NCBI RefSeq assembly: GCF_001753675.2
Contig: NZ_MJUW02000073.1
Coordinates: 1 to 36,516 of the forward strand
Reading direction: 5' to 3'
Length of the DNA stretch: 36,516 nt
DNA from: Candidatus Brocadia sapporoensis
GTDB taxonomy: Bacteria > Planctomycetota > Brocadiia > Brocadiales > Brocadiaceae
Shown: positions 1 through 36,516 of the stretch, in pieces
Layout of the letters: each line of letters begins with the position of its first letter
Position numbering within the stretch: position 1 is the first letter of the stretch
Program-made: the position numbers and the translations under genes
Notes under the pieces: model-generated
The model's database searches: none
Seen by the model: only the letters and a program-made list of their open reading frames with translations
What the model was told of the DNA's origin: nothing

Positions 1-17
1 AGGGTATTACAGAAGGT

Positions 18-40
18 CGATTTTCGCACTGCGAAAATCG
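18..40. repeat. Perfect 23-bp palindrome at window start
   Basis: Two 11-bp arms (CGATTTTCGCA and its complement) are separated by one base. No T run follows, so it is not an obvious intrinsic terminator. It could be an operator-type site or the edge of a dispersed palindrome; what lies upstream is outside the window. Confidence 0.5.
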
Positions 41-77
41 TTTGCAGAATTTAGGTAAAACACAATGAATTTTGATG

Positions 78-112
78 TTGTAGGGAGGACATTTAGCAAC
101 ACGTCTCTACAA
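78..112. repeat. Degenerate inverted repeat with TTGTAGGGA / TCTCTACAA ends
   Basis: The outer 9 bases pair with one mismatch, and the right half reads ACGTCTCTAC. This resembles the GTAGAGRC-type ends of common dispersed palindromes, compare 33637-33664. The interior is not symmetric, so it may be a decayed copy. The rest of the first 348 bases holds no gene that I can support; TTGACT (131-136) and TATAAT (151-156) are promoter-like but only 14 bases apart. Confidence 0.25.
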
Positions 113-348
113 AATCATCCCATTTTTTGTTTGACTAAAGAAAACATACGTATAATTTGTTGTTGTACTTTGCACGATAGAATATTATTATAAATGGATA
201 TTCTGAATAATCCTGAGACATAACATGAAATATTCCTAACATTCTGCATGCAGGAGGAGGTGATTAAAGGAAAAAAGTTTTATACGAGAGGTTTTTTGTA
301 CTAGAAAGACAATTTAAAAACACATTAAAAAAGGAGGGAGAGGAGAAC

Positions 349-828
349 ATGATAAGAATTAAAATTGTGCTCGTAGGTGGTTTGGTGACAAGTTTGTTCA
401 TTGCTGGCTGTGGAAAGAAACAAGAACAGGCTGGGTATGTCGAAACCAAAATGGAAGAGGGCAAGGAAATAATTCAGCAGGAAAAACAAGAGGCAGTACA
501 AAAAAAAGAATCCATGACAGAGCAGGCTGAAGGGAAGGCGGCAAAGAGCGAACTGGAAAAGACAAAATCTGAAGCAGTGTCTGCAAAAGATAAAACGGAC
601 TCAATCATCAAAGAGCTTATCGCCAAAGCCAAAGCATTGCTTGATAAAGGTGAGTATAAAGAAGCCGGCGCTACCGCACAGGATGTATTGAATAATTATG
701 ATAGTGAATCACAGGAGGCAAAGAATATTATTGCCACCGTTACTGAAAAACTCAAGGCCACGGCTACAGAAAAGAGCGAGGAAATTACAAAAGGCCTCAA
801 AGGGAAATTGGAAGGTTTAGGGAAGTAA
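349..828 (+). CDS. Small lysine/glutamate-rich lipoprotein, function unknown
   Basis: A 159-residue protein. The N-terminus has two basic residues, a hydrophobic stretch (about residues 5-18) and a lipobox-like FIAGC, with the cysteine at about residue 21. It is therefore probably a lipoprotein anchored through that cysteine. The mature part is almost entirely charged and helical (Lys, Glu, Gln, Ala), with many KE/EK pairs suggesting an extended coiled coil. A short stretch around residues 85-125 (KALLDKGEYKEAG... and a following helix) resembles a single TPR-like helical pair. The start is supported by two purine-rich Shine-Dalgarno stretches just upstream (AGGAGG at 332-337, AGGAG at 341-345). 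No catalytic motif is visible. It stands alone, with 474 bases to the next gene, and I infer a structural or envelope role only. Confidence 0.8.
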   Translation: MIRIKIVLVGGLVTSLFIAGCGKKQEQAGYVETKMEEGKEIIQQEKQEAVQKKESMTEQAEGKAAKSELEKTKSEAVSAKDKTDSIIKELIAKAKALLDKGEYKEAGATAQDVLNNYDSESQEAKNIIATVTEKLKATATEKSEEITKGLKGKLEGLGK

Positions 829-1302
829 TGTGTCTATTGCTGTTTTAGACCTTTTGAAGCAGAATTCCAGAATCGAAAACGAAACAGGAAAAATAGATAG
901 TGGGATAACGGGATAAGACTGAATTATTGTATGTTTTACGGTATTCTTTCAAGTCACACAGAAAATCAGGAAAACAACCGTGTATTGAAGGTCTTATCCC
1001 TGCCGGCAGGCACAAAAAAGAAAAGAATTTAATCAGAAAACTCCAAAGCCACTTTTATTAGTGACGTATAGTATGCCGTTTACAAAGCACAATACGTTCG
1101 TAACTTGTGGAAATTAGGAATGCTGTCTTTCTACATTGACTACAAATTCAATAAGTAGCCCGGTTGTGCATTCCTTTTCTTTGGTGCCCAATGTCGCAGA
1201 AGGAATAAAAAAGGCATGCAACCTCTTTATAATTTGATTACGTGTTGCCTCTTGCCTCATAGGTAAAAGATATTTCTTAAATTATCAGGAGAAGGAGATG
1301 CC
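829..1302. other. Intergenic stretch, no gene seen
   Basis: This 474-base gap lies between two exported-protein genes. I see no plausible reading frame with a start signal, no tRNA-like fold and no clear hairpin plus T-run terminator. The DNA is A+T-rich, with a short G+C island (CCTGCCGGCAGGC) near 1000-1012 that could form a small hairpin. The promoter of the next gene presumably lies in its right part. Confidence 0.4.
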
Positions 1303-2088
1303 ATGAAAAGAAACATAGTGTTGTTTACTGGAGCGCTTGCACTGATGATATGCCTTTCTGTGCAGGCGTTTGCTAATGGACTTTACTGGGAGAGCACTCG
1401 CGCCGGGAGAGAAGGCAAGGGAAATGGGGTGTCGAAGTCCTACTACATGCCACGCATGTACAAGATTGTGATGGAAGACAACAAGGGCGCGGTCATTATC
1501 CGTCTTGACAAAGAGGAGATGCTGATGCTGAACCATAAGAAAAAAACCTATCAGGAAATGACCTTCAACGAGATGGAAACAATGATGAAAGGCGTAAGCT
1601 CGCAGATGCAGGAGGTGGCGAAGCAGATGGAGAAAGAACTGGCGGCAATGCCCGCAGAACAGAGAAAGATGGTCGAGCAGATGATGGGAAAAAATCTGAT
1701 AAAGAAACAAGAAGAGAAAACCGTCGTGAAGGCTGGCGAGACGAAGAACATCAGCAACTACGCCTGCACGAAATATATTTTAAAAGAAGGTGACAAGGAT
1801 GTCGCAACAATATGGGCAACAAAGGATATTGACGATTTCAAGGCAATGCAGCAGGACATGGAGGAGTTTGGCAAGCGGATGGCCACAATGATGCCGGGGA
1901 ATTTAGAGGGACAGATGGATCGCTCTATTGCGTTAGTAGATGGCTTCCCGGTACGTACAGAAATGACGGATGGAACTACAATGACAGTAACAAATGCGGA
2001 GAAGCGCTCAATCCCTGTAAGCGAATTCGAAGCGCCGTCCGGATATAAAAAAGAAAAACTACCCGTGGGGACGAAGGGAGGGAACTAA
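1303..2088 (+). CDS. Secreted DUF4412-like protein
   Basis: A 261-residue protein with a classical Sec signal peptide: MKRN, a hydrophobic core about residues 5-20, and a likely cleavage after AFA near residue 24. The mature chain starts GLYWESTR. It then has a beta-rich segment with a repeated 'my...d' pattern, including YKIVMEDNKGAVIIRLDKE and MLNHKKKTYQEMTF. This is the usual layout of DUF4412-type periplasmic proteins: a beta-strand barrel-like domain reading out a methionine-rich chain. Methionine is unusually frequent (MQEVAKQMEKELAAMPAEQRKMVEQMMG). Two cysteines are visible, C16 in the leader and C155 in the mature chain. The start is supported by AGGAGAAGGAG just upstream. The family has no firmly known function; the family call is from pattern memory. 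Confidence 0.75.
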   Translation: MKRNIVLFTGALALMICLSVQAFANGLYWESTRAGREGKGNGVSKSYYMPRMYKIVMEDNKGAVIIRLDKEEMLMLNHKKKTYQEMTFNEMETMMKGVSSQMQEVAKQMEKELAAMPAEQRKMVEQMMGKNLIKKQEEKTVVKAGETKNISNYACTKYILKEGDKDVATIWATKDIDDFKAMQQDMEEFGKRMATMMPGNLEGQMDRSIALVDGFPVRTEMTDGTTMTVTNAEKRSIPVSEFEAPSGYKKEKLPVGTKGGN

Positions 2089-2279
2089 TTTCCTGTATAT
2101 AACAAGTGAGCACATCCTAAAAATTAGCGCGTCCAGAAAAGAGTACCGTTTTCATAAATACGTCAATCATGAAAATTTGAATCCATGGTTCTTGTTCACC
2201 CGTGTTCCCTACCGATCTAAGGAATAAGACCGAATTGCTGGCTTAACTGTGCTATCAGAGCTTCCCTTTGAAAGAGGGT

Positions 2280-2890
2280 TTATCTTGCAGGACTAGCACG
2301 AAGCATTCGAAGATCATCTTTCAGCAGTCTTCCGGTCTCCGCGTTAATCCTCGACATATGTACAGTTGAACCCCATCTTGGATCAATTGCAGCTAACCTC
2401 TCCACGGTAGCAAGCGCTGTTTCGGCATATCTTAGTTCTTCAGTCATGTCTTCACTTCTTGAGCCAGGTACCGCAAACGACCGTGAGCTCCAGCTAAAAT
2501 CACGTTGGTACTGGGTTTGACACAGCATTTGTTCAGCTAACGCAAAGCGATCTTCCCGCGTACATCTCATTGATGCTCGGCATACATAGTCGTCAGATTG
2601 CGAAAAATCGGAAGTGCCTGATCACATTTTTTATGTGCCATTAGGGAGTCTCCACGATAAAGAGCCACATCGCCCAATTAATACATGCAATAGCATAGGC
2701 TGTATTCTCTCTTACCGACAACTTACATGCAACATCTTTGACTTGCTGGTAAGCTTTCTTTGCGGCGTCGAGATTATCTGCTCGTAATCTGAAATCGCCT
2801 TGCATGAGCAGTCTGTTTGCGAGATAGGTAACCTGTTGTTTGTTGATATTGCTGATCCTCAAGATAGAAGCAGCGGTATTTTTGTTTCAG
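2280..2890 (-). pseudogene. Frameshifted C-terminal remnant of a TPR-containing protein
   Basis: Read on the minus strand, three coding stretches in different frames join into one protein. The first is NKQQVTYLANRLLMQGDFR through YAIACINWA (about 2862-2655). After a shift at the run GGGCGAT it continues as DVALYRGDSLMAHKKC to MYAEHQ. After a second shift at about 2570 it runs as RCTREDRFALAEQ to the end at 2280. The joined sequence has the A/G/Y spacing of tetratricopeptide helices (LGDVALYRGD, KCDQALPIF). An in-frame stop lies just upstream of 2890, so the N-terminal part is missing or too decayed to follow. Two frameshifts and a lost 5' end argue for a pseudogene, not sequencing error, although the latter cannot be excluded from one sequence. 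Confidence 0.55.
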
Positions 2891-3253
2891 GTCTCTCTTG
2901 AAGAGGCAAAACTTGATTTCGAGGGCGGTCACATTTTTAATACTTATGCTAATTGGAAAAATAGCCTCACATGCGACGAATTCCATACGGTTGCTAGGTG
3001 ACACCCATCTGTAACAACCGCACAGCAGCACGATCAGGAATGGGCGACTTCGTTTGATTTCTTTAGGCAAGCTATAAATACGGTCAACTCATGCTGTTTT
3101 TTGATATCGGTCTCAACTGATTTAACGCATTGCCGGAAATCAATCCATTTTAGGTGATGTCGGTGTCTTAATTTATTACGCATACCTGTTTCTCATTTGA
3201 AGCAATGATGAATGGTAACGGTATTTGCGTTTTACCGACAACAAGCTTTACGC

Positions 3254-3282
3254 TTGACATAAAATTTATATAATATTAATAT
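3254..3282 (+). promoter_or_regulatory. Strong sigma70-like promoter
   Basis: A perfect TTGACA (3254-3259) is followed after 17 bases by TAATAT (3277-3282), in a very A+T-rich spacer. It points rightward, towards the decayed stretch at 3327-3518, the small frame at 3651 and the hldE operon 530 bases on. It could be the heptose operon promoter with a long leader, or a relic of the lost gene. Confidence 0.45.
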
Positions 3283-3326
3283 AAAGTTTTAGAATAACTT
3301 TTGTCGTATCAAATATTTATCGTTAA

Positions 3327-3518
3327 ACAGAGTGGACTAAATTTTCTATCCAAAAGAGCCATAAGATACTTTCCACCGATGATAGCACGACGATGCTTGT
3401 GTTACTCGGTGGCCTGCATGAAGAAATTATTAAAACAGGCGATCCCGTAATTGTTCGTGGTACAGAGACCAGCCGATTCTGTGCCGATGGGGTATTATTC
3501 AAAGAAGAGATACGATAA
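3327..3518 (+). pseudogene. Short coding remnant, possibly the tail of a secretion adaptor
   Basis: A 63-codon open stretch follows an in-frame TAA at 3324 and ends with TAA at 3516-3518. It has no good start codon; the first ATG is at about 3391. The peptide contains TTMLVLLGGLHEEIIKTGDP and then VIVRGTE. That order (GGL, then GDPVIVRG) recalls the C-terminal part of membrane-fusion/efflux adaptor proteins, where 'GL..Gd.Vvv.G' is common, but the match is weak. The base composition and codon pattern look coding-like. I treat it as a fragment of a gene lost from this zone; it could also be noise. Confidence 0.3.
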
Positions 3519-3650
3519 CGGGCTGGGTTTTCCCTTGTCGGCAAGCAAAGGGAGTTTGGTACTTTTATCTTCGGGAGTGAAAAACCAAACAGTTTTTATA
3601 CGCAGTGTTACTATTTACTCTGACAGATAGCACCACAAGTTTCTATTGAC

Positions 3651-3821
3651 ATGAAAAACTCAGAGATGTCCAACCGTATTAAGACTTCCGAAGAACGGTA
3701 TGAAAAATTATTTAACTATGCTGCCTTTGACTCTTTTGAAAAAGTCCTTAGACCGAAACGATTACCAGGGACAGGAAACGGAGCATCATTGTTTTTAAAG
3801 GAGTTTTTCTTTCATGGATAA
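3651..3821 (+). CDS. 56-residue PAS-start-like small ORF overlapping the hldE start
   Basis: The frame starts at ATG 3651 and ends at TAA 3819-3821, so its last 8 bases overlap the first codons of hldE (ATG 3814). The peptide contains RIKTSEERYEKLFNYAAF, the wording with which many PAS domains in sensor kinases begin (SEERYRKLFE). After about 25 residues the resemblance stops. It is either a truncated PAS remnant or a leader frame. The overlap would allow translational coupling to hldE: ribosomes finishing here sit on the hldE Shine-Dalgarno site (AAAGGAG, 3797-3803). No clear Shine-Dalgarno is visible for its own ATG, which is why I keep the confidence low. Confidence 0.3.
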   Translation: MKNSEMSNRIKTSEERYEKLFNYAAFDSFEKVLRPKRLPGTGNGASLFLKEFFFHG

Positions 3822-5337
3822 CTTGCTCAATATTCTCTCAAACCTTGGCTCCCCTAAGATCATGGTTATTGGTGATTTTATGCTTGATAAATACGTATGG
3901 GGCGAGGTAAAACGCATTTCGCAGGAAGCGCCAATACCCGTTATAAGTGTTTCTTCTGAAGATGTTCGGCCCGGGGGGGCCGGAAGTGTTGTGAACAATC
4001 TGCAGACACTGGGTGCACAGGTGCTTGCGTGCGGAATTATTGGCGATGACGATCATGGGCATACCCTTATGAATATCTTCCGCAGTTTGGGAATTGATAT
4101 TGAAGGAATCCGTATTGACAAAAGCCGTCCCACTATTCTGAAGATGCGTTTTCTGGGCCATTTGCAAACCGCGGGGAAGGGGATACAGCAACTATTGCGT
4201 GTCGATTATGAAAAGACCCATGTTATATCCGAAAATATTGAGACACAACTTGTCAGTTATCTGAATAAAACCATACCCGGATGCGATATCGTTCTGGTGT
4301 CCGATATGAATAAAGGCTTGCTTTCTCACTCCTTGTTAAAAACCATCGTGACCATCAGCAAAAAGAATAAAAAGATCGTGATCGTTGACCCGAAAATGAT
4401 GAGCGATTATTCCTGTTACGAGGGTTTTACCGCGATGACTCCCAACAGGATTGAAACGGAGATTGCCACCGGAATAAAAATCGATGACATTGATAGCCTG
4501 TATCGCGCTGGAATTAAACTGGTTTCCAGCCTCTCGTTGGAATACTGCATCATTACCATCGATAAAGAAGGCATGTTTCTCTACTCTAAGAATGGCAACG
4601 GAAAGATTATTCCAACCGTTCCGCGGACGGTATTCGACGTAACAGGAGCCGGCGATATGGTACTCAGCATGTTTGGTATGATCGTTGGCAGCGGCTATGG
4701 TTTTGAGGATGCTGCACTTCTTGCCAATATTGCTGCGGGAATAGAAATAGGAAAAATTGGTGCGACACCGGTCAGCAAGGGTGAAATTCTCAGTGAACTT
4801 ATAGGCGGGAAAAGCCAGATGTCGGGCAAGATTAAAGACACCGGGGTAATACAGGGTATTTTAAACGAGCATAGAAAGAAAAATGATAAAATTGTGTTTA
4901 CCAATGGTTGCTTTGATATATTACATATAGGCCACATTGAGTACCTGAAATTTGCCCGAAAACAGGGAGACTTGCTTGTTGTAGGGTTGAATACTGATCG
5001 CTCAGTCAGAAATCAAAAGGGGCCGACGCGTCCCTTTGTTTCTGAAACGGAGCGGGCCAAAATGCTGGCGGCATTAGAAGATGTAACCTATGTAGTGACG
5101 TTTGATGAGTTGACACCCCTGGATTTAATCAAAGCGGTAAAACCAGATGTGCTGGTGAAGGGTGAAGACTGGAAAAACGCAGGGGCAGTGGGGAAGGAAT
5201 TTGTAGAATCCTACGGAGGGAAAGTTCTGTATGCACCTTTTGTGGAGGGTATTTCAACCACAAACATTGTTTCCCGGATAATCGAGAGACACAGCCAGAT
5301 GGGATCTATGAAAGATGCAGCGAGCCAGATACAATAA
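3814..5337 (+). CDS. hldE: Bifunctional heptose 7-phosphate kinase / heptose 1-phosphate adenylyltransferase
   Basis: 507 residues, close to the roughly 480 typical of HldE. The N-terminal domain (about 1-325) is a PfkB/ribokinase-type sugar kinase. It has the early GDFMLDKYVWG segment and the signature DVTGAGD at 275-281, whose last Asp is the expected catalytic base. The C-terminal domain (about 345-490) is a nucleotidyltransferase, with FTNGCFDILHIGH holding the HxGH motif at 371-374 and a later KGEDW motif. The kinase phosphorylates D-glycero-D-manno-heptose 7-phosphate at C1. The adenylyltransferase then makes the ADP-heptose precursor used for the LPS inner core. The start is supported by AAAGGAG ten bases upstream. 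It is the first gene of a compact operon with gmhA (18-base gap) and gmhB. Both activities look intact. The epimerase hldD is not in this window. Confidence 0.93.
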   Translation: MDNLLNILSNLGSPKIMVIGDFMLDKYVWGEVKRISQEAPIPVISVSSEDVRPGGAGSVVNNLQTLGAQVLACGIIGDDDHGHTLMNIFRSLGIDIEGIRIDKSRPTILKMRFLGHLQTAGKGIQQLLRVDYEKTHVISENIETQLVSYLNKTIPGCDIVLVSDMNKGLLSHSLLKTIVTISKKNKKIVIVDPKMMSDYSCYEGFTAMTPNRIETEIATGIKIDDIDSLYRAGIKLVSSLSLEYCIITIDKEGMFLYSKNGNGKIIPTVPRTVFDVTGAGDMVLSMFGMIVGSGYGFEDAALLANIAAGIEIGKIGATPVSKGEILSELIGGKSQMSGKIKDTGVIQGILNEHRKKNDKIVFTNGCFDILHIGHIEYLKFARKQGDLLVVGLNTDRSVRNQKGPTRPFVSETERAKMLAALEDVTYVVTFDELTPLDLIKAVKPDVLVKGEDWKNAGAVGKEFVESYGGKVLYAPFVEGISTTNIVSRIIERHSQMGSMKDAASQIQ

Positions 5338-5355
5338 ATAGAGAGGGCGGGATCC

Positions 5356-5934
5356 ATGGACGACATAGAAATTCAATTACAAGAAAGTATAGACACGCAA
5401 AAAGCGTTATTATTAACACATCTCGATATCGTGAAGAACATAGCCGGCATACTTATTACGGCATTAAAAAACGGTCACCGGCTGTATCTCATTGGTAACG
5501 GAGGAAGCGCAGCAGATGCACAGCATATTGCCGGAGAATTGGTCGGAAGGTTCAAGATGAACCGGCGTCCCCTTCCGGCAATTGCCCTGACGACGGATAC
5601 ATCTGTTATAACGGCTCTGGCAAATGATTTTGGATATGATACCTGTTTTGCAAGACAGATAGAGGCTCTGACGAACCCGGGCGATGTTGTGCTGGCGCTG
5701 AGTACCAGCGGAAATTCAAAAAATATCCTCAATGCGGTTCAAATTGCAAGGGATCGTGGGGCAATTACCATCGGGTTTACCGGGAAGGATGGTGGCCTTT
5801 TAAAAGAAGCTGTGGATATCTGCTTAAGAATTCCGTCAACCAATACACCCCGGATACAGGAATGTCATATCACCATTGGACACATTCTCTGTTCCATGGT
5901 TGAGAAGGAACTCTTTGAAACGGTAAAGAAATGA
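5356..5934 (+). CDS. gmhA: Sedoheptulose 7-phosphate isomerase
   Basis: 192 residues, the usual length for GmhA. It is a single SIS-fold domain with the sugar-phosphate loop LIGNGGSAADAQHIAGE at about residues 45-61. The zinc/active-site residues known from the E. coli enzyme (His61, Glu65, Gln172, His180) have clear counterparts: H57, E61, Q168 and H176, with the same spacings. It converts sedoheptulose 7-phosphate to D-glycero-D-manno-heptose 7-phosphate, the substrate of HldE. It lies 18 bases after hldE and its end overlaps the gmhB start by 4 bases (ATGA), so the three are almost surely co-translated. The start is preceded by a GAGGGCGGG purine stretch. The related DiaA family has the same fold, but the flanking heptose genes decide for GmhA. 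Confidence 0.93.
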   Translation: MDDIEIQLQESIDTQKALLLTHLDIVKNIAGILITALKNGHRLYLIGNGGSAADAQHIAGELVGRFKMNRRPLPAIALTTDTSVITALANDFGYDTCFARQIEALTNPGDVVLALSTSGNSKNILNAVQIARDRGAITIGFTGKDGGLLKEAVDICLRIPSTNTPRIQECHITIGHILCSMVEKELFETVKK

Positions 5935-6494
5935 AAAAGAGAAAGGCTGTATTTCTTGACCGGGACGGAACACTTGTCGTCCACGAGGATTATCTCAGTT
6001 CTCCTGATCAACTAAAATTATTGCCCAATGCCTCGCGGGGAATTCGTCTTTTTCAGGAACACGGGTATCTGGTCATTGTCGTTACCAATCAATCTGGTAT
6101 AGCACGGGGTTTTTTTGATGAGGAACAATTGATGCTTATCCATTCGAAATTGAAGGCTATGCTGAAAGACGAGGGAGTAGTCATTGACGATTGGTATTTT
6201 TGTCCGCATCACAGTGAAGGAAAGATAGATTACTACCGGGTGGATTGCGATTGCAGAAAGCCCAAACCGGGGATGATTCTTGCAGCTGCCCGAAAATACC
6301 ACATTGATTTGTCGCAATCCCTAATGATTGGTGATTCAGAGTCAGATATGCTGGCAGGAAAAAATGCAGGATGTAAAACGATGCTAATAAAACACAATCA
6401 GAGCGATGATACCTGTATCACTTCTGAGATCGGGATCGATTACAGCGTAAAAAATTTACTGGAGGCCGCAAAGATTTTTACTCTAGAAGCGTGA
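5931..6494 (+). CDS. gmhB: D-glycero-D-manno-heptose 1,7-bisphosphate 7-phosphatase
   Basis: 187 residues, HAD superfamily, subtype of histidinol-phosphatase-like enzymes. The nucleophile/acid motif DRDGT has D10 and D12. Motif II is in VTNQSGIARG (51-60), and motif IV is GDSESD (134-139). A zinc-site pattern of C91, H93, C106 and C108 sits in CPHHSEGK...VDCDCRKPKPG, as in GmhB. It removes the 7-phosphate from heptose 1,7-bisphosphate between the two HldE steps. It starts inside the last codons of gmhA (4-base overlap), which supports translational coupling. With hldE and gmhA it completes four of the five steps from sedoheptulose 7-phosphate to ADP-L-glycero-D-manno-heptose; only the final epimerase is missing here. 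Confidence 0.92.
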   Translation: MKKRKAVFLDRDGTLVVHEDYLSSPDQLKLLPNASRGIRLFQEHGYLVIVVTNQSGIARGFFDEEQLMLIHSKLKAMLKDEGVVIDDWYFCPHHSEGKIDYYRVDCDCRKPKPGMILAAARKYHIDLSQSLMIGDSESDMLAGKNAGCKTMLIKHNQSDDTCITSEIGIDYSVKNLLEAAKIFTLEA

Positions 6495-6564
6495 GGATTT
6501 TTGCAATGCCGGAATAGGGAGTATTGTTTCTTAAAACTGGCCGGCGAATTCTGGAACCAATGGC

Positions 6565-6930
6565 CTATTTATCGCGTCTTTCCTGGTCAGGTTTGGTCTC
6601 TTTAACGATCCAATTCAAATAATCTTCCGAGCCCTGAGTGATCGGCATCGCAATAATTTCCGGCACTTCATAACTATGCAATTGTCTGACGCGTTTTTCT
6701 ATGGTGCCGAACAATTCTTCCCGCGTCTTGCATAGCATGAGCACTTCTTGTTCACTATGTAGTTTGCCTTGCCACCGGAAAATGGACTCAACGGATTGAA
6801 CGATATTACAACAGGCAATAAGGTTTTCTTCTATCAGGATGTGCCCAATTTTTTTCGCCTCATTGCTTGAGGCGGCTGTTATAAAAATGACAATAGCTTT
6901 TGATGTTTTCTGGGGTATCATTCGATTCAA
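6565..6930 (-). CDS. cutA: CutA-family divalent-ion tolerance protein
   Basis: 121 residues, a small single-domain protein of the CutA1 family. The chain shows the family layout: IFITAASSNEAKKIGHILIE near the N-terminus, LIACCNIV, a W-containing EsIFRWQGKL loop, E..LMLCKTREE, then HSYEVPEIIAMPI and a final YLNWI. CutA forms PII-like trimers. Its proposed role in copper tolerance is old and weakly supported, and its biochemical function is still unsettled. The two adjacent cysteines (ACCN) sit where many CutA proteins carry one or two. The start codon overlaps the stop of the upstream membrane protein by 4 bases, so the two are likely co-translated. It faces gmhB tail to tail with a 70-base gap and no obvious terminator. 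Confidence 0.9.
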   Translation of the reverse strand: MNRMIPQKTSKAIVIFITAASSNEAKKIGHILIEENLIACCNIVQSVESIFRWQGKLHSEQEVLMLCKTREELFGTIEKRVRQLHSYEVPEIIAMPITQGSEDYLNWIVKETKPDQERRDK

Positions 6931-7328
6931 CGTTTATCAATGGTTCGTTGGTCACACATGCCGCCACGTTTTTTTAAAAGAGCTTCTATTTCATCACTGT
7001 CGTCTTCATCACGAGTCACGTATACCAGCGTGCAACGGCAACCTTTTGGATTTTTACACCGTGAATGCGGCGGTCTAATTTGTTGTAGTATTTTATGATT
7101 GGGAAGTATATGTTTTCCATCTAATTCCATGCATGCCTCACAGGTATTTGCATCTTTCGTTGCGGAATAAAAGATGTAGGCAATCTCTTTCAGATGCGGG
7201 GGGTTGGTATCAGATTTTTTGCCTGTATGATATTGAACGCCATTCCCAGCATGCTTGTCTTTGAACCTATTTTTAATGAGGTAATAAATTATATAGCCTG
7301 CTATAAAAAATACGATAAAGCGCGTCAT
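6927..7328 (-). CDS. Membrane-anchored protein with a Mu-F/SPP1-gp7-like Cys/His tail
   Basis: 133 residues. One N-terminal transmembrane helix (about residues 3-18, FIVFFIAGYIIYYLI) is followed by a basic linker. The C-terminal half carries CEACMELDGKHI...PPHSRCKNPKGCRCTLVYV. That order (C-x2-C-x-x-LDG, then PPH-x2-C...C-R-C-T) is what one sees at the C-terminal end of phage head-morphogenesis proteins of the Mu F/SPP1 gp7 type and some toxin-like proteins, where it is probably a metal-binding knuckle. Here it is without the phage head domain and anchored in the membrane. It overlaps cutA by 4 bases, which suggests a joint operon. Function unknown; the link to metal binding is inferred from the Cys/His pattern and the cutA pairing. 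Confidence 0.7.
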   Translation of the reverse strand: MTRFIVFFIAGYIIYYLIKNRFKDKHAGNGVQYHTGKKSDTNPPHLKEIAYIFYSATKDANTCEACMELDGKHILPNHKILQQIRPPHSRCKNPKGCRCTLVYVTRDEDDSDEIEALLKKRGGMCDQRTIDKR

Positions 7329-7428
7329 TAATTATGCTATCACCGTGTAAAAACATCCCTTTCAGACAAGTTTTCTGTATTTATCTTTGCGCTCTTTACA
7401 AAGAGTGGACTGGTTGAGACTTACTGCT

Positions 7429-7668
7429 TTAGGTTGTACCTTTTGGCTTTCTTATCATAAACAAAAATAATCCGCCTATTACTAACACCGTTTGTGTTAA
7501 GATGATACATTTGATCCATATTGCACAACATTTCCATATTAATTCTGGCCCTCGAATCATCTCAATTGCATGAGAAACACGTCTGAAGGCATAGATAGCA
7601 ATCAATGAAATGAGCATTACCATAATTGTTATAATGAATGACTTGAGTTTTTGTTTCATCGTTCCCAT
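7429..7668 (-). CDS. Small two-helix membrane protein, unknown
   Basis: About 79 residues if started at the ATG at 7668; a further in-frame ATG lies at 7659. An upstream in-frame start at 7716 would add 16 residues but would overlap the TPR lipoprotein gene by 14 bases, and the extra residues do not look like a leader. I prefer the downstream start, which follows a weak AAGAAAG. Two hydrophobic segments are visible: about IITIMVMLISLIAIYAF and IILTQTVLVIGGLFLFMI, the second followed by a basic tail (RKPKGTT). It lies directly downstream of the TPR lipoprotein on the same strand and may be its partner. I do not recognise a family. Confidence 0.5.
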   Translation of the reverse strand: MGTMKQKLKSFIITIMVMLISLIAIYAFRRVSHAIEMIRGPELIWKCCAIWIKCIILTQTVLVIGGLFLFMIRKPKGTT

Positions 7669-7702
7669 CTTTCTTGATCTGGCGCCCGTCAAATTATAAA
7701 AA

Positions 7703-8977
7703 TTATTTTGTAACAATCACCTTTTCAGGGTCATCCTGAGTATCAACGCTTTTTTTGTTTTGTCCCTGTACATCTGAATTCACCTTGATGGCTTTCTTAT
7801 ATTCTGTAATTGCCTCGTCTATCATGCCCTTTTCCTCATAGGCATATGCCAAATTATACAGGGCATTCGTATTTGTTGGATCGGCGCCCACCGTCTTCTT
7901 AAATTGAGTTATAGCATCTTCTGTCATGTTTTTACTTGCGTATGCCAGACCCAAATGAAAATGAGCCCTTGAGGACGATGGGTTAAATTCCAACAATTTT
8001 TTCCATGCGGAAATAGCCTCGCTATAGAAACCTTGTTGCAAGTAAACCATGCCGAGCTTATCGTAAGCTTCGCTGAAGTTTGGATTCATTGCAATTGCCT
8101 TGTTAAAGAGGATGACGGCTTTATCGAGAAAGCCTTTGTCTGCATAGGCCTCGCCTAGTTTATACATGGTACGAGTATTGTCGGGATGGGCCTTCAGGAT
8201 CTTTTCGTATTCATAAATTGCTTCATCACAAAGTCCTTTTCCAAGATAAGCATCGCCAAGTTTTAATTGTGCAAGGACGTTTGATGGGTCTTTGGAAAGG
8301 GTTTCTTTGTATGCGCTGATGGCGTCATCTAACATTCCTTTCATGCTATAAGCATCACCCAAGTAGCAAGATGCCATGATATCGCTGGGGTCTTCCGCAA
8401 GCACCTTTTTGAATGAAAGAATTGCTTCGTCAAAAAATCCTCTTACAAATTGATTGTATCCCGTTATATTTCCGGGAGCAATTCCCTTGTTCACAATCTG
8501 ATATGCCTTAGTTTTTTCATATATCTTTTTTTCTTCATTCGCTAAATCTAAATTCTTCTTTGCTTCCATATCTTTGGGATTTATTTTTAGCGCCAAATTA
8601 TGCTCTACAATCGCTTTATCGAACAGGTTCTTCTGTCTGTACGCAAACCCCAGATTGTCATGAGCCTTGGAATAATCCGGATTAAACTTAATTGCTAAGG
8701 TAAATTCTTCGATTGCTTCATCAAACATCTTTTGTCTGCTATAGGCCACACCCAGATTGTTATGAACTTCTGCAAAATCTGGTTTGATTAGAAGAGCTCT
8801 TTTAAAATAGAGAATTGCCTCATCGAGCATATTTTTATTTACATATTTTGCACCCAGATTATTAAACTGCATCGCTAACTGGTATTCATCGGATTTATGA
8901 GCGTCATGTTTTTTGGTTTGGGAAACACAACCGAGGAGGCACAGGATAATGCCTATTCCTAACAATGACTTTTTCAT
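7703..8977 (-). CDS. TPR-repeat lipoprotein
   Basis: 424 residues. The leader MKKSLLGIGIILCLLGCV contains a lipobox (LLGC, cysteine 17), so it is predicted to be lipid-anchored. The rest is a nearly continuous array of about ten 34-residue tetratricopeptide repeats. Each has the A...NLG/KLG...Y..KG..D.AI..Y/F pattern, for example FAEVHNNLGVAYSRQKMFDE, then YSKAHDNLGFAYRQKNLFDK, then later repeats ending at about residue 400. A less regular stretch at about 140-185 separates an N-terminal block of three repeats from the C-terminal block. TPR superhelices bind partner proteins, so this is probably an envelope assembly or secretion scaffold. The partner cannot be told from the sequence. The C-terminus is charged (VDTQDDPEKVIVTK). 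Confidence 0.88.
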   Translation of the reverse strand: MKKSLLGIGIILCLLGCVSQTKKHDAHKSDEYQLAMQFNNLGAKYVNKNMLDEAILYFKRALLIKPDFAEVHNNLGVAYSRQKMFDEAIEEFTLAIKFNPDYSKAHDNLGFAYRQKNLFDKAIVEHNLALKINPKDMEAKKNLDLANEEKKIYEKTKAYQIVNKGIAPGNITGYNQFVRGFFDEAILSFKKVLAEDPSDIMASCYLGDAYSMKGMLDDAISAYKETLSKDPSNVLAQLKLGDAYLGKGLCDEAIYEYEKILKAHPDNTRTMYKLGEAYADKGFLDKAVILFNKAIAMNPNFSEAYDKLGMVYLQQGFYSEAISAWKKLLEFNPSSSRAHFHLGLAYASKNMTEDAITQFKKTVGADPTNTNALYNLAYAYEEKGMIDEAITEYKKAIKVNSDVQGQNKKSVDTQDDPEKVIVTK

Positions 8978-9140
8978 ACAGTATGCTCCTTAATTAGCGC
9001 GAACGTAATGGCGCCGGCAAAGCCTAAATCTTTGTGTAAATGTATAATGAATCGACATCAAAGTCAATAATAAAAACATATAACCATTGCTTCTTGTTGG
9101 TTTTATGAGAACAAAGGCCGGAAGGAATTTTCTGGACAAA

Positions 9141-9635
9141 TTAGACAATCATATCGAAGAGAAGGCTTTTGCGCGGAAGAAACTTACAGCCTAACTCACA
9201 CATTTCCAGCAATTCCTTTACTCGGATCACCTCTGCGAAGATCTTGTTTCCATCGTGATCATACTCAGGAGAAATGGCCAGAACGCTTGCATCTGTCTTT
9301 TTTTCGGGGAAGATAACCAAAAGACTGTTCTTGGCTATTTTTTTCTTCGTTCTTATTCGTAACCCGCTTTTTGAAATGTCAACAACGGTGCCCGCATAAG
9401 CTGGTTTTTTGAGTTCATTTACCTTTTTAAACTTACACGTAAAGATATGATAAAGTCGTTCTAGTCTCATTAGGTCGGAAAAATTGTCTGTAGCTTTATT
9501 TCCTTCTTTTTGTGATTTCGTTACATGTTCTTCTTCCCGGTTGCTGATCATGGCGTCAATGCGATTCCTTGTCTCATGAAGTTCATCTTGAGACAGACTA
9601 GCTAATAATTTTGTCATTTTTTTTATTGAAGACAT
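9141..9635 (-). CDS. PilZ-like domain protein
   Basis: 164 residues. The N-terminal 50 residues are helical and charged (KKMTKLLASLSQDELHETRN, RIDAMISNREEE). The following domain (about 55-160) looks like a PilZ beta-barrel: RLERLYHIFTCKFKKV at the entry, then a GTVVDISKSGLRIRTKK segment equal to the D/NxSxxG motif of PilZ, then strands ending ELGCKFL. PilZ domains bind cyclic di-GMP through an RxxxR motif plus DxSxxG. The second motif is clear, while the first is only partly kept (RLERLYHIF), so ligand binding is uncertain. It stands between the acyltransferase and the TPR lipoprotein on the same strand with gaps of over 100 bases, so it may be transcribed alone. Confidence 0.7.
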   Translation of the reverse strand: MSSIKKMTKLLASLSQDELHETRNRIDAMISNREEEHVTKSQKEGNKATDNFSDLMRLERLYHIFTCKFKKVNELKKPAYAGTVVDISKSGLRIRTKKKIAKNSLLVIFPEKKTDASVLAISPEYDHDGNKIFAEVIRVKELLEMCELGCKFLPRKSLLFDMIV

Positions 9636-9745
9636 ATCCTGAAATTTATCATTTTACTACGATCTGAGGTTTTTGCACATGAACAACTTCCGTGTGTACT
9701 CATTATGATGAATCGAACGAAGAAAAACAACTTTATTTTTATTAC

Positions 9746-10489
9746 TTATGCATGCAATAATCTCGATACTTCTGCCTGCAAGGTATTTGTTACGTGAATT
9801 GTGTATTCACGATCAGTCCTTGAATTGTCAAATGACAGAGGCTTACCAAACGATATTTTGATGTGTCTTTTTTCTGGATGGGATAACCATCCGCGTTTTG
9901 GCATAAGTTGACTACTGCCGCAAATTGCCATAGGTATAACCCTTTTCCCTGATTTTAAGATGATCAGTGAAATTCCTCTTTTGAAAGGGGCAAGTTTGCC
10001 ATCCTCGCTTCTCGTTCCTTCCGGAAATATCACAATAGACTTCTTTGACAATAGTTTCTTAATGGCGGTCAGAAGGGTTTCATAAGCCTTTCTGTCGTCA
10101 GTCCTCTGAATCGGAATATGTCCCGATACGGTCATAAATGAGCCCAGAATTGGAATGTGGAAGATAGTATCCTTCGAAATAAAGCTAAAGTTTGTTGGGA
10201 TAAAGGCCAGAGAGAGCTTAATGTCTATCATGCTTTGATGATTTGAAATAAAGATCAGGGGCTCATTTTTTGGGATGTTCTCTATACCCTGAATTTTCAC
10301 CTGTATGCCAAGGAGCTTAAATGCAATACGACTAGAGACTCTTTCTAATGTATTAAATGCATTTTCCTTCTTTTTCGTGTCTAGACTTACAACAATAGCG
10401 ATTAATGTTGAAAGCATCCAAATTGAGACGAATAACACCCACGAATATAGGGTGAAAACTATCTGATATAATTTATACATGAAATTCAT
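9746..10489 (-). CDS. plsC: 1-acyl-sn-glycerol-3-phosphate acyltransferase-like protein
   Basis: 247 residues from ATG 10489. A GTG at 10549 would add 20 residues, but the family normally begins with the hydrophobic YKLYQIVFTLYSWVLF helix, so I choose the later start. Motif I is NHQSMID (the HxxxxD catalytic pair, preceded by FIS), and motif III is FPEGTRS. Between them, HIPIQRTDDRK gives the glycerol-phosphate binding Arg. PlsC moves an acyl chain to the sn-2 position of lysophosphatidic acid at the inner membrane face. Paralogues of this size may also act on other lysolipids or lipid A-like acceptors, so the exact substrate is not proven. It is divergent from the large DUF4175 gene, with less than 100 bases between starts, so their promoters must share this short spacer. 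Confidence 0.82.
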   Translation of the reverse strand: MNFMYKLYQIVFTLYSWVLFVSIWMLSTLIAIVVSLDTKKKENAFNTLERVSSRIAFKLLGIQVKIQGIENIPKNEPLIFISNHQSMIDIKLSLAFIPTNFSFISKDTIFHIPILGSFMTVSGHIPIQRTDDRKAYETLLTAIKKLLSKKSIVIFPEGTRSEDGKLAPFKRGISLIILKSGKRVIPMAICGSSQLMPKRGWLSHPEKRHIKISFGKPLSFDNSRTDREYTIHVTNTLQAEVSRLLHA

Positions 10490-10568
10490 TTTAACGATAA
10501 ATCTGTGTTTTTCAAGAAAGAAGATTTTGTTTGACAAATGGATACACACGGCATAACCTTAACATCAT

Positions 10569-13500
10569 ATGAAAAGGGATGTTCGAAAACATACCATGAT
10601 GATAAAATTTGTGAAAGAGTTAATTTTTAAGTCGATTCGATTAAAAAAAGATTTTATCGACTTTTTAACCCTTCTTAACTTCAGGGACAAGGGAGTACAT
10701 GACAGCCAAGGTATTATAAATGCGTCTTTGCGGACAGTTTGCAAGGATGGCATTAAAAACAGGGTATACAGTGGAATGTTACTCTTATTCTCCATCAGTC
10801 TGTTCCTTCTGATGATAGGTGCAGCAGGAGTCTATATCCTTTTCCGATTTCCTATGGGATTGAGTGTTTTTTATGCTGGCAGCCTTATCGTACTTTGTCT
10901 GGCATTTTACAGGGTATTGCTGCTTCCATTGCTGTCCTTGCTGCGCAGAGATAACATTGCACTCCTGATTGAGCAGAAATATCCCTCCTTAAATGACCGC
11001 CTTATCAGTTCGATACAATTGTCTGCTGACAAATCACAGAAAAAGATCTCAGGATATTCTGAACAGTTGATCTCAATGCTGATGGATGATACCGCAAAGC
11101 AATTAAGACAATTAGACCTTAGCCATGTGATTAGCAAACGATTTTTCCGCTTGAGCTGTGTCGTGCTGATTGCATCTGTGTTTATTTTTAGTGTGATTTG
11201 TGCGAGCAAGCCTTCATACATTAAGAAAAATATACCCTTCCTCTTGAGCTACTTGAGAAACGGAAAGGCGATAGGAGATGACGGGCTTGTTGTCTCTCCT
11301 GGTCCTGTCATCGGCGATATTGCCGTGAGCTTCCGATTCCCACTTTATTCAGGGCTACAACCAAAGACTGTGTATAATACCAGCGGTGATATCAGGGCGT
11401 TAAAAGGAAGTGAAGTTCGTATGAGTGCAATCAGCGACCGATCTCTGTTATCTGCAGCGATGATCTTTAACAGTTCAACAAAAATACCTTTTGAGGTAGA
11501 AAACGGGCATACGATAAAAGGCGTCTTATCGCTGCTTGAGAGTGGCACTTATATCTTTGAAACCACCGACTCCCATGGGCGGACTGTTCAGGATGTTACA
11601 TCACATACGATTCAGGTTGACCCGGACCATTCTCCTGAAGTAACGATAAATGTGCCGGCAAAAGATCTTACGGTGCATGAGAAGGACACTGTTGAACTTC
11701 GGTACACGGCGAAAGATGATTTCGGCATTAGTGAAATTTCCCTTGTTTTTGAACAGGGTGACGAAAAAAACACAAAAGTTCTTGCCAGTTTTGCTAAAAA
11801 GCAACTCCAGTATAGTGGCGCATTTATATGGTCACTGAGCGAATTGACCTTACAGCCAGATGACAGAATCACATACCACATAGAGGTAAAGGATAACGAT
11901 GCGATTTCGGGTCCCAAGGTTAACAGGTCCGCAACGTATTGTTTGGAAATATATAGTTCCAGGAAAAAACACATAGAATTGGTGCAGCTTCAGGAGGCCC
12001 TTCTGCAGGAACTAATCCATATGCTATCGGATGATCTCGTGAAAAGGATCGACGACGAAAAGTGTACGGTGACGGAATATCTGATCATGGCGCAAGATAG
12101 TATCCAGGAACGCGGAGAAAGGATTGTTAACCTTTTTACCGATATTTTGGTGGGTATGCAGGACGATGTGAGAGCAAATTATAGCGTCTTTTATTCCCTA
12201 GAAAATTTAAAAAACAAATTTCGCAACGTTACGGAAAAGAAGCGAGCAGCAATACGCCAATCCGTCATTAATGCGGGTGAAAGTACCATTCCCGTTTCAC
12301 TGCTGCATGACTTGCAAAAATCCCAGGACGAAGAGGTGGTTGAAGTTGAAGATTGTATCATCTTCTTGAACGATTTGATAAGAAAGCAAAAGATGGAGGA
12401 GGTTATGGATACGGGAAAAAATCTGGTTCGATCCCGGGATAATATGGAAAAATTGCTTGAAAAGTTACGGGAGGGTGAAGACGCAAAACTTAGTGAAAAG
12501 GTGCTTTCGGAACTCAAACGGATAGAAGAAACAATCCGGCAGATGATGGAAAAACTTATGCAGATGGCGCAGGGGGAGCACATGGATGAATTTTTAAATG
12601 CAGACGCACTCAAACGGATTGAGCAAAACGATATTATGAAGGAGATGGCAGAAATGAAGGATGCATTCAATAAAGGAGATTTGGATGCAGCCCTGCAAGC
12701 AGCCCGGAGATTCCTTTCTGCCCTTCAGGGCATGATGGACCAACTGGAATCATCTGCACAGAATTTTACAGATTCAACCTATAACAAGATGCTGGAGGAT
12801 ACCAATCAACTCCTGGATAAAATATCTGAATTGGAAAATAAAGAAAAAAAACTTACAGACAATACCGATGCCTTGAAAAGAGATATCCAGAAACGTTTGT
12901 CGGAAGCGACAGAGGAAATCTTTCAGTCTTTTTTCAAAAAACAAAAAGAACGGGTGTCTGCTATAAAAAGAGATGTTAATGACATAAAAGATATATTGGC
13001 AGAAAATAAGTTATTGCAGGAATATTTACAGGTAAATCATGAATTAAAACGTATGTCAGAAGAAAGAGAGATGATGACAGACCGGTTTCGTGAATTGTTT
13101 GAAGGTGAAGAATGGGATGCCGATCATGATAAATTCGATAAAGTGACAGAAACAGCGAAGAAAAATGCTGAATTGAACCGGGCAATCAATAAAGATCCAT
13201 TGCAGAGAGACTTCCTGTCTGTGTCCCGCGATATACCACAGGCGGAGGAATCCCTGTCTCATCTGGAAGAGATGTTAAATGCGCGGGAGGTAAGAGATTC
13301 CCTGGATCTGGCAAAGGAATTATCAGGCAAGTTAAATCAATGGAACAGCCGTATGAAACATACCCTGGGGCAGAAAACAGGTGCCCCGAAAGGGGAGATA
13401 ACACAAAAAGACCGGGTGGTGCCTGAAAGGGTCGATGATGCTGCACGACAAAATCAGCAGATTATTCAGGATCTCGAAATAATGATGAGGACGCTTGAAG

Positions 13501-14033
13501 ATCAGCAACTTGCCAGTATGACACAGGAAGAACAGGATACCTTACAGAAATATGCTAAAGAACAAAAGGATTTGCAGGAAGAGACAGATGATCTCAGGGA
13601 AATGGCGGGCAAACTATCTCAAAAAAATCCTTTTATGGATGAGAATGCAGATAATCAGCTCAACCTTGCGGCAAAATCCATGGAAGGAGCGGGAAAGAAG
13701 ATGGAAAAGAGCGATGTGCAAGGCGCTCTCATTGACGAACGGGAATCGCTGTACCGCCTCGCGGAAGCAAAGAAAGGCGCGGAAATGGCAAAAGATCGTA
13801 TTGCGAAAGGGATGATGGGGAGTGGTATGCCTATGCCCATGCCCGTACCGTTCCGCGGTCAAAGAGGAGAAGGACAATTTGATGCGTCAACAGAAAAGGT
13901 TGAAATACCATCGGAGGAGGCTTACAAGGTGCCCAAAGAATTTAGGGAGGACATTTTAAACGCCCTTAAAGAAGGGTTGCCGGAAAAATACAAAGACCTT
14001 AACAAAGACTATTACCAGAGGTTGGTGGATTAG
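10569..14033 (+). CDS. DUF4175-like giant membrane/coiled-coil protein
   Basis: 1154 residues. The N-terminal 230 residues contain three hydrophobic segments (about 70-92, 96-120 and 192-210). Next comes an Ig-like beta-rich region (about 245-465, including DHSPEVTINVPAKDLTVHEK). A long charged, Met/Glu/Lys-rich coiled-coil region then runs from about 470 to 1080. The C-terminal end has a low-complexity MGSGMPMPMPVPFRG stretch and a conserved-looking tail (KVEIPSEEAYKVPKEFR...LPEKYKDLNKDYYQRLVD). This layout fits DUF4175-family proteins of unknown function, often seen beside MoxR/DUF58-type genes; those are not in this window. The peptidase-MA gene follows after 13 bases, implying an operon. 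It is presumably an envelope protein reaching far into the periplasm. Family call from pattern memory. Confidence 0.78.
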   Translation: MKRDVRKHTMMIKFVKELIFKSIRLKKDFIDFLTLLNFRDKGVHDSQGIINASLRTVCKDGIKNRVYSGMLLLFSISLFLLMIGAAGVYILFRFPMGLSVFYAGSLIVLCLAFYRVLLLPLLSLLRRDNIALLIEQKYPSLNDRLISSIQLSADKSQKKISGYSEQLISMLMDDTAKQLRQLDLSHVISKRFFRLSCVVLIASVFIFSVICASKPSYIKKNIPFLLSYLRNGKAIGDDGLVVSPGPVIGDIAVSFRFPLYSGLQPKTVYNTSGDIRALKGSEVRMSAISDRSLLSAAMIFNSSTKIPFEVENGHTIKGVLSLLESGTYIFETTDSHGRTVQDVTSHTIQVDPDHSPEVTINVPAKDLTVHEKDTVELRYTAKDDFGISEISLVFEQGDEKNTKVLASFAKKQLQYSGAFIWSLSELTLQPDDRITYHIEVKDNDAISGPKVNRSATYCLEIYSSRKKHIELVQLQEALLQELIHMLSDDLVKRIDDEKCTVTEYLIMAQDSIQERGERIVNLFTDILVGMQDDVRANYSVFYSLENLKNKFRNVTEKKRAAIRQSVINAGESTIPVSLLHDLQKSQDEEVVEVEDCIIFLNDLIRKQKMEEVMDTGKNLVRSRDNMEKLLEKLREGEDAKLSEKVLSELKRIEETIRQMMEKLMQMAQGEHMDEFLNADALKRIEQNDIMKEMAEMKDAFNKGDLDAALQAARRFLSALQGMMDQLESSAQNFTDSTYNKMLEDTNQLLDKISELENKEKKLTDNTDALKRDIQKRLSEATEEIFQSFFKKQKERVSAIKRDVNDIKDILAENKLLQEYLQVNHELKRMSEEREMMTDRFRELFEGEEWDADHDKFDKVTETAKKNAELNRAINKDPLQRDFLSVSRDIPQAEESLSHLEEMLNAREVRDSLDLAKELSGKLNQWNSRMKHTLGQKTGAPKGEITQKDRVVPERVDDAARQNQQIIQDLEIMMRTLEDQQLASMTQEEQDTLQKYAKEQKDLQEETDDLREMAGKLSQKNPFMDENADNQLNLAAKSMEGAGKKMEKSDVQGALIDERESLYRLAEAKKGAEMAKDRIAKGMMGSGMPMPMPVPFRGQRGEGQFDASTEKVEIPSEEAYKVPKEFREDILNALKEGLPEKYKDLNKDYYQRLVD

Positions 14034-14046
14034 GTGGCTTCTAAAC

Positions 14047-15636
14047 ATGGGTAGAATCTTTATCACATTGACATTTGTCCTGACGATCCTTCCTCTTGTT
14101 GCGGGTAAGGCCATTGCCCGGGAAGAAAAGTTCTTTGATTTTTTTGGTGATATCGTTTACGGAGAAGAATGTTTGCGATCGTGGCAGATTGAGGAAGCGT
14201 CTGCAGTTGCGGAAAAACTGCTTTCCGTAGGCCGTGATAACCCGTATGTGTGCTTTTTTGCCGGTGAGGTGTATTTCTACGAAGGAAATTATCAGGAATC
14301 GTTATCGTTGCTGCAGGAGGCGTTAAAAGATCCTGATATTGCACAAAAGGGGAAAAAATTTTATGACTTTGTGAACAGGGTTTATCAGACGGCAGGCAAA
14401 TTTAAAGAGGTGAAAACGGAACACTTCCTATTTCGGTACCTGGAAGAAAAGGACGCAATATTGGCTGATTACGCTTTGGACACATTGGAAAAGGCTTATC
14501 ATGCTATCGGGAGCGATCTTCAGTATTTTCCCGCAAAACCTATCCTTGTCGAAGTATTTCCCGACGCAGAAAGCTTTTGTACCATCTCAACGCTCACGAA
14601 AGACGAGATAGAAACTTCCGGTACCGTAGCGATCTGCCTGTTTAATCGCGTTATAATCACCAGCCCCCGCCTCCTTCCGAGAGGGTATCAGTGGCTTGAT
14701 ACCCTGACTCACGAGTATGTACATTACGTCATTATGAAGAAGACATACAACCGTGTTCCCATTTGGCTTCATGAAGGTATTGCCAAGTACGAAGAGAGAC
14801 GCTGGTTCGAAGATGCGCCTCCAAAACTTCCTGTTTCATTGGAAAGTCTGGTAGCCGAGGCGATTGAAAAGGATTATTTTATTACCTTTGAACAGATGCA
14901 TCCCTCTCTGGCGAAGTTAAAGAGAAAGGAGGATACGGCCCTTGCCTTTGCTGAGGTTTTTACCGTAATGGATTACCTGTTCAACCGTGGAGGTTATCCT
15001 ATTCTGGTATCGATTTTGGACAGTATCGGGAACGGAAAATCTCCGGAGGATGCGGTATCTTCCGCAACGGGAGTCTCTTTTCCGGAGTTTGAAAAGAATT
15101 GGATGTATGACCTGAAGCAAAAAAAATTCCGGCGGATACACGGAATTCAGATACTCCCAACGAAGCTGAAAGAGACATCCGCCAGTGTGGAGGATGTGGA
15201 AAGCGTTGCCGAAATCGAGGTAAAGGATGCCAGAAAATACGCTGTTTTGGGCGATCTCCTGCGCCGTGAAGGATTGCATAGCGCGGCCATTATAGAGTAT
15301 GAAAAGGCGAGCAAAAAAGCGGGTAATATTTCACCGCAAATCCAGAATAAATTAGCCATATCCTATATCATGGATACCCAGTATACAAAGGCAGAGGAAA
15401 TCCTGAAGATTTCCCTTGAATATTATCCGGAATATACTACTACCTATATTTCCCTCGGTGAGCTTTATCAGCGAAAAGGTGAATACGATGACGCCGTAAA
15501 AATTCTTACTCAAGCCAATCATATCAATCCTTTTAATCCCATTATCCATAAAAATCTTGCACAATTGTATCAGAAACTGGATAAGAAAGAGGACGCTACT
15601 CTTGAACTCAAGAGACTCATGATGTTGACGAAGTAG
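14047..15636 (+). CDS. Peptidase-MA-like metalloprotease with TPR tail
   Basis: 529 residues. A hydrophobic leader (about 5-22, ending AIA) marks it as exported. An N-terminal helical TPR-like part (about 30-125) precedes a gluzincin-type protease domain. HEYVH at 222-226 is the HExxH zinc motif, and WLHEGIAKYEE places the third ligand Glu at 243 (motif HEG, 20 residues on). This matches the peptidase MA-like family. From about residue 395 there are three or four tetratricopeptide repeats (IQNKLAISYIMDTQYTKAEE, TTYISLGELYQRKGEYDDA, IHKNLAQLYQKLDKKEDA). The zinc residues are intact, so it is probably active in the periplasm, with TPRs for substrate or partner binding. It is 13 bases behind the DUF4175 gene, and I infer that it acts on or with that protein. 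Confidence 0.85.
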   Translation: MGRIFITLTFVLTILPLVAGKAIAREEKFFDFFGDIVYGEECLRSWQIEEASAVAEKLLSVGRDNPYVCFFAGEVYFYEGNYQESLSLLQEALKDPDIAQKGKKFYDFVNRVYQTAGKFKEVKTEHFLFRYLEEKDAILADYALDTLEKAYHAIGSDLQYFPAKPILVEVFPDAESFCTISTLTKDEIETSGTVAICLFNRVIITSPRLLPRGYQWLDTLTHEYVHYVIMKKTYNRVPIWLHEGIAKYEERRWFEDAPPKLPVSLESLVAEAIEKDYFITFEQMHPSLAKLKRKEDTALAFAEVFTVMDYLFNRGGYPILVSILDSIGNGKSPEDAVSSATGVSFPEFEKNWMYDLKQKKFRRIHGIQILPTKLKETSASVEDVESVAEIEVKDARKYAVLGDLLRREGLHSAAIIEYEKASKKAGNISPQIQNKLAISYIMDTQYTKAEEILKISLEYYPEYTTTYISLGELYQRKGEYDDAVKILTQANHINPFNPIIHKNLAQLYQKLDKKEDATLELKRLMMLTK

Positions 15637-15971
15637 GTAATTTGTTACACAAACACCATTATTCTTGAACTGTTGCAGGTGCGTTATGATAGGAAAAAGA
15701 TTGCTTTTAGATCAAGTTCTGCGCTGTTTATTTTACAAGGATTTATTTGTATGCCTGCCTTTTTTCAAACGAGTTTTTCGCTGAATGTGTCATAACGCAG
15801 CAAAGCCGCATGTTTGAGTTGATGTGGGAGGGGATAAAAATGTACTATAGAAAACCAAAGTCCTTAAATATTTCGTATGTATACGTTTCAACGTTGTAAG
15901 TTTGCGTATCCTTTCTTGACGCAGCGCACCACACATTCACAATCGGTCCCGGTTGGCGATCGATAATCGTC
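15637..15971. other. Intergenic stretch, no gene seen
   Basis: 335 bases between the protease and the methyltransferase. No frame with a start signal, no tRNA-like fold and no hairpin with a T run was found. The right end is unusually poor in Shine-Dalgarno-like sequence, so the methyltransferase start is not well supported by a ribosome site. Confidence 0.35.
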
Positions 15972-16676
15972 ATGATTGACCGCTCATTAAATTATGGCAG
16001 ACACCTGATTAAAAATTTTCTGAAATCGGCCGGACGATATCAGACTGTTCTTGATATCGGAGCGGGATGCGGAGACGATTTAATGATTGCCAGAATGATC
16101 AATCAAAAGGCGATTCTTCACGCAATTGAAGTCTCTTCGGAATACAAACAGATACTGGCCCGCAATAATATTACGGTCCATTCTGTTGATATTGAGAAAG
16201 CCCTCCTCCCCTTTTGTAATGAGTCCGTGGATATCATTATCGCTAATCAAGTCCTGGAGCACACAAAAGAAATATTTTGGATATTCCATGAAATTACAAG
16301 AATTTTACGGGTCGGTGGTAAAATAATTATTGGTGTGCCAAACCTGGCATCGTTGCACAATAGAGTTTTACTGGCGCTTGGTAATCAGCCAAGTTCTCTA
16401 AAAACTGCTTCTGCTCATATAAGAGGATTTACTAAAAAAGATATCGTAGAATTTGTTGACGGCTGTTTTTATGGAGGCTACAAACTAAAGGCTTTTGGAG
16501 GAAGCAATTTTTATCCCTTCCCACCGTTCATTGCAAAACCTTTAGCAGTTCTCTTTCCCACGATGGCATGGGGAATATTTTTTATGTTAGAAAAGCAGGG
16601 GGCATATAATAAAGATTTCTTAGATTTTCCAGAGACAATGCGGCTGGAAACGAATTTTTATCGGGGTGAAATATGA
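15972..16676 (+). CDS. Class I SAM-dependent methyltransferase
   Basis: 234 residues. The Rossmann-type motif I is VLDIGAGCGDDL (about 27-36). An acidic end of beta-2 is at AIEVSSEY, and motif IV is VDIIIANQVLEHTKE, as in the Methyltransf_11/UbiE-like group. RVGGKIIIGVPNLASLHNR follows, the usual post-II strand. The C-terminal part (FGGSNFYPFPPFIAKPLAVL) is hydrophobic and Pro-rich and may touch the membrane or a lipid/glycan acceptor. Similar proteins act in cell-surface sugar or lipid modification, but the acceptor cannot be told here. No neighbour is within 300 bases on either side, and no Shine-Dalgarno is visible before the ATG, so the start could differ. Confidence 0.8.
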   Translation: MIDRSLNYGRHLIKNFLKSAGRYQTVLDIGAGCGDDLMIARMINQKAILHAIEVSSEYKQILARNNITVHSVDIEKALLPFCNESVDIIIANQVLEHTKEIFWIFHEITRILRVGGKIIIGVPNLASLHNRVLLALGNQPSSLKTASAHIRGFTKKDIVEFVDGCFYGGYKLKAFGGSNFYPFPPFIAKPLAVLFPTMAWGIFFMLEKQGAYNKDFLDFPETMRLETNFYRGEI

Positions 16677-16986
16677 TCGTACCCAAATTGTGGGTTGTCG
16701 TGAGAATGGAGGATAAGATATAGGGGAGAAAGCCTACGATGAAGCTGACAATGCCAGGGGGGGACGTCAATCATGGTTTCTGCCTGTTTGAGTTTCCCTT
16801 TCAGTTTTGGGTCTGGCGGTCTGTGGTAAACCCAGTCGTCCCGCGGGCTGCTGCATTTCCACAGACATGCTACCTGTTCTCATGCCCTATTGAGTTACTA
16901 TTTTTTATAAATCTTCTCCCTTACGGCCTGCAGCAAACTACTGCAGTGTATGAAAACACATCCGTCACAGCCCTTGTTCAGGAAAT
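16677..16986. other. Intergenic stretch between convergent genes, no gene seen
   Basis: 310 bases. An 83-codon frame at 16739-16990 on the plus strand is open but lacks a Shine-Dalgarno site, and its composition (Cys, Phe, Pro-rich) looks non-coding. I see no clear terminator for either convergent gene; CCCGCGGG at about 16839-16846 is a short palindrome only. Confidence 0.3.
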
Positions 16987-18198
16987 CTAAAATTTCGTTT
17001 TTAACCCCATCTTCTTTTCCACCTCGTCAACGATAAATTTGCTAAACGAGAAGGCTGAAGTGAATGCGGGTGACACGGCATTTAGTATATGTGTGGAATT
17101 TTCTCCGTGCTCAACAACAAAGTCCATCACTAATTTCAGTGTCTCTGTGTCTAACAATTGCGCCCTGATACCCGGGTTCAGATAGCTGCCAAACTGGTTT
17201 GTATCTATCGTTTTTACTAAATGTACGGCCTGCTGAATAAAATAATTCCGGTAATATTTTTTCATTTCCTCAAAGGCTAAACCTCTAAAATTAAAGGCAT
17301 TGGTGATGAAAAGCCTTGTTTCATAAAATAGCACTTCGAAGAATTCCTTCAGACTAAAATTCGAAAGACCCCGGTAATTTTCTCTCCAGAATGCAGGGAT
17401 TGCCGTTGGCCCGATCTTGATTTTCCCGGCTGCAGTTATGGTAAAATGAACGCCCAGGAATGGGTTTTTTAAATTGGGCACGGGATAAATGTGCTTGCGA
17501 AGTAAATTCTTGTCCTTATACTCCAGGTATAAACCTTTGAAAGGAATTAAGGTGTATTTTTGGCCAATGCAAAATTGGTGGGCTATTTTATCTGCGTAGA
17601 GGCCAGCCGAATTGATGAAATGTCTGAATTTTATTTTCTGAGAATTCGTGCGGATGGTAACGGGATCGTCTCTTTTTATAAATTTTTCATTCAGGAGGAT
17701 CTTTACGTTTCCTTTTAAATTCCCGGAGATATGCTCAACTACTTCGGCAGGATTTACTACGGAAGTTGTCGGCGAATATAAAGCCTTATCAAATGTCCTT
17801 GCATTTGGCTCAAGTTTTTCCAATGTTTTTTCGTCAACGATCTCAAGTTCCACACCATTTTTGTCTCCCCGTCTTTTAAGCTCAAAAATACCTTCCAGTT
17901 CCTTTTCATCCTTCGCAACAACGATTTTTCCGCATTTGTTTATGGTAAGGTTGTGTTTTAAACAGTAATCCGTTAAAAGCCTGTTCCCTTCCACGGTAAA
18001 CCTTGCCTTAAGGCTGTCGGGAGAGTAATAGAAGCCGGCGTGAAGTACCCCGCTATTTCTTCCGCTCGCATGACATGCTACCGTGGCTTCTTTTTCAATC
18101 AGCGTGATATTTAAATCCGGATACCTGCCCGAAAGCTCTTTAGCTATGGAAACGCCCACGATTCCGCCACCAGCGATCAATATATCTGTTGTTATCAT
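16987..18198 (-). CDS. lhgO: L-2-hydroxyglutarate oxidase/dehydrogenase
   Basis: 403 residues, typical for LhgO/L2HGDH-type FAD enzymes of the DAO superfamily. The dinucleotide-binding GxGxxG is GGGIVG at 10-15, followed by the acidic end of beta-2 in ITLIEKE. The family-specific ACHASGRNSGVLHAGFYYSPDSLKAR stretch follows at about 41-67. Further hallmarks are FINSAGLYADKIA and PFKGLYLEYK in the middle, and GIRAQLLD near the C-terminus. The enzyme oxidises L-2-hydroxyglutarate to 2-oxoglutarate, passing electrons to the quinone pool; relatives act on other 2-hydroxy acids. It begins 2 bases after the stop of the DUF362 gene, so the two form an operon. No truncation is seen. The substrate is inferred from the family. 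Confidence 0.87.
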   Translation of the reverse strand: MITTDILIAGGGIVGVSIAKELSGRYPDLNITLIEKEATVACHASGRNSGVLHAGFYYSPDSLKARFTVEGNRLLTDYCLKHNLTINKCGKIVVAKDEKELEGIFELKRRGDKNGVELEIVDEKTLEKLEPNARTFDKALYSPTTSVVNPAEVVEHISGNLKGNVKILLNEKFIKRDDPVTIRTNSQKIKFRHFINSAGLYADKIAHQFCIGQKYTLIPFKGLYLEYKDKNLLRKHIYPVPNLKNPFLGVHFTITAAGKIKIGPTAIPAFWRENYRGLSNFSLKEFFEVLFYETRLFITNAFNFRGLAFEEMKKYYRNYFIQQAVHLVKTIDTNQFGSYLNPGIRAQLLDTETLKLVMDFVVEHGENSTHILNAVSPAFTSAFSFSKFIVDEVEKKMGLKTKF

Positions 18199-18200
18199 AG

Positions 18201-19256
18201 TTATGTATTCAAATGATATTGAATCTCCTCCATGAGTTTATCAAAAATGGGTTTATTTATGCCAGGACATGTTGATACGATTTTTAATTCGGAAGGCCTG
18301 CGGATACCAAGGCGCATCTCGACGGCCCTTTTAACCTGCCGTTGCTCCCATACGCTTCTATTCCGGATCCTTTCTTCTCCGCCAAAGGCCTTAATAATGC
18401 CCAATCCTACGACGTCAGCCGCTATTCTGTCTCCGGTAATAGCAATAAGGTCCGGCGAGGCTATCGTGCCCTTTGTAGGTCCTTTTTTTATAAAAATCTT
18501 TGTCCCATCCAGAATATTGAGGTGAGGGGTATAGGCAGCATTCAGCTCTGCGACGATTTCGTCCCAAAATTCAGGAGCAATAAAGTAAGGACGTTGCTGC
18601 GCATGGATAGCCCCCATAAAGTTTTTGAGAGCTATGGAATAATTGGCATAGCTATGAGTCTTAATGACGGGGACGTTGATAATCCTGTCAACATCATAAA
18701 TAATCTCCGATACAATAGCCCTTTTTACAAATCTTCCTCCGGGTATTTCCACCTCTACCCAGCCATGGTCCTCAAAGGGGACAAAGGTTACGTTTTCTGC
18801 TTGGATAACCTCCCAGATGCCGGATTTCACAGCGTTTTTCTTTGTTGGAAGCGCATAAATGGCCGACATATCACCAATAAATATTTTGGAAGCCCCGGAC
18901 TCGCGCAGGAGTTTTATGAGATACTTTATCACGAGGGGGTTTGTATTGGCCGGGCTAGGATAACGGTTGACGATATTCGGTTTTATAAGCACCGATTTGC
19001 CCTGAATGTTTAGCTTTTTCAATCCGCCCAGAAGTTCTATGCCTTCTTTAAGCATAGTATAGACGTCTTTACCCTGAACAATCGAGACAATCGCCTTATT
19101 CTCTTCTTTGAAAATGTTCTGAACGAGATTGTGATTCGGTATTTTTCTCCTGGGTTTTGCAAAGAGAAGTCTGAAAAGGTCTCTCCACCGAAGCTTTAAG
19201 AAGAGAAAAATTGACACACCGGTTTTATAAAACAGACGCGACTTGATGATGGGCAT
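18201..19256 (-). CDS. DUF362 domain protein
   Basis: 351 residues. The body (about 55-320) shows the DUF362 layout: GKSVLIKPNIVNRYPSPANT, a SGASKIFIGDMSAI strand-turn, VDRIINVPVIKTHSYANYSI, ALKNFMGAIHAQQRPYF, and LNILDGTKIFIKKGPTKGT, followed by a D-rich ITGDRIAADVVGLGII turn. The family is of unknown function and often carries a C-terminal ferredoxin domain. Here no CxxCxxC iron-sulphur motif is present, so this is the short, cluster-free form. The N-terminal 45 residues are basic and hydrophobic (VSIFLFLKLRWRDLFRLLF) and may bind the membrane. It is the first gene of the pair with lhgO. The function is not known, and an electron-transfer role with lhgO is only a guess. Confidence 0.8.
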   Translation of the reverse strand: MPIIKSRLFYKTGVSIFLFLKLRWRDLFRLLFAKPRRKIPNHNLVQNIFKEENKAIVSIVQGKDVYTMLKEGIELLGGLKKLNIQGKSVLIKPNIVNRYPSPANTNPLVIKYLIKLLRESGASKIFIGDMSAIYALPTKKNAVKSGIWEVIQAENVTFVPFEDHGWVEVEIPGGRFVKRAIVSEIIYDVDRIINVPVIKTHSYANYSIALKNFMGAIHAQQRPYFIAPEFWDEIVAELNAAYTPHLNILDGTKIFIKKGPTKGTIASPDLIAITGDRIAADVVGLGIIKAFGGEERIRNRSVWEQRQVKRAVEMRLGIRRPSELKIVSTCPGINKPIFDKLMEEIQYHLNT

Positions 19257-19653
19257 AATTATCTCAGGGGGATAGTTTTCTAATTGACCATAAATTTTAT
19301 TTGGTGTACTATAACAATGCTTGAAGCAAGATTCAAGCCTGTAGATTCAGAATTGTAACAGATGAAAAAACCCAATGCATACCGTATCTTAAACAGAACG
19401 AAATCGTATAACTTCCCGTGTTTTGTGGGTACTCGAACAAGATGAGAGGCTCGTTATCGCTTACCGTTACGGCCCTTTTCCATAAAGGGTTTTTTTGAAA
19501 GATACAGACATTTTTCTGTATTGCAACAAAGATGAGGATCTTTCGTTGGTGATATATATCGATGAATCTTTAAAAACGCGTTACTCACTATCGTTACGAT
19601 ATTCTTTTGAATGCGGGAGACAGAGAAAAGTCCCTCGGCGACGTTAAAGAAAT
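19257..19653. other. Intergenic stretch between divergent genes
   Basis: 397 bases between the DUF362 gene (minus) and cobK (plus); both promoters should be here. I looked for a cobalamin-riboswitch B12 box (GCCACTG-like) before cobK and did not see one. The stretch holds one terminator-like hairpin (19473-19496) that does not belong to either flanking gene, so a short RNA upstream of it on the plus strand is possible. Confidence 0.35.
19473..19496 (+). terminator. Intrinsic-terminator-like hairpin without an assigned gene
   Basis: CCCTTT and AAAGGG form a 6-bp stem with a 5-base loop, followed directly by seven T. The stem is short and A+T-rich at its top, so it would be weak. It reads on the plus strand, before cobK and antisense to nothing known. 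It could end a small RNA or act as an attenuator for cobK. Confidence 0.4.
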
Positions 19654-20412
19654 ATGATACTTGTACTATCCGGCACTGAAGAAGGCAAAGAGATTGTCAG
19701 AAGGCTCCATGATGAGGGGTTGAGTCTGATAACGACCGTTGCCACGGAATATGGCAAGAAGATCTTTGAGCAGATGGGGCTGGAAACTGTTTGCTTACAA
19801 GGCCGGTTGGATGCAAACGGATTTTCCCGTTTGATTCGTGAAAAGGGGATAGACACCGTAGTGGACGCCACACATCCCTATGCCATAGAAGTTTCTCAGA
19901 ATGCAATGGATGCCTGTAAAAAAAACAATACCCGGTATCTTCGTTTCGAGAGGCAGGAGACAGAGATCCCGAATCATCCCCTGGTTCATAAGGTCAAGAC
20001 GATGTCAGAGGCCGTGGAAAAATCCAGGGCGCTTGGGAAAAGGATATTTTTAACGACGGGTATATCGAGTGTAGGAAAATTTAGCATTTTGAAGGACGAG
20101 AAAGAATTGTATGTGCGTATCCTTCCCGTACCCGAACACATCGCTTTATGCCTGGATATGGGGATTCCGCCTGCCCGCATCATTGCCATGCACGGCCCGT
20201 TTTCAGAGGATTTAAACCGGGCGATGTTCCGGCAGTACCAGATTAATACGATGGTGACAAAAGAGAGCGGAGATGCGGGAGGGGCGTTTGAAAAGATCCA
20301 CGCAGCGTTCACAGAAGGGATTGACACGATCGTTATTGAGAGACCCAGACTAGAATTTCCCCAAAAATATTCATCGATTGATGAGATCGTAAAGATGGTT
20401 AAAATGAATTAG
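19654..20412 (+). CDS. cobK: Precorrin-6A reductase
   Basis: 252 residues, the expected length of CobK/CbiJ. It begins MILVLSGTEEGKEIVRRL, the family's N-terminal nucleotide-binding GTxEG motif (G7-G11). Next come TVATEYGKKIFE, a VVDATHPYAIEVSQNA segment (DATHPYA is a strong CobK/CbiJ signature), RYLRFERQE, and later RIIAMHGPFSEDLNRAMF and TKESGDAGG. These leave little doubt about the family. The enzyme reduces precorrin-6A (aerobic type) or cobalt-precorrin-6A (anaerobic type) with NAD(P)H in corrin synthesis. No other cobalamin gene is within the window, so it is an isolated pathway member. It is followed by a repeat-rich gap and then the restriction-modification island. Confidence 0.92.
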   Translation: MILVLSGTEEGKEIVRRLHDEGLSLITTVATEYGKKIFEQMGLETVCLQGRLDANGFSRLIREKGIDTVVDATHPYAIEVSQNAMDACKKNNTRYLRFERQETEIPNHPLVHKVKTMSEAVEKSRALGKRIFLTTGISSVGKFSILKDEKELYVRILPVPEHIALCLDMGIPPARIIAMHGPFSEDLNRAMFRQYQINTMVTKESGDAGGAFEKIHAAFTEGIDTIVIERPRLEFPQKYSSIDEIVKMVKMN

Positions 20413-20460
20413 ACGGCCTTTGGCAGTGGTTTTTAATCTCCCCCCTTTAAAAGGAAAGGC
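20408..20460 (+). repeat. Dispersed repeat, copy 1 (left border of R-M island)
   Basis: The stretch from the cobK stop (TTAGACGGCCTTTGGCAG) through TCTCCCCCCTTTAAAAGGA to GGCCGGGG is matched at 28531-28582: TTAGGCAGACTTTGGCAG, then TTCCCCTCTAAAAAAGGA, then GCCGGG. Identity is high by eye over about 50 bases. Same orientation, about 8.1 kb apart. Confidence 0.5.
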
Positions 20461-20482
20461 CGGGGAGATTCCGGTAAATTGA

Positions 20483-20517
20483 CATACCCCCGTATCTCCT
20501 CTTTTCAGCGGGGTATG
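20483..20517. repeat. Inverted repeat CATACCCC / GGGGTATG
   Basis: Perfect 8-bp arms with a 19-base loop. It sits immediately before the larger palindrome at 20529. No T run follows. Confidence 0.4.
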
Positions 20518-20528
20518 AATAGAACCAG

Positions 20529-20561
20529 AACTCTGACAGGGTTTGAAACCCTGTCAGAGTT
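20529..20561. repeat. Perfect 33-bp palindrome
   Basis: 16-bp arms (AACTCTGACAGGGTTT and its exact complement) around a single G. It could serve as a strong bidirectional transcription barrier between cobK and mod, but the lack of a T run and the exact symmetry fit better with a dispersed palindromic repeat, of a kind seen between genes in many large bacterial genomes. Confidence 0.6.
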
Positions 20562-20568
20562 AACCCAG

Positions 20569-20626
20569 TTTGAACTTCCTTAACATTTAATTAGGCTGTC
20601 TTACGGCAGAGACTTTAAGCTTCCCT
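20569..20626 (+). repeat. Dispersed repeat, copy 2 (left border of R-M island)
   Basis: TTTGAACTTCCTTAACATTT, then ATTAGGCTGTCTTACGGCAG and AGACTTTAAGCTTCCCT. It is matched in the same order at 28509-28565: TTTGAATTTCCTATACATTA, then TATTAGGCAGACTTTGGCAG and CGATTTTAAGTTCCCCT. The match is about four in five bases by eye. It ends 22 bases before the mod start codon. Confidence 0.5.
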
Positions 20627-20648
20627 ACTCATTTTGCCGTGAGAAATT

Positions 20649-23600
20649 ATGGCAGGAAAACGAAAAATAGAACCTTCTCAAAAGCCCATTGAGCAATACG
20701 AACATAAAGATAAGGAGCGACTCAACAATCCACCGGTGGGCCTGGTGGATGCCCGCACCGATAATGGCGGGCAAAAGAAGAAAAGATACCAGTACGACCC
20801 CCATCTCGACCCGCAACTGCAATGGGCAGGCAAGGCAGAGCATACCAGCTTTGAAGTGCCCACCGTAAGCCTGCACGTCCACGAACGCATCGACCCGCGC
20901 CGAATAATCGAAACCGTTAGGAAAGTGGGTAGTGGTGAGTGGCGAGTGGATAGTAAAGGCAATAAGTATTTCCATCCACTAACCACCAGGCACTTACAAC
21001 TGTCTTTATTTGAAGAGCACAAAAAACCCCTCCGTGAGGCTATCGAATTTTACAAACACAAGGAAGACTGGAGCAACCGTCTCGTAGCGGGCGACAGCCT
21101 GCTCGTGATGAATTCTTTGTTAGAAAAAGAAGGCATGGGCGGCAAGGTGCAGATGGTCTACTTCGACCCTCCGTATGGCATTAAATACGGCAGCAACTTC
21201 CAGCCCTTTGTAAACAAGCGTGACGTAAAAGACGGCAAAGACGAAGACCTGACTGCCGAGCCGGAGATGATAAAAGCATTCCGTGACACCTGGGAACTCG
21301 GCATACACAGCTACCTTACCTATCTGCGTGACCGTTTGCTCTTAGCCAGAGAACTATTGCATGAAAGTGGAAGCATCTTTGTGCAGATCAGTGATGAGAA
21401 TGTGCATCTGGTCAGGAATCTGATGGATGAGGTGTTTGGGGTAGAGAATTTTGTTAGTTTGATAACTTTCAGAAAAACGACGGGGGTTCAAAGTAATTAC
21501 GTTGCATCAGTATCAGATTATTTGATTTGGTATGTAAAAGAAAAAACAAAAGGAAAATTCAGAGCGCTTTTTAAAGAAAAAGACTTAGACGAAAATTATC
21601 GTTTCTACATGAAAAAAACACCCTATGAGTTTGAACCTATAACAGACAGGTTGATAAAAGAAAAGGGAATAAGTGAAGTTAAATCAAAAGCATTCAGATT
21701 TGATCATCTTCTTTCTGCGGGACCATCAACAAAAGATCAATCATTTGGATTTGAAGGAAAAATATATCAACCACCAGTAAGTAATCATTGGAAGACACAT
21801 ATTGGTGGTATGAAAGTGTTAGCAGAGAGAGGAAGGATTTTTTCTAATGGTAAAACACTTGGTTACATACGTTATTTAAATGATTTTTCTTTGTTTCCTT
21901 ACTCTAATTTCTGGGACGATACTACAACAGGAGGTTCTGGAGAAAAAATATATGTCGTACAAACAACTGCAAAAGTAATTGAACGTTGCCTCCTCATGAC
22001 CACCGACCCCGGCGATCTTGTGCTGGACATCACCTGTGGCAGTGGCACAACCGCTTATGTAGCAGAAAACTGGGGCAGGAGGTGGATCACCTGCGATACC
22101 TCCCGTGTTGCAATAACTCTAGCCAAGCAGCGCCTGATGACGGCGGTATTTGATTATTATGAACTGGCACACCCCGATGAAGGCGTAGGAAGTGGTTTCA
22201 AATACAAGACCGTTCCGCACATCACCCTCAAAAGCATTGCCAACAACGAGCCACCAGCACAGGAAACCTTGTATGACCAGCCGTTTATTGATAGCAAACG
22301 ATTGCGGGTGACTGGTCCATTTACCGTTGAGGCAGTACCGGCACCAGTGGCAAAATCAGTGGATAGTGAACAGTGGTTAGGGGCTAGTGATAAACTAACC
22401 ACTCATCACTCGTCACTAACCACTACGAGCATCGCTCGTTCCGGAGAAACCCTGCGCCAAAGCAACTGGCGGGATGAATTGCTTCGGACCGGCGTACGGG
22501 CAAAAGGCGGCAGATTGATTGAGTTTACACGAGTAGAGCCGTTAAGCGGCACACGGTATTTACAGGCAGAGGCAGAGACTAAGAGTGGCGAGTGGACAGT
22601 GGATAGTGATGAGAAAAAACTAACCACTAATCACTCACCACTAACCACTAAGAAAGTCGTTATCTGCTTCGGCCCCGAACATGCACCGTTAGAGCAACGC
22701 ATGGTGGAGCTGGCGCTGGAAGAGGCCATGCACCTGAAACCCAGGCCACAGATGATATTATTCTGCGCCTTCCAGTTTGACGAAGAGGCCGCGAAAGACA
22801 TTGACGAAACCAACTGGCCGGGAGTCACCCTCCTCAAAGCCCAGATGAACGCCGACCTGCTCACCGATGATTTGAAGAAGAAACGCAGCAGTAATGAAAG
22901 CTTCTGGCTCATTGGGCAGCCGGATGTAAGAGTGATTAGTGGAGAGTGGTTAGTGGATAGTGAAGGGAGGCAAATAATATTATATGACAACGGTAAAAAG
23001 TTATCGGGACTTGATAGTCTGGCAGAAATCAATCGCATTGACAAAAAAGATTTATGCCTTTACGCAGCCGTTTCCCAAAGAAGAGATCTATGGACTGACT
23101 TCACAGATGCGCAGGGCATCCGTATCCATTGCGTGCAACATAGCGGAGGGACAGGCGAGGAACAGCACGGGGGAATTTATTCAGTTTCTGGGCATTTCCA
23201 GGGGTTCTTTAGCCGAATTGGAGACCTTGCTGTTGCTGTCAAAAGAGATGAATTTCCTCAAGGAGGAAAATTATCAGATTTTGTCAGCCGATTGCGAAGA
23301 AATAAGCAAATTATTGAATGCATTAATCAAATCACTATCCACTCGCCACTAACCACTAAACACTTAACACAAGTTGAAGTTCATGGCTTCGACTACTACA
23401 ACCCCAAAACCGGAACCGTGGAAAGCGGCGGCAAGGGTGACATCGCCATGTGGATGCTCGATCCTGATTATGACGGAAGAAGTTTGTTTCCTGCGCAAGT
23501 GTTTTTCCCAATGGCAGGCGCCAAAGAAGGTTGGGCAACCTTAGCCAAAAACTTGAGAGCCGAAATTGACGAAGAAAAAATAGAAGCATTTGGCGGAACG

Positions 23601-23690
23601 GTTTCGCTCCCCTTCAAAGCAGGAAAAAATGTGGCAGTAAAAATTATTGATGCCAGAGGAATTGAGTCATTGAAAATTGTCAGACTGTAA
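20649..23690 (+). CDS. Type III-like DNA methyltransferase (Mod) with in-frame palindromic inserts
   Basis: 1013 residues in one open frame. Catalytic motif IV is DPPY at 173-176 (in VYFDPPYGIKYGS). The SAM-binding motif DITCGSGTT starts at 460. The order IV then I marks a beta-class amino-methyltransferase (N6-adenine or N4-cytosine), as in type III Mod proteins. The target-recognition region lies between, about 265-440. The C-terminal third is long for Mod. Four insert-like blocks read in frame at about residues 92-116, 570-592, 643-668 and 761-906. They give the echoing peptides SGEWRVDS, VDSEQWLG, SGEWTVDS and SGEWLVDS, and the mirrored HPLTTRH, HSSLTTT, HSPLTTK and HSPLTTK. They avoid the catalytic motifs. 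The stop is followed at once by the KilA-N start, with res behind, so the three genes form one operon. The R-M subtype by name is inferred from the res partner. Confidence 0.88.
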   Translation: MAGKRKIEPSQKPIEQYEHKDKERLNNPPVGLVDARTDNGGQKKKRYQYDPHLDPQLQWAGKAEHTSFEVPTVSLHVHERIDPRRIIETVRKVGSGEWRVDSKGNKYFHPLTTRHLQLSLFEEHKKPLREAIEFYKHKEDWSNRLVAGDSLLVMNSLLEKEGMGGKVQMVYFDPPYGIKYGSNFQPFVNKRDVKDGKDEDLTAEPEMIKAFRDTWELGIHSYLTYLRDRLLLARELLHESGSIFVQISDENVHLVRNLMDEVFGVENFVSLITFRKTTGVQSNYVASVSDYLIWYVKEKTKGKFRALFKEKDLDENYRFYMKKTPYEFEPITDRLIKEKGISEVKSKAFRFDHLLSAGPSTKDQSFGFEGKIYQPPVSNHWKTHIGGMKVLAERGRIFSNGKTLGYIRYLNDFSLFPYSNFWDDTTTGGSGEKIYVVQTTAKVIERCLLMTTDPGDLVLDITCGSGTTAYVAENWGRRWITCDTSRVAITLAKQRLMTAVFDYYELAHPDEGVGSGFKYKTVPHITLKSIANNEPPAQETLYDQPFIDSKRLRVTGPFTVEAVPAPVAKSVDSEQWLGASDKLTTHHSSLTTTSIARSGETLRQSNWRDELLRTGVRAKGGRLIEFTRVEPLSGTRYLQAEAETKSGEWTVDSDEKKLTTNHSPLTTKKVVICFGPEHAPLEQRMVELALEEAMHLKPRPQMILFCAFQFDEEAAKDIDETNWPGVTLLKAQMNADLLTDDLKKKRSSNESFWLIGQPDVRVISGEWLVDSEGRQIILYDNGKKLSGLDSLAEINRIDKKDLCLYAAVSQRRDLWTDFTDAQGIRIHCVQHSGGTGEEQHGGIYSVSGHFQGFFSRIGDLAVAVKRDEFPQGGKLSDFVSRLRRNKQIIECINQITIHSPLTTKHLTQVEVHGFDYYNPKTGTVESGGKGDIAMWMLDPDYDGRSLFPAQVFFPMAGAKEGWATLAKNLRAEIDEEKIEAFGGTVSLPFKAGKNVAVKIIDARGIESLKIVRL
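20923..20997 (+). repeat. Palindromic heptad insert 1 in mod (miniature)
   Basis: The left arm is four tandem heptamers: AGTGGGT, AGTGGTG, AGTGGCG, AGTGGAT, then AGT (about 20924-20954). A spacer of about 19 bases and a right arm ATCCACTAACCACCAGG (from 20974), roughly complementary to the left arm, follow. It carries no gene. In the mod frame it encodes SGEWRVDS...HPLTTRH. The exact ends are not certain. Confidence 0.7.
21440..21985 (+). other. A+T-rich target-recognition segment of mod
   Basis: Between the DPPY part and the SAM-motif part, composition drops from G+C-rich codons (GGC, ACC, CTG) to A+T-rich ones (AAA, GAA, TTT, ATA) and then returns abruptly at about 21990 (CGTTGCCTCCTCATGACCACCGACCCC). 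This is the position of the specificity domain in beta-class methyltransferases. The contrast suggests that the recognition module was exchanged by recombination. Composition was judged by eye. Confidence 0.5.
22358..22424 (+). repeat. Palindromic heptad insert 2 in mod (miniature)
   Basis: Left arm heptamers are AGTGGAT, AGTGAAC, AGTGGTT, AGGGGCT, AGTGAT (22358-22391). The right arm is the inverted equivalent, AACTAACCACTCATCACTCG then TCACTAACCACT (22393-22424). There is almost no loop, so the RNA would fold into a long imperfect hairpin. It is followed by a second tiny palindrome, ACGAGC-ATC-GCTCGT, at 22425-22439. It is read in frame by mod. Confidence 0.75.
22577..22651 (+). repeat. Palindromic heptad insert 3 in mod (miniature)
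   Basis: The left arm contains AGTGGCG, AGTGGAC, AGTGGAT, AGTGAT; the right arm (22619-22651) is AACTAACCACTAATCACTCA then CCACTAACCACTA. The loop is GAGAAAA. In the mod frame it reads SGEWTVDS, then KKLTTNHSPLTTK, nearly the same peptide as the outer ends of insert 4. About 190 bases separate it from insert 2. Confidence 0.8.
22964..22970 (+). promoter_or_regulatory. Internal Shine-Dalgarno-like site for the nested gene
   Basis: AGGGAGG directly follows the left arm and lies 13 bases before the nested ATG at 22984, with an A+T-rich spacer. The spacing is a little long but the match is good, which supports independent translation of the nested gene from the mod mRNA. Confidence 0.5.
22984..23352 (+). 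CDS. Four-helix-bundle protein (23S rRNA intervening-sequence protein family), nested in mod
   Basis: 122 residues, in the +1 frame relative to mod and wholly inside it. The sequence carries the full family pattern. It opens VKSYRDLIVWQKSIALTKKI, goes on with FPKEEIYGLTSQMRRASVSI, then ACNIAEGQARNSTGEFIQFL, then ISRGSLAELETLLLLSKEM, and ends in a final amphipathic helix. This is the S23/IVP family, best known from ORFs in 23S rRNA intervening sequences and related to the Avd accessory protein of diversity-generating retroelements. Members form small, often pentameric, nucleic-acid-binding bundles. No residue looks lost, so the protein should fold. Its stop (TAA 23350-23352) is in the right heptad arm. 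Its role here is unknown; mobility or RNA binding is inferred from the family's association with inserted sequences. Confidence 0.88.
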   Translation: MTTVKSYRDLIVWQKSIALTKKIYAFTQPFPKEEIYGLTSQMRRASVSIACNIAEGQARNSTGEFIQFLGISRGSLAELETLLLLSKEMNFLKEENYQILSADCEEISKLLNALIKSLSTRH

Positions 23691-24506
23691 ATGAAAAAAA
23701 ACAAAAAAATCATTGTTGAAGGCGCTGAAATCACTGTGTTCCAAAGCAGGGAACATGATTTCATCTCCCTAACGGATATGGCAAAAAGTCAAATGCAGGA
23801 AGCCATTATTATAAAGTGGCTGAGTTTGAAAAGCACCATAGAATACTTAGGTGAGTGGGAGGCTTTGTATAACCCTGATTTTAATTATACCGAATTCGGT
23901 ACAATTAAAAATGCTGCCGGTAGTAACAATTTTGTGCTGTCAGTTAAAAACTGGATAGAACAAACAGGTGCCGTAGGGATAACGGCTACTGCGGGCAGAT
24001 ATGGCGGAACGTATGCCCATAAAGACATTGCCTTTCATTTTGGAATGTGGATTAGTCCAAAATTTCAGTTGCTTTTGGTAAAGGAATTCCAACGCCTCAA
24101 GGCGGATGAAAACGACCGTTTAAAGTTAGAATGGAATCTGCAAAGAACCCTGTCAAAAGTAAACTACCATATTCACACCGATGCTATAAAAGAAAATCTG
24201 ATACCCGAGGCTCTTACCAAAGCACAAATCAACTTTGTTTATGCCAATGAAGCGGATATGTTGAATGTAGCATTATTTGGAATTACAGCAAAACAATGGC
24301 GGGATACTCATCCTGATAAAGAAGGCAATATCCGCGATTACGCCACCATTGAACAATTAGTTGTGCTTTCTAATCTGGAAAGTATTAATGCAGTATTGAT
24401 TCATCAAGGCTTAACCCAGAGTGATAGACTGCTGCAATTAAATAAGGTTGCTATCACTCAGATGAAATCATTGATTAAAAACAAACCGTTGAAGGGTTTG
24501 AAATAA
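23691..24506 (+). CDS. KilA-N domain protein within the R-M operon
   Basis: 271 residues. The N-terminal half (about 5-135) is a KilA-N-like DNA-binding domain: ITVFQSREHDFISLTDMAKS, WLSLKSTIEYLGEWEALYNP, FNYTEFGTIKNAAGSNNFVL, then a GAVGITATAGRYGGTYAHKD segment and IAFHFGMWISPKFQLLLVKE. The C-terminal half is helical (about 140-271), with an NVALFGITAKQWRDTHPDKEGNIRDYAT stretch that looks like a second small domain. The start codon touches the mod stop with no gap, and res begins 6 bases after its stop. It is therefore translated as part of the R-M unit. KilA-N domains are usual in phages and large DNA viruses. Here it could regulate the operon, or help DNA recognition or anti-phage sensing; none of these is shown by the sequence. 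Confidence 0.85.
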   Translation: MKKNKKIIVEGAEITVFQSREHDFISLTDMAKSQMQEAIIIKWLSLKSTIEYLGEWEALYNPDFNYTEFGTIKNAAGSNNFVLSVKNWIEQTGAVGITATAGRYGGTYAHKDIAFHFGMWISPKFQLLLVKEFQRLKADENDRLKLEWNLQRTLSKVNYHIHTDAIKENLIPEALTKAQINFVYANEADMLNVALFGITAKQWRDTHPDKEGNIRDYATIEQLVVLSNLESINAVLIHQGLTQSDRLLQLNKVAITQMKSLIKNKPLKGLK

Positions 24507-24512
24507 TAGCTT

Positions 24513-27377
24513 ATGAAAAATATCAACAAGCTGATCATTAATTCCCCTTACGTTGAGCCGCAACAGTATTGGGAATATATCAGAGACACCAGAGAATTTA
24601 TTTTACAGGAAGGTCGCAGGCCGGCAGGATATGTGGTGGCTTCTGAAAGTTCAAAATCATTTGACGATCCGGGCATATTCGTTGAAATTGATTTGGTAAA
24701 CACCATTCGCCCAAGAATTAAAAAATGGCGTGAAGATGGCTATCCCGGAGTTACAGGAATCACTAAACGACTTTTACAACATTGGCAAGACCCCGAAGAA
24801 CGCAAAGACCGCAGGTTTTTCTTTTGTCAATTGGAAGCCATTGAAACCTTGATTTGGTTAACCGAAGCACCCGAAGCGGATAAAACAGGAATTGACATAC
24901 CGAGTGATGGTGGAGAGTTTAGCCGCTGGTGCAACAAAATGGCAACAGGCTCGGGAAAAACTGTTGTAATGAGTCAACTCATTGCCTGGAATGTATTGAA
25001 CAAAGTAGCCAACGGCAAAGACAACCGTTTTTCAAAAAATGTTTTAGTGGTTGCACCGGGATTAACGGTGCGCAATCGTCTTTCGGTTCTCAATCCTACT
25101 GGCCCTGAAAACTATTATGAGGAGTTCAACATTGTGCCTTCGGGGTTAATGGACTCTCTGCGTCAGGGAAAAATTAAAATCATCAACTGGCACGCTTTAG
25201 CCTGGCAAACAGAAGAAAAGATTGCAAAGAAAAAATCAGTGGATAAGCGTGGGGCAAAAAGTGATGAAGCCTATGTAAAAGAAGTATTGGGCGACATGGC
25301 AAACGCTTCAAACATCATCGTAATAAATGACGAAGCACACCACGCGTGGCGTATTCCGGCAGAAAGTAAAATCAAAGGCATTAAAAAAGAAGATATTGAA
25401 GAAAGTACTGTATGGGTTGGAGGTCTTGACCGCATTCACAGATCAAGAGGTATTTTGCGTTGTTTTGATTTCTCTGCCACACCATTTGCACCAAGTGGGA
25501 AAAAAGCAAGTGAAGAAGCTCTCTATCCCTGGATTGTTTCAGACTTCGGTTTGAATGATGCCATTGAAGCAGGTTTGGTAAAAACACCAAGAGTTGTGGT
25601 TCGTGATGATGGAAATGTGGACAAGGACTTACGATCACGTCTGTATCATATTTACATGGATGAAACGGTAAAAGACGACATCAACCAAAAGGCAGACGAA
25701 TCTGTTTCGCTTCCTGATTTGATTAAAAACGCCTATCTACTTTTAGGCAAAGACTGGAAAGCAACTAAAGATGATTGGGAGGAAGCGGGTTACAAAATTC
25801 CACCGGTAATGATTACGGTGGCAAATACTACTTTTACATCTGCCCGGATAAAACATTCATTTGATAAAGACAGTTTTGCTTTATCGGTTGCTGGTTTAGG
25901 CGATCTGTGCATTCCTGAAAAAGTACTTCAGATTGACAGCAGTATTCTTCAAAAAGCAGAAGCCGAAACTTCAGAGTTTTTAGTTTTTAGTGATGAGTTT
26001 TCAGGGAAAGATGATGATAATGAAAATGAAGTTGATACGCTCGGTGAAGAACAAAAAACTAAAAACCAACAACTAAAAACCAAGATAACCAAAAAACAGC
26101 AAGCCGAACTATTAAGAAGAACAGTTGATACTGTTGGAAAAATCGGTGAACCCGGAGAACAGATTCAGAATGTAATTTCTGTGGGTATGCTTAGTGAAGG
26201 CTGGGATGCCAAAACCGTAACGCATATTATGGGTTTACGGGCATTCAGCAGTCAGTTACTGTGTGAGCAGGTGGTAGGCAGAGGATTACGGAGAACATCT
26301 TATGATGTGGGTGAAGATGGTTTGTTTGAACCTGAGTATGTAAACATATTCGGTGTTCCATTTACATTCTTACCGCATGAAGGCGGACAAGACGGCCCAC
26401 CACCACCGCCTCCAAAACCAAAGACTGAGATAAAACCTGTGAAGGAAAAAGCAGCGCATGAAATCAGCTTTCCGAATGTGGTACGAATTGATCACATCTA
26501 TAAACCACAATTGACTTTAGATTTAGAAAAAGTCAAGTCATTGGAACTTGACCCTTATGAATCTATCACAGAAGCGGAATTGGCTGCGATTATTGCCGGT
26601 AAACCAAATCCGGCTGCACTTTCAGAAATTGACCTGAAAGAAATCGCAGAGAAATTCAGACTACAATCCATCATTTTCAGAATTGCATCAACCATCTACA
26701 ACTCCGAGAAAAAACCGGACTGGAAAGGAAGCAAGGAAACATTCCTGATTCAACTCATTAACATTATTGAGAAGTTTATCTGTTCGAACAAAATCGTTAT
26801 CAAAAATCCTTTATTCAATCAGGACGAATCAAGGAAACGAATTTTGATAATGCTGAACATGAATAAAGTTGTTCAGCATATCTGGAACGAAATACGGGCA
26901 GTAAACACACAAGCATTAACACCGGTATTCGACAAAGAAAACCCCATCCGTTCAACATCTGACATCAGGACCTGGTGGACAAGCAAACCCAACGAAGCGT
27001 TTGACAAGACGCATATCAACTTTGTTGTGGTTGACAGCAAGTGGGAATACCTGGAAGCCAAAACAATCAATGAATCAAAAGTTGTGGAATCGTTCGTTAA
27101 AAACGACCATTTGAATTTTGTAATCTACTATAACTACCAGGGTGTCGTAAGGCGTTTCTTCCCTGATTTTATTTGTAAACTGACAAATGGAGAATATTTA
27201 ATAATAGAAACTAAGGGGCAAGACAACGAACAGAATAAAACAAAACGGGCCTACCTTGACGAATGGTGCAGAGCAGTGAACGAGCATGGTGGGTTCGGGA
27301 AATGGGGTTGGGCGGTGTCATTTGATCCCAATGATCTGGAAAGATTATTGTCCAATGCCTACAATGGAATCCCATAG
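24513..27377 (+). CDS. Restriction endonuclease subunit (Res), helicase-nuclease, type III-like
   Basis: 954 residues. Superfamily 2 helicase motifs: Walker A MATGSGKT (143-150), DEAH at 273-276, SAT at 321-323, GMLSEGWD (motif V), and QVVGRGLRR at 586-594 (motif VI). The C-terminal nuclease is PD-(D/E)xK: PDF with D885, then IIETKG with E899 and K901. The N-terminus (LIINSPYVEPQQYWEY...EGRRPAGYVVAS) matches the family of type III-like Res proteins that I know as BPTD_3080-type. The translocase presumably communicates between sites and the nuclease cuts unmodified DNA, with Mod supplying specificity. All catalytic residues are present, so the system looks active. An in-frame palindromic block lies at about 488-523, between the helicase lobes. 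A poly-proline run (GPPPPPPKPKTE) follows motif VI. The start is 6 bases after the KilA-N gene. Confidence 0.9.
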   Translation: MKNINKLIINSPYVEPQQYWEYIRDTREFILQEGRRPAGYVVASESSKSFDDPGIFVEIDLVNTIRPRIKKWREDGYPGVTGITKRLLQHWQDPEERKDRRFFFCQLEAIETLIWLTEAPEADKTGIDIPSDGGEFSRWCNKMATGSGKTVVMSQLIAWNVLNKVANGKDNRFSKNVLVVAPGLTVRNRLSVLNPTGPENYYEEFNIVPSGLMDSLRQGKIKIINWHALAWQTEEKIAKKKSVDKRGAKSDEAYVKEVLGDMANASNIIVINDEAHHAWRIPAESKIKGIKKEDIEESTVWVGGLDRIHRSRGILRCFDFSATPFAPSGKKASEEALYPWIVSDFGLNDAIEAGLVKTPRVVVRDDGNVDKDLRSRLYHIYMDETVKDDINQKADESVSLPDLIKNAYLLLGKDWKATKDDWEEAGYKIPPVMITVANTTFTSARIKHSFDKDSFALSVAGLGDLCIPEKVLQIDSSILQKAEAETSEFLVFSDEFSGKDDDNENEVDTLGEEQKTKNQQLKTKITKKQQAELLRRTVDTVGKIGEPGEQIQNVISVGMLSEGWDAKTVTHIMGLRAFSSQLLCEQVVGRGLRRTSYDVGEDGLFEPEYVNIFGVPFTFLPHEGGQDGPPPPPPKPKTEIKPVKEKAAHEISFPNVVRIDHIYKPQLTLDLEKVKSLELDPYESITEAELAAIIAGKPNPAALSEIDLKEIAEKFRLQSIIFRIASTIYNSEKKPDWKGSKETFLIQLINIIEKFICSNKIVIKNPLFNQDESRKRILIMLNMNKVVQHIWNEIRAVNTQALTPVFDKENPIRSTSDIRTWWTSKPNEAFDKTHINFVVVDSKWEYLEAKTINESKVVESFVKNDHLNFVIYYNYQGVVRRFFPDFICKLTNGEYLIIETKGQDNEQNKTKRAYLDEWCRAVNEHGGFGKWGWAVSFDPNDLERLLSNAYNGIP
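25975..26081 (+). repeat. Palindromic heptad insert in res (AGTTTTT type)
   Basis: Left arm: AGTTTTT, AGTTTTT, AGTGATG, AGTTTTC (25975-26002). The right arm, read on the other strand (26050-26081), is GGTTTTT, AGTTGTT, GGTTTTT, AGTTTTT. Between them are about 45 bases encoding an acidic linker (KDDDNENEVDTLGEEQ). No gene lies inside. The arms share the 7-base period and AGT start with the mod inserts, but with T-rich heptamers. The res frame stays open. Confidence 0.6.
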
Positions 27378-27724
27378 AACTACCGTGTACAGCCCATGCC
27401 ATGGACAAGTAAACCTTGAAGAGTATTTAAAATAAGGATGATGTTTTCAGACAGTGCATTCGTGGTGAAAGAAAGAAAAAAGAACTACCCTGTTCTCTCT
27501 GATCTGAAGGGGATAGATGGGGGGGGTTGCTAACAAGGGTTATTTAGTCTTTAAAGGACAAAAGTATCTATTTTCGTTCAGATGCTATTTGTGGATAGCA
27601 ACAAAAGAGGATGCTGTATTTGTGTCGGGGGGAACGGAATTAAGATAATACATATTACAAATTTAAGAAGTGTGTACCCGTATCTGTCCGTAAAAATCTG
27701 TGTTCCAATAAAATTCAGGGAGGG
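27378..27724. other. Intergenic stretch after res, no gene seen
   Basis: 347 bases. A G-rich run (GGGGGGGG at about 27519-27526) is the only striking feature. I found no hairpin with a T run and no small frame with a start signal. The promoter for the next gene is probably in the right third, which is A+T-rich. Confidence 0.35.
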
Positions 27725-28387
27725 ATGATGAAGATTATTTCCTTTGGCGACGTCCATGAAGATATTAAAGATCTGGTAAAAATAAAACCGGATCTGGAAA
27801 CGGCGGATTTAATTGTGCTGTCCGGAGATTTGACCAATTGTCATGGAAAGACTGAGACGAAAAAAGTATTAGATGCTATTAAAAGATACAACAAAAACAT
27901 ACTCGCACAGTATGGAAATATGGATATGCCGGAAGTAGATGATTATTTAACGAAAGAAGGTATAAATCTGCATGGGGAGGGCTACGTCTTTGGTGACGTG
28001 GGTATATTTGGTTGCGGCGGTTCGAGTCCAACGCCTTTTCACACACCATCAGAGATTAGTGAGGCAGATATCGGGCGGTTTTTAACAAACGGCTATAGCA
28101 GGGTGAAAGACGCAAACTGGAAGGTCATGGTCTGCCATACTCCTCCCAAGGATACGGCAACGGATATCATTCAAAATGGTATGCACGTAGGGAGTCAAAC
28201 GGTCAGAGATTTTATTCTCAACTATAAGCCCCATGTCTGTATAACTGGCCATATTCATGAGTCGAGGGCAAAGGATAATGTGGGCGATACCATTGTTTTA
28301 AACGCCGGCATGTTCAGGGATGGATGGTATATCGAGGTTATTATCGATAAAAAAAGTGTATCCGCAGTCTTGAAATCCGTTGCTTAA
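27725..28387 (+). CDS. Calcineurin-like metallophosphoesterase
   Basis: 220 residues. The metal-binding motifs appear in order: GDVH (D9, H11), GDLTN (D35), GNMD (about 64-67), VCHTPPKD and CITGHIHES. This is the compact YfcE/MJ0936-like type acting on phosphodiesters or phosphomonoesters; the natural substrate is unknown. Two consecutive ATG codons (27725 and 27728) lie directly after a purine-rich GGAGGG, so either could be used. It lies between the R-M genes and repeat copies, inside the two direct-repeat borders. It may thus have come with the island, or be a resident gene next to it. No partner gene is visible. Confidence 0.85.
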   Translation: MMKIISFGDVHEDIKDLVKIKPDLETADLIVLSGDLTNCHGKTETKKVLDAIKRYNKNILAQYGNMDMPEVDDYLTKEGINLHGEGYVFGDVGIFGCGGSSPTPFHTPSEISEADIGRFLTNGYSRVKDANWKVMVCHTPPKDTATDIIQNGMHVGSQTVRDFILNYKPHVCITGHIHESRAKDNVGDTIVLNAGMFRDGWYIEVIIDKKSVSAVLKSVA

Positions 28388-28428
28388 ATTAGGATGGGTT
28401 TTAAAAGATAACACCCAATGACTTTTCG

Positions 28429-28490
28429 TCCACCCCTACCATGAGGGGAATTACAAAGTCCCCTCTCTGGAGGGGATTTAGGGGTGGGTG
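28429..28490. repeat. Imperfect palindrome CCACCCCTA / TAGGGGTGG
   Basis: The outer arms CCACCCCTA and TAGGGGTGG pair exactly. The inner part contains a second inverted pair (TCCCCTC and GAGGGGA around TCTG). This is typical of a dispersed intergenic palindrome. It is located just after the metallophosphoesterase stop and could also act as a transcription barrier. Confidence 0.5.
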
Positions 28491-28508
28491 AGCGGCACAA
28501 TGAAAAAA

Positions 28509-28582
28509 TTTGAATTTCCTATACATTATATTAGGCAGACTTTGGCAGCGATTTTAAGTTCCCCTCTAAAAAAGGAGCCGGG
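28509..28582 (+). repeat. Dispersed repeat, right border copy
   Basis: Matches both left-border copies: bases 28509-28565 match 20569-20626, and 28531-28582 match 20408-20460, all in the same orientation. It thus looks like the complete unit, while the left border has two overlapping partial copies. It sits about 65 bases before the end of mqnC. Confidence 0.5.
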
Positions 28583-28648
28583 ATGTGTCACAAGGCAGTG
28601 CATGTTTTGCCTTTTACTGAAAAGAAAGATTGTCTTGAAAATTTTGCT

Positions 28649-29719
28649 TCAAAATACCCGATAATACAAATCCCTTTGCCTTGCCTCATATCCGAGATCG
28701 TTGATAAGCGACTCTATCTCCTCTTTGCTCATCTGATAGCTAACCCCGGCCGCCCGCACTACATTTTCTTCAATCATCGTACTGCCCATGTCATTGGCGC
28801 CGAATTTTAACGAAAGTTGGGCGATCTTGGCCCCCTGGGTAACCCATGATGCCTGGATACTTGGAATGTTATCTAAATAAAGACGTGCGATGGCAATCGT
28901 TCTTAAATACTCGTAACTTCCGATTAGTGCCGCATCCACCTGGGTATTTTTGGGTTGAAATGTCCATGCAATAAAGGCGGTAAAGCCACCCGTTTCGTCC
29001 TGAAGTCTCCGGATTTTTTCCAGATGCTCCACACGCTCTTCAAGGGTTTCAATATGGCCAAACATCATGGTAGCCGTGGTGCGCATGCCAAGCTTATGAG
29101 CCTCGCGCATGACGTCGAGCCATTCCTGTGCTGTGCATTTATTCGGGCTCAGGAGTCTGCGACAGCGGTCTACCAGGATTTCTGCGCCACCGCCTGGGAT
29201 CGAATCGAGTCCTGCAATTTTGAGTCTTTGTATGACATCATGGACCGGAATACCATTTAGTTTTGAGAAATGAACAATTTCCGGCGGAGAAAAGGCATGA
29301 ATATGGATGTCGTATTTCTTCTTAACGGATGTTAACAGGTCTGTGTAAAAGTCCAGCTTTAAGGAAGGATGCAGACCGCCCTGCATGAGAATTTGGCGGC
29401 CTCCCAGCGTTTGGGTTTCTTCTATTTTTTTGAATAGAGCATTTTTTGGAATAATATATCCGTCGCTGTGTTGTACCTCCTTGTAAAAGGCGCAGAATTT
29501 ACACCCCGATGTGCAGATGTTCGTATAATTGATATTCCGGTCGATGATGTAAGTCCGGTAATTTTCCGGATGCTTTTTTTTGCAGACTTCATCGGCCGCC
29601 ATCCCCAGGATGGTAAGGTCTTTTGTGGAGAATAATTTTATACTTTCCTGTGAAGATAATCTTTCTGCATTACTGGATTTTTCAAGAATGGTGTCGATTT
29701 CATCGGATAGAATAGCCAT
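28649..29719 (-). CDS. mqnC: Cyclic dehypoxanthinyl futalosine synthase, radical SAM
   Basis: 356 residues from ATG 29719. An upstream in-frame TTG at 29755 is less likely; GGAAAA lies just before the ATG. The radical-SAM cysteines are C69, C73 and C76 (CTSGCKFC), followed by AFYKEV. Family marks are YIIDRNINYTNIC, ILMQGGLHPSLKLDFYTDLL, HIHAFSPPEIVHFSK, DSIPGGGAEILVDR and TTATMMFGHIET. MqnC closes the ring of dehypoxanthine futalosine in the menaquinone route that starts from chorismate. The paralogue MqnE shares the fold, but the GGGAEIL and FGHIET patterns favour MqnC. It lies behind mqnA (117 bases apart, same strand), which supports the pathway. Confidence 0.9.
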   Translation of the reverse strand: MAILSDEIDTILEKSSNAERLSSQESIKLFSTKDLTILGMAADEVCKKKHPENYRTYIIDRNINYTNICTSGCKFCAFYKEVQHSDGYIIPKNALFKKIEETQTLGGRQILMQGGLHPSLKLDFYTDLLTSVKKKYDIHIHAFSPPEIVHFSKLNGIPVHDVIQRLKIAGLDSIPGGGAEILVDRCRRLLSPNKCTAQEWLDVMREAHKLGMRTTATMMFGHIETLEERVEHLEKIRRLQDETGGFTAFIAWTFQPKNTQVDAALIGSYEYLRTIAIARLYLDNIPSIQASWVTQGAKIAQLSLKFGANDMGSTMIEENVVRAAGVSYQMSKEEIESLINDLGYEARQRDLYYRVF

Positions 29720-29769
29720 AGTTGTGTTTTCCAAAAACAATTTTATTTTTAACAAAATACGTGAATAAA

Positions 29770-29790
29770 GCTAACCCTGCCCGGGTTAGC
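29770..29790. repeat. 8-bp-arm hairpin between mqnA and mqnC
   Basis: GCTAACCC and GGGTTAGC pair exactly around a 5-base loop. No T run follows on the minus strand, so it is more likely an mRNA processing or stability hairpin, or a repeat, than a terminator. It lies 51 bases before the mqnC start. Confidence 0.5.
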
Positions 29791-29836
29791 CTCTGGATTT
29801 CCTGCTTAAGATCTTGCCTTTTCCAATTCGTTCTGA

Positions 29837-30631
29837 TTAGCTTTTATTGAGAACAATTTCCATGCCCTCAGGAGCAAGCCCCAAAGATGTCGCATGCTGA
29901 TAAAATGTCTGAAGTCCCTTTATCTCTTCTTTGCCCAAATTATAGTGAATCGAGTTTGTAAGGTACTTCTGACATCTCTCCTGGGTTAATTGAAGACGTT
30001 GAGATTCGATCGTTGCCAGCGCCTTTACAGATCGGATACCCGCCTCTTTCGCGTCCCGTAACAGCTTGTTTATACCAGGTATGTGATGACCCTTCTTCAC
30101 AACCCAGACGGCGTAAACGAAAGGGAGTCCGGTGTATTCAAACCACGCCTGTCCTAAATCCAGGGTAATGTATTCATCGTTATTCATCTTCATTGCATTG
30201 TCGCCAATGAGGAGAACGGCATCAATATTAGCGCCGGAGATATCATCCCGGTTATCCCATGGTGTGTAGTAAGGAGTAAGATGATACTGCTCCTTGAAGA
30301 TAATCTTTGTCAATGCACAGGAGGTCAGGGAGCTTTTATCCAGTGCTGCGGTACGGATGTTTTGTATAGGAACCTTTGAAAATATCTTTACACTCTCGAC
30401 AGTTCCATAGGACGAGATGGAAATATCCGGGATGATGGCATAATTGCCGCTTCTGAAATACTCAATTGAAGGGATGATGGCTACGTCAATCTGATCATTG
30501 TTCAGCATCGTTGGAAGGAGCGAAGGCACCTCAAATGATAACACGATTGAATCTGTGTATTGATTTAATCCGTAAATCAATGGTTTGGCGTTCATGTAAG
30601 GGACGATACCGAGCCGGAGTTTTTTCGCCAT
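29837..30631 (-). CDS. mqnA: Chorismate dehydratase of the futalosine pathway
   Basis: 264 residues, a periplasmic-binding-protein-like fold used as an enzyme. Hallmarks: RLGIVPYMNAKPLIYGL at the N-terminus, then DQIDVAIIPSIEYFR, a SSYGTVESVKIFSKVPI segment, TKIIFKEQY, DAVLLIGDNAMK, and LGQAWFEYTGLPFVYAVW. These match MqnA, which dehydrates chorismate to 3-(1-carboxyvinyl)oxybenzoate as the first step of futalosine-dependent menaquinone synthesis. There is no signal peptide, as expected for a cytosolic enzyme. The next steps (mqnE/mqnB) are outside the window, while mqnC is just downstream. With mqnC this shows that the organism makes menaquinone by the futalosine route, not by the classical men pathway. 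Confidence 0.92.
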   Translation of the reverse strand: MAKKLRLGIVPYMNAKPLIYGLNQYTDSIVLSFEVPSLLPTMLNNDQIDVAIIPSIEYFRSGNYAIIPDISISSYGTVESVKIFSKVPIQNIRTAALDKSSLTSCALTKIIFKEQYHLTPYYTPWDNRDDISGANIDAVLLIGDNAMKMNNDEYITLDLGQAWFEYTGLPFVYAVWVVKKGHHIPGINKLLRDAKEAGIRSVKALATIESQRLQLTQERCQKYLTNSIHYNLGKEEIKGLQTFYQHATSLGLAPEGMEIVLNKS

Positions 30632-30785
30632 AATACGCTAAATGCCCTTGCCTAAATAAAGCTTCTTGTATAAACTATGTTTCTAATAAAATGTAAATAA
30701 ATATTATACGACTTTTCTTCTTAGTTCTTCAATAAAGAATTGTGGCAACCGTTTTCAATAATTCTGTAAAGAAAGGAATAGAGAT

Positions 30786-31538
30786 ATGAACAATGGATTT
30801 TACCGGGCTGGCCCATTAAAAAGATTTATTGTGTGTGTAGGCATTGCGTTAATAACCGGCAGTGTTATCACGTACAAGCCTATCTATGCTGAGGGGCAGA
30901 CTAAATATAGTAAGGATTTTTTTGATAAGGCGGAACCGATAAAGCTAAAAGATTCCCTGGCGAGTATGCTCGGTGCGATGGATAAAGGGGGAGTGTTTGT
31001 TTATACCTATGCCGATGCCGTTAAATTTGCAGGTCATTCCTGTCCTGCAGTTGCCGGCGCCTATAAGTCTGCACAGATGGCATTAAAGGTATTATACGGT
31101 GATGAAATACCGGTGAGGGGAAATATACGGGTTACCTTCAGGGGAGATGTCACCTATAAGGTAAACGGGCCGATTTCACAGATAATAACCATGATAACCG
31201 GGGCTGCCGCTGAAAACGGATTCCAGGGGTTTGGCCCGGCTGGAAAACATGGAAGGCATAATTTAATGACTTTTGACAAAGACCATATGCCGGATCCTAA
31301 AACGACCTGTGACATTATATTCCAAAGAATTGATAACGGAAAAAAGACGGAAGTACTATATTGCGTCGAACATGTGCCAGGCAATGAACGCATGGACAAA
31401 CTAACGCCTCTTGTGCTTTCTGGCAAAGCGTCTGAAGATGAAGCGAAGGAGTTTGGCAACCTGTGGCAGGAACGTGTCAAAACGATCCTCCTGAACCCGC
31501 CTGAAGGTACATTTATTCTGAAAGAGGTCAAGGAGTAA
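30786..31538 (+). CDS. Exported FmdE-like domain protein
   Basis: 250 residues. A Sec-type leader (basic LKR, hydrophobic about 13-30) ends near IYAEG, so the protein is exported. The mature domain shows an FmdE-like pattern: VKFAGHSCPAVAGAYKSAQM (H84, C86), GDEIPVRGNIRVTFRGDVTY, and GPISQIITMITGAAAENGFQ. FmdE domains are best known from the subunit E of formylmethanofuran dehydrogenase, with zinc-binding Cys/His, but related stand-alone proteins occur widely. Export of this domain is unusual and suggests metal or small-molecule binding in the periplasm. Shine-Dalgarno GAAAGGAA is at the right distance. It begins a same-strand run of three exported proteins with gaps of 113 and 193 bases. Confidence 0.75.
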   Translation: MNNGFYRAGPLKRFIVCVGIALITGSVITYKPIYAEGQTKYSKDFFDKAEPIKLKDSLASMLGAMDKGGVFVYTYADAVKFAGHSCPAVAGAYKSAQMALKVLYGDEIPVRGNIRVTFRGDVTYKVNGPISQIITMITGAAAENGFQGFGPAGKHGRHNLMTFDKDHMPDPKTTCDIIFQRIDNGKKTEVLYCVEHVPGNERMDKLTPLVLSGKASEDEAKEFGNLWQERVKTILLNPPEGTFILKEVKE

Positions 31539-31651
31539 CAGGCAAAGTTTTCTTTTAGAAGGGATCCAATGCATCCTTCATTCCTTCTAATCTGTACCGT
31601 AGACCAACTTTTCCTATCGTATCACGTAGTAGTTAACAGGAGTCTATTTCT

Positions 31652-32623
31652 ATGAAGAATCTATCTTTAACAATGATTATCTGGTTAATAAGCTTGCTAA
31701 CTATTAGATATGCCCATGCACAACAGGAGCAGGAATTCCTGCTCACGAACGTTTCGGATAATCCTGTCATGCCGGAGCCTTATAAATCTAAGGAACCTCC
31801 GTGTCGTGTTTCCTTGCATAAATATGAATATGCAGCTCAGTTTATTTATGGAATACAAAAAGAGCACGAAAATATGAGGCTTGCAAGGGGGTGTTATATA
31901 ACGTCAATAACGGTACATAACCCGAACGATGCCGATGTGAGATTTTTTAAAAACCTTGTGTTAACGCACACGTCAGACGGGCAAAATACCGGTAAGGTAA
32001 TGCCGATGGGTGAAAATGTCTTGAAAGCAGGCGAGGCAGTGGAAATAACAGGAGAGGATGTTCAAAAAGAGTTGTTTCCAAACGGATTTCCGTCATCTTA
32101 TATAAAAGGGTTGTTTATTATCCGAAGTACGGAAAGTCTGGATGTTGCTGCACTTTACGAAACAGCGACGATTGATCCTGAAAACAACATAGAAGCCCTG
32201 AATGATATCGATATTAAACAAATTTGTGGGCGGGAAATTCAACAAAAACCCCTTCCAGACCTTGTTATTCGGCATTTTGATGCAAGCCAACTCTATTCTG
32301 ATTGCTATGATTGGCCGGAAACATGTGTTACGAGGGTGACTTTTACCGTTGAAAATATTGGAAACAAGGCAGCGGGATCGTTTAATATCCGGGTGGTATT
32401 TGATCCTGCTCAGTCTGTCGTTGTTAATCAGGCGGTGTTGGGTTTAGATGCAGGCGCATCTCAGACATTTACAATAAAAACCCCGCCCGGAAGAAGTTGT
32501 TTCGATCCGGATTGTACGGTTTGTGTTAAGGTTGATAGCGAAAATACGGTTACAGAATCAGACGAAGAGAATAATTATCTCTGTGTAAATAAATCAGAAA
32601 AAAACGAACTGGAAGGAAAATGA
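31652..32623 (+). CDS. Exported CARDB-domain protein
   Basis: 323 residues with a signal peptide (hydrophobic about 4-22, cleavage likely after AHA). The N-terminal part (about 30-200) is a beta-rich domain with two cysteines (PPCRVSLHKY, ARGCYITSITVHN) and the run IRSTESLDVAALYETATID. I recognise it only as a type seen in secreted proteins, without a name. The C-terminal part (about 208-315) is a CARDB-like Ig domain: LPDLVIRHF at its start, VTFTVENIGNKAAGSFNIRV, LDAGASQTFTIK and VTESDEENNYLCV at its end. CARDB domains are cell-adhesion or binding modules. Six further cysteines sit in this part (SDCYDWPETC, RSCFDPDCTVC), which could form disulphides or bind metal. The function is unknown; an extracellular or periplasmic binding role is inferred. 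Confidence 0.75.
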   Translation: MKNLSLTMIIWLISLLTIRYAHAQQEQEFLLTNVSDNPVMPEPYKSKEPPCRVSLHKYEYAAQFIYGIQKEHENMRLARGCYITSITVHNPNDADVRFFKNLVLTHTSDGQNTGKVMPMGENVLKAGEAVEITGEDVQKELFPNGFPSSYIKGLFIIRSTESLDVAALYETATIDPENNIEALNDIDIKQICGREIQQKPLPDLVIRHFDASQLYSDCYDWPETCVTRVTFTVENIGNKAAGSFNIRVVFDPAQSVVVNQAVLGLDAGASQTFTIKTPPGRSCFDPDCTVCVKVDSENTVTESDEENNYLCVNKSEKNELEGK

Positions 32624-32816
32624 GAGCAACCCGTTTCAATGAAACCGGTATCTTCTAAAGATGATTTGTATCGTTTTGTCAAGAGTCATGAGTAAAATTA
32701 ACCCTGTCGGGACAGACTCACTATCTTATCCTGGTTTCAGGTGACTGCAACGAAGCGGATTTAATATGACAAATTGTATAATAAATATTTTAAAAGGTTA
32801 AAAGGAGACCAATGTC

Positions 32817-33581
32817 ATGAGGTGTTTTAAAGCTATTTGTTTAAAAGGTACTGCTTTGTTAATCCTTGCGGTTACGTATTTACCAGGCGCCTTTGCAAGT
32901 GATTTACCGTTACATGCCGAACTGAAGGAGGCTCTTCGTATCGCAGTGAAAGAAAATAATGGCGGTTTTGGTTTTCACATGTGGGCGACGGTGGTAGATC
33001 GGGATGGTGTGGTAAGGGCGGTAGTATTTTCCGGGAGGGACAGAGGAGACCAATGGCCAGGCAGCCGGGTCATTTCAGCCCAAAAGGCAAATACCGCAAA
33101 TGCTTTTAGCCTGCCAGAGTTTGCGTTATCGACCGCAAATCTTTTCTCTGCAGTGCAGCCGGGCGGTAGTTTATTTGGATTACAGGAGAGTAATCCGGTT
33201 TCTCCAGAAGAAGCGTATGAGGGTTCTTCCGAAAAATACGGTACGGAAAAAGACCCCATGGTTGGCCATAAGATAGGGGGGGTGAATGTATTTGGAGGAG
33301 GTTTGGCGTTGTATAACCGTGAGGGAAAACTGGTTGGCGCTTTGGGTGTGAGCGGCGACAGCTCTTGCGCCGACCACAATATTGCATGGAAGGTGCGGCA
33401 TAGACTAGAGCTGGACTATGTTCCAGCCGGCGTTAGCCCATTAAAAGACGATAATATTGTCTATGACATTACCAATGGTATTAGTGCGAGCGGATGGGGT
33501 CACCCGCAATGCTCTCCGGAAGCAGCCAGAATTGCCCAGGAATTTCCTAAAACGCATCCGGTGAGGAAAAGGAAAGAATAA
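32817..33581 (+). CDS. Exported GlcG/HbpS-like protein
   Basis: 254 residues. A signal peptide (about 1-27, ending GAFAS) is followed by a GlcG/HbpS-type domain: HAELKEALRIAVKENNGGFG, then FHMWATVVDRDGVVRAVVFS, VISAQKANTANAF, QPGGSLFGLQESNPV, and INVFGGGLALYNREGKLVGA followed by LGVSGDSSCADHNIAWKVR (the second I of INVFG reads V in the gene: GVNVFGGGLAL). Members bind haem or cobalamin-like ligands, or act as redox sensors. The conserved GGL.LY..G..vGalGvSG core is clear. Shine-Dalgarno AAGGAG lies at 32802-32807. A start-stop pair ATGTCATGA overlaps the start codon. It is the last of three exported proteins in a row, and I infer a periplasmic ligand-binding role. Confidence 0.82.
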   Translation: MRCFKAICLKGTALLILAVTYLPGAFASDLPLHAELKEALRIAVKENNGGFGFHMWATVVDRDGVVRAVVFSGRDRGDQWPGSRVISAQKANTANAFSLPEFALSTANLFSAVQPGGSLFGLQESNPVSPEEAYEGSSEKYGTEKDPMVGHKIGGVNVFGGGLALYNREGKLVGALGVSGDSSCADHNIAWKVRHRLELDYVPAGVSPLKDDNIVYDITNGISASGWGHPQCSPEAARIAQEFPKTHPVRKRKE

Positions 33582-33636
33582 TGGTAACACGTTAGTTTTT
33601 TGAAAAAATTCAGTAATGATGCGATTATCATACCCG

Positions 33637-33664
33637 GTAGAGGCAATTCATGAATTGCCTCTAC
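33637..33664. repeat. Perfect 28-bp palindrome, GTAGAGGCAATTCA arm
   Basis: The 14-base arm is followed directly by its exact complement. GTAGRGGC...GCCYCTAC palindromes of this kind recur between genes in many genomes and are thought to be small dispersed elements. It starts 55 bases after the GlcG-like gene. Confidence 0.65.
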
Positions 33665-33953
33665 ACGTTGACACTAAGGCATTTTCAGTTATTGATATTT
33701 TCAAAAAAATAAAGTTTTAATGATAATTTTTAGCGGATCATGGGTATCCTCTTTCACAGCAAGGGAACAAGGAGAAGACAGCAGGCTTTCTTGTGACGAA
33801 GAGAAATAATTCCTTACGTTCTTTTGTTTAGTCACCCTCTCCCTTTTTCATAATGAAGATCGGCAATATAATGACATTTGACAATATTATCGAGTTGCGT
33901 TAACATTGGTGGGCGATAAAAGGCTTCCGCTGTAAAAAGACTGAAAATATTTT

Positions 33954-34026
33954 TCTAAGTAAAGACACAAAGAGCACAAAGAAAAGAATTTAGACTTTTT
34001 TGTGTCCTTTGTATCTGTGAGGTAAA
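33954..34026. repeat. Inverted repeat, AAAGACACAAAGAGCACAAAG type
   Basis: The left arm AAGACACAAAGAGCACAAAG is mirrored by CTTTTTTGTGTCCTTTGTAT at 34002-34021, giving an imperfect long hairpin. This CTTTGTG-rich palindrome is a commonly dispersed sequence in several bacterial groups. Confidence 0.55.
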
Positions 34027-34101
34027 ATTCGTTTTTGATTGCAGCGCTGCTGCGTTAGTGTCTGACAAAATATATTTTACATTTTCAGCTTCGGCAAAAA
34101 A

Positions 34102-34157
34102 CGTAGCGCCGATCCCTTGTGGTCGGACTTTGGTGGGGGATAACCGCCCGCGCTACG
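34102..34157. repeat. Inverted repeat, CGTAGCGC / GCGCTACG ends
   Basis: The 8-bp outer arms are exact; the inner part is only partly paired. Together with the two palindromes before it, this makes three different small repeats in the 643-base gap before the ABC transporter gene. The rest of that gap shows no gene. Confidence 0.5.
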
Positions 34158-34224
34158 CATTCCGACTTGTTCTGGTTAGGATGTAATAATATAGTATGTT
34201 TTAAAGCACAAGGGTAATAAACTC

Positions 34225-35991
34225 GTGGCAAAAGATTTTGTAAACCCTGCGTTAAAAAAATTTCTCTCCTACATAAAGCCTTACCGTCGGTTGATTATGA
34301 TAGCCACCTTTTGCGGGCTTTTGAAATACAACATCCCGTTAATCTTTCCCTGGATTTTTAAAGATGTGATCGATCATTTGCTATCGCCGTCTTCGTATGA
34401 TGTTATAAAATTACATTACACCATGCTGGCTATGATTGGGCTTTATATGTTTTGGGCAGTGGTTACTTATTTTCGTTCCTACTATGCGGATCAGGCTGGC
34501 CAAAGACTTGTTTTCGATTTGAGAAATGAACTATATATTCATCTCCAGCGGATGTCGCTGAGTTTCTATGAAAAACGTCAGGTGGGATCGATTGCATCAC
34601 GTCTCCTGGGTGATATCGCGGTTGCTCAAAATTTTATTGGCGCTGCTTTTACCAACACGGTCATGGATGCAAGTTCTCTCTTTTTGATCATCTTTCTTCT
34701 CTTCCGTATGAATTGGAAATTGGCTCTGGTTTCCCTCTCGATATTCCCTTTTTACGTCGTGTTAAACAAACACTTCAAATCTCAGATCAAAAAAACCAGC
34801 AAACTGGCTCATCAGAAGATGGAGGAAATCTCCGGAAATATTCACGAAAAGCTCGGCGGTATTTCCATTATACAATCTTACACACGGGAGAAGGCGGAGG
34901 AAAAACACTTTTTTCAGGATAACCTTGAATACCTATTCTATCAGTTAAGACATATACAACATCACGCTATGGCGCAATCCGTTGTCGGTTTCTTGACTTC
35001 CATTGCGCCGGTTCTCGTCGTCTGGTTTGGAGCCATGCTAGTTATTTATGGTCATCTTACGGTTGGCGAGTTAACGGCTTTCTATGCCTATTTGGGTATG
35101 TTTTACAACCCGCTTAACCGGCTTACGGAACTCAATATTGTTTTAGCAAATTCTCAATCAGCGATGGAAAGGATCTTTGAGGTGTTTAATACTTCTCCCG
35201 AGATTGTGGACCGTTCTACTGCTATGGAAATTGGAGCTGTTAAGGGTGATGTTAAATTCGTAAACGTTCACTTCGCCTACGAAATGTCAAAGACCGCCCT
35301 GAAGGACATTAACTTACAGATACCGGCCGGTTGTACCGTGGCGCTGGTAGGACCGAGCGGGGCTGGTAAATCTACTTTTGTCAAGCTTATCCCAAGATTC
35401 TACGATGTTACCGGAGGAGAGATCACTATTGATGGACGGGATATCAGGGATATTAAGCTCCGTTGTCTGAGAGGACACATCGCTACGGTTCCTCAGGAAC
35501 CGATCTTGTTTTCTGGAACAGTCTACGAAAATATTCTGTTTGGCAAGTCCAATGTCAACGAGGAGGATATTCGCGCCGCAACGATTTCTGCAAATGCCCA
35601 TGACTTTATTTGCAAATTGCCGAAGGGCTATCAAACGGAAATCGGCGAAGGCGGCCTAAGGCTTTCAGGAGGACAAAGACAGCGCATTGCCCTAGCCCGG
35701 GCCTTTTTGAAAGATGCACCTATTCTGATTTTAGACGAAGCGACTTCCTCGTTAGATTCAAAGTCAGAAAACCTGATCCAGGAGGCGCTGAAAAGATTAA
35801 TGAAAGGCAGGACGACGATAATTATAGCTCACAGGCTTTCTACGATTCAATCAGCGGATATGATCGTTGTCTTTGACAACGGCGAGATTGTGGAAACCGG
35901 TAAACACCAGGAACTATTACAACATCCGTATGGCCATTATCGGCAGTTATTTGACGAACAATTCCATAAGAAATATGCAATGAACAACTGA
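34225..35991 (+). CDS. msbA: MsbA-type ABC exporter (fused membrane and ATPase domains)
   Basis: 588 residues, usual for a half-size ABC exporter that works as a homodimer. The N-terminal part (about 1-320) has six expected transmembrane helices, with clear ones at about 20-40, 68-90, 145-185 and 255-300. The C-terminal ATPase shows Walker A GPSGAGKS (376-383), a Q-loop in VPQEP, the signature LSGGQ (480-484), Walker B ILILDEATSSLD (500-511) and the H-loop AHRLST. All ATP-site residues are intact. The translation start is GTG (34225), after a weak AAGGGT. Members flip lipid A-core, lipids or drugs; with heptose-LPS genes in the same window, MsbA is plausible, but the substrate is not proven and the symbol is tentative. 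Confidence 0.88.
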   Translation: MAKDFVNPALKKFLSYIKPYRRLIMIATFCGLLKYNIPLIFPWIFKDVIDHLLSPSSYDVIKLHYTMLAMIGLYMFWAVVTYFRSYYADQAGQRLVFDLRNELYIHLQRMSLSFYEKRQVGSIASRLLGDIAVAQNFIGAAFTNTVMDASSLFLIIFLLFRMNWKLALVSLSIFPFYVVLNKHFKSQIKKTSKLAHQKMEEISGNIHEKLGGISIIQSYTREKAEEKHFFQDNLEYLFYQLRHIQHHAMAQSVVGFLTSIAPVLVVWFGAMLVIYGHLTVGELTAFYAYLGMFYNPLNRLTELNIVLANSQSAMERIFEVFNTSPEIVDRSTAMEIGAVKGDVKFVNVHFAYEMSKTALKDINLQIPAGCTVALVGPSGAGKSTFVKLIPRFYDVTGGEITIDGRDIRDIKLRCLRGHIATVPQEPILFSGTVYENILFGKSNVNEEDIRAATISANAHDFICKLPKGYQTEIGEGGLRLSGGQRQRIALARAFLKDAPILILDEATSSLDSKSENLIQEALKRLMKGRTTIIIAHRLSTIQSADMIVVFDNGEIVETGKHQELLQHPYGHYRQLFDEQFHKKYAMNN

Positions 35992-36516
35992 AGAGTCTGA
36001 GGTTGTTTGCTATGGGTATTGTAATTGAAGTTGACCGCCGGGAAAGAGATGCCGGGATTCCGGAGAAACCCAGCATAACTAAAGACGTGGTTGTCTGAGA
36101 ACAACACTTTTCTGTTGATCATCATCGCATTATTGTTGAACAAAAGACAACAAGAGACTTTTTTGAACCCGTTATTGACGGACGTCTGTTTTCTCAGACA
36201 TCCTGTTTAAAATGGTGCATAGAAATGTCTGTAATGGTATTCAAAGTCAGATCTATTTCATACTGGTTTTATACTGGATCACAGACAAACAAAGGTGTGA
36301 TCATCTTTATATCCATTCCTCAGAAAATGCCCTTAATCTTTTCATAAACCCCCTTGTGGTACGGCTGATATATTGATAATGGCTGGAATTCATGATGCGA
36401 ACCCTTATCCAAGCGTAATTTTTTATGAGAGAGATAAAGATAATGAAATGCCTGATTTTACGTAACTATTCAGCGAAACGGATGGTGAGAGAGAATATTT
36501 TCTCAGAATAGTTAGG
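35992..36516. other. Gene-poor end of window
   Basis: 525 bases. Two tiny open frames (36012-36098 and about 36426-36512, 28 codons each) are seen, but neither has convincing coding character. GTTGTCT (36089-36095) and AGACAAC (36145-36151) form a short inverted pair. I see no terminator with a T run directly after the ABC gene. Confidence 0.35.

Follow-up and report, generated by a model that had tools for sequence, protein, structure and literature searches.

The described systems closest to the elements discussed here are the intervening sequences (IVSs) of bacterial 23S rRNA genes. The IVS of Coxiella burnetii contains an S23p/IVP open reading frame (ORF), is bounded by terminal inverted repeats and is excised by RNase III; tandem GACAGAT heptamers precede the ORF, and their number varies between strains (PMC4990558). 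A second system is provided by the Rickettsia palindromic elements, which lie in frame in protein genes and are read through (Ogata 2000, 2002; review PMC10969869). In addition, heptamer repeats have been described in several bacteria. They include the dispersed GGGAATC/GGGGAYT repeats of Xanthomonas and Nostoc, with 70-75 convergent inverted pairs in Xanthomonas (PMC4692102), and the TAACTGA repeats of Beggiatoaceae (PMC4679880). Finally, the Avd proteins of diversity-generating retroelements are structurally homologous to PF05635 proteins (PMC10053308). The 23S IVSs, the Rickettsia elements and the bacterial heptamer repeats are known separately; the literature searched contains no description of an architecture-defined family that joins them. 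Within the open-access literature, most subscription journals being outside the scope, there was no account of heptad-periodic inverted arms joined generally to PF05635 genes, nor of PF05635 elements lodged in methyltransferase genes. Searches of the literature with the repeat sequences as words returned nothing relevant.

The window, i.e., the whole stretch of DNA analyzed, comprises 36,516 nucleotides of Candidatus Brocadia sapporoensis (NZ_MJUW02000073.1) and contains a type III restriction-modification (R-M) operon. The operon consists of mod (20649-23690, plus strand), an ORF with a KilA-N domain (23691-24506) that lies between the two subunit genes, and res (24513-27377, plus strand). 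The mod gene encodes a methyltransferase of 1013 amino acids (Pfam N6_N4_Mtase, 4e-32; PADLOC MTase_III, 2e-152) and carries four blocks with heptad arms, all described on the plus strand. Three of these are small blocks of the AGTGG type (G-type), at 20924-21001, 22358-22428 and 22584-22653, with predicted RNA hairpin z scores of -3.5, -4.9 and -5.8, respectively. Relatives (genomes and loci are designated here by G and L numbers) lack the first block or have another palindrome in its place; G007 has a gene-less block with AGTTTTN (T-type) arms at the site of the second; and most have a CCCCCTCTGGAGGGGG-type palindrome at the site of the third. The fourth is a full element (22931-23373) with G-type arms at 22931-22963 and 23332-23373. 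Nested within mod in another frame, it encloses an ORF (22984-23352) for a four-helix-bundle protein of the 23S-rRNA intervening-sequence protein (IVP) family (PF05635, 5.8e-41; XCC0516, PDB 2gsc, 2.2e-23). The mod frame is open across the nested IVP gene in six genomes and also in other phyla. In-frame GTCCCCCTCTGGAGGGGGTAAGGGGGAGGA-type palindromes occur at mod linkers of G001, G002, G004, G005, G007, G010 and G031 where the window has heptad blocks.

The partner gene res encodes a restriction subunit of 954 amino acids (Pfam ResIII, 1.6e-8; PADLOC REase_III, 6.3e-8), and it also contains a heptad-armed block. This block had been recognized in the sequence-only reading as inverted AGTTTTT-type arms around an acidic 45-nt spacer in frame in Res; that description held, and its best limits were refined to 25974-26083, corresponding to residues 488-523. 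The left arm (25974-26004, plus strand) reads G, the heptads AGTTTTT, AGTTTTT, AGTGATG and AGTTTTC, and a final AG. It is followed by the spacer (26005-26049, plus strand), a sequence of about GKDDDNENEVDTLGEE that contains no gene, and by the right arm (26050-26083, plus strand). The right arm is the inverted partner of the left and presents its CA-rich strand; on the opposite strand it reads GGTTTTT, AGTTGTT, GGTTTTT and AGTTTTT. Tandem Repeats Finder assigns period 7 to both arms, which are imperfect arrays of 2.4 and 4.4 units. It is proposed here, with a probability of roughly 0.6, that this block belongs, as a gene-less (miniature) form, to a family of small, probably selfish elements that is defined by architecture.

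The architecture was evaluated with a joint score, combining inverted-repeat complementarity with lag-7 periodicity, that was scanned over the res gene. It peaks at 36.5 exactly at the block (25974/26055), and none of 978 dinucleotide-preserving shuffles of res equals this value (mean 26.5, SD 1.07, maximum 31). Low-complexity DNA was considered and ruled out, since none of the 978 composition-matched shuffles reaches the score of the block and since IVP elements have matching arms. A strong RNA hairpin as a conserved feature of the block was likewise ruled out by z scores of 0.06 and -0.38, no more stable than shuffles, unlike the strong hairpins of the three small mod blocks. The 7-base period and the initial AGT had been proposed to be shared with the mod blocks. 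Genome-wide, a pattern of three AGTN4 heptads followed by AGT (AGTNNNNAGTNNNNAGTNNNNAGT) has 16 matches in the 2.93-Mb genome versus one for the reversed control; these collapse to seven distinct blocks, five of which lie in the single mod-res operon. No exact arrays of three AGTTTTN heptads were present elsewhere in the same genome, so no donor for the Res block was found there.

The Res block meets two criteria of IVP/IVS-type elements, inverted terminal repeats and arms of approximately 7-nt tandem repeats, and fails two others, as it has no PF05635 gene inside and its host is res rather than 23S rRNA. The wider set of elements described below resembles the 23S IVSs in the PF05635 gene, present in the mod element, the terminal inverted repeats, the heptamers and the size (428 nt in Coxiella versus a median of 468 nt here). 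Whereas the IVSs reside in 23S rRNA, the present elements are found between genes or, within protein genes, in frame, and an ORF is missing from the Res block. Like the Rickettsia palindromic elements, the Res block is palindromic, in frame and read through, and it meets their criterion of in-frame insertion into a protein gene. However, the Rickettsia elements are sequence families. In the present elements it is the period and the inversion of the arms that are preserved, whereas their sequence is free; the full members also contain an IVP gene. The criterion of conserved sequence among copies is therefore unmet: the two arm types found at one mod site are only 62-68% alike, and the heptamers vary among loci. 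The repeats of Xanthomonas, Nostoc and Beggiatoaceae are similarly tandem and dispersed in the genome but mostly intergenic, and no link to IVP was found in the parts of those sources that were available; the Res heptamer is also T-rich and lacks G tracts for a quadruplex. The mod-borne IVP weakly matches the bAvd model (2.7e-8, below the cut-off) and is above the cut-off only for PF05635.

Three or more perfect AGTTTTT heptads would place a TAG in each heptad, and with the frame rotating from one heptad to the next all three frames would be closed; by the same rotation, TAA in the other arm would likewise close all three. The left arm of the Res block has out-of-frame TAGs at 25981 and 25988, and GAG (25995-25997) replaces the in-frame TAG expected at 25995. 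The right arm likewise has TAAs at 26060 and 26074 that do not fall in frame, and CAA (26067-26069) takes the place of the in-frame TAA expected at 26067. In each arm, therefore, the heptad deviates exactly at the position of the would-be in-frame stop, so that the block is read through as a linker that is predicted to be disordered. These deviations fit a block that is tolerated through read-through. In a shallow AlphaFold model of Res (mean pLDDT 57.7), residues 483-526 are coil with pLDDT below 50. The block had been assigned to the junction between the helicase lobes; this low-confidence model instead suggests that the linker probably lies within the second lobe, between strands 433-437 (read as motif IV) and 553-557 (read as motif V).

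Comparison with Res homologues had been suggested as a means of detecting an indel, and a length-conserved linker or simple low-complexity DNA would have counted against the block; neither was observed. Res homologues of 81-84% identity are present in the same family, and no site of the protein varies more in length than the linker, which has seven distinct lengths, from 9 to 30 residues, in 11 close homologues. Most homologues possess a shorter acidic linker without arms. Three (L053, which is the genome's own second res copy, L027 and L029) possess an unrelated in-frame palindrome, dispersed-looking and of the form GTCATTCCGAGC...AGCGAGGAATCT / AGATTCTTCGGC or AGATTCTTC...TCAGAATGAC. Because unrelated palindromes occupy the same mod and res linkers, these sites may simply collect any in-frame palindrome. 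The heptad block itself is kept in the Res of one related species (L024 in G001). Arm identity between the window and G001 is 97% (30/31 and 33/34), compared with 56% for the spacer and 74.5% for the res gene, and only about 1% of equal-length stretches match the conservation of the arms. The arm lengths are equal in these two species, whose blocks differ in length only by 6 nt, located in the spacer. Relative to the nearest arm-less linkers, the net gain is approximately 16 amino acids, less than the 36-residue length of the block, and for this reason the spacer may be the old host linker around which the arms arose or arrived separately. Arms added around an existing linker cannot be told from insertion of a whole block, and since the arm-less linkers are too diverged, neither the insertion ends nor a target-site duplication can be defined.

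At the site of the PF05635 gene in mod, G-type arms are found in the window, G001 and G004, and T-type arms in G002, G007 and G031. G005 and G010 have the CCCCCTCTGGAGGGGG-type palindrome, and G053, G043 and G006 have a short, empty linker. The upstream host flanks are 86-92% identical in all pairs of the six genomes with heptad arms, and the element cores are 90-97% identical within an arm type but only 69-76% between types. Since the flanks are uniform and the cores split into two groups, the element was exchanged independently of the surrounding gene. The T-type elements of G002, G007 and G031 enclose the four-helix-bundle gene, so that the copies with AGTTTTT-like arms and such a gene anticipated from the window alone do exist, in the form of AGTTTTN arms. 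The left arm of the Res block equals the left arm of the T-type IVP element in G031 mod at 22 of 23 nt, and both are in the same codon phase (EFLVFSD). The right arm scores 19.5-22 against the T-type right arms of G031, G002 and G007, where the background maximum is 9.5, and in the rest of res nothing scored near the arms of the block against the T-type mod arms. By the criteria for miniature inverted-repeat transposable elements (MITEs), these gene-bearing T-type elements would be candidates for the autonomous relative with matching ends, a part of IVP in mobility being inferred only. The Res block thus appears to descend from an IVP-bearing element; this inference rests on the similarity of the arms and the shared codon phase, and movement has not been seen.

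An alternative that requires no mobile element in res is that slippage and template switching in a permissive, disordered linker created the heptads and their mirror arms in place. Slippage and template switching do produce tandem repeats and quasi-palindromes in bacteria, and the linker, being length-variable and predicted to be disordered, is unconstrained. Differing heptamers between elements would also suit local homogenization. This origin nevertheless seems unlikely, given that the left arm so closely matches that of an IVP element carried by mod of a related genome, that five of the seven blocks of this kind in the genome fall in one operon, and that the arms are kept between species while the spacer drifts.

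That the inverted arms are a general property of IVP genes was examined in 80 PF05635 loci from many phyla, collected by protein similarity alone. The 160 nt preceding each gene were compared with the reverse-complemented 160 nt that follow it; direct comparison, displacement by 500 or 900 nt and swapped loci served as controls. The median arm score was 17.0, versus 8.0 for direct, 8.0 for displaced and 7.5 for swapped comparisons, and scores of at least 14 were obtained for 72.5% of the real pairs, 10% of the direct, 0% of the displaced and 2.75% of the swapped. Lag 7 (and 14) was prominent in the flanks (0.70 vs 0.44, with values of at least 0.83 in 25.6% vs 0.7%); lags 8 and 9 occurred in few loci. 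In the 58 armed loci, the best period was 7 in 49 and G exceeded C in the left arm in 55. The elements had a median length of about 468 nt, with the left arm ending about 30 nt upstream of where the match begins and the right arm starting about 8 nt past the stop. The heptamers themselves differ strongly between loci and include AGTGGTT, AGTTTTT, AGGGATT, TAGCCGT, GGGAGTC, GTAGGGT and GTATTGA. In a larger set of 137 loci, 100 of the 136 that could be scored were armed with inverted repeats, mostly 7-periodic. The earlier suggestion of a family defined by arm architecture rather than exact sequence is borne out far outside this operon by the inverted, 7-periodic arms and differing heptamers of the 80 loci.

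Several further arrangements were observed. At L058 (contig C106 of the window's own genome, 306-4424), two PF05635-like ORFs (1257-1841 and 2487-3053) are interleaved with cas7, cas4 and cas1, and an IVP ORF (4134-4424) follows cas1, the cas names being assigned by inspection. On the minus strand of another contig of the same genome (L059, C14, 3086-4330), an ORF resembling a sugar aminotransferase contains a one-armed, in-frame array of AGTTTTG-type heptads, and at the corresponding position its homologue in G025 (L092) has three perfect heptads. ORFs of 747-779 amino acids at G020:C1:3442300, G028:C24:33241 and G025:C79:28763 contain PF05635 matches in their own frame and are possible fusions. 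Six genomes of the same order (G033, G034, G037, G039, G040 and G045) contain dozens to hundreds of AGT-heptad matches (AGTATCC, AGTAGCT, AGTTATT). These far outnumber the PF05635 genes, although some of the genomes also show an elevated reversed control.

The distribution of armed IVP elements also bears on the possibility that alleles of the R-M operon swap whole linker modules by recombination, the block traveling with the allele and not as a mobile element. R-M genes are often exchanged, and unrelated contents do alternate in the mod and res linkers among related genomes. In mod, however, one element gives way to the other at the element boundaries, with no such split in the flanks, and armed IVP elements occur at many unrelated loci in many phyla, which makes this explanation quite improbable. 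A phase-variation device, in which slippage of heptads (7 not being a multiple of 3) would toggle res as simple repeats do in the type III mod genes of phasevarions, is hardly tenable: type III mod genes are known to be phase-variable (PMC2667262) and heptamer copy number differs between Coxiella strains, but the Res arrays are short and imperfect and the arm lengths are identical in the window and G001, the only two species compared.

The mod element is not the only IVP gene inside another gene. The 137 loci include 14 in which a long host ORF contains the PF05635 gene, in every case on the same strand and at the same frame offset. The hosts are 13 DNA methyltransferases of restriction or defense systems and one DNA polymerase III alpha-type gene (L232). 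Eight of the methyltransferases are relatives of the window mod, five of them (L017, L066, L067, L071 and L073) from genomes of the same family as the window and the others from Hydrogenedentes (L105), Dehalococcoidia (L116) and Phycisphaerae (L158). The remainder are a second Mod family (L068) and Eco57I/type IIG/DrmMI-like enzymes (L104, L134, L168 and L215). As the five from the window's family represent one site in one genome family, there are at most about 10 independent in-gene cases. In the in-gene PF05635 genes, the offset-2 frame contains no stops where 2.8 are expected from synonymous shuffles, compared with 7.5 observed and 8.9 expected in 120 other PF05635 genes, indicating that the open second frame is peculiar to the in-gene copies and no general property of PF05635. 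Because an open host frame was also the criterion by which in-gene copies were recognized, disrupted hosts are uncounted. The preference for methyltransferases is an observation and not a tested enrichment, as disrupted hosts were uncounted and the gene-family background was left out. What seemed to be an IVP inside a UvrD-like helicase gene (L080) was rejected as an artifact of misplaced coordinates, and antisense ORFs across IVP genes (L223, L232, L234 and L240) were set aside because they look like spurious frames in GC-rich DNA.

Returning to the Res block as a gene-less member, the family would be characterized by two inverted arms of short tandem repeats, usually of 7 nt and with a heptamer that varies by element, the arms having more G than C on the strand that leads inward; full members would enclose one small PF05635 gene. 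The element or its arms may have been inserted or copied into a loop of Res that tolerates foreign peptide, and insertions out of frame or elsewhere in res would have been purged. The IVP, supplied in trans, e.g., by the mod copy, might recognize the periodic arms and promote copying. The role of IVP and the mobility of the elements are inferred, and there are no binding data; a ring like that of XCC0516 (PDB 2gsc), which consists of five four-helix bundles (PMC4990558), would be a plausible shape for binding a periodic strand. Counting against a gene-less member, no transposition, excision or within-species polymorphic insertion was seen in the genomes compared here. A broader generalization is possible but remains tentative, namely that these elements constitute a class of mobile elements whose recognition depends on period and inversion and not on sequence. 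The IVP would read 7-nt-periodic inverted arms of any heptamer and spread both full and gene-less copies, with a preference for the DNA methyltransferase genes of restriction and defense systems. Full copies would survive there because a second frame of the IVP gene is kept open for read-through by the host.

It is unresolved what the widespread PF05635 four-helix-bundle proteins do and how the 23S IVS elements originated (PMC4990558). Arms that are shared by PF05635 genes independently of sequence provide a candidate substrate on which the protein can be tested and also allow gene-less copies to be located. Moreover, repeated lodging in methyltransferase genes with the host frame kept open would mean that a selfish gene is overprinted on a defense gene, an unusual situation.
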